From an uncultured Bacteroidota bacterium (GTDB taxonomy: Bacteria > Bacteroidota > Bacteroidia > Flavobacteriales_F > PHOS-HE28): a stretch of 64,000 bases of DNA. Positions within the stretch are counted from its first letter, which is position 1. Every line of letters starts with the position of its first letter. Below are positions 1 through 64,000 of the stretch, piece after piece. The stretch lies in the NCBI GenBank assembly GCA_902826215.1, contig CADEDY010000001.1, positions 124,001 through 188,000 on the forward strand, given 5' to 3'. Under the pieces are notes generated by a model that was not told the origin of the DNA, did not search any database, and was given only the letters and a program-made list of their open reading frames with translations. The position numbers and the translations under genes were made by a program.

Positions 1-2
1 AA

Positions 3-3000
3 ACAGCTTCGCTATGTGCCGGAGCGGGTATGGCGGTTGCGGGACAAGTTCTCGACTTCGATCAGCAGGTGCGGCCACAACCGGCATTGACCGCGCCCGA
101 TGTGGGTGCGGATGAGACAGCGGAATACTGCTCCTCCCTGAGTGGAACATACGTCATCGGCCCTTCTGTCGGGGCGGATTTCAGCGCATTCGCGTCAGCG
201 GTCGGGAAGATGGTCGTTTGCGGTATTGCAGGCCCGGTGACCTTCTTGGTGGAGGATGGCACCTACACGGAACAGATCGTGCTGCCCAACATTCCGGGCA
301 ACAGCAACGTGAACACCATCACCTTCCGCGGACAGAGCTTGGACAGCTCGCTGGTCACCCTCACCTGGCCCACCGGTTCAGCGTTGCCCACTGTGCGCAT
401 GAGCGGCGCCGACCGCGTCACCTTCGAGCACATGACCATCCAGCGAACGGGCAGTCCAGCATTGCAAGGCGCGGTGGTTGACTGGGAGAGTACCATCGCC
501 AACGCGACCACGCGTTCGCAATACACCACGATCCGTAATTGCCGACTGATCAGCAACGCCACCACCAATAACCTTTCTGCCTTGGTGTTGGGGATCGCAC
601 AGAACGATGAGTCCAGTGTAAGTGTATTGAACTGCAGGATGCAGGGCGGGCATACCGGTGTACGCTGGTACATGGATACCGATGCAAGCATCACCATTCA
701 GGGCTGCGTGTTCACAGGACAGTACGAGCGGAACATCGCGTGTATCAACCCGGGAGCGGGTGACCCGGAACTCGTGATCGATGGAAATGTCATCCAGGGG
801 CCGACAGGAGCTACCCGGACGGCCGTGGAAGTGCGGCACAACAGCAATTGGTTGCGCATCACCGGCAATCGCATCACGGCGAACTCATCCAATGGGATCG
901 GCATCGACATGACATGCAATGGCGGCGCGCCTTCGTGGACCCAAGTGGCCAACAACATGGTGCAATGCACGAGTAATACGAGGGGTATACTGCTGAGTGG
1001 TGACAACAATGGTCTGGGAGTCTATCACAATTCCGTTAGCACGTCTACTGGCACTGCGTTGGAACTATCAGGCACGGGCAGCAACAGCCACATGGTGGGC
1101 AACGCGTTCCGGAGCGCTACCGCGTATGCCATATACCGTACAGGCACGATTGCGTTCGCAGCTGCTGATCACAATGTTCTTTATGGCGGTAACACGCCAT
1201 TCGTCTACTGGGGTGCGGATATGGTCGACCTGGCGGCGCTGCGCTGCCTCACGGGCCAGCAGCTCAACAGCATCCAGGCGGACCCGCTCTTCGTGAACAA
1301 CTCCAACGACCTGCATCTTCAATCCGGATCGCCATGCGCGGGCCAAAGCATCTTCATCTCCGGCGTGGACTACGACTACGACGGCGAACTGCGTGCGCTG
1401 CCCTTGGCCACCGTGCCCGATATCGGTGCAGATGAGATCAACGAAGTCTGCACGCCAATGAGCGGAACTTATGTGATCGGACCATCGGTAGGGGCCGACT
1501 TCCTGAACTTCACTACGGCGGTAAGGCAGCTTCTGGGCTGCGGGATCAGTGGACCGGTGGTCTTCGAAGTGGAGAGCGGCATCTACACTGAGCAGGTCCG
1601 ACTCACGGCCATCAAGGGATCCAGTAGCACGAACACCGTGACCTTCCGCGGACAGGCGCTCGATAGTACCACGGTGATCCTGCAGTGGGCCGCGAGCCCT
1701 GTCGGCGCGAACAACCACCTGCTCGCGAACAGTGGTGCCGATCATGTGCGATTCGAGCACATGACCTTGAACCGCTATGGCATCCAGCCAAACGCGCGGG
1801 TCGTTCACCTCAACCCTGCGTGCGATCCGATCGTGGACATGCGCCTGTCGCATTGTGTGATCTCCAGCAGCGGTACGACCACGTTGAGCGCCGATCTCGT
1901 GGGTAGCGTGCTCGGTGCGATGCCGACCAGCTTCGTGCTGGAGAACTGTTCGCTCCAAGGAGGAGGCTATGCGGTCTATTCCCAGCCACTTTCTCCGCAG
2001 GATACCGTCACCATCGTAGGCTGCACGCGCACCGGCGGTACGTCGGGCATTTCGCTGAACCAGATCTCCGGGCCGATCACCATCCGTGGCAACCAACTAA
2101 CGGCAACGGCAACGGATGCGGTACTGGTCAGCCAATGTACAGGTGCGGTGGACATTTCACGGAACAGGATCACCGGTGGGACAGCCTTGACATCCTCAGG
2201 CATTTACGTAGCAGGAAGTCAAGCTGTGGTACCGGCCCGCATCGTCGTGGCCAACAACGAGGTCATCTCCACGGCGGGCAACGGGATCCGCATCAACGGA
2301 CCTTCGAGCCGGGTGGATGTGGTGTACAACAGCGTGCGAACGAATGCGGCCTCCGGCACGGCCATGCTGGCGATCACCGGCGGCAGCTCCACCGACACAC
2401 ACATCCGCAACAACATCTTCAGCAGTACCAGTTACAGCGCGGCGACGGTCTCGCTCACCGGCATCGCTGCGGATCGCAACGTATTCTGGCGTACGGGTGC
2501 GGTCGGAAACGCCGTTCAGTGGAACGGCGTGCCCTACACCACGGTGACGGCTTTGACCGCAGGTACGGGCACCAATGCGAACTCCAAGTACCGCGATCCG
2601 TTGTTCTATTCGACCACCACCGATCTCCGCAGCTATTCCATGGAAGTGGACCAGGCCGCACTGCCGTTCGCCGGCATCGCGGTGGACAAGAACGGACTTT
2701 CGCGCCACGCGACCACACCGGACATCGGCGCGTTCGAATTCCAGCCCGAGCTCTGGAACGAGGCCTTCAACACCTGCAGCCCCGCCGATCCGATCCTGAG
2801 CACCGGCACCGGCCAGGATCAATGGATCTACAAGGACCGCAAGGTGGTGGCACGTTTCAACGACAATGGGCAGAACCTCGGCTTGGTGAGCATGAACGTG
2901 TACGTGAGCAACGCTGCTGTGCGACAAAGCCTGATCGGTCAGTACTACATGGATCGGAACTGGCAGTTGGTCACGCAGAACCCGATAGGCTCACCTGTAT

Positions 3001-3800
3001 CCGTTCGGCTCTTCTTCAGTGGGAGTGAATTCTCCACCTACGCCGCTGCCGACCCGGTCGTCGCTACGCTGAACGATGCAGGTGTTGCGCACTATGTGGG
3101 CACCAACGAGAACTGCGTCTTGCTGGACAACCCGGCGGGGAACGTCTGGACGCCCATCTACCCGGCACCTAATGGCACAGAACCGAGGATCGCGGCGACT
3201 GGTGGCACCTCTTGGTATACCGCTGTGGTGAGTAACGACGGTGAGCTGTACATCACCACGATGGGACTGCCTTTGCCCGTCGAGTTGATCGCCTTCACCG
3301 GGGAAAGGATCAACGAACGTGATGTACAGTTGCACTGGACCACCGCCTCCGAACACAACAATGCAGGCTTTGAGGTATGGCGAAGGATCGATGGGGAGGT
3401 CGTGTTCAAAGAAGTGGGTTGGGTGGATGGAGCCGGCAATAGTGCAGAAATGCTGCACTATGCCCTGGTAGATCATGATCCAACGGAGCGCGTAAGCTAC
3501 TACCGTCTCAAACAGATGGATGTTGATGGGCGATCCGAATGGAGTCCGATGATAGCGGTCGAGGGCATGAAGCCTCACCCTTCGATCACGTTGTTTCCCA
3601 ACCCATCTCACGACATAGTAGCGTTGCAGAATGTGGGGGAGGATTGCGAGGTGCGTGTCTTCAACAGTCAGGGCAAGTTGGCTCAACTACATTCTGGAGT
3701 CCGCGCTTTTTCCGTTGCTGGTCTGGCTCCAGGGGTCTACGCGTTGGAGGTCCTTTCCTCACAAGGAAGGGCGGCAGTTGTGCGCCTTGTCGTGGAATGA
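3..3800 (+). CDS. Partial secreted parallel beta-helix protein with type-A T9SS sorting domain
   Basis: The reading frame is open from the left edge, so the true start and signal peptide lie outside the window. The first internal ATG (30) falls inside a repeat (CAGAGMAVAG aligns with CAGQSIFISG later), so it is not the real start. The visible part has two long modules of about 440 residues (nt 112-1432 and 1433-2745), each opening with SGTYVIGPSVGADF and closing with PDIGADE. Each module carries the short Asn/Gly-rich turns of a right-handed parallel beta-helix. A linker module follows (PVELIAFTGERIN, then HWTTASEHNNAGFEVWRR), a pattern common before Bacteroidota sorting domains. The last 75 residues (LFPNPSHDIVALQN through GVYALEVLSSQGR) form a type-A T9SS sorting signal. 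The protein is therefore probably exported and attached to the surface or released; its ligand is unknown. Confidence 0.85.
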   Translation, partial: TASLCAGAGMAVAGQVLDFDQQVRPQPALTAPDVGADETAEYCSSLSGTYVIGPSVGADFSAFASAVGKMVVCGIAGPVTFLVEDGTYTEQIVLPNIPGNSNVNTITFRGQSLDSSLVTLTWPTGSALPTVRMSGADRVTFEHMTIQRTGSPALQGAVVDWESTIANATTRSQYTTIRNCRLISNATTNNLSALVLGIAQNDESSVSVLNCRMQGGHTGVRWYMDTDASITIQGCVFTGQYERNIACINPGAGDPELVIDGNVIQGPTGATRTAVEVRHNSNWLRITGNRITANSSNGIGIDMTCNGGAPSWTQVANNMVQCTSNTRGILLSGDNNGLGVYHNSVSTSTGTALELSGTGSNSHMVGNAFRSATAYAIYRTGTIAFAAADHNVLYGGNTPFVYWGADMVDLAALRCLTGQQLNSIQADPLFVNNSNDLHLQSGSPCAGQSIFISGVDYDYDGELRALPLATVPDIGADEINEVCTPMSGTYVIGPSVGADFLNFTTAVRQLLGCGISGPVVFEVESGIYTEQVRLTAIKGSSSTNTVTFRGQALDSTTVILQWAASPVGANNHLLANSGADHVRFEHMTLNRYGIQPNARVVHLNPACDPIVDMRLSHCVISSSGTTTLSADLVGSVLGAMPTSFVLENCSLQGGGYAVYSQPLSPQDTVTIVGCTRTGGTSGISLNQISGPITIRGNQLTATATDAVLVSQCTGAVDISRNRITGGTALTSSGIYVAGSQAVVPARIVVANNEVISTAGNGIRINGPSSRVDVVYNSVRTNAASGTAMLAITGGSSTDTHIRNNIFSSTSYSAATVSLTGIAADRNVFWRTGAVGNAVQWNGVPYTTVTALTAGTGTNANSKYRDPLFYSTTTDLRSYSMEVDQAALPFAGIAVDKNGLSRHATTPDIGAFEFQPELWNEAFNTCSPADPILSTGTGQDQWIYKDRKVVARFNDNGQNLGLVSMNVYVSNAAVRQSLIGQYYMDRNWQLVTQNPIGSPVSVRLFFSGSEFSTYAAADPVVATLNDAGVAHYVGTNENCVLLDNPAGNVWTPIYPAPNGTEPRIAATGGTSWYTAVVSNDGELYITTMGLPLPVELIAFTGERINERDVQLHWTTASEHNNAGFEVWRRIDGEVVFKEVGWVDGAGNSAEMLHYALVDHDPTERVSYYRLKQMDVDGRSEWSPMIAVEGMKPHPSITLFPNPSHDIVALQNVGEDCEVRVFNSQGKLAQLHSGVRAFSVAGLAPGVYALEVLSSQGRAAVVRLVVE

Positions 3801-3926
3801 TCGGGGGAAAGCTCCTTCACTCCGAACTGGGTCGCATGGTGGCCATATGCCTGCAGAACGGGATACCCCTTAACACATTTAGGGTCAGAGGTCCGTTCGG
3901 CGCTCTTCTATTTCGGCCACTTGGAT

Positions 3927-4661
3927 TCACTCACGTATCCACACTTGTTTGTTGCCATCGGTCAAGGTGAACATCAGTCGATCTCCGTCACACACGAAAC
4001 GAGCCATGGGGGAGAAGCCTTGGCCGACATCCACCAGGATGATGTTCTCCGCAGTGCGCCATCGGCCTTGTGTCGTTGTTCCGTTCCCGGTGTTCGCACT
4101 GACGTCCGGTCCACCACCCACGGTGCGACCTGTATGTTGCAACGCGCCGTTCTCGGCCAAGAGCAAATGCCATTGGGCTGCGAAGGAGAACGTTCCGCTG
4201 GTGTAGCTTTCGCTGTAGGTCCATTGGCCGATCAGGCGCGCATCGCGCGCATCCTCCGAAATGGGCGGGGGCGCTGGAACCGGGTTGCCTGTCATGCGCG
4301 TGAATGTCCAACGCAATGGCACAACGTCTTGGTCCACTTCAACCTCACCGATGGAGAGGTGAACGTGATCGTCCATGTGCGAGGCGCGACAACTCAGTAC
4401 ACCACCGAGCGCAGGATCCGTGAAGGTGCCACGGGCACTGTCTCCATCGATCGTCAGGTCCAGTGTGTACGGGTAACCTTCTGCCTCGATCCGGCCACTC
4501 AGTTGAGTCCCGGAGCAATTCATCGTCATCACGACTGTCACGCCCTGAATGGTGGCGGAGTACTGCCCGGTCCACGGACAGGCCAAGACCATCAATGTTG
4601 AGCAGAGCCCAAGTAAGCGTGTAAAGCGCGCATGGGGCAAAGGTCTGCGCCCCCGTATCAC
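3927..4661 (-). CDS. Hypothetical lipoprotein or secreted protein
   Basis: A 244-residue protein that I do not recognise. The basic N-terminus is followed by a hydrophobic segment (LLGLCSTLMVLACPW) ending near Cys28, so it may be a lipoprotein, although the lipobox VLAC is imperfect. The rest looks beta-rich and has two halves: one near YSATIQGVTVVMTMNC, and one near LIGQWTYSESYTSGTFSFAAQWHL that ends in GRWRTAENIILV. The second half resembles lipocalin-like or Bacteroidota extracellular beta-sandwich domains in composition only. It faces the T9SS cargo gene tail to tail, with a 126 bp gap that holds no clear terminator. Codon and base use match the neighbours. Confidence 0.65.
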   Translation of the reverse strand: MIRGRRPLPHARFTRLLGLCSTLMVLACPWTGQYSATIQGVTVVMTMNCSGTQLSGRIEAEGYPYTLDLTIDGDSARGTFTDPALGGVLSCRASHMDDHVHLSIGEVEVDQDVVPLRWTFTRMTGNPVPAPPPISEDARDARLIGQWTYSESYTSGTFSFAAQWHLLLAENGALQHTGRTVGGGPDVSANTGNGTTTQGRWRTAENIILVDVGQGFSPMARFVCDGDRLMFTLTDGNKQVWIRE

Positions 4662-4708
4662 AAGGCAATAGAACCTTGGTTAGTATGGAATGCAGAGCGG
4701 CTTTGGGG

Positions 4709-5281
4709 TCACGCCGAACGGATGGATACAAGTCCTTGTGAGGGATTCCTCAGGATGTTCAGTAGATGAACCAGTTCGCGCTGTTGGTCGGCGGCTGCCA
4801 ATTGGAGCCGAAGTACTTCCTGATGGACCTCGGGGTCCATTTCTTCCGGTTCGTTCTCGATCAAGCGGCTCCAGAGTTGAACGATGAAGCAGCGCAATTC
4901 CATCAGGGTGGTCGCCACCACTTCACTGCGCTGGGTGCGGTCTTCTATGGATCGATCCAGATGATAGAGCTGATGGATCCGATCGCTGGCATCGGCACAA
5001 AGGCGCGGGCCCGGCGGTTGGCCAAGATCCATCGCCACCTGGACCAAGCGCAAGAAGCTGCGGCGATCGTTCTGGATCTGTTGTTGAAGGATCAGTGCCG
5101 AATGCTGGGGGTCCACCCGCCTCACCAATAAAGGGAGCAAGCGTTGCAGCTGCTTGTATGTGAAATGCAACTCATCGATCACGGCTCGGCGAAGTTGCGA
5201 CTTGGCGTGGAGCTTAAGGAGATGGCGCTTTGGCATGGTGGCTTGTGACCAAGGCAACCACAATTCCCTTGCCTCGTTCAT
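4709..5281 (-). CDS. Helical hypothetical protein, possibly a divergent DUF892/ferritin-like bundle
   Basis: A 190-residue all-alpha protein. The pattern DELHFTYKQLQRLLPLL, then a conserved-looking turn (MDLGQPPGPRLCADASDRIHQLY), then a third amphipathic helix and an E-rich helix (EEMDPEVHQEVLRLQ) has the order of a DUF892 (YciE/YciF-like) four-helix bundle. In that family a helix starting LYxAEKQLLKALP is followed by LGxKPxxxxCxAM. Identity is low and the metal-type carboxylates are not evident, so this is a weak fold-level suggestion. An alternative start is Met16 (5236). The gene stands alone between the lipoprotein gene and a 290 bp gap, on the same strand as both. Confidence 0.6.
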   Translation of the reverse strand: MNEARELWLPWSQATMPKRHLLKLHAKSQLRRAVIDELHFTYKQLQRLLPLLVRRVDPQHSALILQQQIQNDRRSFLRLVQVAMDLGQPPGPRLCADASDRIHQLYHLDRSIEDRTQRSEVVATTLMELRCFIVQLWSRLIENEPEEMDPEVHQEVLRLQLAAADQQRELVHLLNILRNPSQGLVSIRSA

Positions 5282-5572
5282 CGATCGATCACTAGGCGCG
5301 GCGCTGAGGGTCCTATCGTCTAATCGTCAAAGCCTTTCGTGGGTTTATTGACGAGGTCGGTCGATGTCAATTGCCTTTGGACAACGTGAGCTTGGTCATT
5401 GGGAGCATGATCATGCTGGGACGTGAATTCCACACCATGGGGAAAATTCCACCCCAACAACCACCCCACATTCAGCGAATGCACCCAGCGGCGATGCTTC
5501 AGACGTCGCGATGAAGCATTGGGTCAAATTGGGGAGCAGATATTGGGCCAAGCCCACGACCCCGACAATACC

Positions 5573-6715
5573 TTATTTCATGAGTGACCTGATCTCCGCG
5601 CGAACAGCGTCGCGATCGGGCATCGTTGCTTCTTCCCTTTCCAACAGGCTCAGTGCTTCGTTGAGTGCGACCAAGCCCGCTTGACGATCGCTTTCCAAAA
5701 GCAGCTCGCCGACCGACCAATGGAACTCGTACAACTTGGGGTAGAGTTGAACACCGCGCTGATAAACGGCCAATGCGTGTTCGTTGTATCCGCTGTTGAG
5801 AAGCCGCGAAGCCGATCCATTGATCTCGGCAACATCCCATGGAATGGTGCTGCCCAGGAACTCATGCGACGCGTCCACATCCTGCATGAGTTCCGCAGGT
5901 GATGGTGGCGCAGTGGTCAACTCGTATTCATCATTGACAGGGCACAAGGAGTCGCGGATGGAATAGGGGGTGAAAAGGGTTGCCAGGAGGTCGGGGAACG
6001 CGATGATGGGTAGCGACGTGTGACCGGCTGAAGGATATTCTCGATACACAAGCTGATCTCCTATTCTGGCTCGATCCACACCGTTCATCACCGGTGCCAC
6101 GCGGTCGTAATGCCCGCCATCCTTCAAGCGCTCGGCGCCTCCAAGCGCTACATATACGCGTTTGTTCGTCGACTTCTCCAACTCGGTTGCAACGAGTGGC
6201 GCCAGCAATGGCATCTGGTGCAATGGCGAAAGCGCGATGATCGCGTCGAACGCTTCAGGAGCTTTCAGGAATGCGAACAACGAAAAACTCGCACCGAACG
6301 AATGACCGACGAGTATGGTAAGATCACTCGGGTGGTAATGCGCCAAGAGCGGTGGAAGCTCCTTGGTAAGCAAATCCAACAGCGGCATGGTCGGTTGATC
6401 GATGCTGTCCTGTCCGAGTTCGTTCACCCGATCCTTGAGCGGTATGGTTACGACGATGCACTGCGGAACCTCATGTGTGAATTCGAGGAAGCGGATGTCG
6501 TTCACCAACGGATCCACGAACCAGTCGTGCTGTCCATCCAATAGAATGATCACTGGCAAGCGCACCTCGGCGCTTGCGTACCGGTGGAATTCGGGCGTGC
6601 GAACAACGACCGCGCGCTCCATTCCGAATGCGCTGGAATGAAAACGGATGCTGTCGATGCCTTGCGCAGAACACATTTGCGGTAGCAGGACCGCTCCCAG
6701 GAGCAATGATCTCAT
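5573..6715 (-). CDS. Secreted alpha/beta hydrolase (esterase-D type) with C-terminal helical repeat
   Basis: A 380-residue protein. ATG 6715 is chosen because it begins a clean signal peptide (MRSLLLGAVLLPQMCSAQ) and is directly preceded by a promoter-like TACTTTGC at 6720-6727; upstream codons in the same frame have no protein-like character. Residues 20-290 fit the putative esterase family (PF00756): a beta-strand with VIILLDGQHDWF, the nucleophile elbow GHSFGA with Ser139, and a late histidine in SAGHTSLP. Residues about 310-380 are helical and TPR-like (NSGYNEHALAVYQRGVQLYP). It is expected to hydrolyse carboxylic or thio-esters in the periplasm or outside the cell. The substrate cannot be told, and no partner gene is adjacent. 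Confidence 0.82.
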   Translation of the reverse strand: MRSLLLGAVLLPQMCSAQGIDSIRFHSSAFGMERAVVVRTPEFHRYASAEVRLPVIILLDGQHDWFVDPLVNDIRFLEFTHEVPQCIVVTIPLKDRVNELGQDSIDQPTMPLLDLLTKELPPLLAHYHPSDLTILVGHSFGASFSLFAFLKAPEAFDAIIALSPLHQMPLLAPLVATELEKSTNKRVYVALGGAERLKDGGHYDRVAPVMNGVDRARIGDQLVYREYPSAGHTSLPIIAFPDLLATLFTPYSIRDSLCPVNDEYELTTAPPSPAELMQDVDASHEFLGSTIPWDVAEINGSASRLLNSGYNEHALAVYQRGVQLYPKLYEFHWSVGELLLESDRQAGLVALNEALSLLEREEATMPDRDAVRAEIRSLMK

Positions 6716-6762
6716 GGCGGCAAAGTAGCAAAGTGAACGCGCGGTTCTGGTTTCAGGAACGT

Positions 6763-6795
6763 GAACGCCCCAGCACGGTATGGGCTGGGGCGTTC
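6763..6795 (-). terminator. Hairpin terminator of the Spy-like gene
   Basis: A perfect 12 bp stem (gaacgccccagc at 6763-6774 pairing with 6784-6795) with a 9-nt loop lies 18 bp beyond the stop codon of the Spy-like gene. There is no strong U-tract. The core gaacgcccc/ggggcgttc recurs in the hairpin at 44840-44862. Confidence 0.6.
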
Positions 6796-6813
6796 TAGCA
6801 TGGAGATGATCTC

Positions 6814-7209
6814 TTACTCGGCCTTCTTCCGGTCCATGTGTTCCTTCCGCTTCTCCATGTGCTTGGCCTTCATCTCTTCCTTCTGGGCTTGCCATTCGAC
6901 GTATTGCTCGGGCGTCAATACGGCCTTGATCTCAGCGTCGTGTGCTTCGCGCATGGCTTTGCCTTTTCCATCTTTAAGTCGTGCCTCGCGCTCGGCTTCG
7001 CGTTCAGCGCGCATGGCTTCCACTTGGTCGGCGTATTTCAGGTTGATGGCCTCGATCTTGGCTGCTTGTTCGGTGTCAAGGCTCAATTCCTTGGTCATCT
7101 TCCCGGTCATCATATGGGCCCGCTCCTGAGGCGACTTCCGGTCCTTTTCTTGTGCGTGAGCAGCAACGGTGGCGGCTGCGAACACGGCGATCATCATCAG
7201 CTTCTTCAT
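6814..7209 (-). CDS. Spy/CpxP-like periplasmic protein
   Basis: A 131-residue protein with a clear signal peptide (MKKLMMIAVFAAATVAAHAQ) followed by a highly charged, all-helical mature part rich in Lys, Glu and Met. The segment MTKELSLDTEQAAKIEAINLKY and the later VLTPEQYVEWQ match the LTxxQ-type repeats of Spy/CpxP and the related Bacteroidota Spy-like proteins. It is probably a periplasmic chaperone or metal/stress-response protein. It is monocistronic, with a strong hairpin just after the stop. The first eight bases before the ATG (ggaacaac) give only a weak ribosome binding site. Confidence 0.78.
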   Translation of the reverse strand: MKKLMMIAVFAAATVAAHAQEKDRKSPQERAHMMTGKMTKELSLDTEQAAKIEAINLKYADQVEAMRAEREAEREARLKDGKGKAMREAHDAEIKAVLTPEQYVEWQAQKEEMKAKHMEKRKEHMDRKKAE

Positions 7210-7379
7210 GGTTGTTCCGATTTTGTTGAGGATAGGACAAGGACCGGGCCGCAGGGTTCAAAAGGGGATCGAGGATCAACAGCTCTTAACAATTCACTCT
7301 GGATCGATTCGGCCGTACTAAGCCATCGAACAGAGCATCATAGCCGACAAACCGCCTGTGAACGGAATACTGTTTTGGC

Positions 7380-7387
7380 TACATTTG
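7380..7387 (+). promoter_or_regulatory. Putative -7 element for tRNA-Ala
   Basis: TACATTTG matches the Bacteroidota consensus TAnnTTTG and is followed by GCGG. It lies 65 bp before the tRNA. No good TTG -33 element is seen, so support is moderate. Confidence 0.4.
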
Positions 7388-7448
7388 CGGTCCCGTTGAA
7401 CGAAATGGGACGTTCTGCTGAGGATATTGCTCGGTTGCTCGTTGAAGT

Positions 7449-7526
<78 letters not shown>

Positions 7527-7527
7527 G

Positions 7528-7560
7528 AAAGGGCGGTCCAATGGGCCGCCTTTTCGTTTT
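7528..7560 (+). terminator. Rho-independent terminator of tRNA-Ala
   Basis: The stem aaagggcggtcc pairs with gggccgcctttt (two G-U pairs) around a 3-nt loop, and runs into ttttcgtttt. It begins 2 nt after the tRNA, so the tRNA is probably a single-gene transcript. Confidence 0.85.
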
Positions 7561-7920
7561 AATGGAGCCGGATGTTATCAACAGCGCAGTTCAAGCACGA
7601 TCGCCTCCGTGTTCTGTAGGAGGACCCCCGTCCGTTTTTCAGGGTCGCTGGTCGAATTGTGGAGCGTGTCCTAAGGCGCTGTTGATAAGCTGCTTATGAC
7701 GGCGTTGAAAGCCGCTTATGCCTTGGTTGATCTTTGTAGGCCGCACAATGGTTCGAATCTGATCCGTTGTATCGGACAGGTCGGGTCGGGCGTGACCCTT
7801 CTATGGTGGATCATGAAAGGACGCGGGGAGGGCGGGTATTCGGAACACTCAGGACCTGCTTGGACTCGTCTCGATAGGTAGGGCAAGCCCTTCCCGCCCT
7901 TTCACCAGGATCCGTTATTC
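7561..7920 (+). other. Gene-free interval with a spaced 13-bp inverted repeat
   Basis: No convincing protein gene was found; the short frames here have no domain-like composition. The only structure is a perfect 13 bp inverted repeat, ttatcaacagcgc (7575-7587) and gcgctgttgataa (7676-7688), whose ends resemble relaxed DnaA boxes (TTATCAACA). A GC-rich stretch near 7828-7900 has gggcggg and cccgccc arms. Confidence 0.5.
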
Positions 7921-10623
7921 TCAAAGAGCTTTCTCAACTGCCTGCCCACGCATCGCCTTTCGCGCAGCGCTTAGGAAGTAGCGATAGGTCGCCTCTTGCG
8001 AACGACCATCTCGCACACGCGGCTTCTTTGATCGATAGGGATTGGATTGGGTGGTGTCGATGATGCGTGCTTTTGGTCCATCGTTCCACTGGATCTCCAA
8101 GAGGTCGAGGACCATCCGTTGAAGATCCGGGTCGTTCACAGGGAATGCCACCTCGACCCGACGATCCAGATTGCGGCCCATCCAGTCGGCAGAGGAAAGC
8201 AGTATCAATTGCCGCCCGCCATTGTGGAACATGTACACTCTGGTATGTTCCAGATAACGGTCCACGATACTGATCGCCTCGATGTTCGCACTCGATCCCG
8301 GAACCTGAGGGACCAAGCAGCAAATACCGCGAACAATGAGCCGAACGTTCACACCAGCGCTGCTCGCGTCGTACAACTTCCGGATGAGCGAGCGGTCCTC
8401 CAAACTGTTCAGCTTCAGCAGGATCTCCGCTCGCTGTCCCAGTAAGGCACGCTCTATTTCTTTATCGATCAAGGCCTCCAACCGATCGCGTAAGCTGAGC
8501 GGTGCCATGAGAAGTTGCGTCAGCGCTGGTCGGTGGTCGCGGTCCTTCAGGTGTGCGAATACCTCGGCCACTTCCTTGGTCAACGCAGGTTTGGCGGTGA
8601 GCAGGGCCATGTCGGCATAGATACGTGAGGTGCGCTCGTTGAAGTTGCCTGTTCCCAGGTAGGCGTACCGCACGTTTCGACCTTTCTCGCGGCGTTCCAC
8701 CATGCACAACTTGCAATGTACCTTCAAGTGCTCGTAACTGTATAGTACGGTCGCACCGGCCTTCTCCAAGGTCTCTCCCCAGAACAGGTTCATGCGTTCA
8801 TCGAAGCGCGCCTGAACTTCTACGAAAACGGTCACCTTCTTTCCGCGAGCCAAGGCCTCCAACAACGCACCACAGACAGCGGAATCATCCGCAACGCGGT
8901 ACAAGGTCATCGCAATGTGCTGCACCTGTCGATCCCTTGCCGCCTTCTCCAACCAACGCACCACGTTCTCGAAGTCATGATAAGGAAAGTGCCAGAGGAT
9001 ATCCGCTTTCTTCAGCGCGTTGAACGTATCGTTCCCCTCTTTGCTTGTCGGGTGTTTCGCTGGCGGCCAGGCCGGTTCCCGTAGATCCGCATGACCCTTC
9101 ACCGGCAGCTTCATCAGGTCGCTGAAGTTGTGATAACGACCGCCAGGGACCAGATCGGGCTTGGTGAGTCCGAGCAAGTTGCGCAATGCCCGTAGGGTCT
9201 TTTGCGGCATCGTAGCGTCGTATAGGAATCGCGAAGGCACACCGGTGGTTCGTTTCCGAAGGCTCTTGCGCACCTTCTCCTTCATGTTCCCGACGAACTC
9301 CTCATCGAGGTACAATTCCGCATCGCGGGATAGTTTGATCGAGTGGCACTCGGTCACCTTGTATCCGGTGAACAATTGTGCAAGACAAACCCGCATCACA
9401 TCATCGAGGTACATCACGCTGGTTATTCCCTTGGGAGACGGGAGCAGGACGAAGCGTCCAAGAACGTCACTCGGGATATTCACCAGGACCATCTGCTCCT
9501 TCACGCGGGACTTCTGTTCCAAGCGACAAGCGAAGTAGAGTTTCCGGTCCTCGATGAACAAGGCGTTTCCAAGCCGAACAGCGGCGGTATGGACAAGTGG
9601 TGCAACATGTTCACTGAAATACGACCGTACGAATGCACGCTGTTTGGCGGTCAATTGTTTTTCATTGACGATGTGGATCCCCGCATCGGCAAGTGCAGGT
9701 AGGAGTTTTCCCCGATATATTTTTCCGAACTGCTGTTGCTGAAGAAGTGCTTTTTGATTGATCCGCTCCACCCGTTTTTCCGGCGTCACTTCCAGTGCCG
9801 TGCGGTCCACCTTTCGCAATTTGGTGAGACTGCGCAGAGAAGCCACGCGCACACGATAGAATTCATCCAGATTGCTGGAATAGATCGCTAGGAATTTGAT
9901 GCGTTCCAAAAGGGGGACGGAGGGGTCCTTGGCTTCTTGCAGAACCCGGTCATTGAAGGAGAGCCAACTGAGGTCCCGGTCGAAATACCGATCATTCGGT
10001 CGCAGCAGCGGGGCGCGTTCCTTCTTCGGAATGGAAGTGCGTTCCTCCAACGTCTTCAGGTTGATCCCCTTTTGGCGTCCGTAGCGATCACGGGCATAAC
10101 GCGTGAAGAAGACATGGCCGTTCAAGTAGGCGAGGTTCTCGGCCAGCCAGTTGGTTGGGCTGATCCGTTTGCCGTGCACGGTCTCCAGTTCTTTTCGCAA
10201 AAGCTCGCTCTTCTCGATGAAGTCCACTTGACCAGCTTTGGCAGAATCGGCATCGCGCAGGACTTTCTGCAGTGTCGTTCGCGGCACCGCTCCCATGCGC
10301 GTGGACAGGATCATGCCACGTATGCGAGAGATATCGGCTTTCGGTAAGCGCGTGGTGCCCAAGAAGGCGGTGGCCAATTCGGCGCTTTTTGCTTCATGCC
10401 CGGCATAGGCCAAGGCATATCCGGTATCGTGGAATAGACCAGCTAGCTCAAGCAACACGAGATCCTGTGGTGCTAGTTTCATGGCTTGGCCGATCGCTTT
10501 CGCCGTGCGGGTCACGGTAAGCGTGTGCTCCAGATCGTGGAAGCACATGGTCTTGGGTATCCTGCGGGCGAACCAACGACGAACGTGCAAGCGTGCGCGT
10601 TCCAACAGGGCTTCGTGGCTCAT
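7921..10623 (-). CDS. ppk1: HD-domain / polyphosphate kinase 1 fusion
   Basis: A 900-residue protein. Residues about 20-170 are an HD phosphohydrolase domain: CFHDLEHT (His29-Asp30, His33), LFHDTGYA (His65-Asp66) and RDAD (Asp124) supply the metal-binding set. From about residue 210 it is a typical PPK1: RYFDRDLSWLSFNDRVL opens the N-domain, HCKLCMVER holds the phosphorylated histidine with YLGTGNFNERTSRIY after it, and VYMFHNGGRQL contains the second active-site histidine. PPK1 reversibly makes polyphosphate from ATP. A typical PPK1 has about 690 residues, so the extra 200 are the HD unit. What the HD domain hydrolyses is not shown; a nucleotide or (p)ppGpp-like signal is possible. The ATG is 7 nt after a TAACTTCG element. 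The gene is divergent from the SiaB-like gene with an 80 bp shared promoter region. Confidence 0.9.
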   Translation of the reverse strand: MSHEALLERARLHVRRWFARRIPKTMCFHDLEHTLTVTRTAKAIGQAMKLAPQDLVLLELAGLFHDTGYALAYAGHEAKSAELATAFLGTTRLPKADISRIRGMILSTRMGAVPRTTLQKVLRDADSAKAGQVDFIEKSELLRKELETVHGKRISPTNWLAENLAYLNGHVFFTRYARDRYGRQKGINLKTLEERTSIPKKERAPLLRPNDRYFDRDLSWLSFNDRVLQEAKDPSVPLLERIKFLAIYSSNLDEFYRVRVASLRSLTKLRKVDRTALEVTPEKRVERINQKALLQQQQFGKIYRGKLLPALADAGIHIVNEKQLTAKQRAFVRSYFSEHVAPLVHTAAVRLGNALFIEDRKLYFACRLEQKSRVKEQMVLVNIPSDVLGRFVLLPSPKGITSVMYLDDVMRVCLAQLFTGYKVTECHSIKLSRDAELYLDEEFVGNMKEKVRKSLRKRTTGVPSRFLYDATMPQKTLRALRNLLGLTKPDLVPGGRYHNFSDLMKLPVKGHADLREPAWPPAKHPTSKEGNDTFNALKKADILWHFPYHDFENVVRWLEKAARDRQVQHIAMTLYRVADDSAVCGALLEALARGKKVTVFVEVQARFDERMNLFWGETLEKAGATVLYSYEHLKVHCKLCMVERREKGRNVRYAYLGTGNFNERTSRIYADMALLTAKPALTKEVAEVFAHLKDRDHRPALTQLLMAPLSLRDRLEALIDKEIERALLGQRAEILLKLNSLEDRSLIRKLYDASSAGVNVRLIVRGICCLVPQVPGSSANIEAISIVDRYLEHTRVYMFHNGGRQLILLSSADWMGRNLDRRVEVAFPVNDPDLQRMVLDLLEIQWNDGPKARIIDTTQSNPYRSKKPRVRDGRSQEATYRYFLSAARKAMRGQAVEKAL

Positions 10624-10630
10624 GGGGTGG

Positions 10631-10638
10631 CGAAGTTA
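10631..10638 (-). promoter_or_regulatory. -7 promoter element of HD-ppk1
   Basis: TAACTTCG on the minus strand, 7 nt before the ATG at 10623, fits TAnnTTYG. The spacing predicts an almost leaderless transcript. Confidence 0.5.
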
Positions 10639-10677
10639 GAAGGGCCGTGTTACTCGCTCGGCACGGAGATGGGCTTC

Positions 10678-10685
10678 TATCTTTG
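10678..10685 (+). promoter_or_regulatory. -7 promoter element of the SiaB-like gene
   Basis: TATCTTTG is an exact match to TAnnTTTG, 18 nt before ATG 10704. It forms a back-to-back pair with the HD-ppk1 promoter 40 bp away. Confidence 0.6.
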
Positions 10686-10703
10686 GCCGTGCCACCTTAC
10701 GGA

Positions 10704-11768
10704 ATGGACAGAACCACCGCACTCGCGCTCTATCGAACATTCGCGGGTGATCGGGCAACGTTCCTTTATAGCGGTAGGTTCCAAGACGAACATACGGCTC
10801 GACTGATCGCCTTGGGAGAGGAGTTCTTGGAGCACGAGGACACGGATAAGGCGGTCCGGGGAAAACTGGCTTTCATCATGGTGGAAGCCTACCAGAACAT
10901 CATTCGTCATAGAGCGGCATTGCCGATCGACCAGCAAGAAGGTAATGGGCGCAGTTTCTTCATGCTTCGCAGTGACCCGTCGCGGCACGAAGTCAGTTCC
11001 GTCAATCCCGTCACCAGAGTTGATGCAGCCAATTTGAGTGACGGCCTTCTCCGCTTGGAAGCCTCCGATCAAAAGGAGAAGAAGCAGATGTTCCTCGCTA
11101 GTTTGCAGCGCGCCGAGCGGACCGAACGAGGAGGTGCCGGATTGGGGTTGATCGAAATTGCAAGGCGCTCGGGTCATGGCTTGCGTCACGGCTTCCGGCC
11201 CTTGGGCGCGGATCATCAATTATTCGCCTTTCAAGCTTTGGTAGGTCGAAAAGCAACCTGGTGTGGCACCTTGGGTCAGGTGTTCGAGTTGCACCGGGTT
11301 GTAGCCCAATATGGCCTCTCCGTCATTTGCAGAGGGCATCTGTCGACCGGCGAGCAAGAGGTGATCCTTCGGATGATCGAACGTGATCTGGATAGTGAGA
11401 GCGGAGGTCCCGATCCGAGGACGCGCACCTATTTGGCAGCGATGGAAATGTTGCATGGTCTTGGTGCGGTGGGTGAGGGACCGATGGTGACGTTGGGGCG
11501 TTCGGGGAATGCAATGCACATTGTGATCACAGCGCAGCTCGGCCCCGTGGCGAAGGCGCGGATCGAGGAGGCTGTATCCACAGCGAATGCACTGGACGCT
11601 GGAGGGTTGCAACGTCGGTATCGCGACATCCTGCTCGGTCGTGGCGAGCACGTGGATACGGTTCATTTGGGTTTGATCGAGCTTGCGCGGAAGAGCATCG
11701 TTCCCTTGCGGTTGGATATGTCGGAGGCACAGGGTGGGCACTTCATGGTATTGCACGCGACCGTTTGA
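10704..11768 (+). CDS. Protein with two tandem SiaB-like (DUF6272) ATPase domains
   Basis: A 354-residue protein. ATG 10704 is preferred because the TATCTTTG promoter sits just upstream and the family begins near FLYSGRFQDE. Residues 1-175 resemble the SiaB family of HATPase-type protein kinases: a strand with YSGRFQDEHT, the helix LAFIMVEAYQNIIRH that supplies the Asn ATP-lid residue, and GGAGLGLIEIARRS as the glycine-rich loop. Residues about 185-354 repeat the same order (VICRGHLSTGEQ, then AAMEMLHGLGAVGEG, then VHLGLIELARKS), but the Asn and glycine-loop positions are changed, so the second copy may not bind ATP. SiaB acts on the anti-anti-sigma-like partner SiaC in Pseudomonas; no SiaC is seen here. 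Divergence from HD-ppk1 hints at a shared stress or nucleotide signalling role. Confidence 0.75.
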   Translation: MDRTTALALYRTFAGDRATFLYSGRFQDEHTARLIALGEEFLEHEDTDKAVRGKLAFIMVEAYQNIIRHRAALPIDQQEGNGRSFFMLRSDPSRHEVSSVNPVTRVDAANLSDGLLRLEASDQKEKKQMFLASLQRAERTERGGAGLGLIEIARRSGHGLRHGFRPLGADHQLFAFQALVGRKATWCGTLGQVFELHRVVAQYGLSVICRGHLSTGEQEVILRMIERDLDSESGGPDPRTRTYLAAMEMLHGLGAVGEGPMVTLGRSGNAMHIVITAQLGPVAKARIEEAVSTANALDAGGLQRRYRDILLGRGEHVDTVHLGLIELARKSIVPLRLDMSEAQGGHFMVLHATV

Positions 11769-11865
11769 AGCGATCCTGCATTCCAAGATTGGCAGCTCGG
11801 ACGTTCTTCTGTCCTGCATACTGATCAGGGTCGGTTCCCGGTTCTATGGGTATAACAACCTGCAC

Positions 11866-11973
11866 ATGTTCTCCCTGCTCATCTCCCTATTCGACCGGAT
11901 CGGTCGGTTCCAGGAATGGTTCGATGGTCGCTTCGGCTGGTTCTTCACCAACGGCATGAAAGAGCCAAGATGA
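11866..11973 (+). CDS. Small protein of 35 residues (FDRIGRFQEWFD family-like)
   Basis: A short frame starting at ATG 11866 encodes MFSLLISLFDRIGRF followed by QEWFDGRFGWFFTNGMKEPR. It has an amphipathic aromatic-rich helix and an FFTNG tail, a composition far from a random frame and reminiscent of small Bacteroidota proteins with a WFFTNG-type ending. It sits 97 bp after the SiaB-like gene on the same strand and ends 16 bp from the stop of the convergent aldehyde dehydrogenase gene. It may be membrane-associated. The call rests on composition and my recollection of similar sequences; no clear ribosome binding site is visible. Confidence 0.5.
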   Translation: MFSLLISLFDRIGRFQEWFDGRFGWFFTNGMKEPR

Positions 11974-11989
11974 TCCAAGGTCGGCTCGT

Positions 11990-13432
11990 TCAGAGCTTGA
12001 GACAAACGTTCTTCGCTTCGGTGAAGAAACGCAGAGCATCCACACCTCCTTCGCGACCAACACCACTTTGCTTGACCCCACCGAAGGGCGTGCGCAGGTC
12101 GCGAATCATCCAGCAGTTCACCCAAACGATACCTGCGTTGAGGTCTCTGGCCACGCGCAAGGCTCGCTGCCCATCCCGGGTCCAGATCACACTTGCTAGT
12201 CCATAGGGCGTGGCGTTCGCCAGTGCCACGGCATCCGCTTCGCCATCAAAGGGCTGAAGTGTCACCACGGGTCCGAAGATCTCCTCTTGATTCGTGCGAC
12301 AGACCGGCCCGAGGCCCTCGATCACAGTTGGTGCTATGTACCAGCCTTCTTGCAACATTCCATCGAGCTGGACGCGTTCGCCTCCGCAGAGAACGGTTCC
12401 ACCTTCGCTTCGCGCTAGTTCGATGTAGCCGAGCACGTTCTCCATGTGGCCCTTGGACACCACGGCGCCAAGATCAGTCGTTGGGTCGGAAGGATCACCG
12501 ACCTTCAACGCTTTCACGCGCTCAACGAACGCATCGCGGAATTTGGTGTAGATCGATCGCTCCACTAGGATACGTGAACCGCACAAACAGATCTGGCCCT
12601 GATTCGTGAAGCTGCTGCGCACGGTGGTCTTCAGCATTTCATCGAAGTCGCAATCAGCAAAGACGAGTACTGGGTTCTTGCCACCCAGCTCCAAGCTCAA
12701 CTTCTTGAACATCGGCGCAGCCACACGGGCGATCTCGGCGCCGGTGCGTGTGCCACCGGTGAAGGAAATGGCGGGCAATCGCGGATGTGCCGTGATCGCG
12801 GCACCCACCTTCGGACCCAGTCCATGTATGATGTTGAGCACACCCGATGGTATGCCTGCTTTTTCGCACAAGGTGCTCAAGCGGAATGCGGTCAGCGGTG
12901 TCACTTCGCTGGGCTTGGCCACCACGCAGTTCCCGGCCGCCAATGCTGGCGCGATCTTCCATGTGAACAAATACAACGGAAGGTTCCACGGACTGATGCA
13001 GCCCACTACGCCGATCGGTTGGCGATCCGTGTAGTTCACGGCTACGTCATCCATCAAGTGCGCTTCGCTCGGGAAGTGCAGGATCGCGGTTGCGAAGAAC
13101 CGGAAGTTCGCGATCGCCCGAGGGATATCGACCCGACGAGCAAGGGAAAGAGGTTTACCATTGTCCCGCGATTCATCGTGTGCAAAGCCCTCGAGGTCAT
13201 CCTCGATGGCCTGCGCCAAGCGCAATAACACCGTACTTCGGCCGTCGCGCCCTAGGGCGTTCCACGCCGGGAAGGCCCGATGTGCTGCCTGAACGGCCAG
13301 TTCCACATCGCATTGGTCGGAGTCCGGAAGCTCTCCGTAGACCGTACCGGTAGCGGGTGCATGCACATCCAGCCAACCGCCACCCAAAGCGGGTCGCAAT
13401 TCGCCATCGATCAGGTTCAGCAATTGTTCCAT
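11990..13432 (-). CDS. Aldehyde dehydrogenase, probably aminomuconate-semialdehyde dehydrogenase
   Basis: A 480-residue NAD(P)-dependent aldehyde dehydrogenase of normal length. Visible landmarks are SPWNLPLYL (Asn150), the cofactor strand VAKPSEVTPL, FTGGTRTG, the general base in SLELGGKNP (Glu248), and the nucleophile in NQGQICLCGS (Cys282). The GQxCLC context and overall pattern fit 2-hydroxymuconic/2-aminomuconic semialdehyde dehydrogenases. This fits the 3-hydroxyanthranilate dioxygenase and ACMS decarboxylase genes 10-11 kb away, whose product it would oxidise to 2-aminomuconate. The genes are not in one operon, so the substrate is inferred. The start ATG 13432 follows a TAACTTCG element by 13 nt. 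Confidence 0.85.
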   Translation of the reverse strand: MEQLLNLIDGELRPALGGGWLDVHAPATGTVYGELPDSDQCDVELAVQAAHRAFPAWNALGRDGRSTVLLRLAQAIEDDLEGFAHDESRDNGKPLSLARRVDIPRAIANFRFFATAILHFPSEAHLMDDVAVNYTDRQPIGVVGCISPWNLPLYLFTWKIAPALAAGNCVVAKPSEVTPLTAFRLSTLCEKAGIPSGVLNIIHGLGPKVGAAITAHPRLPAISFTGGTRTGAEIARVAAPMFKKLSLELGGKNPVLVFADCDFDEMLKTTVRSSFTNQGQICLCGSRILVERSIYTKFRDAFVERVKALKVGDPSDPTTDLGAVVSKGHMENVLGYIELARSEGGTVLCGGERVQLDGMLQEGWYIAPTVIEGLGPVCRTNQEEIFGPVVTLQPFDGEADAVALANATPYGLASVIWTRDGQRALRVARDLNAGIVWVNCWMIRDLRTPFGGVKQSGVGREGGVDALRFFTEAKNVCLKL

Positions 13433-13445
13433 GGTGAAGCGACGC

Positions 13446-13453
13446 CGAAGTTA
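13446..13453 (-). promoter_or_regulatory. -7 promoter element of the aldehyde dehydrogenase
   Basis: TAACTTCG on the minus strand, identical to the HD-ppk1 element, 13 nt before ATG 13432. Confidence 0.45.
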
Positions 13454-13492
13454 GTCTCCCACGAGCGGCCACGGAGCGGGACTGCCACCGGG

Positions 13493-13526
13493 AAAATCGA
13501 AAGGCCCCCACTTGCGTGAGAGCCTT
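13493..13526 (-). terminator. Intrinsic terminator of the candidate small RNA
   Basis: An 11 bp stem, aaggctctcac pairing with gtgggggcctt (two G-U pairs), is capped by a GCAA tetraloop and followed by tcgatttt on the minus strand. It precedes the aldehyde dehydrogenase promoter, where no protein gene ends, so it must belong to an intergenic transcript. Confidence 0.75.
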
Positions 13527-13625
13527 CCGACCCCATTGTTGCGCTGTTCGGGAACCAAAACCCACCCCGAGACAGGCGTCTCTCATTGATGGACCGTACG
13601 ATCGACGGGTTCCATCTTCCTTGCG
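13493..13625 (-). ncRNA. Candidate intergenic small RNA of about 130 nt
   Basis: On the minus strand of the 301 bp gap there is a promoter (TTG at 13656-13654, 17 nt spacer, AATCTTTG at 13636-13629) and, 100-130 nt later, a strong intrinsic terminator. Between them the transcript folds into a hairpin with arms gatgga and tccatc around 13588-13616 and a gagac/gtctc hairpin near 13571-13584. A short frame (MRDACLGVGFGSRTAQQ) crosses the interval, but it continues through the terminator stem, so it looks incidental. The family is unknown; a Bacteroidota 6S-like or regulatory RNA is possible. Confidence 0.5.
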
Positions 13626-13628
13626 CTG

Positions 13629-13656
13629 CAAAGATTGCTCTGTTCCATCGGGTCAA
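13629..13656 (-). promoter_or_regulatory. Promoter of the candidate small RNA
   Basis: cacTTG and AATCTTTGC are separated by 17 nt, close to the Bacteroidota TTG-N17-19-TAnnTTTG arrangement, with one change in the first base of the -7 box. Confidence 0.5.
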
Positions 13657-13678
13657 GTGTTGATCAACAGCGAACGAA

Positions 13679-13694
13679 CGTTAAAGACCGTTAA
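13679..13694 (+). promoter_or_regulatory. Direct repeat CGTTAA x2, possible response-regulator site
   Basis: CGTTAA occurs at 13679-13684 and 13689-13694, one helical turn apart (10 bp). The pair ends 28 bp before the -7 element of the histidine kinase gene. This phasing is typical for OmpR-type dimers, so autoregulation by the neighbouring regulator is a reasonable guess. Confidence 0.45.
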
Positions 13695-13721
13695 GTGCAG
13701 GTCGGAGCGGAAGGTGACCAA

Positions 13722-13729
13722 TAGTTTCG
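13722..13729 (+). promoter_or_regulatory. -7 promoter element of the histidine kinase gene
   Basis: TAGTTTCG fits TAnnTTYG and ends 4 nt before the GTG start at 13734, implying a leaderless mRNA. Confidence 0.5.
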
Positions 13730-13733
13730 GTGC

Positions 13734-15302
13734 GTGGAAAAGCGCTGGATCACGGGTCTTTTGATAGCCATCAGTGTGGCACTGGTGGGGCTGATGGCGA
13801 TCCAAGTGAAATGGATGCGCGATACCGTGGATCTGCGCGAGGTGCAGTTCCACCGCAGCGTGGACAATGCGCTCTTCGCCGTTTGCGACCGGTTGGAGCA
13901 ATTGGAGCGTATGCAGGTATTGAAAGAGCATGCCGCAGGACGGAAGTTGTTGGGGAAGTTGGATGCCTTGCGCAGCATGCGCGCGGCACAGGAGCCGGAG
14001 ATCGCGCCGGAAGCAGAAGAAGGGTCGACCCAAGCGGAGGTCGATACGAATGACCTGATCGACACGCCAGAACCACCTTCGCCGCCGAGGCCCTTGGAAC
14101 CTTTCGATCCATCCGATACCCTGGCCCTTCTTGGTGCGGGCTGGCAAGCCTTGGACGAAGAGCAAGAAGCGTTGGTCTCGGATCTGGTGCGCGGGATCAT
14201 GGCTTCGGAATTGTCGCGCGACATCCATGACCGCATCGATCCGGGAGTTCTTGACTCGCTACTTCGGGACGAGTTCAAAGCCAACGGTATTCCAGGTCCC
14301 ATGCACTACGCGGTATTGAAGGAAGGAGGAACTTCCGTGCTTGTTGGCAGAGGCGATCTGTCGGATACTTCCGCTACCGATCACGTTGGCTTCCGGGAGA
14401 AGTTGTTCCGGCATGATCTGGCCGGGCCCTCTTATTTTCTGGAGGTCCAAGTGGCGGGCCAGAAGCGCTTTCTCCTGCACGGCATGTGGCCCATGTTGTT
14501 GACCAGTGCTGTTTTCATGTGCATCATCGGGGTGGCTTTCCTCTTCACCATCCGGACGATCTTCCGACAGAAGCGTATCAGCGAGATCCGAAACGATCTC
14601 GTGAACAACCTAACGCACGAACTCAAGACACCGATCAGCACCATCGGCTTGGCATGCGAGGCGCTTACCGATCCTTCCATGCCGAAGACCGATGAGCAGG
14701 TGCGGAATTTCGTGAATATGATCCGCGACGAGAACAAACGGCTCGGCTCGCTGGTGGAGAACGTGTTGCAAAGCGCGGTGTTGGAAAGCGGCCACATGTT
14801 GCTGAAGCGCGTCGACCTGGATCTGCATGCGTTGGTCCATGATGTGGTGCGCAGCAGCGGTATCCAATTGACCCGGCGCAATGGTCGTATCGATCTGGAA
14901 CTGAATGCGGAGATCCACCGTGTGAACGGCGATCGCATCCACTTGACGAATCTCTTGTACAACCTCGTGGACAACGCCATCAAGTACGCCGAACAAGAGC
15001 CTCGCATCCGAATTGCGACCACGAGCAACGATGAGGGCGTGACCGTCAGCGTTACAGACAACGGTATCGGTATTGCAACCTCCGAGCAGCGCAAGGTCTT
15101 CGATCGCTTGTACCGCGTTCCGACCGGGAACATCCACAATGCCAAAGGCTTCGGCCTAGGCTTGAGCTATGTGCGCACCGTGGTGGAGCGGCATGGCGGC
15201 CGTATCAAATTGGAGAGCGTTCCCGGCAAGGGAAGTACCTTCCACATCTTCATTCCATTCGAACATGTCCGCACCGCTGAAGTTGCTGCTCGTAGAGGAT
15301 GA
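13734..15302 (+). CDS. Sensor histidine kinase (RprX-like)
   Basis: A 522-residue membrane histidine kinase starting at GTG. A first membrane segment (ITGLLIAISVALVGLMAI) is followed by a periplasmic sensor of about 230 residues with a Pro/Glu-rich stretch (PEPPSPPRPLEPF), then a second segment (MLLTSAVFMCIIGVAFLF). HisKA carries the phospho-acceptor in NLTHELKTP (His295). The ATPase has the N-box NLVDNAIKYA, G1 VTDNGIGI and G2 GFGLGLSYV. The order and overlap with an OmpR-type regulator match the Bacteroidota RprXY pair. The 3' end overlaps the regulator gene by 38 bp, so the two are probably co-translated. The signal is unknown. Confidence 0.9.
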   Translation: MEKRWITGLLIAISVALVGLMAIQVKWMRDTVDLREVQFHRSVDNALFAVCDRLEQLERMQVLKEHAAGRKLLGKLDALRSMRAAQEPEIAPEAEEGSTQAEVDTNDLIDTPEPPSPPRPLEPFDPSDTLALLGAGWQALDEEQEALVSDLVRGIMASELSRDIHDRIDPGVLDSLLRDEFKANGIPGPMHYAVLKEGGTSVLVGRGDLSDTSATDHVGFREKLFRHDLAGPSYFLEVQVAGQKRFLLHGMWPMLLTSAVFMCIIGVAFLFTIRTIFRQKRISEIRNDLVNNLTHELKTPISTIGLACEALTDPSMPKTDEQVRNFVNMIRDENKRLGSLVENVLQSAVLESGHMLLKRVDLDLHALVHDVVRSSGIQLTRRNGRIDLELNAEIHRVNGDRIHLTNLLYNLVDNAIKYAEQEPRIRIATTSNDEGVTVSVTDNGIGIATSEQRKVFDRLYRVPTGNIHNAKGFGLGLSYVRTVVERHGGRIKLESVPGKGSTFHIFIPFEHVRTAEVAARRG

Positions 15303-15978
15303 TGCCAACCTGGGCCGGTTGCTGCTGGAGTATCTGCAGGCCAAGGGATATGCAGCTGAGCTGCGCACCGACGGCCAGCAGGGCAAGGAAGCCTACCTCC
15401 AAGGTGGCTACGACCTTTTGATCCTTGATGTGATGATGCCGGTGAAGGACGGCTTCACGCTCGCACAGGAGATCCGGAAGAAGGATAGCACCACGCCCAT
15501 CATCTTCCTCTCGGCCAAGAGCATGAAGCAGGATACGATACAGGGCTTCCAGAGCGGCGCCGACGATTACATCACCAAGCCCTTCATCATGGAGGAGCTG
15601 TTGCTGCGCATCTCTGCTGTGCTGCGCCGCGCCAAAGGAGTAGAGCCCAAACCGGCCGAGCCGGAGGAGTATGTTGTGGGCGGGTCGCGCTTCGATCCAC
15701 GCAAGCAAGTGTTGCGCACCCCACTCGGCGAGCGCAAGCTCACCACCAAGGAATCCGAACTCCTTCGGCTCCTGTGCGCCAATCGAAATGAGGTCTTGGA
15801 GCGAAGCATCGCGCTGAACACGGTGTGGGGTAACGACAGCTATTTCAACGGACGCAGTATGGACGTGTACATCGCCAAATTGCGCAAGTACCTGCGCGAT
15901 GATCCATCGGTCGAGATCATCAATGTGCACGGCAAAGGCTTCCGACTGATCGCTGAAGAAGCACCCAAGGAACAATGA
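15265..15978 (+). CDS. OmpR-family response regulator (RprY-like)
   Basis: A 237-residue two-domain regulator. ATG 15265 gives the standard receiver start (MSAPLKLLLVEDDANLG). The acidic pocket is Glu11/Asp12/Asp13, the phosphorylated residue is Asp55 in LILDVMMPVKDG, with Ser/Thr in IIFLSAKS and the lysine in YITKPF. The C-terminal winged helix contains LTTKESELLRLLCANRNEVLER and SMDVYIAKLRKYL, the usual DNA-binding pattern. It partners with the kinase encoded immediately upstream and overlapping. The CGTTAA direct repeat before the kinase gene is a candidate binding site. Confidence 0.93.
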   Translation: MSAPLKLLLVEDDANLGRLLLEYLQAKGYAAELRTDGQQGKEAYLQGGYDLLILDVMMPVKDGFTLAQEIRKKDSTTPIIFLSAKSMKQDTIQGFQSGADDYITKPFIMEELLLRISAVLRRAKGVEPKPAEPEEYVVGGSRFDPRKQVLRTPLGERKLTTKESELLRLLCANRNEVLERSIALNTVWGNDSYFNGRSMDVYIAKLRKYLRDDPSVEIINVHGKGFRLIAEEAPKEQ

Positions 15979-16000
15979 TCGGTGCGCGATCGGAGTTCTA

Positions 16001-16738
16001 TTGGAAATGCCGATCATGCGCAACAACCAACATTCCTGGCGCCAAGCCAGGGCGGCCATGGGCCAACGTCTTTTTCTCGGTGCTGTCGTAGCCGGGTCGC
16101 TTTCCTTGGTGGCTTTTGAGTGGCGGAGTACGGATATTCGGGAGCGTCCTAGCGATCCGTTCGAAGATGACCGTATTACGTTGGAACCACAGCTCATTGT
16201 CACCGTCGCAGCGCCTCCGACCAAGGCCCCGGAGCCATTGGTCCGAACATTGGGTCTGAATCCAGTTGCGACTCCTCAACCCACTGCGGATCCAGCTCCG
16301 GACCCCGGTCCCGATATGGGTGATCCTGTGGTTGACCCCGGTCCAGCACCGGACCCTTCACCTACTGCATCCGAAGGACCGTTTGAACCCCCAACAGGCT
16401 ACGTGCCAGGCCGTTCCATCAAACCACACTTCGAGCAATGTCTTCTCGAAGACCCCGAAGCCGTGGATCCCTGCACCGAGGAACGGATCCTTGCACATCT
16501 TCAACGGAAGTTCCGCATGCCGACCTCGGTATCGGGCAAAGTGCGTACGACGGTCACCTTCAGTGTGGAGGTGGATGGTACGATCGGTCGTGTTGTGTGC
16601 GCGCCGAGGGTGGACCCCGAAGTAGCCCGTGAAGTGGAACGCGTACTACGGTCCATGCCCCGTTTCATTCCTGGAAGTCAGGGTGGTGTCGCCGTGCCGG
16701 TGTACTATCAGATCCCATTGAGTCTGATGGTCAGTTAG
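16001..16738 (+). CDS. TonB-like energy transducer protein
   Basis: A 245-residue protein with a short cytoplasmic basic N-terminus, one membrane anchor (LFLGAVVAGSLSLVAF), a long Pro/Asp/Ala spacer (PDPGPDMGDPVVDPGPAPDP) and a C-terminal domain whose VRTTVTFSVEVDGTIG and VERVLRSMPRFIPG match the TonB C-terminal fold (a strand with V-DGxI, then a helix and MPxWxPG). Such proteins pass proton-motive energy from an ExbBD complex to outer-membrane receptors. No exbBD or receptor gene is adjacent. The start could also be Met6. It lies 22 bp after the response regulator gene and ends with a terminator, so it may be the third gene of that operon. Confidence 0.75.
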   Translation: MEMPIMRNNQHSWRQARAAMGQRLFLGAVVAGSLSLVAFEWRSTDIRERPSDPFEDDRITLEPQLIVTVAAPPTKAPEPLVRTLGLNPVATPQPTADPAPDPGPDMGDPVVDPGPAPDPSPTASEGPFEPPTGYVPGRSIKPHFEQCLLEDPEAVDPCTEERILAHLQRKFRMPTSVSGKVRTTVTFSVEVDGTIGRVVCAPRVDPEVAREVERVLRSMPRFIPGSQGGVAVPVYYQIPLSLMVS

Positions 16739-16760
16739 ATCGAACGCGCCTGAAAGAATG

Positions 16761-16794
16761 AAGGCGGACCGGATGGGGTTCGCCTTTCTCTTTC
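16761..16794 (+). terminator. Rho-independent terminator after the TonB-like gene
   Basis: aaggcggacc (16761-16770) pairs with ggttcgcctt (16778-16787, one G-U pair) and is followed by tctcttt. Confidence 0.75.
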
Positions 16795-16830
16795 AAGAAA
16801 AGGCACTTCAACCACCTACAATGTCACGGG

Positions 16831-17616
16831 TCATAGGCAAGCCGTGCGTCCCCCATCCACCGGCAGATTGATGCCGTTGATGTAAGCGCCATCGGGTCCA
16901 GCAAGGAAGGCGATGGCTGCAGCGATCTCCTCCGGCCGCGCGAAACGACGGAGTGGAATCTCGTGCATCATTTCGGCTCGAACGGCATCCTCGCTAATGC
17001 CCGTCTTTTGGGCCTTATTATGAATGATACTGGCCAAGCGTTCAGTTTCTGTGGCACCGGGCAGCACGTTATTCACCGTGATACCGTATGGGCCAAGCTC
17101 ATTGGCCAGGGTCTTGCCCCAGTTGGCAACAGCACCACGTATGGTGTTGCTGACCCCAAGGTTCGGTAAGGGTTGCTTCACACTGGTGCTGATCACATTG
17201 ATGATCCGCCCATGACCACGCTCTTTCATGCCCGGCACGATGGCGAGCACCAATGTTTGGAAACCGAGTAGGTGTTGGGCGAATGCACTCGCGAAAGCTT
17301 GCACGTCGGCTTCGTGCGCTGGGCCTGGAGCCGGACCTCCGGTGTTGTTCACCAGAATATCCACGGGTGCCCCTTTCACATAGGCCTCGATGACCGGTTG
17401 GAACACGGCTGGCTCGGAAAGGTCTGCAACGAGATGCCCATGTACCGCGCCTCCTAGGGTAGAAAGTTCGGCTACTGTTGTGACCAACCGTTCGGTATCG
17501 CGCGCCAAAAGTGTGACGCGGCAGCCGTGCTGGGCCAGTGCTATCGCCGTTGCTTTCCCGATGCCTTGGGTGCTTCCACACACCAAGGCGTGCAGGCCGT
17601 TCATGCTGTTCTCCAT
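16831..17616 (-). CDS. SDR-family protein lacking the usual Tyr-x3-Lys
   Basis: A 261-residue Rossmann-fold protein. The NAD(P) loop is GSTQGIGKA (residues 14-22), the NNAG-type motif is NNTGG (90-94), and the C-terminal part (AAAIAFLAGPDGAYINGINLPVDGG) is typical of classical short-chain dehydrogenases. The catalytic region reads ISTSVKQPLPNLGVSNTIRG, with Gly in place of the usual Tyr and Arg in place of Lys, so ordinary proton relay chemistry is unlikely. Similar atypical SDRs occur near kynurenine-catabolism genes in Bacteroidota, which fits the other genes here, but its reaction is not known. ATG 17616 follows a TACCTTTG element by 8 nt; Met5 is an alternative start. Confidence 0.8.
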   Translation of the reverse strand: MENSMNGLHALVCGSTQGIGKATAIALAQHGCRVTLLARDTERLVTTVAELSTLGGAVHGHLVADLSEPAVFQPVIEAYVKGAPVDILVNNTGGPAPGPAHEADVQAFASAFAQHLLGFQTLVLAIVPGMKERGHGRIINVISTSVKQPLPNLGVSNTIRGAVANWGKTLANELGPYGITVNNVLPGATETERLASIIHNKAQKTGISEDAVRAEMMHEIPLRRFARPEEIAAAIAFLAGPDGAYINGINLPVDGGRTACL

Positions 17617-17624
17617 GGTGCGTC

Positions 17625-17632
17625 CAAAGGTA
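17625..17632 (-). promoter_or_regulatory. -7 promoter element of the SDR gene
   Basis: TACCTTTG matches TAnnTTTG exactly on the minus strand, 8 nt before ATG 17616. Confidence 0.6.
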
Positions 17633-17695
17633 GCCGAGCGAGAATGCAGGTGATCCTGTGGTTAAAGTGAAAGTGATGGGCTGGCTTCCACTGGT

Positions 17696-17703
17696 TAAGT
17701 TTG
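17696..17703 (+). promoter_or_regulatory. -7 promoter element of the GEVED protein gene
   Basis: TAAGTTTG matches TAnnTTTG exactly and gives a leader of about 35-40 nt before ATG 17744. Confidence 0.55.
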
Positions 17704-17743
17704 TGCTCGGCTAACATCCATTGAACTAACCAAGTATCACCGA

Positions 17744-19438
17744 ATGAAACACCAGTACCTTTCAGTTCCATTGCTCGTATTGGCCATCACGGCCGGCACG
17801 GCTAGCGCACAAACAGCGAAGCCGCGTCCAGAGAAAGCAACGTCCGTATTGCAGACCATCCGCCCTATCGGCACCCACGCGCGTCCTGCTATGGAGAACC
17901 GCGGTGGTGGCAACGACGAGTGCGCAACGGCGACCATGATCACCGTAACGAGCGATTGCTCGGGTTCCATCGCCGTTTATGATGCAACGGACGCTACTGA
18001 ATCCCAACCCGCTATCCTGTGCAATGGATTCACATCGCCCGAAGCACGTGATCTCTGGTACAGCTTCGTAGCAACGGGTGTTGTTACCTCGATCACCGTT
18101 GAAGGCACGTTGACATTCGACGCAGTGCTCGAAGGGTTCTCTGGTGCTTGTGGAAGTTTGGTGTCCGCTGGATGCGCCGATGCCACTTTTCCGCCAGCAA
18201 CGCCCGTAAATACCACGGAGACACTCACGATGGCGACCAACGTGGGCGATACCTACTATGTGCGCGTTTATTCCTATTGGTCCCCGGAGCCGACGGACTT
18301 CGAGTTCACGCTTTGTGCATATTCCCCGTCCAATGTTCCTGCGAACGACCAGTGCTCGGGTGCTGATAACCAGAACGTAGCTGTTGGCAGCTCCGTGACC
18401 TTCACCGGCGACAACACGGGCGCATTGGATACCGAAGGCCTCGGACAAGGATCCGTTTGGCACTCGTTCACGACAACGGAATGCTCGAACGTAACCGTTG
18501 ATTATTGCGGCACCGAGCCCGCCTTCGGCAATGGTTTCGTCAGTTTGTTCAATGGCTGTCCATCCACTACAGTGGTTGGGACCGCAGATTTCGACGCATT
18601 GACCTGCCCCGATGGCAATTTCACACTGCGTTACAGTAACCTCCCAGCTGGCACGTGGTACTACCCGGTCATGCTGGACGAGGCGAACGGTGCCATCGGA
18701 GCGTATACGATCAATGTGACATCGACCGCCCTGCCCCCAGGCTATTGCGATGCTAGCGCTGCCGCTTGTGATGAGCGGATCGCAAATGTCACGATCGGAA
18801 GTTTGAACAACCCAAGTGGTTGTTCAGATGGCTCCGTTGTTGACTTTACGGACCAAAGTTTCAGCATCTACCAGAATGAGACATTGCTCATAACGGTGCT
18901 GAATGGTGATACTATTTACGCGTCGGATGCCGTCGGTGTTTGGGTGGATTGGAATCAGAACGAGAGTTTCTGCGAGGCGAATGAATTCGTGCTCCTGACC
19001 TCGGACGATGCTGGCCAAACCTTCACCGGGCTTGTGTACGCTCCGGCTGATGCGCCATTGGGCACCACGCGCATGCGTGTTCGTATGACCTTCAATGAAC
19101 TACCGAAGGCGTGCGGTGCAGCAGATTACGGTGAAGTTGAGGACTATTCCGTAGTTGTGGAGTTGGGAAACAGCGTGAAGGAGATCAACACCTTGGATTG
19201 GTCGGTGTTCCCGAACCCGAGCACCGGCGACATGACCGTTCGCTTCGGTGGCGTTGATGCCAAAGTGGTGATCGAACTGTTCGATGTGGCAGGCCGTACC
19301 GTGCACCAAGAGCAGCGTCAACTCTTCAATGGTCAGCAGGTGGCTTTGGGCTTGGCTGGCAAGTTGGCCCACGGCGCATACACCCTTCGCTTGAGCAGCC
19401 CAGAAGGCCGTTCGGAGCAGCGCGTGGTGGTTCAGTGA
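17744..19438 (+). CDS. Secreted GEVED-domain protein with type-A T9SS sorting domain
   Basis: A 564-residue protein. A signal peptide (MKHQYLSVPLLVLAITAGTASAQ) is followed by two beta-sandwich modules. The second (about 205-330: GSSVTFTGDNTGAL to LPAGTWYYPVML) is homologous to the first module of the next gene. A GEVED domain follows at about 340-470 (VGVWVDWNQNESFCEANEF, then RMRVRMTFNE and YGEVEDYSV, the motif that names the family). The last 75 residues (VFPNPSTGDMTVRFGG to HGAYTLRLSSPEGRSEQ) are a type-A T9SS sorting domain. It is expected to be exported and anchored to the cell surface or released. Function is unknown. It has its own promoter and a strong terminator. Confidence 0.88.
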   Translation: MKHQYLSVPLLVLAITAGTASAQTAKPRPEKATSVLQTIRPIGTHARPAMENRGGGNDECATATMITVTSDCSGSIAVYDATDATESQPAILCNGFTSPEARDLWYSFVATGVVTSITVEGTLTFDAVLEGFSGACGSLVSAGCADATFPPATPVNTTETLTMATNVGDTYYVRVYSYWSPEPTDFEFTLCAYSPSNVPANDQCSGADNQNVAVGSSVTFTGDNTGALDTEGLGQGSVWHSFTTTECSNVTVDYCGTEPAFGNGFVSLFNGCPSTTVVGTADFDALTCPDGNFTLRYSNLPAGTWYYPVMLDEANGAIGAYTINVTSTALPPGYCDASAAACDERIANVTIGSLNNPSGCSDGSVVDFTDQSFSIYQNETLLITVLNGDTIYASDAVGVWVDWNQNESFCEANEFVLLTSDDAGQTFTGLVYAPADAPLGTTRMRVRMTFNELPKACGAADYGEVEDYSVVVELGNSVKEINTLDWSVFPNPSTGDMTVRFGGVDAKVVIELFDVAGRTVHQEQRQLFNGQQVALGLAGKLAHGAYTLRLSSPEGRSEQRVVVQ

Positions 19439-19460
19439 TCAATTCACTCCATTCCAAAAG

Positions 19461-19485
19461 AGGCGGGCTTCGGTCCGCCTTTTTT
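19461..19485 (+). terminator. Rho-independent terminator with UUCG tetraloop
   Basis: aggcgggc and gtccgcct form an 8 bp stem capped by ttcg, followed by a run of Ts, 22 bp after the GEVED gene stop. Confidence 0.9.
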
Positions 19486-19637
19486 GCGTTCGGATGAATT
19501 CCCCTTGAAAAGGTGATGGACCGGGTTGCGATGCGGAGCATGCGATCGTGGAAAAGTGGGCGATCACCTGCTCGGGGGCGGTGCTCGGGCACGGCATCTT
19601 TGTACCTCCCAGCCTAAAACATACGCGTACGAAACAC

Positions 19638-22600
19638 ATGAAGTTCCCGAAGAAGGTTCCTGGTCTTGCTGTGCTTGCCCTCCTGGCGACCACGGTCACA
19701 TTGACATCGGCCACATCGCTGCGAGCCCAGAATGGCGGTCAGCAGTTCCATGCGAGCTCCATCTACACGAACCCAGCAGCACCTCCCCCGGCTCCCACTC
19801 CGGCCCAAGGCGTCGTGCCGACCAATGCGGATTGCGCAAACGTTACGCCTGTCGCTGTCTCCATCGGAGGCTCAGTCACCGTCAGCGGCAACAATACGGG
19901 TGCCCCGGTGAATGCCATTTTCGGCTCGGCATTGGTCTGGGAGGCGTTCACGACAAACACATGTACCGACTTCACGGTCGGCTATTGTGGCACCTCTCCG
20001 GCATTCGCCAGTACGTTGATCTCCTTGGGTGTTGGATGTCCACTGACCAACTTGGTGTATAACAACAACGCGAACGTATTCCAGAATTTGTGCGGGGATG
20101 GAAATTTTTCGGTTGTGTTTCCCAACCTTCCAGCGGGCACCTACTACTTTCCGGTGCTTGAGGCTGCGGGGTCCTCTGGCGACTACACTTTGGTATTCTC
20201 TGCTGCCACATGTACGGGTGCACCTCCCGCCAATGCAATCTGCGCAGGAGCGGTTGAATTGATGGTCGGCACCGATTGCTCACCGATTACCGGCAGTGTT
20301 GATCAAGCTACTGCAGCTGGAAACACCGGTACGGGATGCACCGGTGCCGATATCTCGGACGGCGTATGGTATTCTTTCGTGGCCACGGAAGCAGATATGA
20401 GAGTGACCGTGGTGCCTAGCCCACAATTCAATGCCGAGATCCAGATCTTCGAGGGAGATTGTGTCGAATTCGGTGAACTGACTTGTGTTACGGGCCCGAA
20501 TGTGGGAGTCTTGACACAACTGAACGCAAGCGATCTGACCATCGGCGAGACTTACCTGATACGGGTGGCGGACTGGTACGCAGGAACTCCGCTTACAACC
20601 ACCTTCACCATTTGTGCAGAAGGCGTTTCCGGAACGGATTGCGACGCAGCATCCGGAACATTGACACCCGTTGACCCCAACCCCTGTTCTTCGGGTAACC
20701 CGGTGAATTTACTGTCTACCTGGACCGGATCGGTAGTGCCATCCGGTTATCAAGCCATCTTCCTGCTCACGACGGGAGCCAACCAGGTGATACGCCAAGG
20801 AGCCTTCACACCCTCGTTCAATGTTTCCAACATCGGGGAGTACACGATGCACACCTTGATCTTCAACAACGAACTCGACTTGGGAGGGCTCGTTTTCGGA
20901 CAATCCGTGCTTCAGGATCTGAACGGCATGTTGATCCAAGGCGGCGGTACGATCTGCGGAAACTTGGATATGGTAGGAGCGACCTTCAACGTGACCGAAT
21001 GTGGGCCTCCTTGTGATGCGCTTGCGGGTACTTTGACGCCGGATACGACTTCTGTTTGTTTGGACATGGGTTCGGCTTCGATCGGTGCCACGCCGAATGA
21101 GGACTCCGTGGTTCCTGATGGTTTTTCGGTGGTGTATGCATTGAGCTTCGGGACGGGTCAGGTGATCGTGGCAGGGGGGGAGACACCCTCCTTCGCCGTG
21201 GAGAACACAGGTGACTATACCATTCACACCTTGATATACGATTCCTTGACCTTGGACCTTGGAACGGTCGAATTCGGCGTGACCACGGTCGCGGATCTGA
21301 TCGCACTGTTCTCTCAAGGAGGGGGGGGCATTTGTGCCAACATCGCCGTGAACGGTACGGTGATCAATGTACAGGATTGTACGACCACCTGCGATGCGAA
21401 CGCTGGTACGCTCACAGCGGTGGAGGCCGACGTTTGTTTCCTGGACGGTCCTACAGCCATCGCCGCGACGGTGAACGATGATGCGAACGTGCCTTCCGGT
21501 TTCGAGACCCTGTACCTATTGACGACCGATGTGGACCAAGTGATCCGGTCGGCGAGTTTCAGCCCTTCTTTCAACGTATCCGAGATCGGTGCTTACACGA
21601 TCCACACGTTGGTGTATGATCCCGTCACTACGGATCTGGGTTTCGCCACCTTCGGAGTGACCCAGATCGGCGAGGTGAACGACCTTTTGCTGCAAGGAGG
21701 AGGTGAGCTTTGCGGCAGCTTGGATCTGGTCGGGGCGGCGATATCGGTTGCCGTATGTTGCCCAGCGGATGCAGGCACACTCACGGCGGATGATGCATCC
21801 GTGTGTTTCCTGAACGGCCCCACCACGATCAGTGCCACCCTGAATGGAGATGCGTTCATCCCTGTGGATTTCGAGGTCATCCATGTGCTCACATCCGGCG
21901 TGGATCTGGTGATCGAAGCGGCGAACGCAACGCCTGAATTCCCAGTTCTTGCAGCTGGTGAATACACCATTCACACCTTGATCTATGACCCTGCAACCTT
22001 GGATCTTGGCATCATCGAGTTCGGTGTTACCACGGCCGCAGCGGTGAATGCTCTTCTGGTACAAGGTGGTGGGTCGATCTGTGCGAGCCTGGATCTGAAT
22101 GGGGCGCCGGTTTTCGTAGAGGATTGTTCGCCAGAGAACGACGATTGCACCAATGCGCTGGAATTGCCGATCGGCTTGATCGAGGATTGCCTCAATAGCT
22201 CTGTGTTCGGGGATAATACATATGCTACGCAGGAAGTTGGGAACGAGCCCTCATGCAGCACCACCACCTCGAGCTACGCAGATGTTTGGTATGTCTTCAA
22301 CAGTGGTGAGAACACCGAAGTGAGCATGTACTTCGACCCCGGAACGATGACGGACTGGGCCGTCACAGTGAGCGATGCTTGTTCAGGCGGGATCGAGCTT
22401 GTGTGCGAGTTGGCGCCGGTGGCCGAGGTCGTCATCACCACGGTGCCGAACACGAACTACTGGGTGCGGGTCTACAGCAATTTGGAACTGGGTACTGGCG
22501 GAGAGTTCGAATTCTGCCTCACGGGCGCTATCCCGACATTCGTTTGCGACGGGGCCGAAGTCTTCACCAACAACGACGAAACCGCATTGTCCATTTGTCA

Positions 22601-23150
22601 GGATGGCGACGCCGATGTGGTGGACTTCTACACCACCACCAGTTCGGTGGAATCCTACATGTTCATTGTTACCGATGGGTCTGATGTGATCGTTGCCCCG
22701 ATCGCGGACAATTCCCTGGACTTCAACGCCCTGCCTCTGGGTCAGTATCGCGTGTGGGGTGTTTCGTACAACGGTGACCTGGTAGGCCTCGATATCGGTT
22801 CGAACATCAACGACGTGACCAGCACGGGTGCGTGCTTGGAGATCAGTATGAACTTCGTTGACGTGAACGTGGAGATCTGTAGCGGTATCATGGAAAGCGC
22901 GGCGGTCCTGGGCCACCTATATCCGAATCCGACCACAGGTTCATTCAATCTCGATTACGTTGGGCCTGATGCAAAGGTGATACTTGACATCTTGGACGCA
23001 AGCGGCCGATCAGTGTTCAATGAGCGCATACAAATGGCTTCAGGTCAGCGCGCTCAAGTGGAGTGCGGAATGAGCTTGGCCGCCGGGATCTATACGGTTC
23101 GTCTGAACGCTGCAGGGCAGGTCCAGAACCTGCGTTTGGTGATCCAGTAG
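19638..23150 (+). CDS. Large secreted repeat protein with type-A T9SS sorting domain
   Basis: A 1170-residue protein. ATG 19638 is chosen because it starts a signal peptide (MKFPKKVPGLAVLALLATTV); 30 upstream codons have no such character. Residues about 55-190 resemble the second module of the preceding gene (VGYCGTSPAFAS, then FPNLPAGTYYFPVL), so the two genes share a duplicated module. Four tandem repeats of about 124 residues follow (see 20640-22130), then a beta module with DVWYVFNSGENTEVSMYF, a degenerate fifth repeat-like unit (FVCDGAEVFTNNDE on), and a type-A sorting domain (LYPNPTTGSFNLDYVG to AAGIYTVRLNAAG). Surface adhesion or a structural role is possible. It ends in a strong terminator. 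Confidence 0.87.
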   Translation: MKFPKKVPGLAVLALLATTVTLTSATSLRAQNGGQQFHASSIYTNPAAPPPAPTPAQGVVPTNADCANVTPVAVSIGGSVTVSGNNTGAPVNAIFGSALVWEAFTTNTCTDFTVGYCGTSPAFASTLISLGVGCPLTNLVYNNNANVFQNLCGDGNFSVVFPNLPAGTYYFPVLEAAGSSGDYTLVFSAATCTGAPPANAICAGAVELMVGTDCSPITGSVDQATAAGNTGTGCTGADISDGVWYSFVATEADMRVTVVPSPQFNAEIQIFEGDCVEFGELTCVTGPNVGVLTQLNASDLTIGETYLIRVADWYAGTPLTTTFTICAEGVSGTDCDAASGTLTPVDPNPCSSGNPVNLLSTWTGSVVPSGYQAIFLLTTGANQVIRQGAFTPSFNVSNIGEYTMHTLIFNNELDLGGLVFGQSVLQDLNGMLIQGGGTICGNLDMVGATFNVTECGPPCDALAGTLTPDTTSVCLDMGSASIGATPNEDSVVPDGFSVVYALSFGTGQVIVAGGETPSFAVENTGDYTIHTLIYDSLTLDLGTVEFGVTTVADLIALFSQGGGGICANIAVNGTVINVQDCTTTCDANAGTLTAVEADVCFLDGPTAIAATVNDDANVPSGFETLYLLTTDVDQVIRSASFSPSFNVSEIGAYTIHTLVYDPVTTDLGFATFGVTQIGEVNDLLLQGGGELCGSLDLVGAAISVAVCCPADAGTLTADDASVCFLNGPTTISATLNGDAFIPVDFEVIHVLTSGVDLVIEAANATPEFPVLAAGEYTIHTLIYDPATLDLGIIEFGVTTAAAVNALLVQGGGSICASLDLNGAPVFVEDCSPENDDCTNALELPIGLIEDCLNSSVFGDNTYATQEVGNEPSCSTTTSSYADVWYVFNSGENTEVSMYFDPGTMTDWAVTVSDACSGGIELVCELAPVAEVVITTVPNTNYWVRVYSNLELGTGGEFEFCLTGAIPTFVCDGAEVFTNNDETALSICQDGDADVVDFYTTTSSVESYMFIVTDGSDVIVAPIADNSLDFNALPLGQYRVWGVSYNGDLVGLDIGSNINDVTSTGACLEISMNFVDVNVEICSGIMESAAVLGHLYPNPTTGSFNLDYVGPDAKVILDILDASGRSVFNERIQMASGQRAQVECGMSLAAGIYTVRLNAAGQVQNLRLVIQ
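20640..22130 (+). repeat. Four tandem ~373 bp protein-coding repeats
   Basis: Units begin near 20640, 21012, 21390 and 21762. Each encodes CDAxAGTLT at the start, a VPxGF turn, GxYTIHTLxYDxxTxDLG in the middle, QGGGxIC, and ends with LDLxGxxxxVxDC. Cysteines at both ends are conserved. Divergence is moderate, so the amplification is not recent. Confidence 0.85.
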
Positions 23151-23164
23151 GAACTGAAGGATCC

Positions 23165-23202
23165 AACAGAACAGGGCGGGTGCATACCCGCCCTGTTCTG
23201 TT
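23165..23202 (+). terminator. Strong hairpin terminator
   Basis: A perfect 17 bp stem, aacagaacagggcgggt pairing with acccgccctgttctgtt, with loop gcat, begins 14 bp after the stop codon at 23150. It is the longest perfect stem among the terminators here. Confidence 0.85.
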
Positions 23203-23259
23203 ATAGTATGTGTCGTAACCTATTGAACAGCAGTGACGTATCATCGGGAAACTCTCCCC

Positions 23260-23778
23260 ATGCGTTGCCATTTGCACACTCTCCTGATCGCGCTGCTATT
23301 CGGTATCGTATCCCCAGCACTCATGGCACAAGAGCCGTTGTTGCTCCCCATTCAAGGCCGCGTATTCGACGCAGAGAAGAAGTTGGAGGGCTGTGAGGTG
23401 ATCACGTTCAAAGGCAACGAACGCATCAACAGTCAAGTGACGGATCGCAGCGGACGTTTCGAAATGGTGCTGGATCTTGGTGAAGAGTTCGCCATTGAAT
23501 TCCGGAAGGAGGGCTTCTTAGCGAAGCGGATCCTTGTGGATACACGAGCAAACCTTCCAAAGGACGTGGTCGAGATCATACCGATCGAAATGGCCATGAA
23601 CATGTTGCCGGCCGCCAAGTACGAAGGGGCTGACACAGATGCTTTGGATTTTCCGTTCGCCATCGTGCAGTACAACAAGGCGGCGAAAGCCTTCATTCAG
23701 GACAACCAGTATACCGCGGATATGATGCGCACCAACGGGGCATTGCTGCTCATGAGCGGACGGGCTGGAAAGAAGTGA
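23260..23778 (+). CDS. Periplasmic carboxypeptidase-regulatory-like (transthyretin-fold) protein
   Basis: A 172-residue protein with a signal peptide (MRCHLHTLLIALLFGIVSPALMAQ). ATG 23260 is preferred over the upstream codon at 23233 because it starts this peptide. The mature part begins with LLPIQGRVFDAEKKLEGCEV and continues VTDRSGRFEMVLDLGEEFAIEFRKEGFLAKRI, the beta-strand pattern of CarboxypepD_reg-like domains (GxVxDxxxxLxGxxV, then TDxxGxF). The C-terminal helix (FAIVQYNKAAKAFIQDNQYT) is typical of Bacteroidota proteins where this domain stands alone. Its role is unknown. It lies 110 bp after the T9SS cargo gene, separated by a terminator, and 52 bp before the dioxygenase gene. Confidence 0.7.
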   Translation: MRCHLHTLLIALLFGIVSPALMAQEPLLLPIQGRVFDAEKKLEGCEVITFKGNERINSQVTDRSGRFEMVLDLGEEFAIEFRKEGFLAKRILVDTRANLPKDVVEIIPIEMAMNMLPAAKYEGADTDALDFPFAIVQYNKAAKAFIQDNQYTADMMRTNGALLLMSGRAGKK

Positions 23779-23803
23779 TCCAGGGCCACATCACGCAGGG
23801 TAG

Positions 23804-23811
23804 TAACTTCG
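23804..23811 (+). promoter_or_regulatory. -7 promoter element of the 3-HAO gene
   Basis: TAACTTCG followed by GCG, 19 nt before ATG 23831. It is the same octamer as at HD-ppk1 and the aldehyde dehydrogenase. Confidence 0.45.
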
Positions 23812-23830
23812 GCGCAACAAGCCGAGCACC

Positions 23831-24361
23831 ATGCCCATCCGAAGACCTTTCGACCTCCGCAAGTGGATCACCGACAATCGTGCGTTGCTGAAACCGCCTG
23901 TTGGGAACAAGAACCTCTACACCGAAGCTGGAGATTACATCGTAATGGTCGTGGGCGGACCGAATGCCCGCAAGGATTACCATTGGAACGAGACCGAGGA
24001 GCTCTTCTATCAGCTCGAGGGCGATATCGAAGTGGGGATCCAAGAAGACGGCCGCGCTGTGACCATTCCGATCAAGGAAGGAGAGATGTTCCTGCTTCCG
24101 GGTCGCGTTCCTCACCAACCTCGCCGCGGTCCGAACACGGTTGGCTTGGTGATCGAAGTGAAGCGCGATGATCGGGAACTGGAGGATGGGTTGCAGTGGT
24201 ATTGCGAGAATTGCAACAACCTCCTGTACGAGTACCGCTTCGTGTTGCACAACATCGAAAAGGACTTTCTACCGCGCTTCCGCGAATTCTACGCAAGTGA
24301 GGAGCATCGTACGTGCAAGCAGTGCGGACAGGTGATGGAAGCGGATCAACGCTTCGTGTAA
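23831..24361 (+). CDS. nbaC: 3-hydroxyanthranilate 3,4-dioxygenase
   Basis: A 176-residue cupin enzyme of the expected bacterial length. The iron ligands His51, Glu57 and His95 lie in [13 protein letters not shown] and VPHQPRRG. The C-terminal rubredoxin-like iron site is present as CENC (125, 128) and CKQC (162, 165), at the same residue numbers as in the Cupriavidus metallidurans enzyme as I remember it. It opens the ring of 3-hydroxyanthranilate to 2-amino-3-carboxymuconate semialdehyde (ACMS). The gene is 11 bp upstream of the ACMS decarboxylase gene, so they form an operon with consecutive reactions. Confidence 0.95.
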
Positions 24362-24372
24362 GACCCTCGGTC

Positions 24373-25392
24373 ATGGCGGAGTTCTTCTCGATCGATATCC
24401 ACACGCACATCCTACCGGAGAACATCCCCGATTTCGGGCGACGTTACGGGTATCGGGGCTTCATCCATTTGGACCACCACCGTCCGGGTTGTGCGCGTAT
24501 GATGATGGACGATAAGTTCTTCCGTGAGGTGCAAGCGAACTGCTGGGACCCGGAGGTGCGGATCGGGGAATGCGATCAATTCCGGGTGGATGTGCAAGTG
24601 CTGAGCACCGTCCCCGTGATGTTCAGTTATTGGGCCAAGGCTGAGGATACGCTGGACCTGTCGAAGTTCCTGAACGACCACATCGCTGGTATCGTTCAAC
24701 GCTGGCCCACCCGATTCGTCGGACTGGGCACTGTGCCTATGCAGGAGCCCGAACTGGCCATCAAGGAGTTGGAACGGTGCAAACGCATTGGTCTTGCGGG
24801 CATTCAGGTCGGGACACACATCAATGGGGTCAATCTCGGGGAACCTCGGTTACTGCCCATCTTCCAAGCCTGTGAGCAACTGGGCATGGCGGTGTTCGTG
24901 CATCCTTGGGACATGATGGGCAAGGAGCGCATGGACAAGTATTGGATGCCGTGGTTGGTCGGAATGCCTGTGGAAACGACCACAGCGATCGCATCGATGA
25001 TCTTCAGTGGCTTATTGGAGAAACTGCCGAAGTTGCGCGTTGCGTTCGCGCATGGTGGAGGATCGTTCCCCGCGACCATCGGACGCATCGAGCATGGATT
25101 CGTCATGCGCCCGGATCTCTGCGCGGTCGACAATGCCGTCAATCCGCGTGAGTATCTCGGGAAATTCTGGATCGATGCATTGGTGCATGATCCGGCGATG
25201 CTACGCTTGGTCGTGGATCAAATGGGTGCGGACCGTGTGGCGATGGGTACGGATTATCCATTCCCCTTGGGCGAACTCGTGCCGGGTGAACTGATCAACA
25301 GCATGCCATATGACGACGGTACCAAGGAAGCCCTCCTGGGTGGTGCCGCTTTGCAATGGCTCGGTCTGGAGCGATCGGTCTTTGCGCGCTAA
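24373..25392 (+). CDS. 2-amino-3-carboxymuconate-6-semialdehyde decarboxylase (ACMSD)
   Basis: A 339-residue amidohydrolase-fold decarboxylase. ATG 24373 gives the family start [16 protein letters not shown], in which His10 and His12 are metal ligands. Further landmarks are [10 protein letters not shown] (a metal His), [18 protein letters not shown], and the late aspartate in [11 protein letters not shown]. It converts ACMS to 2-aminomuconate semialdehyde, diverting it from quinolinate formation. The start is 11 bp after the 3-HAO gene. The next enzyme in the pathway is an aminomuconate-semialdehyde dehydrogenase, for which the 11990-13432 gene is the candidate. It converges with a type-B T9SS gene, with only 4 bp between stop codons. 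Confidence 0.93.
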
Positions 25393-25396
25393 CGAT

Positions 25397-28300
25397 TCAA
25401 CGCAACAGGTTCACGTGGCCCACTTTCTCTTGGGCCATGCCGGCGACATCCGTGGCCTTCACTTTCCAGATGTACGTGTCGATCGGTGAGTCCACACCTT
25501 TGTACGTGCCGTCCCAACGTCCGGTCAGCTGCTCGGTGCTCCAAATGAGTTCACCCCAACGGTTGAAGACGAACAACTGTAACGAGCGCAGATCCTTGCC
25601 CCATGCGCCGAACAGGTCGTTGTAACCATCCCCGTTCGGTGTGAAGGTATTCGGGATGAAGAGCGTACCGGGAAGAATGACCGTTACCACATCGGCACTC
25701 TTGCACCCGTGCTGATCGGTGAGGGTCACGGTATACGTGGTGCTTTCTTCGGGACTGGCAATGGGCGTTGCCGTGTCGATCCGATCCAGCGTTTCCGGGG
25801 GCGTCCATTCGAAAGAACCATCGCCTTCTGCGGAAAGGAGCGCGTGCTGGCCGAAGTCGATGATCTGATCCAAGCCAGCATCCACAGGGTTGATCGGGTG
25901 GACATCGACCACTACGCTCGCTACAGCCGGACAGCCGAATTCATCGATCACCATCACGGTATAGGTCACCGGCCCGTTGATGATCGCTTCCGTTGTCCGA
26001 GTTGTTGAGCTGGTCAATCCTTGTGCCGGGCTCCACGAGTATGAGGCGCCTTCTGACGCGAAAAGCTCAACCGTTTCCCCAGGGCAGACAATGGTATCGG
26101 GCCAGGCCGACGCGTACGATACGATCACATCAACGAAGACATCATCAACCGTGATCCCACATATGTTGCTGAGCTCAACGACATAGGTGGTCGGCGATGG
26201 CGGGGTAACCACAGGGTCCGGAATGGCGAGATCACTTAGGCCCGCAGCAGCTTGCCAACTGTATGCATCCGCCGGAGGTGCTTGAAGCTGCATCGAACCA
26301 CCCTCACACACCAACGTATCGAGCAGTCCGGGTTCAGGAGTGCCGAAGACAACGGTTACGAGCATCGAATCGATGGAGACACAGCCTGATGCCGTGGAGA
26401 TCTCGACGAAATAGAGTGTTGTGTCAAGAGGTGTGGCCAAAGGCGTCGCACTGGTGAGGTCGATCAAGGTCGGGTCCGGTGTCCACGAATAGAAGTCGCC
26501 GCCCTCGGCGAGCAGTGCCACGCTTTCGCCCAAGCAGATCTCCACATCCGGGCCTGCTGCACCAGCGGGTGCGCTGGGGTCCACGAAAACCTCGGCCGTA
26601 TCCGTTCCGCAGAAGGACGATGCAACGACGGTCCATGTTCCCGGTTCGGTCGGCGTAAGTATCGGATCCGCGATGGTGGGGTCATCCAGACCGGTCGCGG
26701 GGAACCATTGGTAAGAATCACCGCCGCTCGCTTGCAATTGAACACTCAGCCCAAGGCAGATCGGATCGACCGGGTCGACCTGTGCATTCGCAGGGAGCAC
26801 GGTCTGGATCTCGATGCTCGCGGTATCCGGTCCATTGCAGCCGGTATTATCCGTGAGGATCATCGTTACTGTGAAAGTCCCGGCCTCATCGTATACGGCG
26901 GAAGGTGCTTCCAGTGTGGAGGTGGTCTCATTGCCGAAGTCCCACTCGTAGGTGTTGCCCCCTGAGCTGTTGTTGATGAACTGGGCCGTTGCAGGTATGC
27001 ACAGCGTGGAAGGGCCATCGATGGAGATCTGCGCATTTCCGCGAGCGAGGTCGAACTTCAACACGCCGAGGTTGCAGCCATTGGAATTGTTGGTGTTGCT
27101 CCAAGCGCCCGGTGTGGTCGGAAAATCATCGTTGTTCTGACAGCCCGCACACACAGCTTGATACACTGCGCCGCTCTTATCGAACCGGCTTGTACCACCG
27201 TCCACATGTTCGCCGCTCAGGTTCCCCCCGAAGTAGGTGGCATAGTTCAACGCAGTGGCTTCCGGCTCCAACAGCATCAAGTAGAAATCGTTGCCATCGG
27301 TCGTCGATTGGAACGCATCCGGTGTCACTTGCATCCCATTGGTGGTGCTGCTCGGATTGCCGGCGAAGGTGTTGGTCGAGCCTCCCCATCCGCTGAAGTA
27401 GATCTGCCCACAATCGCTTACCAGGAAGGCCGTAGGAGAGAGGTCTTGGAACGGATCGCTATTGCCAAAGCGCGTGCTCCACAACGAACTACCCAAGGAG
27501 TGATCGAACTTGTGGATGAATTGCGAACTGCCGGCCACGCTGTATTTCCCGGGTGATACGGGGTAGGCTCCATGCGTTTGTCCCACCACGAAGACCTCAT
27601 CGCTCGTGTTCAGCTGAACGAAATAGCACTGATCATAGCCACTGGTGCCGATGTAGGTTGATCCGACCAAGGCTCCAGCGATAGAATAGCGCATCAGGAA
27701 TCCATCCGTATTTCCGCTTGCGGTCGACTGAAAGGCCGTTGGGGCCATGGGTAAGTTGCTGCTGGTGGTGCCTCCTGTCACGAACAGATCACCGCCACTA
27801 TCCACCTGAACGCCGTAGGCGGCATCCACCCCTGATCCACCGATGTACGTGGACCAGAGCACCGTGCTGAGTGTTGGGTCCAAGCGGAAGCAATACCCGT
27901 CCTGAGCGCCACCGCCATAGGCCGCTTGGGGACCACCGACCACGGGCAGACCGGGGCTTACTGTTGTACTGGCCACCACCGGGTTGCCAGCCGCATCGAC
28001 GATGATCTCGCCCCGGAAGGAATCGCCATAATTATGCGCAACAGCGGGTTCGTTGTTTATTCCATCGTTCTCCGGTCCGCCGATATAGGTGGAGCCGACC
28101 AAGGCGGTGGCCGCGCTGTTGAAGTGCGCTACGAACATGTCCGTGCCATCGGGCTGGCCATAGCCGTAACCGATGATGAAGATAAGTTCCGTACCTCCGC
28201 CGAAGGTATTGTCCACACAACCGGCCGTGGTGGGCAGGTCAGGAGAGCCGGTGCTCCCGAGCACGAAAAGTTCATCGTTGTCGTTCACCACCATGCTGTG

Positions 28301-29248
28301 CGGCGATTCGTTCCCTGCCCCACCGTAATACGTACTCCAGACCAAGTTCGCACCATCAGCACTCCATTTGCTGATGCCGACATCGATGGTGCCACCATTG
28401 AACGTGTCATCCAGCACACCCAATGTGGTCGGGTAGCTAGCACCGAAAACGATCCCGCCGCCATAAAGATGACCTGCGGCGTCGTACGTAGCTGTGAATC
28501 CGAAATTGTTTGAGTTGCTGCCACTGTAGCTCGCAAAGGCCAGGGTAGGGTCGATCGTCAGTGGTTGGTTATGATCATAACCGTCGGGCAGTTCAAAGCG
28601 AAGGTGGTCACCGTTCAGGGCGTATCGGGAAGCAACGGTGTGCTGGCCACTCGCCGTGGACTGGAAAGAATAGGGGGCTTCCTCGATGACCGTTCCGGCA
28701 GTGGTCTTGACTTCGATGCGACCACTCTTGAGCACCAATGCATCCTGACCCTCATAGCGGAAGCGAATGTTCGTTGGATCCGCACCGGGGGCCACGATAA
28801 GCTCGTACTTCAGGCCTTCCTGCCCATCCAGCCGCAGGTCGATACCGGGCCACACGTCTTTCAACGTGACTTCGCCATGGATCGCGCAACCGGTACCCCA
28901 TTGATCAGGATCGTTACCCAGAAAGAAATTCTCGTAATGGGCCTGTTTCAAACTGCCGAAGTGGCCCTTGGCCTCGCCCCCTTCGAAGTGCACGCGGAAT
29001 GCATGGCTTCGGAACGGCTCGTCCAAATGTGAATGGTCCGCAGAACCATGATGCGTAGCCGAACCTCCGCTTTGCAACACGTACGTGAAGGCCGATCGCT
29101 CCACGAATAGGGCCCCGTTCGGAAGCATGACCCGATACAGCACATCCGCTGGCCATTGACCTCTGTTCTCGGTGAAGGTGGCGCGTGGACCGGCCGCCTG
29201 CGCTAAGAGCACAGAACACAGTAAGGATAGTGTCCAAAGGGAGCGCAC
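25397..29248 (-). CDS. Secreted SBBP-repeat/PKD protein with type-B T9SS (gliding-motility-type) C-terminus
   Basis: A 1283-residue protein starting at GTG with a signal peptide (RSLWTLSLLCSVLLAQAAG). An N-terminal domain follows (FTENRGQWPADVLYRV, the DUF7948-type opening that precedes SBBP repeats). Beta-propeller repeats of the form LVGSTYIGGxGxD and VLWSTYIGGSGVDAAYGVQVD extend to about residue 650. A PKD domain lies near 750 (NTYEWDFGNETTST). Three or four immunoglobulin-like units with SYQW/YSWTP/YSWQA/YSWSP cores come next. The type-B C-terminus is LFIPNTFTPNGDGYND, VFNRWGELIW, TYIWKVKATD. T9SS exports it to the surface; a role in adhesion or gliding is plausible but not shown. A TAACTTGC sequence lies about 20 bp upstream. 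Confidence 0.9.
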   Translation of the reverse strand: MRSLWTLSLLCSVLLAQAAGPRATFTENRGQWPADVLYRVMLPNGALFVERSAFTYVLQSGGSATHHGSADHSHLDEPFRSHAFRVHFEGGEAKGHFGSLKQAHYENFFLGNDPDQWGTGCAIHGEVTLKDVWPGIDLRLDGQEGLKYELIVAPGADPTNIRFRYEGQDALVLKSGRIEVKTTAGTVIEEAPYSFQSTASGQHTVASRYALNGDHLRFELPDGYDHNQPLTIDPTLAFASYSGSNSNNFGFTATYDAAGHLYGGGIVFGASYPTTLGVLDDTFNGGTIDVGISKWSADGANLVWSTYYGGAGNESPHSMVVNDNDELFVLGSTGSPDLPTTAGCVDNTFGGGTELIFIIGYGYGQPDGTDMFVAHFNSAATALVGSTYIGGPENDGINNEPAVAHNYGDSFRGEIIVDAAGNPVVASTTVSPGLPVVGGPQAAYGGGAQDGYCFRLDPTLSTVLWSTYIGGSGVDAAYGVQVDSGGDLFVTGGTTSSNLPMAPTAFQSTASGNTDGFLMRYSIAGALVGSTYIGTSGYDQCYFVQLNTSDEVFVVGQTHGAYPVSPGKYSVAGSSQFIHKFDHSLGSSLWSTRFGNSDPFQDLSPTAFLVSDCGQIYFSGWGGSTNTFAGNPSSTTNGMQVTPDAFQSTTDGNDFYLMLLEPEATALNYATYFGGNLSGEHVDGGTSRFDKSGAVYQAVCAGCQNNDDFPTTPGAWSNTNNSNGCNLGVLKFDLARGNAQISIDGPSTLCIPATAQFINNSSGGNTYEWDFGNETTSTLEAPSAVYDEAGTFTVTMILTDNTGCNGPDTASIEIQTVLPANAQVDPVDPICLGLSVQLQASGGDSYQWFPATGLDDPTIADPILTPTEPGTWTVVASSFCGTDTAEVFVDPSAPAGAAGPDVEICLGESVALLAEGGDFYSWTPDPTLIDLTSATPLATPLDTTLYFVEISTASGCVSIDSMLVTVVFGTPEPGLLDTLVCEGGSMQLQAPPADAYSWQAAAGLSDLAIPDPVVTPPSPTTYVVELSNICGITVDDVFVDVIVSYASAWPDTIVCPGETVELFASEGASYSWSPAQGLTSSTTRTTEAIINGPVTYTVMVIDEFGCPAVASVVVDVHPINPVDAGLDQIIDFGQHALLSAEGDGSFEWTPPETLDRIDTATPIASPEESTTYTVTLTDQHGCKSADVVTVILPGTLFIPNTFTPNGDGYNDLFGAWGKDLRSLQLFVFNRWGELIWSTEQLTGRWDGTYKGVDSPIDTYIWKVKATDVAGMAQEKVGHVNLLR

Positions 29249-29373
29249 GGCAGCAGAAGTCGCTTGGATAGGGCAAGTTACCCCGAAAAGACACGGGTTC
29301 GGCCCCGTTGGTTGCTTCGTGAGAGGTGGAAAGCCGATGGAACCGGAAAATGGGCGGCTCGGGCGGACGGGTG

Positions 29374-29381
29374 TACCTTTG
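29374..29381 (+). promoter_or_regulatory. -7 promoter element of the purF-like gene
   Basis: TACCTTTG followed by CCGC is an exact consensus match. It lies 23 bp before the first possible start (GTG 29405) and 68 bp before the preferred TTG 29450. Confidence 0.65.
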
Positions 29382-29449
29382 CCGCGCCGTAGGAACGCAG
29401 GTGGGTGCGATCAACCGCACACATCAACCCGGCCACGGTGGCCAGACCC

Positions 29450-31351
29450 TTGAGCGACGCGATCAAGCACGAATGCGGCATCGCCCTGATCCGCCTTCGC
29501 AAACCGCTGGAGCACTTCCAGCAACGGTACGGTACCTCGATGTACGCGTTGAACAAGCTGTATCTCCTCATGGAAAAGCAGCACAACCGTGGGCAAGATG
29601 GTGCTGGGGTGGCCACGATCAAGCTGGATCCGAAGCCCGGACTGAATTACATCGACCGCTATCGGAGCACCGATAAGCAGGCCATCCAGAAGATCTTCGA
29701 AAAGATCCACAACGGATACGACGAAGCCGTGAACGCGGATCCGGGAGCCAGTAAGGATGCCGAACTGCTCAAGCAGCACATGCCCTTCATGGGCGAAGTG
29801 CTCATGGGCCACCTGCGCTACGCCACCTTCGGTAAGGATGGCGAGGAGAATTGCCATCCGCGCCGCCGTTTGAACAATTGGATGACCCGCAACCTCGTGG
29901 TGGCGGGCAACTTCAACATGACCAATGTGGACGAGCTCTTCGAATTGCTCGTCTCCATCGGTCAGCACCCCAAGGAGCGCAGCGATACCATGACGGTGCT
30001 CGAGAAGATCGGGCATTTCCTGGATGTCGAGAACGACCGTATCGCGCAGGTGCATCGTCAGCTCGGCTACAACGATCGGCAGATCACGCAGGTGATCGCA
30101 GAGAAGTTGGATGTGCGTCAGATCCTTGTCAACAGCGCCATGGATTTCGACGGAGGCTATGCCTTGGCCGGTATGATGGGGCATGGGGACGCTTTCGTGC
30201 TCCGCGATCCCGCCGGTATTCGCCCGGCCTTTTGGTATGCCGATGACGAAGTGGTGGTGGTGGCCAGTGAACGCCCGGCCATTCAAACAGCTTTCGCCTT
30301 GCAGACCGATGACGTGCGTGAACTCGCTCCGGGCCATGCCCTCATCATTCGCAAGGACGGGACCTACAGTGAAGAGTTGGTGCATGAGCCCTTGGAGAAA
30401 CGGGCATGCAGCTTCGAGCGCATCTATTTCAGCCGGGGAAGTGATCGTGATGTCTATCAAGAGCGCTTGGCCTTGGGCCGCTCCGTATGTCCGGCGATCC
30501 TCGATGCTGTGGATCACGACCTCGAGAACACCGTTTTCAGCTTCATTCCCAACACCGCCGAGGTGGCGTGCTACGGCATGCTGAAAGAGATGGAGGATGA
30601 ACTCGTTCGGGTGAAGGAGCGACGTATCCTTGAGCTAGGGCCGAGCCCGGACCCTGTCAAGTTGCGTTCCATCCTTGCCATCCGTCCGCGACTGGAGAAA
30701 GTGGCGATCAAGGATGCAAAGCTGCGCACCTTCATCACCGCCGACGATGCACGTGACGATCTCGTGGCACACGTGTACGACATCACCTACGGATCGGTGC
30801 GACCTGGCGTTGACAATCTGGTGGTGATCGATGACAGCATCGTGCGTGGCACGACCTTGAAGCAGAGCATCCTGAAGATGTTGTCGCGCCTGGAGCCGAA
30901 GCGCATCGTTGTGGTGAGCAGTGCCCCACAGATCCGCTATCCGGATTGTTACGGCATCGACATGGCCAAGATGGGTGACCTGGTGGCCTTCCGTGCCGCG
31001 ATCGCCTTGTTGCGTGAAACGAAGCAAGAGAACATCATCGATGACGTGTATGACCGCGCTCTTGCAATGGTCGGCCGTCCGCTGATCGAGCAGGAGAACG
31101 TGGTGAAGGACATCTACAGACCTTTCACCGCGGGACAGATCAGCGACAAGATCGCCGAACTCCTCATGCCGGAAGGCTTAGGGATGGACGTGAAAGTGGT
31201 CTATCAAAGCATCGAAGGTCTGCACGCGGCATGTCCCGAGCACAAAGGCGATTGGTACTTCACCGGTGATTATCCGACCCCGGGTGGAAACCGGGTGGTG
31301 AATCGCGCCTTCATCAACTACCGCGAAGGCAAGAACGTTCGCGCCTACTGA
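29450..31351 (+). CDS. purF: PurF-like amidophosphoribosyltransferase (long Bacteroidota form)
   Basis: TTG 29450 gives a 633-residue protein beginning SDAIKHECGIALIR, the usual start of this family; GTG at 29405 or 29438 are alternatives. Cys9 of ECGIALIR is the nucleophile of the class-II glutamine amidotransferase, exposed after removal of a short propeptide. Later glutaminase landmarks are LMGHLRYATFG and VVAGNFNMTN. The phosphoribosyltransferase part carries the PRPP loop VVIDDSIVRGTT. It is longer than the roughly 500 residues of the E. coli enzyme, with an insertion in the glutaminase region. It is expected to make 5-phosphoribosylamine, the first step of purine synthesis. It is a single gene with its own promoter; its stop is 14 bp from the convergent metalloprotease gene. 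Confidence 0.88.
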   Translation: MSDAIKHECGIALIRLRKPLEHFQQRYGTSMYALNKLYLLMEKQHNRGQDGAGVATIKLDPKPGLNYIDRYRSTDKQAIQKIFEKIHNGYDEAVNADPGASKDAELLKQHMPFMGEVLMGHLRYATFGKDGEENCHPRRRLNNWMTRNLVVAGNFNMTNVDELFELLVSIGQHPKERSDTMTVLEKIGHFLDVENDRIAQVHRQLGYNDRQITQVIAEKLDVRQILVNSAMDFDGGYALAGMMGHGDAFVLRDPAGIRPAFWYADDEVVVVASERPAIQTAFALQTDDVRELAPGHALIIRKDGTYSEELVHEPLEKRACSFERIYFSRGSDRDVYQERLALGRSVCPAILDAVDHDLENTVFSFIPNTAEVACYGMLKEMEDELVRVKERRILELGPSPDPVKLRSILAIRPRLEKVAIKDAKLRTFITADDARDDLVAHVYDITYGSVRPGVDNLVVIDDSIVRGTTLKQSILKMLSRLEPKRIVVVSSAPQIRYPDCYGIDMAKMGDLVAFRAAIALLRETKQENIIDDVYDRALAMVGRPLIEQENVVKDIYRPFTAGQISDKIAELLMPEGLGMDVKVVYQSIEGLHAACPEHKGDWYFTGDYPTPGGNRVVNRAFINYREGKNVRAY

Positions 31352-31365
31352 CATTGCTGCGGAGG

Positions 31366-33483
31366 TCATTGAACCTCGACCAACCGACGTTGTTTGCGAA
31401 GCTTTCGCAGGACCTTCGCACATGCCTCTATCTGCGCATCGCCATGCAGCACGATGCGCGTTCCAGCATCCAAGTTGATACGTGCTTTGTTGGCAGCCAC
31501 GAACCGGCTTCCTGGCAAGAGGTGAAGCTCCGATCTGTTCTCCAGATCAAGTCGAGCGCCGTTCTCCAAAGAAACGATCGCACCGCTCAGTACCGTCAAT
31601 CGAGTGGGCCCGCTGAACCAAGGACCGCCTTTCGCGTCGACATCCTGTTGTTGCATGCGTGTGGGTGTTCCCGATCGGTCCAGCTGCAAGCGAACGCCGG
31701 TTGCAACGGTGAGGGAATTCCCATCTGCACCACGCAAAGGATGCAATACGATGCTGTCTCCGCACCAGCGCTGGTCGGTATGCATGCGCGTATCGTTCGT
31801 TCGAATGCGGACATGTGCGTCACCGTTCGACAGCATGTTCTCCAGGTCGATGGAGATGCCGTTGAGGTGGATCGTCCGCACATTCGGTGCGCCATCGCCT
31901 TTCGTCTCTCGCGTATTGTTGCACAACAACGTTTGGATGTTGGCGGTAGAGGGGTTCGTACACATGCCGAGATGCCGCACACCGTTCATCCGCATGGCGT
32001 GATCCGGCAGTCCGAAACTCGCACTGTTCATTGGTTTCTGCCCCGGTGAAATGCGTGTACCGGGAACGAAATGCTCCCCGCGCTGCACGCTTCCGTCATG
32101 GTTGCGGTCGTAGATGACCATCACCTGCTCCACGCTCCCCGTCAAGGGATTCGCTCGCTCCTTCTCCAGAAGGAAGGGAAGTGATCGCCCACCGAAAGGA
32201 CACACGCCGTTGATCGTATCCCCACGCAGCGCCAGATCATATGCGCCGTTCGCCAACAAGGGGTGCAGGTAATCTGCGTAACCACTGTAGATATTGGCAC
32301 CCTCTCGTTCCTCTCGGTCGATCTGGATCATCAGGAAGAGTCCGGGGTCAACTGGGTCGATGCAGTTCACGCCGAAACCTTCCCAGTGGAATTTGTCCGT
32401 CGGGGATCCGTTGCGCAGGGAGCCTTGATGGTTCTCCACCCAAAGCCATTGTTGGTGCTCATCCTGCGGAATGAAAGGGAGGCGTATCCGCAATGCATCG
32501 CCCGAGGTCACGAAGTCACGCAGGACGAATAGACCGGTATCTCCATTGATCGGATCGAGGTCGGCATTCACTTCTTTACCATCCATGCTCTTCGCACGGA
32601 TGCGGTGGATCGCGTCGTCTGGTTTCCAGCCCATGCGGTCGCGATCCCAGCCGGTGCACGTGAGCAGGCTGCTGCCCGATGCGCCCATCATGCTCCAGCC
32701 GCCTTGCAACGCCATCTGGTAACTCTCGAACTGGGCAGCGTTGCCACCGCCACTGTGGAAGTTGTTGCCGCCGATCAGCAGGTGGTTGAACTCGTGCTTC
32801 AGGATCTCGAAGGGTAGATCGTTGTTGCCGCCGAACCGCGATTGCGTATCCGCAGTGTAGCCGAAGAGCTTTCCCGGGCTACCCCCGTCGGTGCTGCCGG
32901 TGCCATGCCGCAGGCCGCTGTTCCGCGTGATAACCATCACGTGGTCGTAGCTGTGCGGGTCATCGGTACCGACCTCCTTCGGCATGCCCGGCTTTCCTCC
33001 ATCCTTCCACAGATCGAAATCAGCGATCGACAGTCCGTGATGCGTGCGCAATGTGCCGCGCTTATTCGCCTGTTGAACAGCGAACGTGCCGATGCTGTGG
33101 GCGTTGCTGACCCCTGGATACTCGCTTTCCTTCACGCGGATCAGTTCATCGAAGTAGTCCCCAAGAACGGCGAAGTTGCCGAGCGAAATGTCCTGGTAGT
33201 ACCGCGACACCATCGCCTGTTGAACAGGCAGTGGCTGTGGGTCGAAGACATTGTCCTTCCAGACCGGCAGTTGCCCCTTGGGCCAGTGGGTCGCGCCATC
33301 CGGCTGTGGATCCTTTTCGCGATTCACGTCGTATTCCACTTCCACGAAAAGAAGCAGGATACGAATGGTGCCGTGTGGCGAGAGGTACCAGCCGTTCTTG
33401 CTTTCCTGGATGGGCTTCTCTTGTGCAGTGGACGCAAGAGGGAATAGGAACAGAGCAGGAACGAGGAGTCGGAGTACGCGCAT
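31366..33483 (-). CDS. Secreted zinc metalloprotease-like protein (M6-like)
   Basis: A 705-residue protein with a signal peptide (MRVLRLLVPALFLFPLASTAQ). The opening strand TIRILLLFVEVEYD and the helix that starts VQQAMVSRYYQDISLGNFAVLGDY resemble M6-type or other immune-inhibitor-like proteases. The zinc motif HEFNH lies in EILKHEFNHLLIGGNNFH, with a downstream Met-turn-like WSMMGASG. The C-terminal 200 residues form a beta-helix-like run (LTVLSGAIVSLENGARLDLENRSELHLLPGS with short insertions). No T9SS sorting domain ends it, so it may stay in the periplasm or use an unusual signal. ATG 33483 lies 5 nt after TACCTTCG. Confidence 0.75.
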   Translation of the reverse strand: MRVLRLLVPALFLFPLASTAQEKPIQESKNGWYLSPHGTIRILLLFVEVEYDVNREKDPQPDGATHWPKGQLPVWKDNVFDPQPLPVQQAMVSRYYQDISLGNFAVLGDYFDELIRVKESEYPGVSNAHSIGTFAVQQANKRGTLRTHHGLSIADFDLWKDGGKPGMPKEVGTDDPHSYDHVMVITRNSGLRHGTGSTDGGSPGKLFGYTADTQSRFGGNNDLPFEILKHEFNHLLIGGNNFHSGGGNAAQFESYQMALQGGWSMMGASGSSLLTCTGWDRDRMGWKPDDAIHRIRAKSMDGKEVNADLDPINGDTGLFVLRDFVTSGDALRIRLPFIPQDEHQQWLWVENHQGSLRNGSPTDKFHWEGFGVNCIDPVDPGLFLMIQIDREEREGANIYSGYADYLHPLLANGAYDLALRGDTINGVCPFGGRSLPFLLEKERANPLTGSVEQVMVIYDRNHDGSVQRGEHFVPGTRISPGQKPMNSASFGLPDHAMRMNGVRHLGMCTNPSTANIQTLLCNNTRETKGDGAPNVRTIHLNGISIDLENMLSNGDAHVRIRTNDTRMHTDQRWCGDSIVLHPLRGADGNSLTVATGVRLQLDRSGTPTRMQQQDVDAKGGPWFSGPTRLTVLSGAIVSLENGARLDLENRSELHLLPGSRFVAANKARINLDAGTRIVLHGDAQIEACAKVLRKLRKQRRLVEVQ

Positions 33484-33488
33484 CCAGC

Positions 33489-33496
33489 CGAAGGTA
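33489..33496 (-). promoter_or_regulatory. -7 promoter element of the metalloprotease gene
   Basis: TACCTTCG ends 5 nt before ATG 33483, implying a leaderless or nearly leaderless mRNA. Confidence 0.5.
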
Positions 33497-33535
33497 AGCA
33501 GCCCACGGGTCGCTTAGGTGGAGCAGGAGCAATGT

Positions 33536-34051
33536 TCAGCTCTTAGGCGCCTTGTATAACGGCACTGTACTGCACGGCTCTCCGAACATCAGGCTCTTCA
33601 CCACCGGTTGCAGCTTGGCGCTCAACTCCACATAGGCGCTTAGCGGCACCGGCAACTTGCTGCAACCTTTCACCACCACACGTCCATTGCGGTACGGCTC
33701 TGGATCAAGCCGTTCCACAAAGCGCGTGAAGATGGCGCGCTCCAATTGCTCTGCATCGCCTTGAGTAACAAAGTCGGCGAAAGGCTGAAGGTGCGTGCCA
33801 ACGAGCATGTAGGCCCAGGTAGGCACGATCGCATCCGCTGAGCAATGCACGCTCACGAACTTACCCGTGTACTGCGCCCAATCATGCTCCTTGCAGAACG
33901 CGCGCAGGTCATCCTCCTTCAGCGCGATCTCCTGCCACAGCAATGGCTTCAGGTCGAAGACCACACGCTCTCCGGCCGGGTACATCTCCTCCAGGTCGAG
34001 GGTGATGATGCCGGAGGAGGCGACCTTGTTGATGATGGGTTGATCGGACAT
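33536..34051 (-). CDS. DUF2480 family protein, last gene of the suf cluster
   Basis: A 171-residue cytoplasmic protein. The start INKVASSGIITLDLEEMYP and the motifs LWQEIALKEDDLRAF, DAIVPTWAYMLV and VVVKGCSKLPVPLSAYVEL are hallmarks of DUF2480, a Bacteroidota-specific family that commonly lies next to suf genes. The function is unknown; a role in Fe-S assembly is inferred from context, and the conserved cysteine in VKGCSK is suggestive. It is 109 bp downstream of sufT on the same strand; the gap carries a palindromic repeat. Confidence 0.85.
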   Translation of the reverse strand: MSDQPIINKVASSGIITLDLEEMYPAGERVVFDLKPLLWQEIALKEDDLRAFCKEHDWAQYTGKFVSVHCSADAIVPTWAYMLVGTHLQPFADFVTQGDAEQLERAIFTRFVERLDPEPYRNGRVVVKGCSKLPVPLSAYVELSAKLQPVVKSLMFGEPCSTVPLYKAPKS

Positions 34052-34086
34052 TGTGTTATCAGGACGGAATCCAGAATCCCAAGGTA

Positions 34087-34130
34087 TGCACGTAGCAAAG
34101 TCGACCCAATGGGTCGACGCTACAGGTGCA
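34087..34130. repeat. Palindromic intergenic repeat, family B copy 1
   Basis: The core gtcgaccca-atgggtcgac is flanked by gtagc and gctac and by outer tgcac/gtgca arms, giving a hairpin of about 44 nt between sufT and the DUF2480 gene. A second copy with the same core lies at 39367-39396. Confidence 0.8.
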
Positions 34131-34160
34131 TCCCGAAACGATTCTCCGTTGCATTGTGGA

Positions 34161-34481
34161 TCACATGAACCCCAGTTCCAACTGCGCCGCCTCGCTCATC
34201 ATGCTCCTGTCCCAAGGCGGCTCGAAAGTGATCTCCACCTTGGCGCTGCTCACGCCTGGCACACCGGCCACTTTCTGCTCCACTTCGTTGGGCATACTTT
34301 CCGCCACCGGGCACGAGGGACTCGTCAAGGTCATCTTGATCCCCACGTGTGCATCATCACCGACGTTCACTTCGTAGATCAAACCCAGCTCGTACACGTC
34401 TACAGGGATCTCGGGGTCGTAGATCGTCCGCAGCATGTCGATCACGCGGTCTTCCAGGTGTTTCTTCTCCTCGGGGGTCAT
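34161..34481 (-). CDS. sufT: SufT-like MIP18/DUF59 Fe-S assembly factor
   Basis: A 106-residue protein. ATG 34481 is chosen because it starts the DUF59 domain (MTPEEKKHLEDRVIDMLRTI); upstream codons belong to an intergenic repeat. The family signature is present: YDPEIPVDVYELGLIYEV, then MTLTSPSCPVAESMP with the conserved Cys, and VEITFEPPWDRSMM. DUF59/SufT proteins aid maturation of Fe-S proteins. The gene sits 126 bp after sufE in the minus-strand suf operon. Confidence 0.92.
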   Translation of the reverse strand: MTPEEKKHLEDRVIDMLRTIYDPEIPVDVYELGLIYEVNVGDDAHVGIKMTLTSPSCPVAESMPNEVEQKVAGVPGVSSAKVEITFEPPWDRSMMSEAAQLELGFM

Positions 34482-34510
34482 CTCACGCGGGGTGATTATG
34501 GAATGCGGCC

Positions 34511-34588
34511 TCACGCAGAGACGCAGTGGACGCAGAGAAATGCATGGCACACGTCTTCAAGCTCTGCGTTCTCCGCGTCTCTGCGTGA
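34511..34588. repeat. Long-arm palindromic repeat, family A copy 1
   Basis: Arms of 27 nt (34511-34537 and 34562-34588) are inverted copies with 3 mismatches. They contain tcacgcagagacgc and repeated cgcagag units. The hairpin fills most of the gap between sufE and sufT. Confidence 0.85.
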
Positions 34589-34607
34589 TATGCATTCGTC
34601 TTGTTCA

Positions 34608-35048
34608 TTATCCTTTGCCTGTCGTTGCCGAGAACGCCACCGCATACCGTTTCATCTGGTCCAGCATCGCACTCAACCCATTGGCGCGGTTCGGGCTCAG
34701 GTGTTCCCGCAGGCCGATGCGGTCGATGAACTCCGTGGATGCACCGAGGATCTCCTGCGGCGTACGGTCGTTGTACACGCGCACAAGCAGTGCCACGATG
34801 CCCTTGGTGATCATGGCGTCGCTGTCGGCGGTGAAGTGAACGAGATCTTCCTTGGGTTCCGCTGCAAGCCACACACGCGATTGGCAGCCGCGCACCAAAT
34901 TGTCGTCCACCTTGTGCTCCGGCGCGATCAGCGGCAAGTCCTTGCCCAGTTCGATCAGATGCTCGTAGCGGTCCTGCCAGTCCGTGAACATGGCGAACTC
35001 GTCCACGAGCTCCTGTTGGGCTTGGTAGAGAGATGGCGATGTGGTCAT
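34608..35048 (-). CDS. sufE: SufE sulfur acceptor protein
   Basis: A 146-residue protein of normal SufE length. The acceptor cysteine is Cys55 in DNLVRGCQSRVW, and LGLREHLSPNRANGLSAML is the conserved C-terminal segment. SufE takes persulfide sulfur from SufS and passes it to the SufBCD scaffold. Its ATG overlaps the stop of the HEAT-like gene by 4 bp (ATGA), so sufE translation is coupled to that gene rather than directly to sufS. Confidence 0.94.
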   Translation of the reverse strand: MTTSPSLYQAQQELVDEFAMFTDWQDRYEHLIELGKDLPLIAPEHKVDDNLVRGCQSRVWLAAEPKEDLVHFTADSDAMITKGIVALLVRVYNDRTPQEILGASTEFIDRIGLREHLSPNRANGLSAMLDQMKRYAVAFSATTGKG

Positions 35049-35575
35049 TGGGCAGCGACCATTTGAACATAGCTGTCAACTATGTCCTGAATATCGTCCC
35101 GCGAGTCTTCAAAGGCGGGGCACTGAGATGGATCAAGAAGAATGGCTTCCCACTTGCTTCTGATCGATTGAATGAGGCTGTTGTCAACTATGAATGATTG
35201 CTCACTCAGAATAGCTGCCGCACTCATCTTGGCCTCATAGCTCTGGTAGAACAGGATATCAAAAACCTCTCGCAGGTGATCCGTACAGTCTAGTGCTTCA
35301 AGGGCGAAGACCAGGGTACCGGTGTAGTTCTTGTTCTGGGGGTCGAGAATGGCGCGAAGGAGTGGTTTCAGCGCCCGTTGGTCCTTAGACTCGTAAATGC
35401 CCAACGCAGCCAAGTGTCTTATCCGAGAGGTCGAAGCACCCAATGAACTGATCAAGAAATCTCGTCCGTCGTCTCCGGCTTTCGTCGCAAGCTGATCGGA
35501 AGCACGGCGCGCGAGTTGGTCGTCTCCGCTGAGAAAGTCGGATTTCAGTTGCGCTATGTCGAGAGGCTCTTTCAT
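35045..35575 (-). CDS. HEAT-repeat-like protein inserted between sufS and sufE
   Basis: A 176-residue alpha-helical protein with HEAT-type helix pairs (IRHLAALGIYESKDQRALKP, then LLRAILDPQNKNYTGTLVFAL). The final helices contain FEDSRDDIQDIVDSYVQM. It is not a known Suf component; small HEAT proteins of this kind are often polymorphic-toxin immunity proteins, but no toxin is adjacent. It overlaps sufS by 4 bp at its start (ATGA) and sufE by 4 bp at its end, so it is fully embedded in the operon. Its DNA appears less GC-rich than its neighbours (many att/aat codons), which suggests acquisition from elsewhere. The function is unknown. Confidence 0.8.
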   Translation of the reverse strand: MKEPLDIAQLKSDFLSGDDQLARRASDQLATKAGDDGRDFLISSLGASTSRIRHLAALGIYESKDQRALKPLLRAILDPQNKNYTGTLVFALEALDCTDHLREVFDILFYQSYEAKMSAAAILSEQSFIVDNSLIQSIRSKWEAILLDPSQCPAFEDSRDDIQDIVDSYVQMVAAQ

Positions 35576-36825
35576 CGCAACATCTTAACTGCCTTCTTCG
35601 TCGCGGCGATCATGGAGTCGATCTCCTCAACCGTATTAAAACACGCGAAACTCGCACGAGTCGTTCCGCTCACACCGAAGCGGTCCATCAGCGGTTGCGT
35701 GCAGTGGTGGCCCGTGCGCACGGCGATGCCTTGCTGGTCGAGCAGTGTGCCGAGGTCGTAGTGGTGGACGCCTTCAATGACGAAGCTGATCACGCCCACC
35801 TTCTCCTTCGCCGTGCCGATGATGCGCAGGCCATCGATGGTGAGCAGCTCCTTGGTGGCGTGCTCCAGCAGCAGGTGCTCGTGCGCGGCCATGGCGGCCT
35901 TGTCGTAGTCCTCCATCCAGCGGATGGCCTCGCCAAGTCCTATGATGCCCGCGATGTGCGGCGTGCCGGCCTCGAACTTGAAGGGCAGCTTGGCGAAAGT
36001 GGTCTTCTCGAAGGTGACCACATCGATCATCTCGCCGCCGCCCTGCCATGGAGGCATGCGCTCCAGCAGTTCCTCACGGCCGTAGAGCACACCCGTGCCT
36101 GTGGGACCGTAGGCCTTGTGCCCGCTAAAGGCGTAGAGGTCGCAGCCGAGGTCCTGCACATCCACGTTCAAATGCGCGATCGCCTGCGCGCCATCCACCA
36201 CGGTGATGATGCCGCGCTTCCTCGCCTCGGCGATCAGACCCTTGATCGGGTTGATAGTCCCGAGTGTATTGCTCACGTGGCTTATCGCGAAGATCTTGGT
36301 CCGCTCGGTGAATTGTCTGATCATCTGATCATCTGATCTTCTGATCTCGAGCTCCCCACTGTCCGTCACCGGGATCACCTTCAGCACCGCGCCATGCCGC
36401 TCGCAGGCTAGCTGCCAGGGGACGATGTTCGCGTGGTGCTCCATCCCACTGATGAGGACCTCGTCGCCTTTCTTCAGCAGCAACTGCCCCAGGCTGAACG
36501 CCGCCAGGTTGAGGCTCGCTGTGGTGCCGCTGGTGAAGATCACCTCGTGGGCATGCTTGGCGTTGATGTGCTTGCGGATCGTCTCGCGTGCGGCCTCCTG
36601 CGCCTCGGTGGCCTTGGTGCTCAGCGTGTGCACGCCGCGATGCACGTTGGCATTGATCGTCGCGTAGTAGCTGCTTTCGGCCTTGATCACGCGGCGCGGC
36701 TTCTGGCTCGTCGCGGCGTTGTCGAAGTACACCAAGGGCTTGCCGTGTACCAGCTCCTTCAGGATCGGGAACTGCGCACGGATCTCGGCGATATCGAAGA
36801 CTGGTTTGACCGCAGTGGAGTTCAT
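35572..36825 (-). CDS. sufS: SufS group-II cysteine desulfurase
   Basis: A 417-residue PLP enzyme. The PLP lysine is Lys237 in YAFSGHKAYGPTG, the catalytic cysteine is Cys375 in RTGHHCTQPLMDRFG, and HHANIVPWQ and HVSNTLGTINPI are the usual SufS landmarks. It removes sulfur from cysteine for the Suf scaffold, helped by SufE. Around residues 161-171 the sequence IRRSDDQMIRQ is about four residues longer than in typical SufS and is encoded by four copies of an 8-bp repeat (36316-36347). The 3' end overlaps the HEAT-like gene by 4 bp. Confidence 0.95.
   Translation of the reverse strand: MNSTAVKPVFDIAEIRAQFPILKELVHGKPLVYFDNAATSQKPRRVIKAESSYYATINANVHRGVHTLSTKATEAQEAARETIRKHINAKHAHEVIFTSGTTASLNLAAFSLGQLLLKKGDEVLISGMEHHANIVPWQLACERHGAVLKVIPVTDSGELEIRRSDDQMIRQFTERTKIFAISHVSNTLGTINPIKGLIAEARKRGIITVVDGAQAIAHLNVDVQDLGCDLYAFSGHKAYGPTGTGVLYGREELLERMPPWQGGGEMIDVVTFEKTTFAKLPFKFEAGTPHIAGIIGLGEAIRWMEDYDKAAMAAHEHLLLEHATKELLTIDGLRIIGTAKEKVGVISFVIEGVHHYDLGTLLDQQGIAVRTGHHCTQPLMDRFGVSGTTRASFACFNTVEEIDSMIAATKKAVKMLR
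36316..36347. repeat. Octanucleotide tandem repeat inside sufS
   Basis: Four head-to-tail copies of tctgatcW (two ending in a, two in t). The unit is not a multiple of three, so gain or loss of one copy would shift the sufS frame; three copies (24 bp) would keep it. Confidence 0.85.
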
Positions 36826-36840
36826 GAATGCGAAGAGGTT

Positions 36841-36956
36841 AACCGCAGAGGACGCGGAGCGCGCAGAGGGAGCCCAGAAGAGAAACCCTTCACCCGTATG
36901 ATCGTTCTCTCCATCGCGTGTTGCATTTCTCTGCGTCCTCAGCGTTCTCTGCGGTT
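36841..36956. repeat. Long-arm palindromic repeat, family A copy 2
   Basis: Arms of 28 nt (36841-36868 and 36929-36956) match as inverted copies with 4 mismatches (aaccgcagag outermost), around a 60-nt loop. It occupies the 147 bp sufD-sufS gap. Confidence 0.85.
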
Positions 36957-36972
36957 CAATTGCATTTCTACG

Positions 36973-38259
36973 CTATACCGTTTCCAGCTTCGCGTTGATC
37001 AAGCCTTCAAGATACTTCCGCCAATCCTCGTTCGTGATCCGCTCCAACACATCTGTCATGAACGCGTGTGAGAGCATCCGTCGAGCTTCAGCTTCGCTCA
37101 CCCCACGCGAACGCAGGTAGAACAGCCCTTTCTCATCCAAACGACCGATGGTGCAACCGTGGCTGCACTTCACATCGTCGGCGTAGATCTCCAACTCGGG
37201 TTTGGTGTACACCTTGGCATCGTCGCCTTGCAGGATGTTGGCGTTGCTCTGGTAGGCGCGGGTGCGCTGCGCATCCTGCTTCACGTACACCTTGCCGTTG
37301 AACACGCCCGTGCCTTTCTCGGCCACGATGCCCTTGTAGAGTTCGTCGCTGGTGCAGTCCGGCACATCATGACCGATGTAGGTGTGGTTATCGCAGTGCG
37401 TGCTGCCGTTGAGCACGTACACACCGTTCAGTTCGGCATGCGCTTCCGGACCGGCGAGGGCCACGTTCACTTCGTTGCGCACCAACGAGCCGTTCAAGGT
37501 CGTGGTGTCGATGCTGAAACGTCCCTTCGTGCCGATCGTCACGCCATCGAGACCGATGTGAACGGGACCGTTGGCTTCGTTCTGCAGCAGGTGGATCGTG
37601 AGGTTCGCGCCTTCACCGATCACGCTTTCGCGGACACTGTTGACCAGTGCAGAAGCTGTCGACTCCTCGGCTGCGCTCGGAGTGACAGCTTCTACGACCA
37701 CCTCCACCTCCGCACCTTCATGCAACATGAACAGATCACGCGGCTGTATCAACTGCTGACCACCGCTAACGATGTGCAGCACATGGATCGGCTTGCTGGT
37801 CTTCGTCCCTTTCGTGGCGAGGATGATCAGGCCGTCGGTGGGTGCGGCGGTGTTCATCGCCGTGAAGAGACGATCACCGATCGGCGCGACCTGTCCGTAG
37901 TGGGCTTTCACCGGGCCGTGCGCCAGGTGGTGCTTCAGGCTATCGATGACGATGCCCTTGTCTGTCTTCAGGTCATCGCTGAGGTCCGCGCGGAAGTGGC
38001 CGTTCACGAAGACGATGCGGGTGGTGTCGAAGGGCAGGCGAGCCGGAAGTGTTACGGTCGCATCACCCTTGGGCGCGGCGTAGGGCTGGCTGAACAGCTT
38101 GGCTACGCGGGTGTATTTCCAGGCTTCGGTCCTGGTGGTGGGCATGGGTAGAGCGTGCGCCTGGGCGAGGGCTTCAGCGGCGTTGGGCCAGGTGGAGTCC
38201 TCGAGCAGCGGTAGCACGTTTGCCTTCGGGTCAGTCACTATCATCATATCAATCGTCAT
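36973..38259 (-). CDS. sufD: SufD Fe-S scaffold subunit
   Basis: A 428-residue protein. Three ATGs are possible (38259, 38247, 38244); the first overlaps the upstream small gene by 11 bp. SufD landmarks are TRTEAWKYTRVAKLF near the N-terminus, the central beta-helix (NEVNVALAGPEAHAELNGVYV) and the C-terminal signature SHGCTIGRLDEKGLFYLRSRGVSE-like segment. It forms the SufBC2D scaffold on which clusters are built. The order B-C-x-D is normal apart from the extra gene x. Confidence 0.93.
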   Translation of the reverse strand: MTIDMMIVTDPKANVLPLLEDSTWPNAAEALAQAHALPMPTTRTEAWKYTRVAKLFSQPYAAPKGDATVTLPARLPFDTTRIVFVNGHFRADLSDDLKTDKGIVIDSLKHHLAHGPVKAHYGQVAPIGDRLFTAMNTAAPTDGLIILATKGTKTSKPIHVLHIVSGGQQLIQPRDLFMLHEGAEVEVVVEAVTPSAAEESTASALVNSVRESVIGEGANLTIHLLQNEANGPVHIGLDGVTIGTKGRFSIDTTTLNGSLVRNEVNVALAGPEAHAELNGVYVLNGSTHCDNHTYIGHDVPDCTSDELYKGIVAEKGTGVFNGKVYVKQDAQRTRAYQSNANILQGDDAKVYTKPELEIYADDVKCSHGCTIGRLDEKGLFYLRSRGVSEAEARRMLSHAFMTDVLERITNEDWRKYLEGLINAKLETV

Positions 38260-38593
38260 CGCTGCTTTCGTGCTTTTCGATGATCCATGCAGTGTGCAGG
38301 GAACTTCTCGTTGCCTTGTGCCCCAATGGCATCGCAGCAAGCTCAAGGATGGTCGGATCGACAGTTGCCACCTCAGAAAGTGCGACAACCATCACAACCG
38401 CATTCGAATTGGTATCCGGATCATTCGTGTGGAACTGCCAAGAACCATCCTCTTCGTCATGATAGACGGCAGTGATCAACTTGCCGCTCATCGCATGCTT
38501 GTTCGTGAAGACAACCGTGTTCGGTGCGTCCGCGAACGGCCAAACATTGACCGAGTGTTTTTGCTTCTTGGAGAGGAAATCGAGCAACCCCAT
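38249..38593 (-). CDS. Immunity-like (DUF2185/Imm33-like) protein between sufC and sufD
   Basis: A 114-residue protein that is not a Suf component. It starts MGLLDFLSKKQK, and its core (YHDEEDGSWQFHTND, then NAVVMVVALSEVATVDP, then LELAAMPLGHKATR) follows the layout of DUF2185/Imm33 domains: a short DGSWxF strand, then a DPxxxxLxxxPxG motif near the end. The resemblance is by eye and weak. It begins 4 bp after the sufC stop and overlaps sufD by a few bases, so it is translated within the operon. The C-terminus is acidic (KHESSDDD). An alternative is an unknown, iron-related adaptor specific to this lineage. Confidence 0.7.
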   Translation of the reverse strand: MGLLDFLSKKQKHSVNVWPFADAPNTVVFTNKHAMSGKLITAVYHDEEDGSWQFHTNDPDTNSNAVVMVVALSEVATVDPTILELAAMPLGHKATRSSLHTAWIIEKHESSDDD

Positions 38594-38597
38594 TGCC

Positions 38598-39344
<747 letters not shown>

Positions 39345-39366
39345 TGTATAGTCGTCACTTATGATG

Positions 39367-39396
39367 CGTAGGTCGACCCGGTGGGTCGACGCTACG
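39367..39396. repeat. Palindromic intergenic repeat, family B copy 2
   Basis: cgtaggtcgaccc-ggt-gggtcgacgctacg forms a near-perfect hairpin in the 56 bp sufB-sufC gap, with the same gtcgaccc/gggtcgac core and gctac flank as copy 1. Confidence 0.8.
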
Positions 39397-39400
39397 CCGG

Positions 39401-40849
<1,449 letters not shown>

Positions 40850-40860
40850 AGCTCAATTGC

Positions 40861-40951
40861 TTGCCGCAGAGGCGCAGAGGCGCAGGGAATGCGTTCTGTG
40901 GTTGCGGAAGTTCTTCATGATGAGTTCTTTGCGTCTTGGCGTCACTGCGGC
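40861..40951. repeat. Palindromic repeat, family A copy 3 (degenerate)
   Basis: gccgcagaggcgcagaggcgcag on the left and ttctttgcgtcttggcgtc on the right form a less perfect inverted pair (about 19 of 27 positions) in the 108 bp sufA-sufB gap. Confidence 0.65.
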
Positions 40952-40957
40952 CGCCCC

Positions 40958-41284
40958 TCAGATGCTGAAGCTCTCGCCACATCCGCAGGTGCGGCTGGCG
41001 TTTGGGTTCACGAACTGGAAGCCCTTGCCGTTGAGACCCCCACTGAAATCGAGGGTGGTGCCCAGCAGGTACAGCAGGCTCTTCTTGTCCACCACCACCT
41101 TCACGCCGTTGTCCTCGAAGACCTTGTCGCCTTCCTTCATTTCGTTGTCGAAGTCGAGGTCGTACATCAGGCCGCTGCATCCGCCGCCCTTCACGCCGAC
41201 ACGGACGAAATGATTTGGCCCACGGCCCTCAGAACCAAGTAGTTTGGTTACTTCCGTCTTTGCGTTTTCTGAGACTTTGATCAT
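40958..41284 (-). CDS. sufA: SufA/IscA-type Fe-S carrier
   Basis: A 108-residue A-type carrier protein. The three conserved cysteines are Cys36 (VKGGGCSGLMY), Cys100 and Cys102 (SRTCGCGESF), in the standard spacing. It holds or transfers assembled clusters. It is the first gene of the suf operon. The promoter (41328-41335) and an iron- or redox-type dyad (41299-41315) lie just upstream, giving a leader of about 35-40 nt. Confidence 0.95.
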   Translation of the reverse strand: MIKVSENAKTEVTKLLGSEGRGPNHFVRVGVKGGGCSGLMYDLDFDNEMKEGDKVFEDNGVKVVVDKKSLLYLLGTTLDFSGGLNGKGFQFVNPNASRTCGCGESFSI

Positions 41285-41298
41285 GGAATCGGGCCTTA

Positions 41299-41315
41299 TT
41301 TAGAATCGGTCTAAA
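41299..41315. promoter_or_regulatory. Dyad TTTAGA-N5-TCTAAA in the suf leader
   Basis: A perfect 6+6 inverted repeat, TTTAGA-atcgg-TCTAAA, centred about 15 bp after the predicted suf start point, a repressor position. It extends as TCTAAACAAG, which recurs upstream of sdh. A Fur-, PerR- or IscR-like binding site is inferred. Confidence 0.6.
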
Positions 41316-41327
41316 CAAGACTGCGGA

Positions 41328-41335
41328 CAAAGGTA
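41328..41335 (-). promoter_or_regulatory. -7 promoter element of the suf operon
   Basis: TACCTTTG on the minus strand is an exact consensus match; TTG (of ttggccgc) lies 20 nt upstream as the -33 element. Confidence 0.7.
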
Positions 41336-41600
41336 CAACCCGCGCTGACAGCGGCCAAGGGTCGTGTCAACAACAACGCTGGGGAACAGAGGTTCGTTGG
41401 GGCGCCCCCCTTTCCAATGCACGATCGCCGCGCAGGGTCGGGCTGTCCACTGTGGCCTGCTGGTGCTGGTCAGCAGCGCATCGGGCTGCGGGGTCACTCG
41501 TTCCTCGCGCCTCCTCGCTCCGTGCGGCAGCGCGTCCAGCCCTGCGCCGGGCCGTCGTTACCATCCCTGGCGCAATTGCCGTCCGGCTTCAAAGCATGAA
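41336..41600. other. GC-rich gene-free interval between the suf promoter and the DUF1508 terminator
   Basis: Nothing protein-like is seen on either strand. The sequence is GC-rich with short clustered motifs such as ctcgcgcctcctcgctccg. No promoter or terminator of an RNA gene was recognised here. Confidence 0.45.
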
Positions 41601-41620
41601 CGGGACCCCGAAGGATCCCG
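41601..41620 (-). terminator. Hairpin terminator of the DUF1508 gene
   Basis: On the minus strand, cgggatcc and gggtcccg form an 8 bp stem with a UUCG tetraloop, 25 bp after the stop. The U-tract is poor. Confidence 0.65.
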
Positions 41621-41644
41621 CTTCACGAGCTCGAGACTGCGGGA

Positions 41645-41968
41645 TCACACCTCCTTCACTTCAGCGGTGGGCGCGTTCTTCTTCACGCTTTCAATGCCAT
41701 TGTCGCGTGCGCTGGCACTGCTGTAAATTTGGCTGGTGCCGATCACCTGCTTGTTCGCGGCCAACAGGTTGAAGCTGGTTCCACTGGCGGTTTCTTTGCG
41801 TTCGTAGTTCGCATCATCAGGTGCGTTCTTTTTCACGCTTTCAATGCCGTTCAGCGCAGAAGCTTTCGCCTTGTAGCTCTCGCTGGCCAGAATGATCTGC
41901 CCATTGTCGGCGTTCAATCGGAAACGGAATTCACCCGCCTTGTCGGTGTAGAGTTCGAAACTGGCCAT
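41645..41968 (-). CDS. DUF1508 (YegP-like) protein with two repeats
   Basis: A 107-residue protein. ATG 41968 starts the domain; the frame upstream lacks similarity. Two repeats are visible: FELYTDKAGEFRFRLNADNG-QIILASESYKAKA-ALNGIESVKKNAP and a second ending GIESVKKNAPTAEV. The WxxY-like opening and the GxxILxSExY/GIxSVKKN signature define DUF1508, typically tandem. The function in bacteria is unknown. It is a single gene with its own hairpin terminator, divergent from thiL. Confidence 0.88.
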   Translation of the reverse strand: MASFELYTDKAGEFRFRLNADNGQIILASESYKAKASALNGIESVKKNAPDDANYERKETASGTSFNLLAANKQVIGTSQIYSSASARDNGIESVKKNAPTAEVKEV

Positions 41969-42097
41969 GTTTGGTTTGAATTGGTGATCAGAACGCTGAA
42001 GATACATTACGGGCACGTTTTTCAGCAGAAGCAAGAGATCTCGTCACACATGCTTCTTCCTCTTCGCACGAAGGCTGCACATTTGCAGTGCCTCAAC

Positions 42098-43156
42098 ATG
42101 ACAGACTCCCCATTTCAAGATCCGGACACACGCACCGAGCTTTCCGCTTTGGGCGAATTCGGCCTGATCACGCGCATCGCCGAACGCATTCAATTGCAAC
42201 AAGCCTCTTCCGTGAAAGGCATCGGTGACGACGCCGCGGTGATCGATCCACAAGGCATGCATCAGGTGGTCACCACGGACATGCTGGTGGAGGGCATCCA
42301 CTTCGATCTCGCGTATTCGCCGTTGATGCACCTGGGCTACAAGGCCATCGTGGTCAACCTCAGCGATGTGTACGCCATGAATGCGGAGCCTCGGCAGGTC
42401 ACTGTGGCCTTGGGCTTGAGCAACCGGTTCCCGGTTGAAGCGGTGGACGAACTGTACGCTGGCATGTTGCTCGCCTGCGGCAACTACGGTGTTGATCTGG
42501 TGGGTGGCGATACCACCGCCTCGCGCAGTGGTCTGATCATATCCATCACGGCCATCGGTGCCGTCAAAAGGGAGGACATCATTTACCGTAGCGGGGCAGG
42601 CAGTAGCGACCTGCTGGTGGTGAGCGGAGACCTCGGTGGAGCGTACATGGGCTTGCAAGTGCTGGAGCGCGAGAAGGCTGTTTTCAAGGAGACCGGTGCA
42701 CAGCCGGATCTGGTCGGTCACGACTACATCATCGAGCGGCAATTGAAGCCCGAAGCACGAAAGGATATCATCGCCTTGCTGCATACGCTTGACGTGAGGC
42801 CTACGAGCATGATCGACATCAGCGATGGCTTGGCAAGTGAGGCGATGCACCTTGCGCGTGCATCCGGCGTAGGCGTTCGTATCCACGACGACAAATTGCC
42901 GATCGACCCGACCACATACAGCACGGCGCGCGATTTCAATTTGGATCCATCGACCTGTGCGCTCAATGGAGGCGAGGACTACGAACTGCTCTTCACCATC
43001 GCCCAAGCGGACTATGTAAAAGTGAAGGGCAACCCGAGCATCACGGTGATCGGCCACATGACCGATCCGGACCGTGGTTTTACGCTGGTGGATAAGAATG
43101 GAGGTGAACACCCACTGCAAGCCCAAGGCTGGGACGCGTTGCTGAAGAGGGGCTGA
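42098..43156 (+). CDS. thiL: Thiamine-monophosphate kinase ThiL
   Basis: A 352-residue protein. ATG 42098 begins MTDSPFQDPDTRTELSALGE, followed by the family's IGDDAAVID, TTDMLVEGIHFD, NLSDVYAMNAEP and VGGDTTASRSG motifs. Later LVVSGDLGGAYMGLQ, MIDISDGLASEAMHLA and LNGGEDYELLF are also standard. It phosphorylates thiamine phosphate to thiamine diphosphate using ATP. It faces the next gene tail to tail, 18 bp apart. CACATTTG (42078-42085) is a weak -7 candidate upstream. Confidence 0.94.
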   Translation: MTDSPFQDPDTRTELSALGEFGLITRIAERIQLQQASSVKGIGDDAAVIDPQGMHQVVTTDMLVEGIHFDLAYSPLMHLGYKAIVVNLSDVYAMNAEPRQVTVALGLSNRFPVEAVDELYAGMLLACGNYGVDLVGGDTTASRSGLIISITAIGAVKREDIIYRSGAGSSDLLVVSGDLGGAYMGLQVLEREKAVFKETGAQPDLVGHDYIIERQLKPEARKDIIALLHTLDVRPTSMIDISDGLASEAMHLARASGVGVRIHDDKLPIDPTTYSTARDFNLDPSTCALNGGEDYELLFTIAQADYVKVKGNPSITVIGHMTDPDRGFTLVDKNGGEHPLQAQGWDALLKRG

Positions 43157-43174
43157 GAAGGTCCGTGTTCCCGG

Positions 43175-44737
43175 TTAAGCGGCGAAGACGTGGCGCCGCG
43201 CGCGTTCCTGCACTAGTTCGGCGAAAGGACGTCCTGTGATCCGGCTCTCAGCCCATGCGATGGGGTCCAGGTGGTCGAAAACGGTGCGCTCGAACGGATC
43301 GTTCTCGAGTGGCAAGATGCTTTCGAGAAAGCCGCGGTGGATGCCGATCCGGTTCTCCGGAGTGCGTGCCTTCATCAGTTTGCGCACCATGGCCAACAAA
43401 ATCGGCTCGAAACGGTGCATTCGATCACGTGTGCTCAGGAAACGCGCCGTGTTCCGCAAGGCATAGGGGAGTAGCCCCAGTTCCCTCGCGTCGAGGTAGG
43501 CCAACAAATTCAGGATGCGCGCGAAGCAGACGATCTCCGCGCTCTCGTCGATCCGGATATCGTTCAGCAAACGATGTAGCCAACGTATGGCGATATCGGG
43601 CTTTCCTGCCCCGAAATGAGCATATGCCACTTGGTAGAAGATCGACGCTTTTCGAATAGGACTGAGGTCATCTCCGTACTTCTCCAGCCCGCGTTCCACC
43701 ATCGCCAGCAGATCCATGACCTTGTCGAATGCACCAAGGCGGTTATGGATCGTCAATTCCAAACTCGTGCTGGTCGCGAACAATTTCAGGTCAAGGTCAG
43801 CGGTTTCCGGCATTTCCCACCGACCGGGCATCGTGCGGAATTCCTTGAGCAGGTCTTGCGCCAGTTGGTATTCGCCCAAGTGAACGTGGACGTAGATGAG
43901 GTTACTGAGTGTGGAAAATGCCAGATTGGGGTCTTCCTTGAAGTGCCCTTGGTTCGTTTCGAGCACATCGAGTGCCTCCTTTAGGTGATGGCCACAGGCC
44001 TCGACCTTGCCGGTGGCAAAGTTGGCTGCACCACGGATGTGGTGGAAGAGAAAGGAGGCGCGCGGCGAGTGCAATGTGTTCTGATCGCTGAGCAGTGGGT
44101 GCTTGATCAATTCGTCAACTTCGGCTATGGCTTGGGCGTTGCGTGCTTGGCCATTGCGGTACAGGCCCATGAACACTTTGCTCTTCAGGTTCCACAGGGC
44201 TTGGATCGCGCCTTCCTGCTCGACCGCATCATGTCCTTCAACGAGGAGCTCGGCAACAGCTTGTGGTGTAGCATGGGCGTAATTGTCGCGCTCCAACGCA
44301 CGTTGCTCGTAACGAAGAATACGCAGCAGACAGATGTGCTTGCCATGCGTTTCCGCCAAGCGTCTTGCGGTGGTAAGAAGCCGGTCGGCATCGGAGTATA
44401 GCGCTTTGTCATGCAGGATATCCACCTGATGGAGCAGCCGATCCAATCGCGCGTCAACGGAGTTCTCAGTGTGGAAGGCCGCCAAGCTCCGCAGAACAGC
44501 ATCATACAGCCTGTGCTTGATCGTCGTGAAATGCCCTAAGGAGCGTTGTCCTTGGAAGCGTATTAGCAACGAGGCCTCGTCGAACGTTTCCATGGCAGCG
44601 ATGGCATCGAACAGCGCCTTTTGATCGCGACCCGCACCCGGCGCGAGTTTGCCGATGAACACTTTGTAGTAGCGTTTCTCAGGTCCTGTCATGGACCGGA
44701 TCAAACGGTGCAGGTGGTCGGAGGAATGTGGTCCCAT
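43175..44737 (-). CDS. Hypothetical helical-repeat (TPR-like) protein
   Basis: A 520-residue, probably cytoplasmic, all-alpha protein that I do not recognise. It opens with SDHLHRLIRSMTGPEKRYYKVF and has helix-turn-helix units such as ALYSDADRLLTTARRLAETHG and SFLFHHIRGAANFATGKVEA, in the style of TPR or SEL1 repeats. No catalytic residue pattern or transmembrane segment was found. A scaffold or regulatory role is possible. It is separated from the two-component operon upstream by a hairpin (44840-44862). Confidence 0.72.
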   Translation of the reverse strand: MGPHSSDHLHRLIRSMTGPEKRYYKVFIGKLAPGAGRDQKALFDAIAAMETFDEASLLIRFQGQRSLGHFTTIKHRLYDAVLRSLAAFHTENSVDARLDRLLHQVDILHDKALYSDADRLLTTARRLAETHGKHICLLRILRYEQRALERDNYAHATPQAVAELLVEGHDAVEQEGAIQALWNLKSKVFMGLYRNGQARNAQAIAEVDELIKHPLLSDQNTLHSPRASFLFHHIRGAANFATGKVEACGHHLKEALDVLETNQGHFKEDPNLAFSTLSNLIYVHVHLGEYQLAQDLLKEFRTMPGRWEMPETADLDLKLFATSTSLELTIHNRLGAFDKVMDLLAMVERGLEKYGDDLSPIRKASIFYQVAYAHFGAGKPDIAIRWLHRLLNDIRIDESAEIVCFARILNLLAYLDARELGLLPYALRNTARFLSTRDRMHRFEPILLAMVRKLMKARTPENRIGIHRGFLESILPLENDPFERTVFDHLDPIAWAESRITGRPFAELVQERARRHVFAA

Positions 44738-44839
44738 TCGTTGTGGATCAGTGCTACGGGAAACTAATGCCGCCTGCGATCGTCTCCTCTTCTGCTGCGA
44801 GGAATGGACCGATGGAACGAAGGAAAGGTCGTGAATGAA

Positions 44840-44862
44840 GAACGCCCCTGTTCGGGGCGTTC
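44840..44862 (-). terminator. Hairpin terminator of the two-component operon
   Basis: gaacgcccc and ggggcgttc make a perfect 9 bp stem (loop tgttc), 14 bp after the lipoprotein gene stop. The stem core equals that at 6763-6795. Confidence 0.65.
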
Positions 44863-44875
44863 TGGTAGTAGCTGT

Positions 44876-45139
44876 TCAGCGTCTTTTCTTCCTGCTCCGC
44901 TCACTGTCGGAGAGGTCGTCCCCATCATCGCTGATGCCCGTATCGTCAGTAATGGGTTTCTCGCCACTTCCCCCGTCCACTGCTGCTCCAGGAGTAGGGT
45001 CAGTGACAGTTGGCGACACGGAAATGCCTTTCGCAGAACCCTGGTCAGCCGCAGGGGCTGTACACGGAGATACCACTTCTTCCTTGCCGCAGGCTACTGC
45101 GAGAAGGGCGATGAGCAGAAGTGGAAGGAGACGTTTCAT
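44876..45139 (-). CDS. Small lipoprotein, last gene of the two-component operon
   Basis: An 87-residue protein. The signal peptide MKRLLPLLLIALLAVAC ends in the lipobox VAC with Cys17. The mature part is low-complexity and acidic (GISDDGDDLSDSERSRKKRR with a basic tail), and has no recognisable domain. The start overlaps the histidine kinase stop by 4 bp (ATGA), which indicates translational coupling. It could be a partner or reporter of the sensor, but this is not shown. Confidence 0.75.
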   Translation of the reverse strand: MKRLLPLLLIALLAVACGKEEVVSPCTAPAADQGSAKGISVSPTVTDPTPGAAVDGGSGEKPITDDTGISDDGDDLSDSERSRKKRR

Positions 45140-48100
45140 GGTCGCGTACCGGTATCAACATCAAAGGTAAGTGGTCCGACAGCACTTTGCAAGTCCGGTT
45201 CAGGCTTTTTCCAACCGTCCGTAACTGGCAGGGTGATAGTGACTTGGGTTCCCATGGACTTTCTGGTGGATGGGTCGATCCGATCCTCCGGACCTGATAT
45301 ACGGATATCAGTAAGGTCCAGTTTCCGCAACACATCGGCTCGCCCCTTGGTGATCTCGATACCGCGAGAGATATGATCGCCCGAGACCCCTGCCTTGGAC
45401 TCGAGGCTCCGTTCCATGCCGATCCCATCATCTTCGATGCGCACTTCGATCCGTTCATCGGCCAGTGGTCGCACGTGAATGGTCACGATGCCGCGGCCAT
45501 CCATGGGGAGGATGCCGTGCCAGATGCTGTTCTCCACATACGGTTGAAGCATCATGGCCGGGAGGCGAGCGTGGGCGGCATCCACGCCGGGCTCAACAGT
45601 GATGCGGTATTCGAACTTGTCCTTGAAGCGCATGTGTTCGAGGACCAAGTACAACTCCAAGCGCTCCAGTTCCTCGGCCAAGGTGGTGGTATCGTTCTGG
45701 CTGGCATCGAGGTTCTTGCGGATCAGTTTTGCGAAGCTCCCCAGGTATCGGCTCGCGGTAGCCCGATCCTGCTTGTTGATGTGGTATTGGATGCTGTTGA
45801 GCGCGTTGAAGACGAAGTGACGGTTCATGTTCGCGTTCAAGGCTTGTTGCTCCAACTGCAACATGCGAGAACGGAGCATCAGTTGGCGCGTACGTTCGTG
45901 GCGTTGGCGAAGAGTAGCCCGGTAGCGCATGACCCCCAAGGCGACCGCTGTCAAGAAGATGGCACATGCGACGAAGAACCACCAGCGCAGCCAGAACGGA
46001 GGGGTGATCACGAAGGTGAACGAAACGGGTGCGCTCCAAACGCCGTTGCGGGTGGAGGACATCACCTCGAAGGAGTAGGTGCCTTGCGAAAGGTTGCTGT
46101 AGCTGGCGAAGCGCGCATCGGTAGGGGGCAACCAGTCCTGATCGAAGCCATTCAAGCGATAGCGGTACTGCACCTTGTCGGGGTCGGTGAGCGAAATGCC
46201 GATGTAGTCGAAGGTGAGGTAGTTGCGTCGGTGATCCAAGCGCAGCCCGGTGGGTAGGCCATTGGCATCGGTGCCCGTGCTGCGACCGGACCAGTCGGTC
46301 GGCTGCAGAAAGGAGCGGATCCCAGTGATCCGAGTGTTCGGCGTGCGGTGCTCGCGAATGGTGGACGCTCGGTTGCGATCGAAGAGAACAAGGCCACCAG
46401 AGCTGCCAAAAAAGGTGCGGCCATTGATCGAGTACGACGCATTCAAGTTGAATTCCAAACTGCGCAGCCCGTCGTTCAGGTTGATGTGCTCCGCGGCATA
46501 AGGGTCCGCGAGCAGACCATCCGGTTGAAAGAGGTATAGGCCATTGTTCGTTCCTGCCCACATGTTCCCAGCATCATCCCCCACCAAGAGGTCGATGTAA
46601 TTGGATCCGAAGTCGCCGGCCAAGCGCAAGGATCGAAGTGCGCCATCGACCATGACGGAAATGCCGTTGGCTGTCCCGATCCACAGGCGGTCGTCCTCAT
46701 CCATCCACAGGCAGTGGACCGTGTTGTCGCTCAAGCCATCCTGCTTCGTCCAATGGGTGAACGATCGGCCATTGAATTGCGCCAATCCCTGATCGGTGGC
46801 CAACCAGAGATCACCATTCCGGTCCCGCTGCATACTGCGAACGGATCGCCCTGGACCATCGGTCTCGGAGGTGTGATCCAGCACATGACCATCGGTGGTG
46901 ACGCCTACAAGGCCTTCACGCATGCCGCACCAAATTGTTCCATCTGGTCCCTCGTTCATCGAGAGCACCGGTTGCCGCTCGAAGGCTTTCAACTCAGGCA
47001 CATACTGCACCAGCCCATTCACCAAACGAACCACACCAGCGCTAGTGCCGAACCAGAGGTCGTTCTTCCGATCCCGGATCCCACACCAAACGGTATTGTT
47101 CGAAAGGCCATCCAAGCTGGTCACCATGGCCATGCCATCCATGCGGCAAATGCCATTGTCGTAGGTACCCAGCCAGAGGTCGCCCTTGGCATCGGCCACT
47201 ACGGCCATTACCAGGTCGCTGCACAATCCGTCTTTCACGGTGTAGGTCACGAAGCGATCACCCGCGTACTTCATGGCCCCGGCGCCATCCGTTCCGAACC
47301 ACAGGTTGCCCTCATCGTCCTGGAACGCGCACCAGATGTTATCGTTAGGCATTCCCTGATGCACGGTGAACACACGTAGTCGCCCTTGTTCCAGAACGTT
47401 CAGCCCGAACTTGGTGCCGATCCACAAGCGTCCTTGATCGTCCATCAACAAGCACCTGACGTTGTTGCGCAGCAACCCGTTCTCTTCATCGAACTCCTCC
47501 ACGTGGCCATTTGCGCTGATCCGATAGAGGCCATCCAACAAGGTGCCCACCCACCAACTGCCATCTTCTCCTTCTACCAGCGCATTGATCGCTTTCGGTT
47601 CAGCATCACCCACTTGAACAGCGCGGCATGACCCTTCGTCCCAGAGCAGCAGTCCGTTCCTCAGGCCGATCAAGAGTCGACCATCCTTCAACAACACCAA
47701 GGATCGGACGCTTGCCGCGGTATCCATGGGGAAGCCAGCCAATGGTGTGATCCCGGAAGCATCGCGCTGGAATACGCCACCGCCGTCCGTACCGATGAAA
47801 AGTGTGCTGCCGCCGTCGGACGCAAGACCGGTGATCCGTGCATCCGTTCCCGGAAGCGGTTCGGTGCGGAACACCCCGTCCTTCAAGAATGCCAGTGCGC
47901 TCCCAGAACCAAGGACCAGCCCGTTCACAGGATCGTTCAGGATGGCACTCACCTGCGGGTCAGGCAGGCCATCGGATAAAGCGTAGCTCACATATTCCGA
48001 ACCGTCGAATCGGCTTGCACCGCCCAAGGTCCCGAACCAGAGATAGCCTTGTGCGTCCTGTGCTATGGCCCGCACTTGGCTCTGTGCCAGCCCGTCCTTG

Positions 48101-48195
48101 GTGGAAAGCTGGGAGAAGCTGTGCTGTTGACCAGGTGCAAGAGCCGCTACCTGAAGTAGCACTGCCATTACGATGAAGCGGGTGGCTGGAGGCAC
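45136..48195 (-). CDS. Propeller-sensor histidine kinase (LytS-type)
   Basis: A 1019-residue membrane sensor starting at GTG, whose G is shared with the stop codon of the regulator gene. After a signal-like N-terminus come about 600 residues of two-component regulator propeller repeats (LWFGTLGGASRFDG, LWIGTKFGLNVL, LWFGTDGAGAMKY). A Y_Y_Y-type beta domain (YRYRLNGFDQDWLPPTD) follows, then one membrane helix near 735-760 (WWFFVACAIFLTAVALGV). The kinase is LytS-type: NRHFVFNALNSIQYH (His793), LPAMMLQPYVENSIWHGI and EDDGIGME. It phosphorylates the LytTR regulator encoded just upstream. The periplasmic ligand is unknown. Confidence 0.9.
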   Translation of the reverse strand: MPPATRFIVMAVLLQVAALAPGQQHSFSQLSTKDGLAQSQVRAIAQDAQGYLWFGTLGGASRFDGSEYVSYALSDGLPDPQVSAILNDPVNGLVLGSGSALAFLKDGVFRTEPLPGTDARITGLASDGGSTLFIGTDGGGVFQRDASGITPLAGFPMDTAASVRSLVLLKDGRLLIGLRNGLLLWDEGSCRAVQVGDAEPKAINALVEGEDGSWWVGTLLDGLYRISANGHVEEFDEENGLLRNNVRCLLMDDQGRLWIGTKFGLNVLEQGRLRVFTVHQGMPNDNIWCAFQDDEGNLWFGTDGAGAMKYAGDRFVTYTVKDGLCSDLVMAVVADAKGDLWLGTYDNGICRMDGMAMVTSLDGLSNNTVWCGIRDRKNDLWFGTSAGVVRLVNGLVQYVPELKAFERQPVLSMNEGPDGTIWCGMREGLVGVTTDGHVLDHTSETDGPGRSVRSMQRDRNGDLWLATDQGLAQFNGRSFTHWTKQDGLSDNTVHCLWMDEDDRLWIGTANGISVMVDGALRSLRLAGDFGSNYIDLLVGDDAGNMWAGTNNGLYLFQPDGLLADPYAAEHINLNDGLRSLEFNLNASYSINGRTFFGSSGGLVLFDRNRASTIREHRTPNTRITGIRSFLQPTDWSGRSTGTDANGLPTGLRLDHRRNYLTFDYIGISLTDPDKVQYRYRLNGFDQDWLPPTDARFASYSNLSQGTYSFEVMSSTRNGVWSAPVSFTFVITPPFWLRWWFFVACAIFLTAVALGVMRYRATLRQRHERTRQLMLRSRMLQLEQQALNANMNRHFVFNALNSIQYHINKQDRATASRYLGSFAKLIRKNLDASQNDTTTLAEELERLELYLVLEHMRFKDKFEYRITVEPGVDAAHARLPAMMLQPYVENSIWHGILPMDGRGIVTIHVRPLADERIEVRIEDDGIGMERSLESKAGVSGDHISRGIEITKGRADVLRKLDLTDIRISGPEDRIDPSTRKSMGTQVTITLPVTDGWKKPEPDLQSAVGPLTFDVDTGTRP

Positions 48196-48947
48196 TAGAA
48201 CGTGTTGATCAGCCCGAGGAAGTCGGGCAAACGACGGCGCGAAACGGGTATCAATATACCGTTGTCCAGCACCGCCATGTTGCCCTCGGCACGATTGAAG
48301 CCTTTCAGGTGCGCCAAATTGATGATGTACGACTTGTGCACCCGGAAGAACGATTTCGGGTCCAAATTGGTCTCGAAAACGCGGATGTGCTTGCTGCTTA
48401 CTGAACGCTTCCCATCCATCAGATGAATGGTCGTGTAGCTGTCATTGGCCTCCAAATACAGGATGTCCTCGTGCTTCAGTAGCACCAGTCCCTCGCGTCC
48501 TGGCACTGCCACACGGGAACTCAATGGAGAACCGGGGTCCTTCATCAGGGCTGCGATCGCCGAAGGTTGGGTCGTGCCGAGTTCGTCGGTAAGGCGGCTC
48601 AATTTCTTCACCGCACGTTGCAGGGCATCCACGTCGATCGGCTTCTCCAAATAGTCCAAGGCGTTCTGCTGAAAGGCTTTCAATGCGAATTCGTCATAAG
48701 CCGTGGTGAAGACCACAGGAAGGTCCAGTTCCGCTATCGAAGCCAGCAGTGCGAACCCATCCTCGCCCGGCATCTTGATGTCCAGAAAAAGCGCGTTCGG
48801 CTGCAATTCCTGGATCTTCTCTCTCGCCTCGGGTGCGCTACCAGCTTGTCCCACCACCTGTACCTCTGGGCAGTATTCCTCGAGCATCAGACGCAGGTTG
48901 TCCCGTGCATCGGATTCGTCGTCTACGATCAAAGCGCGCAATGCCAT
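48195..48947 (-). CDS. LytTR-family response regulator
   Basis: A 250-residue regulator. ATG 48947 starts the receiver (MALRALIVDDESDARDN). The phosphorylated residue is Asp56 in ALFLDIKMPGEDG, with T in VVFTTAYDEFALKAF and K in DYLEKPID. The DNA-binding LytTR domain starts near residue 150 and contains EANDSYTTIHL, FFRVHKSYIINLAHL and PVSRRRLPDFL. It is the first gene of the operon; its stop TAG shares a base with the kinase GTG. A TATTTTTCG sequence about 15 nt upstream is a possible promoter. Confidence 0.93.
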   Translation of the reverse strand: MALRALIVDDESDARDNLRLMLEEYCPEVQVVGQAGSAPEAREKIQELQPNALFLDIKMPGEDGFALLASIAELDLPVVFTTAYDEFALKAFQQNALDYLEKPIDVDALQRAVKKLSRLTDELGTTQPSAIAALMKDPGSPLSSRVAVPGREGLVLLKHEDILYLEANDSYTTIHLMDGKRSVSSKHIRVFETNLDPKSFFRVHKSYIINLAHLKGFNRAEGNMAVLDNGILIPVSRRRLPDFLGLINTF

Positions 48948-49416
48948 GGTGGGTCGTTTGCCGAAAAATAGGTCAAGTGCGTGTTGCGGAACGAATGGAA
49001 CAGCGAACGGGCGAAGCGATCGGGACAACGGAGGCTATCCCGTGGGTTCATGACAAGGGGCATCGATGTTTTCGCTCCCAAGAGGTGCTGGCAACGTATG
49101 CCCCGGTCAACCGCTCCTTGCGACCACTCACCCGTTGCTCGTTCATCACTTTTCCAACGGTCCACGGGCTATTAGCTTGCTTCCACGAACGAACTGATAC
49201 CCACTTATCATGAAGTACTTCCTTACGACCCACAGCACAACTAGCGGCCTCTGGATCTTCAACGACCAAGGGAATTAGCCGTCGAGATAGGCTGCAACGA
49301 GCTCGTGTTTTGGTTTGGTGGTGGAGTCCGGTCGATCGCAAGGTCGGCCGGGCTCTTTCGTTTTCGATGAAACCGATCAACTCCGGTTCGCGTACAACGA
49401 AGTGATCTCTCACATC
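48948..49416. other. Intergenic region between the LytTR operon and a small sorting-domain-like gene
   Basis: No supported gene was found in this 469 bp. A 23-codon frame at about 49210 (MKYFLTTHSTTSGL) has a plausible start but no homologue that I know. The LytTR promoter is probably within 48962-48970. The 49315-49416 stretch is an in-frame upstream extension of the next gene, with only a TTG start. Confidence 0.4.
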
Positions 49417-49674
49417 ATGGAACAAGCATCCGATCACATCCGCGTTCGCATCGATCAGCTCGAGCGTCTATTGATGTTCGATTATGAGCCAGGAACCGAA
49501 GCTGCGTTGTTCGACATCTGCGACGGCCAGGGGCATATCGTGAAGAGCGGTGAGATCCGCGGGCCTGAGACGCGTGTGCGCATCACCGACCTGCACGGTG
49601 AAGAGTACTATTTGATGGTGCTCGATGGCGAGGTTTCCACAGTGAAGCCTTTTCAGCTCCGGCGCGCGGGTTGA
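49417..49674 (+). CDS. Small protein resembling a stand-alone sorting-domain-like unit
   Basis: An 85-residue protein from ATG 49417 (119 residues if TTG 49315 is used). The second half, FDICDGQGHIVKSGEIRG then YYLMVLDGEVSTVKPFQLRR, has the pattern of a type-A T9SS C-terminal domain (xxDxxGxxVxxG, then GxYxLxVxxGxxxxxKxxL), but no cargo or signal peptide precedes it. It may be a degenerate remnant of a secreted protein. No partner is adjacent. The fold suggestion is by eye. Confidence 0.5.
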   Translation: MEQASDHIRVRIDQLERLLMFDYEPGTEAALFDICDGQGHIVKSGEIRGPETRVRITDLHGEEYYLMVLDGEVSTVKPFQLRRAG

Positions 49675-49840
49675 CCTGTTCCACGTCCATTGTTCCTTCG
49701 CACTGAGGGCATACTGTGGCCGGCAATGTGCTGGACCGCGGCGAATACGGCGAGGTGTACATACCTGCGAGGTGTACACCACCTTGCCGGAGAAGGTGGA
49801 AATGGTGTACCTCGTGAAGGAACCCGACAGCACAACATGC

Positions 49841-49870
49841 GAAGGCCCCTCGAGCGATCGAGGGGCCTTC
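49841..49870. terminator. Bidirectional hairpin terminator
   Basis: A perfect 13 bp stem, gaaggcccctcga pairing with tcgaggggccttc, with a GCGA tetraloop, lies between a plus-strand small gene and the minus-strand GldL-related gene. It is followed on the plus strand by ttcatt. Confidence 0.75.
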
Positions 49871-49890
49871 TTCATTCCGTAACAAGCGCC

Positions 49891-50217
49891 TTATGCGTTG
49901 GCCGCCTTGCGGGGCTGCGGGATCAGGAACCACACCGCGCAGATCGTAAGCCCGAGCAGCAGGAGCATGTTTGCACCGGGCCAGTGCATGATCTTGAACG
50001 ATCCGCCTGTGATGACCGCTATCAAAGACCCGATGAGCATGGCCGGGTAATGCAGTTGGACGGTCAAGGGACCCGGCCTGCGGAACAGCAACCGTGCGAG
50101 CATCACGATGGTGAGCACCCCGCTGGTGAGCAGGATGTAGCTCGCCCCTGGCCAGTGCAGGGTCTTGAAGAGGAGGCCGAGGATGAAGCCGGCAAAACCG
50201 ATGGAGCGGATGTACAT
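49891..50217 (-). CDS. GldL-related membrane protein with two repeats
   Basis: A 108-residue protein. ATG 50217 is preferred because it begins at the first membrane segment (MYIRSIGFAGFILG). It has four hydrophobic segments in two repeats, each with the motif F-K-x-x-H-W-P-G-A at the first turn (LFKTLHWPGASYIL and SFKIMHWPGANMLL). This is the motif of the membrane part of GldL, the T9SS motor subunit, but the long cytoplasmic coiled part of GldL is absent. It is probably an inner-membrane protein of unknown function, paired with the next gene. Confidence 0.75.
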   Translation of the reverse strand: MYIRSIGFAGFILGLLFKTLHWPGASYILLTSGVLTIVMLARLLFRRPGPLTVQLHYPAMLIGSLIAVITGGSFKIMHWPGANMLLLLGLTICAVWFLIPQPRKAANA

Positions 50218-50291
50218 GGTGATGGGGTTTGGTGGTTGAATGCGGTTAGAGTTGATCCGTAACGCTTTCAAACGACTTGACCCAGTCTGAA

Positions 50292-50795
50292 CTATTCCTC
50301 GTTGCTATCCACCTGACCGGTGGAAAAGAACCAAACACCCACCAGGACTAGTCCGCTGATCAGCAAAGGAGTACTGTGCGGCCAGTGTTGGATCCGGAAC
50401 AATGTGCCACTGATCACTAACAGCAGCGCCGTGTAGAAGAGCAAAGGTTTGGGTCCATTGCCGCTACCACGTGAAATGATGCGATCGCGGTCCAACCAAA
50501 GCAAGCCTACTCCACCCAGCGCGGCAACTGCGAGCACATAGCCCTTACCCGGAAGATGCAGCATACGCATCACGATCACTGAGACCATACCGAACGTGAA
50601 GAGATCCCGCATTGCCTCCTTGCTCAGCACCGGTTGTCCGCTCAATGGCCGCCAGACCATAGCGATCAACGTGAAAGCCCACGCCGTGATGAAGATCACC
50701 TCGGTCCATGGCCAATGTTGGATCTTGAACAACGCACCAAGGATCACCAGCACGATGCCGAGTACGCGTAACGTCTTGGGCAGACCCGGAATCAT
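50292..50795 (-). CDS. GldL-related membrane protein with three repeats
   Basis: A 167-residue protein with six hydrophobic segments in three repeats, marked by LFKIQHWPWTEVIF, VMRMLHLPGKGYVL and LFRIQHWPHSTPLL. The HWP motif is intact in repeats 1 and 3 and changed to HLPG in repeat 2. A cytoplasmic acidic tail (STGQVDSNEE) ends it. The gene lies 74 bp before the two-repeat GldL-related gene and was probably duplicated from a common ancestor. No GldK, GldM or GldN neighbour is seen. The function is unknown. Confidence 0.75.
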   Translation of the reverse strand: MIPGLPKTLRVLGIVLVILGALFKIQHWPWTEVIFITAWAFTLIAMVWRPLSGQPVLSKEAMRDLFTFGMVSVIVMRMLHLPGKGYVLAVAALGGVGLLWLDRDRIISRGSGNGPKPLLFYTALLLVISGTLFRIQHWPHSTPLLISGLVLVGVWFFSTGQVDSNEE

Positions 50796-50816
50796 TAAAG
50801 CAAACGCGTTAGGCTG

Positions 50817-52127
50817 CTAGGCCAAGGCTTCCTTCCTCACAGTCCTCATCAACTCCTCCACCGCCTCCGCCTCCAACGGGATCTCCTTGAACAGGTCGTC
50901 CTGCCCGTCCTTGGTCACCAGCACATCGTTCTCTAAGCGGATGCCCAGCTTCTCCTCCCGGATGTAGATGCCCGGCTCAACGGTGAAGACCATGCCCTCG
51001 GCGATCGGTTCGTTCCACAGGCCCACATCGTGGACGTCCAGGCCCAGGAAGTGGCTGGTGCCGTGCATGAAGTACTTCTTGTACAGCGGCTTCTCGGGGT
51101 CCTGGTGCTGAACGTCGGTCTTGTCCAACAGGCCCAGGCCGATCAGCTCGCTTTCCATGATGCGGCCCACCTCCTTGTGGTACTCGGCCAGCATGGTGCC
51201 CGGCCGCAGCAATGCGGTGGCCTCGTTTTTCACGCGCAACACGGCGTTGTACACCGCGCGTTGGCGATCGGTGAAACGGCCGTTCACCGGCAGGCAGCGC
51301 GTCAGATCGCTCGCGTAGCCACCGTACTCGCAGCCGAAGTCCATCAGGATCACATCACCGTCCTGGCACACCTGATCGTTGGTGATGTAGTGCAGCACGC
51401 AGGCGCTGTAGCCGCTGGCGATGATGGGCGTGTAGGCATGCCCGCGTGAGCCGTTGCGCAGGAACTCGTGGGTGATCTCCGCCTCGATCTCGTACTCCTT
51501 CAGACCGGGCTTGATGAAGCCGCACACCCGCTGGAACGCCTTGCCGGTGATGGCCACCGCCTTCCGCATCTGCGCCACCTCCTCGGCCGTCTTCACACTG
51601 CGGATGCGGTGCATGATCGGTGCGCTGCGCTTCAGTTCGTGCAGCGGGTAGCGCTCGCGCAGCACCTTGTTCAGGCGTTCCTCACGTGTCTCCACCTCGT
51701 TGCCCTGGCGCAGGTGCTCGTTGCTGTTCAGGTAGAGTTTCTCGGCCTGCGGCATCAGCCGTTTCACCGTGGCCTCGTAGGTGCTGGTCCATAGCACGGT
51801 GGCGATGCCGCTCAGGTCCGAGGCTTCCTTCTGCGTGAACTTGGCGCCCTCCCAGATCGCGATGTGCTCGTTGGTCTCGCGCACAAAGAGGATCTCACGG
51901 TCCTTCGCGTCCACCGCATCGGGGAACAGCAGCAGCACCGTCTCCTCCTGATCGATGCCCGTTAGGTGCAGGATGTCTGTTGCCTGCTTGAACGGCAGGT
52001 GCCCATCGGCGCTGGTGGGCATCACGTCGTTGCTGTGGAAGATGGCGAGGCCGCCTTTCTCCATCTGCTGGCGGAAACGGGCGCGGTGCTCGCGGTAAGT
52101 GGCGGCGGTAAGGGGGGTGTAGCGCAT
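50817..52127 (-). CDS. pepP: Xaa-Pro aminopeptidase (PepP)
   Basis: A 436-residue metallopeptidase. The N-terminal aminopeptidase-P domain starts RYTPLTAATYREHRARF. Metal ligands of the pita-bread catalytic domain are the aspartates of LMDFGCEYGGYASDLTR, the His of HGTSHFLGLDVHD, and Glu in TVEPGIYI and RLENDVLV. It removes an N-terminal residue before proline. ATG 52127 lies 4 nt after TACCTTCG, implying a leaderless mRNA. A 22 bp gap separates its stop from the GldL-related gene. Confidence 0.94.
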   Translation of the reverse strand: MRYTPLTAATYREHRARFRQQMEKGGLAIFHSNDVMPTSADGHLPFKQATDILHLTGIDQEETVLLLFPDAVDAKDREILFVRETNEHIAIWEGAKFTQKEASDLSGIATVLWTSTYEATVKRLMPQAEKLYLNSNEHLRQGNEVETREERLNKVLRERYPLHELKRSAPIMHRIRSVKTAEEVAQMRKAVAITGKAFQRVCGFIKPGLKEYEIEAEITHEFLRNGSRGHAYTPIIASGYSACVLHYITNDQVCQDGDVILMDFGCEYGGYASDLTRCLPVNGRFTDRQRAVYNAVLRVKNEATALLRPGTMLAEYHKEVGRIMESELIGLGLLDKTDVQHQDPEKPLYKKYFMHGTSHFLGLDVHDVGLWNEPIAEGMVFTVEPGIYIREEKLGIRLENDVLVTKDGQDDLFKEIPLEAEAVEELMRTVRKEALA

Positions 52128-52131
52128 AGGG

Positions 52132-52139
52132 CGAAGGTA
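52132..52139 (-). promoter_or_regulatory. -7 promoter element of pepP
   Basis: TACCTTCG ends 4 nt before ATG 52127 on the minus strand. Confidence 0.55.
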
Positions 52140-52367
52140 GGGGAGGGCGAATGTTCAATTCTCAATGGACAAAACTCGATCCTCAAGGCCGAGCCCAGCA
52201 CTTGAACATTGAAGATCGACCATTGGTCATTTGTTATTGGGCGTGCCCCTCGTGCCCTTCGACCCTGCTGCACTGCGCTCACTTCCTTCGGGTCGTGCTA
52301 TTCGCAGTAGTCTTCGCTTCGCTGTGGGCTACTTGCTCCTATCCCTTGCGCATCCGATCTTCACGCC

Positions 52368-52796
52368 ATGCCAACCCCCAACAAAACCACCGCCACCACC
52401 GCCAGTGTCCAGGCCTTCATCGACAAGCACCCCAAGGAGCAGATGCGCGATGACAGCCGGGTGCTGATGGCCATGATGCAGGAGCTCACCGGCGAGGAGC
52501 CGCACATGTACGGGCCGAGCATCGTCGGTTTCGGAACCTACCATTACACCTATGCCAGTGGGCATTCCGGCTGTGCGCCCTTGGCGGCGTTCAGTCCACG
52601 CAAGCCGGAACTGGTGATCTACCTCCTCCCGGGGTTGTTCGAGAGCGAACCTGAGATGCTGGCGAAGCTGGGCAAACACAAGGTGAGCAAGGCTTGCCTG
52701 TATGTGAAGAAGCTGGCGGACATCGACCTGAAGGTGCTTAAGGCGATGGTCAAAAAGTCGATCGCGGCAACGCGGAAGGCCTATCCGCAACACTAG
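52368..52796 (+). CDS. DUF1801 domain protein
   Basis: A 142-residue cytoplasmic protein. The motifs VQAFIDKHPKEQMRDDSRVLMAMM-type opening, EEPHMYGPSIVGFGTYHY, GCAPLAAFSPRKPELVIYL and LGKHKVSKACLYVKKLADI are typical of DUF1801 (YdhG-like), a frataxin-like fold family. The cellular role is not established. It stands alone on the plus strand after a 240 bp gap and before the sdh promoter. Confidence 0.9.
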   Translation: MPTPNKTTATTASVQAFIDKHPKEQMRDDSRVLMAMMQELTGEEPHMYGPSIVGFGTYHYTYASGHSGCAPLAAFSPRKPELVIYLLPGLFESEPEMLAKLGKHKVSKACLYVKKLADIDLKVLKAMVKKSIAATRKAYPQH

Positions 52797-52836
52797 GGCC
52801 GCAGCCCATCATGGTCTTTGCTTGGTGCAGGGCCAG

Positions 52837-52857
52837 ATCAGAACCATTCTAAACAAG
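52837..52857. promoter_or_regulatory. suf-like operator upstream of sdhCAB
   Basis: AGAAcCatTCTAAACAAG matches the suf leader site at 15 of 18 positions. The right half TCTAAA is perfect and the left half is ATCAGA. It lies about 65 bp before the predicted start point, an activator-type position. Confidence 0.55.
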
Positions 52858-52898
52858 GACGACCTCGGACCCCTGTTCCGTGCCAACGGGCCGCCCCG

Positions 52899-52906
52899 TA
52901 AGTTTG
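52899..52906 (+). promoter_or_regulatory. -7 promoter element of sdhCAB
   Basis: TAAGTTTG followed by CGGC is an exact consensus match, 38 bp before ATG 52945. Confidence 0.65.
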
Positions 52907-52944
52907 CGGCCGAACGAACCTCAGCGGTTCGCTGTTAAGCAGAC

Positions 52945-53619
52945 ATGGCACGATCAGCATTACTCGGTTCCTCCCTAGCAAAGAAGTACTGGATGGCCCT
53001 GACGGGCCTTTTCCTTTGCATCTTTCTGATCGCCCACTTGGCTGGGAACCTGCAACTGTTGGACATGAGCCCCGGAGGGCAGCTCAAGTTCAACGCTTAT
53101 GCCAAGTTCATGACCACCTTCCCGCTGGTGAAGGCGGTGAGCTACCTTTTGTACGCGAGCATTCTGTTCCATGCTTTTGATGGCCTGCTTCTAGCGATGC
53201 AGAACCGCAAGGCCCGTCCGATCAAGTACGCCTATGAGAAGGCCAACGCCAGTAGCAAGTGGTTCAGCCGCCAGATGGCCTTGTTGGGCACATTGGTCCT
53301 GGTGTTCATCGTGATCCACATGAAACAGTTCTGGTACGAGATGCACTGGGGACCCTTGGGAATGGACGCTGATGGGAATAAAGACCTCTATACACTTGTG
53401 GCCTTCTCATTCACACAACTCTGGTATGTGGTGTTGTATGTGATCATGATGGGCGTTCTCGCCTTCCACTTGATGCACGGTTTCGCCAGTGCATTCCAAT
53501 CGTTGGGCTTGAACCACCCGCGCTACATGCCGATCATCAAGAATGTCGGCGTGTTCTTCGCCGTGATCGTCCCCATCTTCTTCGCCCTCATCCCGGTGTG
53601 GATGTTCATCAACGCCTGA
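52945..53619 (+). CDS. sdhC: Succinate dehydrogenase/fumarate reductase cytochrome b subunit
   Basis: A 224-residue membrane protein with five hydrophobic segments, of the B-type (single large b-haem subunit) found in Bacteroidota. Family features are KKYWMALTGLFLCIFLIAHLAGNLQLL, in which the histidine is a haem ligand, VFIVIHMKQFWYE and LAFHLMHGFASAFQSLG. It anchors SdhAB and passes electrons to or from menaquinone. It is the first gene of sdhCAB; sdhA starts 9 bp later. Confidence 0.95.
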   Translation: MARSALLGSSLAKKYWMALTGLFLCIFLIAHLAGNLQLLDMSPGGQLKFNAYAKFMTTFPLVKAVSYLLYASILFHAFDGLLLAMQNRKARPIKYAYEKANASSKWFSRQMALLGTLVLVFIVIHMKQFWYEMHWGPLGMDADGNKDLYTLVAFSFTQLWYVVLYVIMMGVLAFHLMHGFASAFQSLGLNHPRYMPIIKNVGVFFAVIVPIFFALIPVWMFINA

Positions 53620-53627
53620 CCTGAGCC

Positions 53628-55642
<2,015 letters not shown>

Positions 55643-55643
<1 letters not shown>

Positions 55644-56401
55644 TGGGCAACATGAAACTGACCCTCAAGATCTGGCGCCAGAACGGCCCCAAGGCCAAAG
55701 GCGAGTTGAATACGTACCCGGTCAATGATGTGTCCGAGGACATGTCCTTCCTGGAGATGTTGGACGTGCTGAACGACGACCTCGTGCGCAAGGGCGAGGA
55801 GCCTATTGCTTTTGATCACGATTGCCGTGAAGGCATATGTGGCTCCTGCAGCCTGTTCATCAACGGTGAGGCGCATGGCCCAGGCCGCATGATCACCACG
55901 TGCCAGTTGCACATGCGCAAGTTCAAGGATGGCGATACCATTCACGTGGAGCCGTGGCGCGCGGAGGCATTCCCTGTGATCAAGGACCTTGCCGTGGACC
56001 GTGGTGCGTTCGATCGCATCCAAGCCGCTGGTGGTTTCGTTAGTGTCAACACGAGCGGGAATCTGGTGGATGGAAATGCGGTGCCCATTCCGAAGGCCGA
56101 TGCCGATACTGCTTTCGATGCCGCGACCTGTATTGGCTGCGGAGCGTGTGTTGCGACCTGCACCAACAGTAGTGCGATGTTGTTCGTTGCAGCCAAAGTG
56201 AGCCAGTTCGCGTTGCTGCCTCAGGGCAAGCCCGAAGCCAAGCGCCGCGTGCTCGCCATGGTGGAACAGATGGACAAGGAAGGCTTTGGCAACTGCAGCA
56301 ACACCGGTGCATGCGAAGTGGAATGTCCCAAGGGGATCAGCCTCGAGCACATTGCGCGGATGAACCGGGAGTACTTGGCAGCATCGGTCACGAAAGAGTG
56401 A
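55643..56401 (+). CDS. sdhB: Succinate dehydrogenase/fumarate reductase iron-sulfur subunit
   Basis: A 252-residue protein if ATG 55643 is used, where the sdhA stop overlaps it (TGATG). GTG 55640 and ATG 55652 ([12 protein letters not shown], the start usually annotated in the family) are alternatives. The [2Fe-2S] motif is [14 protein letters not shown], the [4Fe-4S] motif is [11 protein letters not shown], and the [3Fe-4S] motif is [14 protein letters not shown]. It carries electrons from SdhA to SdhC. The next gene starts 7 bp later, so the transaminase and amidase genes may be cotranscribed. Confidence 0.96.
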
Positions 56402-56408
56402 TCGGATC

Positions 56409-57563
56409 ATGTCGTCCTTTCATCATCCGAAGAGCAAGTTGCCGACCGTCGGCACAACCATCTTCGCGGTGATGAGTAAGCTGGCCAACGAGGTCGGCGC
56501 CATCAACCTCGGGCAGGGGTTCCCTGATTTCCCGATCGATCCGAAGCTGAGTGCGCTGGTCCACGCGGCGATGCAACTGGGCCACAACCAGTACGCGCCG
56601 ATGCCGGGACTACTTGCTTTGTTGGAGGCCTTATCGGCGAAGGTGCAGCGCTTGTACGATGTGACCTACGAACCTGCGTCGGAGATCACGGTCACTGCAG
56701 GTGGTACGCAAGCCATCTTCACCGCGATCGCGGCAACGGTGCATGCCGGTGATGAGGTGATCATCGTGGATCCGGCATACGATTGTTACGCACCTTCGGT
56801 TGAACTCTTCGGCGGCAAGCCGATCCACGTACGTCTCGGTAGCGATATGCGTTTCGATGCGGATGCGGTGCAGGCGGCGATCACGCCACGCACGCGGATG
56901 CTCATGATCAATACGCCGCACAATCCGGCGGGCACGATCCTCCGCGATGCGGACATGATGCGCATCGTGGAGATGCTGCATGGCACCGACATCATCCTGC
57001 TCAGCGATGAGGTGTATGAGCACCTGGTGTTCGATGGCGAACCGCATGCCTCGGCGATCAACTATCCGGAGCTTCGCGAGCGCGCATTCGTCATCTTCAG
57101 TTTCGGTAAGGTATTCCACACCACTGGTTGGAAGATGGGCTATGCGCTGGCGCCGAAGGAACTTATGGTCGAGTTCCGGAAGGTGCATCAGTTCAATGTG
57201 TTCAGCGTGAACACGCCAATGCAATACGCCCTGGCCGAGTACCTGAAAGAGCCACTGCACTATGAACAACTACCCGCCCTGTATCAAGCCAAGCGCGATC
57301 GTTTCCTTGCTGGTCTGAAGCGCACGGAGTTCAAGCCCTTGGCCTGTGAGGGTAGCTACTTCCAAGTGGCGGAATACAGCGCGATCAGCGATCTGCCCGA
57401 TGTGGAATTCGCGAAGTGGTTCGCCCGTGAGCGCGGTGTGGTCGGTATTCCATTGTCGCCCTTCTACAAGGACCCGCCAGAAGACCAACGCTTGATCCGT
57501 TTCTGTTTCGCGAAGCAGGACGCTACCTTGGATGCCGCCATCGAAAAGCTATGCGCGACCTGA
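56409..57563 (+). CDS. PLP-dependent methionine/glutamine aminotransferase (YbdL-like)
   Basis: A 384-residue class-I aminotransferase. Landmarks are INLGQGFPDFPIDP, ITVTAGGTQAIFTAI (the PLP phosphate loop), NTPHNPAGTI, the PLP lysine in FSFGKVFHTTGWKMGY, and VCFCFAK-like RFCFAKQDATL near the end. The family includes YbdL/MtnE enzymes that transaminate methionine or glutamine with 2-oxo acids. Its 3' end overlaps the omega-amidase-like gene by 13 bp, which supports a glutamine or methionine-salvage transamination role, since the amidase would remove the 2-oxo-acid amide. Confidence 0.92.
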   Translation: MSSFHHPKSKLPTVGTTIFAVMSKLANEVGAINLGQGFPDFPIDPKLSALVHAAMQLGHNQYAPMPGLLALLEALSAKVQRLYDVTYEPASEITVTAGGTQAIFTAIAATVHAGDEVIIVDPAYDCYAPSVELFGGKPIHVRLGSDMRFDADAVQAAITPRTRMLMINTPHNPAGTILRDADMMRIVEMLHGTDIILLSDEVYEHLVFDGEPHASAINYPELRERAFVIFSFGKVFHTTGWKMGYALAPKELMVEFRKVHQFNVFSVNTPMQYALAEYLKEPLHYEQLPALYQAKRDRFLAGLKRTEFKPLACEGSYFQVAEYSAISDLPDVEFAKWFARERGVVGIPLSPFYKDPPEDQRLIRFCFAKQDATLDAAIEKLCAT

Positions 57564-58327
57564 AAGTGACCTTGGTACAGAGCATGCTCCACTGGGAGGA
57601 TGCCGCCGCGAACCGCACCATGTTCGTTGGGAGGCTTGCTGAGCTGAAGGGTGCCACCGACCTGGTCGTGCTGCCCGAGATGTTCACCACGGGCTTCACG
57701 ATGAACACTGTTCTAGCAGAGACCATGGATGGTCCTACCGTTCAGTGGATGAAAGAACAGGCGGCTTCGATCGAAGCCGCGATATATGGGAGCATGATCA
57801 TCACCGAAGGCGGCAAGACCTTCAATCGTGGCTTGTTCATCACCCCGGATGGATCGGTTCAGAATTACGACAAACGCCATCTGTTCCGCTTCGCGAAGGA
57901 GACCGATCACTTCGCTCCGGGAAGCGAACGTGTTGTGGTCGAGTGGCGTGGTTGGCGGATCCTGTTGCAGATCTGTTTCGATCTGCGCTTCCCTGTGTTC
58001 GCCCGCAACCGTGGTGATTACGATGCAGCGCTGTACGTGGCCAATTGGCCGGAAGTGCGCAGCTATCCTTGGAGTCAACTGTTGATCGCACGCGCCATCG
58101 AGAACCAGTGCTACGTGGTCGGTGTGAACCGCGTGGGCATGGATGGGAAGAGCATCCATTACTCTGGCGACTCGTTGGTGGTCGAGCCGAAAGGCCAGCT
58201 ATTGGCAACGTGCACGCCCAAGAACGAGTGCGTCACGACATGCACCTTGGATGGTGCCGCATTGAATGACTTCCGTGAGAAATTCCCGGTGGGGATGGAG
58301 GCGGACGACTTCGAGCTACGGGTCTGA
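57551..58327 (+). CDS. Omega-amidase (Nit2/YafV-like carbon-nitrogen hydrolase)
   Basis: A 258-residue nitrilase-family enzyme. The catalytic triad is Glu in VVLPEMFTTGF, Lys in YDKRHLF and Cys in LLQICFDLRFPVF. YafV/Nit2-type omega-amidases deamidate 2-oxoglutaramate or 2-oxosuccinamate. It starts inside the aminotransferase gene (13 bp overlap). It converges with the type-B T9SS gene, 6 bp between stop codons. Pairing with the transaminase is typical of the glutamine transaminase/omega-amidase pathway and of methionine salvage. Confidence 0.9.
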   Translation: MRDLKVTLVQSMLHWEDAAANRTMFVGRLAELKGATDLVVLPEMFTTGFTMNTVLAETMDGPTVQWMKEQAASIEAAIYGSMIITEGGKTFNRGLFITPDGSVQNYDKRHLFRFAKETDHFAPGSERVVVEWRGWRILLQICFDLRFPVFARNRGDYDAALYVANWPEVRSYPWSQLLIARAIENQCYVVGVNRVGMDGKSIHYSGDSLVVEPKGQLLATCTPKNECVTTCTLDGAALNDFREKFPVGMEADDFELRV

Positions 58328-58333
58328 TCCGGA

Positions 58334-61300
58334 TCAACGGAGCACTTGGATGTGCCCCATCTGTTCTTGCTCCCGGCCTACTTTACCATCCTTGTCCTCG
58401 AGGAATTTGTAGGTAAGCCGCCACACGTAGATGTCGTTCTTGACGACCTCGCCCGAATACGTACCATCCCAGCCCATCGTGGGGTCGTCGCTCTCGAACA
58501 GCTGATTTCCCCAACGGTCGAATACGTACATGTGCATGGAAGCGATGTTCTTGCCCACCGGTAGGAAGTAATCGTTCGTGCCATCTCCATTCGGGGTGAA
58601 GGTGTTCGGAATGAAGATCGCAGAAGGACAGTATTCGATCACCTGCGCGGAATCGCGAGCAGCACAATCGAACTGGTTCAGCACTTCCACCACATACCAG
58701 CCGTAAGCACCGGCGAGGATCACTTGTGACGTTTCGCCTGTCGACCAATCATAGCGTGATCCAGGATTGCCGGCATCGATCCGGACGTATTGTTCATCCT
58801 CGCCCAAGCAGGTGTGGAACTGCCTTGTTGCGAGTCGCGCAGGTGAAGGATTGAACAGGACCACGATCGCATCAGAACGCTCACAATGTCCATTGTTCAC
58901 AGCCACGCTAAAGGTCCCTGCTTGTGTGATGGTGATGGTCCGGGCTGTTGATCCATTGCTCCAATCATACGTTGACCCCGGGTTGCCAGCGTCGACGACG
59001 AGCGCCCGACCTTCGCAGAGCACCGTGTCAACCCCGAGTTGCACAGATGGCGGTTGAACGAACTGAACGGTTGCGTCGAACGTGTTCGAGCAGCCGATCG
59101 CGTTCGTCACTACAACCGAGTAGTTGTCAGCGCTGGTCACCGTTATCGTTGGCGATGTGAGGCCGTTGCTCCAAGCAAAGGTGCACCCCGGATTTCCGGC
59201 ATCCAGCAGTACACTCGTTCCCACGCATTCTGTCGCATCAATCAGGACATCCACCGGGGCCGCTTGCGTATTCACCGTGATCTCATCCGAGGTCGAACAG
59301 CTTCCGTTGCTCACGGTCACCGAGTAGGACCCTGCGCTGGTGACGTTCTTCAATCGGGTTGTTTCACCGGTATTCCATGAATAGGACATGCCCGGGTTGC
59401 CGGCGTCCAATTCCATCGAAGTGCCTTCGCAGATGGTGGTGTCGTTCCCGAGAGCGACAGTTATCACCGGAAGGATCGTTACCTGTGCATCGAACATGGC
59501 CGAACAATTCTGTGGGGTTGTTATCGTCACGGAATAGGTTCCGCTCGTTGTTGGCGAGATGGTTTGGCTCGTGGCGCTCGTGTTCCAAGCGAACGAACTT
59601 CCGGGATTACCAGCGTCCAACACCACCGCGGTCGATGAACAGCTTGTAACATCGCTGAGAACATCGATCGGTAGCGCGTTGAGTGAAACTTGAACGGCAT
59701 CCGAGCCAATACATCCATCGCTGTTCGTAACACTGACCGAATACGTTCCCGAGCTCGTTGCTGATATCTGTTGCGTGGTCGCATTCGTGTTCCACAGGAA
59801 AGAGTTCCCAGCATTCCCAGCGTTCAGTTCTTGATCGCTCACACCGCACAAGGCCAGATCGGGTCCCAGGTTCACTACTGGTGCAGGGAACAGGGTGACG
59901 TTGAAGGTGGTGCTCACTTCGCACCCCATGGTGTTGGTCACGGTTACGGTATGTGGTCCAGAAGTGGTCGGGATGATGCTTGCTGTGGTCGCACCCGTAC
60001 TCCATACATAGCTTACACCTGTTACCGGTGCGGTGATGGTCGGTGCGGCATTCGCACATCCGCTTGCGGTCCCAGTGGCAGGCACATTGCTGAACGGGCG
60101 CGTGATCACCACTTGATCACTGACGCTACATCCATTGGGTCCGGTGATGGTGACGGTGTATGTCGCACTGGCATCCACAAGAATGGATGGCGAAGCGATG
60201 TTCGCCGCGTTGAGGTTGGCGGCTGGGGTCCAGGCATAGGTCGGGTTGGGCACATTGTGCTGCACCACCAACTGATGGCCCAAGGTGGAACACAGTGTAA
60301 GGTCGGGTCCGAGATCGGCTTGATACCCGCTCACCACCGTGATCGTGATGATTTGGCTTTGGCTACAACCCGTCGAACTCTGCGTGACCGTGCACGTGTA
60401 GGTGGTGGTTTGCGAGGGCGAGGCGACCGGGTTGGCGATGGTCGTGCTGCTCAATCCTTCTCCGGTCCACGCGTACGTGATACCGTTGGTGTTCGAGATG
60501 GATGCGTTGAGCTGTGTGCTGACCCCTTCGCAGATCGTGGTGTTCGTTGCGGACACATTGAACCCCGCTAGTTGGCCAACGGTGATCGTCACTTGGCCGG
60601 TTGCGGAACAACCGGAGGTATTGGTGGCGGTGACACTATAAGTGGTGGTGGCCGTTGGATTGGCGGTAGGTGATTGAACGTTCGTCGCGCTCAACGTGCC
60701 ATTGTTCGGGGACCAGGCGTAGGTGATGCTCGAACCTGCACTTGGTGTTGCGGTGATCGGCATACCTGTAGTCGCGCACAAAGTGCTGTTCGGCGTCATG
60801 GTCAACGTGAAGGAGGGGTTCACCTGCACATGGACCGAATCATGGTACACGCAACTCGCTGTTGGATCGGTTGCGTTGAGCACGTACCAACCTGAGGTTG
60901 TCGGGGTGGCCACTGGTGCTGGGATGCTGGCGTTGGAAAGGGTCGTTGCCGGACTCCAACTGTAGTTCACCCAAGCGTTGTCGTATCGAGCGATGATCAT
61001 GTCATCGATGCACCAGTTATCGTGGCCCGCGCCTTCGTGTGCCAATTGCCGCAACCGGAACATCGTGCTACTGGTTTGAGCGGGCACAGGAATGTTGACC
61101 TCAACAGCTTCGAAGTCGGGAAAGATGTTCTCCGCGTAGGTCTGGATCAAGTTCCAGTTGAGCCCGTTGTTGTTGGAATATTCGAGCACCACATCATCAC
61201 CGGGCTCGGCATTGTCGCACGGCGCAGTACCGGCGGCGATCTTCAAGCGGAAGCGAAGTTGTCCTCCACCGACGGTATTGAAACCGATGGTCTGTGCATA

Positions 61301-63346
61301 CCGCTGACCACCTCCATTGAAGTATAGGGCTGTTCCACTTTGGCTCCCGCAGATGTCACTTACCGTACCACCTTGAATGGCGGTCCACGTGCTTCCCGGA
61401 GCACCATCGAACAGGTCCGAGGAGAGAACGCGCAATGCTTGGCTACCAAGCTGAACGGGGCTTCCAGCGCAGACCGGTGTCGGAGTGGCGGTCGTATTCA
61501 GATCAAGTACACTGGCTGGGGTGACGTTCACGCGAATGCTATCGTCCATATTCCCGCAACCGCTCGGACTGATCACACGAACACGGTACCATGTGCTGCT
61601 CATCGGCGTGGCGACGGGGTTCGCGATCGTATCGTCGTTCAAGGAGGAGGCAGGTGACCATTGAATGTTGAACCATGCCGGATCCGGTGGTGGCACCAAT
61701 CCGAGCTGTACCGATTCGTATTGGCAGATGTCGATCGCAGGAAGGTCATTGGCCGTGAGCAGTGTGGGTATCGTGAGCGGAATGCCTACGTGGTAGGTGA
61801 ATGTTCGTGTACATCCACTTACCGGTAGAACGCCCGTGACCATGTAGCTTCCGCTAGCTGTCGGAGTGAAGGAATAGCTGTTCCCGTTCGCGAGCACCGT
61901 GTTCGGGTCGTCGACTTCGGTCCATACTGCGTTGCTCAAAGGCTCCGGAGCATTCAGTGTTACTGGCCCGCTGCCACAAACGGTGGAGTCCTGTTGCACC
62001 GGCGTTGCACGTATGTCGTGGACCGAACCCGCATAGCTCTCGCCGTAGCCCGTGCCGAACATATAGGCTTGGAATCCAGCTGATGCCTGAAGCCGATGCC
62101 GACCAACAGCGACCGGGATCTTGGCGTATTTTCGATCGGCACAACCGGTGTACGTTTGGAACAACGAAGGATTCACCACCACACCGTCCAAGGTCAATTG
62201 ACCGACAGCGGCGGTCGGCACCACAACGCTTACGCTGTGCTGGCTCACCTGGGAAGAGTTCGAGGTATTCCACGTGGCGCTGGTCGAAATACGATCAGCA
62301 GGTGATACCAATAGGAGCGAAGGGTCGCCACTTCCAGCACAGCTGTATCCCTCCAGCAATTGGGCAACACTAACGGGTTGGTTCGCTTGAATGCATACCG
62401 GCGTGGTTGCGCCGTTCACCTCGTGCTTCTGACCTGCGTTAAGTAGGATCGGAGCGCCACCATTGATGGTGATGGATGTGCCGTTGGTATGTGCGAGTAC
62501 ACGGTAGGTGCTGGTGTTCACTCCGTGGATCGGTGCTGTGTAGTAACGGGTTCCCCAAGCGGAGATGGGTATGAGCTGTTCGAAGATGGCATCGCATGCC
62601 TGGCAAGCGCCGGGCACGGTTGCGCACATCGATCCGCCCATCACCACGAATGGTCGGCAGGTACCACTGGCCGTGGTGGCTTCGACCAAGGTGCCGGTCA
62701 GGTCCAGCTGATCCGTGGCTGCTTGTATCTGGTACGTCTGTCCGGCATTCAGGTTGATCACGAAAGGAACGTTCGCGAATTGGCCGCTCAGCGTATTCAC
62801 CGAAGGCGTGATCCGCACCTGGGTGCCATCCTGTGTGGCAACAACAAGCAATTCGCTCTTGTGCAGGTTGTTGAAGTTCGGGAGTCCCTGATAGGCATCC
62901 ACACGGTAGGAATTGCCGAGTGATGATTCGGGGATGACCTGTGAAAGGTCGTGGGTGAAGTTCTGGAAACTGCTGATGAAGACGTTGATGCTATCGTTGC
63001 TCTGGATCAGGACGCCGCGTGGCATGATGCTCCCGGACCCCGTATTCTCAGCGGTCGTTGGCACGTCGATCACAGCTACGTTATTGGCGCCGACGGTAAA
63101 ATTCGTGGTCCAGCCGTTCAAAGGCATACTGACCGTGCCGCTCGTGGCATTGCTGCTCAAAATGTGGATCTTCAAGCTTTGCGCACCGAAACCGTTCTGC
63201 ATGTATCCGGTCCAGAAACGCTTACCCCGCGTTGGAAGCACGGTATTCGCTTGCGCGAAAGAGCCGATAGCGACCAACGAACAGGTGGCAAGCAGCAGGA
63301 ACCGCGTGACGAACGTGGAGCGAGAAGTAGAATAGCGGCTATGCAT
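58334..63346 (-). CDS. Giant secreted IgGFc-binding/PKD-like protein with type-B T9SS C-terminus
   Basis: A 1670-residue protein from ATG 63346 (a possible start 12 bases upstream adds four residues). A signal peptide (MHSRYSTSRSTFVTRFLLLA) is followed by an IgGFc-binding-protein-like N-terminal domain (LPTRGKRFWTGYMQNGFG, then VIPESSLGNSYRVDAYQG). A long series of PKD-like and Ig-like units comes next, including six C-terminal units with the core LDAGNPGxxxxWxxGxTxxTI and GxYSVxVxNxxGC. A jelly-roll-like domain (RYAQTIGFNTVGGGQLRFRL) interrupts the series near residue 700. The type-B end is IFIPNTFTPNGDGTND, VFDRWGNQLFES and DIYVWRLTYK. The cargo is likely surface-exposed, perhaps for adhesion. 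Confidence 0.88.
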   Translation of the reverse strand: MHSRYSTSRSTFVTRFLLLATCSLVAIGSFAQANTVLPTRGKRFWTGYMQNGFGAQSLKIHILSSNATSGTVSMPLNGWTTNFTVGANNVAVIDVPTTAENTGSGSIMPRGVLIQSNDSINVFISSFQNFTHDLSQVIPESSLGNSYRVDAYQGLPNFNNLHKSELLVVATQDGTQVRITPSVNTLSGQFANVPFVINLNAGQTYQIQAATDQLDLTGTLVEATTASGTCRPFVVMGGSMCATVPGACQACDAIFEQLIPISAWGTRYYTAPIHGVNTSTYRVLAHTNGTSITINGGAPILLNAGQKHEVNGATTPVCIQANQPVSVAQLLEGYSCAGSGDPSLLLVSPADRISTSATWNTSNSSQVSQHSVSVVVPTAAVGQLTLDGVVVNPSLFQTYTGCADRKYAKIPVAVGRHRLQASAGFQAYMFGTGYGESYAGSVHDIRATPVQQDSTVCGSGPVTLNAPEPLSNAVWTEVDDPNTVLANGNSYSFTPTASGSYMVTGVLPVSGCTRTFTYHVGIPLTIPTLLTANDLPAIDICQYESVQLGLVPPPDPAWFNIQWSPASSLNDDTIANPVATPMSSTWYRVRVISPSGCGNMDDSIRVNVTPASVLDLNTTATPTPVCAGSPVQLGSQALRVLSSDLFDGAPGSTWTAIQGGTVSDICGSQSGTALYFNGGGQRYAQTIGFNTVGGGQLRFRLKIAAGTAPCDNAEPGDDVVLEYSNNNGLNWNLIQTYAENIFPDFEAVEVNIPVPAQTSSTMFRLRQLAHEGAGHDNWCIDDMIIARYDNAWVNYSWSPATTLSNASIPAPVATPTTSGWYVLNATDPTASCVYHDSVHVQVNPSFTLTMTPNSTLCATTGMPITATPSAGSSITYAWSPNNGTLSATNVQSPTANPTATTTYSVTATNTSGCSATGQVTITVGQLAGFNVSATNTTICEGVSTQLNASISNTNGITYAWTGEGLSSTTIANPVASPSQTTTYTCTVTQSSTGCSQSQIITITVVSGYQADLGPDLTLCSTLGHQLVVQHNVPNPTYAWTPAANLNAANIASPSILVDASATYTVTITGPNGCSVSDQVVITRPFSNVPATGTASGCANAAPTITAPVTGVSYVWSTGATTASIIPTTSGPHTVTVTNTMGCEVSTTFNVTLFPAPVVNLGPDLALCGVSDQELNAGNAGNSFLWNTNATTQQISATSSGTYSVSVTNSDGCIGSDAVQVSLNALPIDVLSDVTSCSSTAVVLDAGNPGSSFAWNTSATSQTISPTTSGTYSVTITTPQNCSAMFDAQVTILPVITVALGNDTTICEGTSMELDAGNPGMSYSWNTGETTRLKNVTSAGSYSVTVSNGSCSTSDEITVNTQAAPVDVLIDATECVGTSVLLDAGNPGCTFAWSNGLTSPTITVTSADNYSVVVTNAIGCSNTFDATVQFVQPPSVQLGVDTVLCEGRALVVDAGNPGSTYDWSNGSTARTITITQAGTFSVAVNNGHCERSDAIVVLFNPSPARLATRQFHTCLGEDEQYVRIDAGNPGSRYDWSTGETSQVILAGAYGWYVVEVLNQFDCAARDSAQVIEYCPSAIFIPNTFTPNGDGTNDYFLPVGKNIASMHMYVFDRWGNQLFESDDPTMGWDGTYSGEVVKNDIYVWRLTYKFLEDKDGKVGREQEQMGHIQVLR

Positions 63347-63442
63347 CAATAGACCCACCGGGCAGGTGGTTGCGCCCGTTCTACGCCAGGTCGACGGACA
63401 AGGTTCCCGAGGGGGACGAACGCGACCAATGGACGACGAAGC

Positions 63443-64000
63443 TCAATTCAGCTTCCAATCCACCACGATGTCCCATGCCGCGCGCACGTTGACCGGTTCG
63501 GAGTGGTACCAAGTGCGCTCGGGTTGGAGTCCTTGGTCGAGGTCCCCGGTATCCCAGCGGCCATTCCCGTTGCGATCGGCGATCAGGCGTAAGGTGCGGG
63601 AGCCGGGCGGGAGCCGCTTCCATTTCACCGAGTGAAGGTCGTCGCTGACCACCGCCTCCTGAACGACCCGCTGCTGGGGGTCGAGCAAATGCAAAAGGTA
63701 ATGCCCGGTCGGGTCCAGACCTTTCAATTCCACGCGCAGCGTCCCCAGCGACTTTTCCGCCGCTCGTCCCAGGGCAATGCGCACGGTGTCATTGGTCCCA
63801 CCATAGATATCGCGGATCGTTCTTGGCAACAGGGTCAGTGCCGCTGAGGTGCCGGGCCCCATTTCTGTATTCAAGAGCAGTGTTCTTGGGTCCTCTGTCC
63901 GCACTAGTTCGAAGGGTAGTTCCACGCTATCGGCGATCAACTTCACCCGCGACATGTCATAGTCGGCGATGGGTCGTTTTGCACGCAACAACGAACGTGT
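63443..64000 (-). CDS. C-terminal part of an Ig-like-domain outer-membrane protein (partial)
   Basis: At least 185 residues, open through the right edge, so the N-terminus is missing. The part visible has GPGTSAALTLLPRTIRDIYGGTNDTV, LRVELKGLDPTGHYLLHLLD and a C-terminal DRNGNGRWDTGDLDQGLQPER, then NVRAAWDIVVDWKL. This C-terminal signature is typical of Bacteroidota Ig-like-domain proteins that end in DxNGNGxWDTGD and WELxxxW. Such proteins often lie in gene clusters of outer-membrane assembly or polysaccharide functions, but no partner is visible. It is on the same strand as the giant T9SS cargo, with a 96 bp gap. Confidence 0.8.
   Translation of the reverse strand, partial: TRSLLRAKRPIADYDMSRVKLIADSVELPFELVRTEDPRTLLLNTEMGPGTSAALTLLPRTIRDIYGGTNDTVRIALGRAAEKSLGTLRVELKGLDPTGHYLLHLLDPQQRVVQEAVVSDDLHSVKWKRLPPGSRTLRLIADRNGNGRWDTGDLDQGLQPERTWYHSEPVNVRAAWDIVVDWKLN

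Follow-up and report, generated by a model that had tools for sequence, protein, structure and literature searches.

A candidate small RNA gene divergent from an rprXY-like operon in one genus of uncultured Flavobacteriales, seemingly a remnant of a secreted-protein gene

In the window (the whole stretch of DNA analysed; 64,000 nt), the gap between an aldehyde dehydrogenase gene and an rprXY-like gene pair harbours a predicted small RNA on the minus strand. The genes and features of the locus are as follows.

11990–13432, minus strand: aldehyde dehydrogenase gene
13446–13453, minus strand: separate −7 box (TAACTTCG) of the aldehyde dehydrogenase gene, 3′ of the terminator
13493–13624, minus strand: predicted small RNA of ~132 nt, with its start taken from the promoter rule
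13494–13533, minus strand: intrinsic terminator hairpin with T-tract
13541–13577, minus strand: hairpin 2 (loop GGGTTTTGGTTCC), whose 5′ strand is positioned like the last open reading frame (ORF) codons of relatives
13588–13616, minus strand: hairpin 1, variable in sequence and weakly supported
13629–13636, minus strand: −7 promoter box (AATCTTTG) of the TAnnTTTG type
13658–13663, minus strand: third TTAAC box, degenerate in the focal genome (TCAACA), 31 nt before TTTG
13680–13684, minus strand: second TTAAC box, a putative RprY-like site
13690–13694, minus strand: first TTAAC box, a putative RprY-like site
13734–15302, plus strand: RprX-like histidine kinase gene, divergent from the RNA
15265–15978, plus strand: RprY-like response regulator gene (NF051850, 305 bits, under its cut-off of 370)

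The start of the RNA was set by the rule that TAnnTTTG occupies positions −12 to −5 (PMC9723704). Folding of 13624–13493 yielded −55.2 kcal mol−1 (z = −3.0; equalled by none of 200 shuffles), and the fold contained the two additional hairpins that a preliminary description of the locus had proposed. The terminator likewise agreed with that description, having an 11-bp stem, a GCAA loop and a T-tract on the minus strand (GGGGTCGGAAGGCTCTCAC-GCAA-GTGGGGGCCTTTCGATTTT, 13533–13494). As GGGG pairs with the T-tract, the stem can be extended to 18 pairs, and this extension into the T-tract is probably why the terminator was not listed by a simple terminator scan. With the terminator left out, the remaining body folded unexceptionally in most single genomes.

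A 6S-like RNA had been suggested, and its size and intergenic position are compatible with that identity. However, the Rfam covariance search returned nothing over the window at the gathering score and no family at E≤10; for 6S-Flavo (RF01685) in particular, no match was present in the window at the gathering score or in 13300–13800 at E≤10. Moreover, where a 6S RNA would form a single long hairpin opened by a central bubble, the fold here has three separate hairpins, which leaves a 6S RNA with practically no chance of being the right identity. BjrC68 (RF02353) was rejected at 21.5 bits, its gathering score being 39, and a literature search located no described RNA at this locus.

Conservation was assessed in 45 genomes of the genus, using a covariance model built from hairpin 2 and the terminator. 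Matches were found in 30 of the 45 genomes (E = 2e-21 to 9e-9; six outside the training set), with exactly one strong match per genome and every one beside the RprX-like kinase gene. Among the genomes sampled from 195 further genera of the class the model had no match at E≤1e-4, and an order-level search covered that genus alone. The unit can thus be regarded as a candidate new small-RNA family, which within the range of these searches is restricted to a single genus of uncultured Flavobacteriales.

Conservation of the stem pairs in close relatives, on which the small-RNA proposal had been staked, was borne out by compensatory changes in the terminator and, less strongly, in hairpin 2. In the terminator, 93% of the alignment cells are paired, eight of 18 pairs are changed on both sides and 32 double-change cells were counted against 8.6 after shuffling, a result as good being reached by none of 500 shuffles (as the sequences are related, such shuffle counts are not probabilities, for either hairpin). 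For hairpin 2, which was partly misaligned in the alignment given to RNAalifold (that run found the terminator alone), the pairs were first assigned manually on the sequences and counted afterwards, a choice that gives the structure an advantage over shifted versions of itself: 83% of cells are paired versus 75% in shuffles, the covariation score is 0.223 versus 0.139 (reached by none of 500), and four of eight pairs are changed on both sides (13 cells versus 6.0), while two of the five measures were attained by 36 and 59 of the 500 shuffles. Within the non-coding clade alone (see below), the pairing percentage of hairpin 2 exceeded that of all 1,000 shuffles, and its double-change count was attained by 34 of 1,000. 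Comparison of sequences therefore strongly supports a conserved RNA unit at this locus.

The promoter was originally described as TTG (13656–13654) followed, after 17 nt, by AATCTTTG. These elements are in place, but only the latter is a conserved one: the TTG at −33 varies among relatives, and the conserved upstream elements are instead the phased TTAAC boxes. TTTG or TTCG lies at a constant distance in nearly all genomes with the unit, and the consensus from 27 unit-bearing genomes reads cTTAACg-n4-TTTAACGttcgTT ... cTTAACA-n21-TAcgTTtG, with the positions of the TTAAC boxes and the −7 box constant to within one base in nearly all of them. The 31-nt spacing between box and TTTG is shared even by genomes whose kinases are only ~50% identical, and the third box is confined to unit-bearing genomes, being missing where the unit is absent.

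Since an RprY-like regulator is encoded 3′ of the kinase, binding of the TTAAC boxes by that regulator is the natural assumption, and by position it is their likely binder. In the focal genome the same box pair (TTAACn5TTAAC) occurs upstream of a MoxR-type operon and in the gap that separates an M23/LysM protein gene from a transglutaminase-like gene, sites that may be further targets of the RprY-like regulator. The box-pair count in this genome (four matches versus five for the reversed control pattern) is not above chance. In view of the position and phasing of the boxes, together with the two envelope-type promoters that carry box pairs, the RNA may be a member of the RprY regulon. The paper examined for an RprY binding motif gave none, and the locus possibly hints at a three-box motif for such a regulator.

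Most genomes of the genus preserve the order of the aldehyde dehydrogenase gene, this gap and the divergent kinase gene, and in most the unit lies upstream of the aldehyde dehydrogenase gene and runs in the same direction. This arrangement would suit a leader of that gene, either an attenuator or a riboswitch, with the hairpin as a regulated terminator. Yet that gene has its own −7 box beside its start codon, comparable boxes precede it in relatives, and the unit keeps near the kinase where the aldehyde dehydrogenase gene is at least 3 kb off (G010, G039 and G059); in relatives, furthermore, a full protein gene precedes the hairpin. A leader is accordingly very improbable. The kinase and aldehyde dehydrogenase genes each carry a −7 box beside the start codon, which suggests that both are transcribed independently of the RNA unit.

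That no protein gene ends at the terminator, as was initially noted, holds for the focal genome; it fails in 12 relatives, and probably also in G018, where a small secreted protein is encoded between that same promoter and the terminator. There, the ATG is mostly 14–19 nt past the predicted start (33 in G048), the N-terminus of the protein is signal-peptide-like, and the stop codon is 14–59 nt ahead of the conserved core. The longest version, of 246 residues in G021, carries a type IX sorting domain (TIGR04183, 31.7 bits; cut-off 23); a partial match below the cut-off is present in G015 and a likeness by eye in G007. The other proteins are of 64–78 residues, with an LVIE C-terminal end in several to most of them. 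Each genome with this family has a single copy, at this locus; none was recovered from the non-coding genomes of the focal clade or from those lacking the unit. After the signal peptide these proteins share a short FRY..K-like motif, and they evolve fast (dN/dS ~0.3–0.55 in three close pairs).

The locus therefore exists in three states among the 45 genomes: protein gene, non-coding RNA and absent. The focal clade comprises 18 short-form genomes, in which the reading frame is gone and the RNA elements are retained. In the kinase-regulator tree, the non-coding form makes up one clade (100/100), except for a member without the unit (G054), and the coding forms occupy the other main branches; in the aldehyde dehydrogenase tree, based on fewer sites than the kinase-regulator trees, the short form does not fall into a single group. 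A resemblance between the 5′ strand of hairpin 2 and the ORF end of coding relatives, at a matching offset, is seen in five genomes (G040, G041, G044, G060 and G012; P≤0.006), and in most other short-form genomes the best ORF-end match is at about the same offset, with the ORF-remnant score of the focal genome reaching P=0.05 only.

Because a hairpin that encodes nothing would be an unlikely source of a canonical sorting-domain end, the coding state was taken as ancestral; as the root of the genus is not fixed, the direction from coding to non-coding rests partly on this argument. The short RNA gene thus seems to be the remnant of a small secreted-protein gene, whose promoter and hairpins outlasted the reading frame. 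A small protein might also still be encoded by the focal form, given short frames of 10 residues in the focal genome, 18 in G044 and 17 in G009; no frame, however, is conserved in both position and sequence across the clade, which makes a short-peptide gene improbable.

The main rival to a regulatory small RNA is a relic retained because of its terminator: the protein gene would have decayed, and its promoter and terminator would persist either non-functionally or as an insulator that separates divergent or neighbouring transcription, the RNA having no targets in trans. Only the promoter and terminator are very strongly conserved while the body varies in sequence, and in two genomes, G010 and G039, the hairpin seems to coincide with the end of an opposite-strand gene; likewise, an 11-mer complementary to the hairpin-2 loop occurred outside the unit in just two of seven genomes, and no shared trans target emerged. 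Against such a relic, the non-coding clade retains hairpin-2 pairing, the hairpin-2 loop and the GCAACAAGG linker are conserved, and the predicted RNA length is 136–141 nt in 12 of 17 short-form genomes in spite of their sequence divergence. On this evidence a relic is rather unlikely, though it carries appreciable weight.

Three features expected of an independent small-RNA gene are found here: a promoter of its own that is conserved in the sequences of relatives, an intrinsic terminator with conserved pairing, and the lack of a reading frame conserved across the focal clade. The preliminary proposal of a small or regulatory RNA thus finds good comparative support as to a conserved small-RNA gene and none as to 6S; the coding origin and the TTAAC boxes had not been foreseen. 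Our favoured reading, which we consider somewhat more likely than not, is a small RNA gene linked to a two-component system, divergent from the rprXY-like operon and descended from the mRNA of a secreted protein. In this scheme, the RprY-like regulator would bind the TTAAC boxes and tune the RNA to the state of the envelope; transcription would begin near 13624 and end at the terminator hairpin; and the ~132-nt RNA, derived from both ends of an mRNA whose coding middle was lost, may base-pair via the hairpin-2 loop (GGGUUUUGGUUCC) or the linker with envelope or secretion mRNAs.

The fuller evolutionary account is more tentative, and we place it slightly on the doubtful side of even: a regulatory RNA would have arisen from a secreted-protein gene that included a type IX sorting domain, the coding part being lost and the promoter, boxes, terminator and partly codon-derived hairpin being selected within an RprXY-type system. 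The origin of new bacterial small RNAs is, to our knowledge, little documented; if this account is true, intermediate stages of such an origin are still visible in living relatives. The three states of the locus, with their fixed promoter geometry, make the passage from mRNA to regulatory RNA traceable and testable.

In enterobacteria, CpxQ, OmrA/B and MicA are small RNAs under envelope two-component systems or stress sigma factors. The RNA here is similar in being probably controlled by an envelope-stress regulator, yet it differs in phylum and sequence and in being divergent from the kinase gene itself, and the comparison does not extend to a chaperone link or a target. Regulated RNAs of the SgrS/SgrT type possess a small coding frame in some species and lack it in others. 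The present locus also occurs with and without a small protein frame; unlike in SgrS/SgrT, however, a whole secreted-protein frame was lost, and one strand of a hairpin is similar to the final codons of that frame. In Flavobacterium psychrophilum, Rfp18, which affects protease expression, and other independent transcripts, some with strong predicted secondary structure, have been described, and the main promoters of that group are of the TAnnTTTG type (PMC9723704). Like these, the RNA here would be an independent small RNA of Flavobacteriales from the group with TAnnTTTG promoters, though they are known by expression and it is predicted from sequence.

The locus possibly represents a small-RNA arm of an RprXY-type system in a wastewater-associated lineage. 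Several other features were observed. Following rprY, the frame at 16001–16735 (plus strand) appears TonB-type-like by eye and has no match in Pfam or NCBIfam. RprX genes of other Bacteroidota lineages were found in public records titled Chryseobacterium gleum and Candidatus Saccharibacteria, which are probably contaminated or mislabelled bins. On the far side of the aldehyde dehydrogenase gene, a DUF6272 protein gene (10593–11768, plus strand) is syntenic in most of the genus, and its listed start overlaps the 5′ end of an opposite-strand gene (7921–10623, minus strand) that encodes a polyphosphate kinase 1 fused in-frame to an N-terminal HD domain (900 residues). Several public relatives of the bacterial lineage with this fused kinase are from activated sludge.
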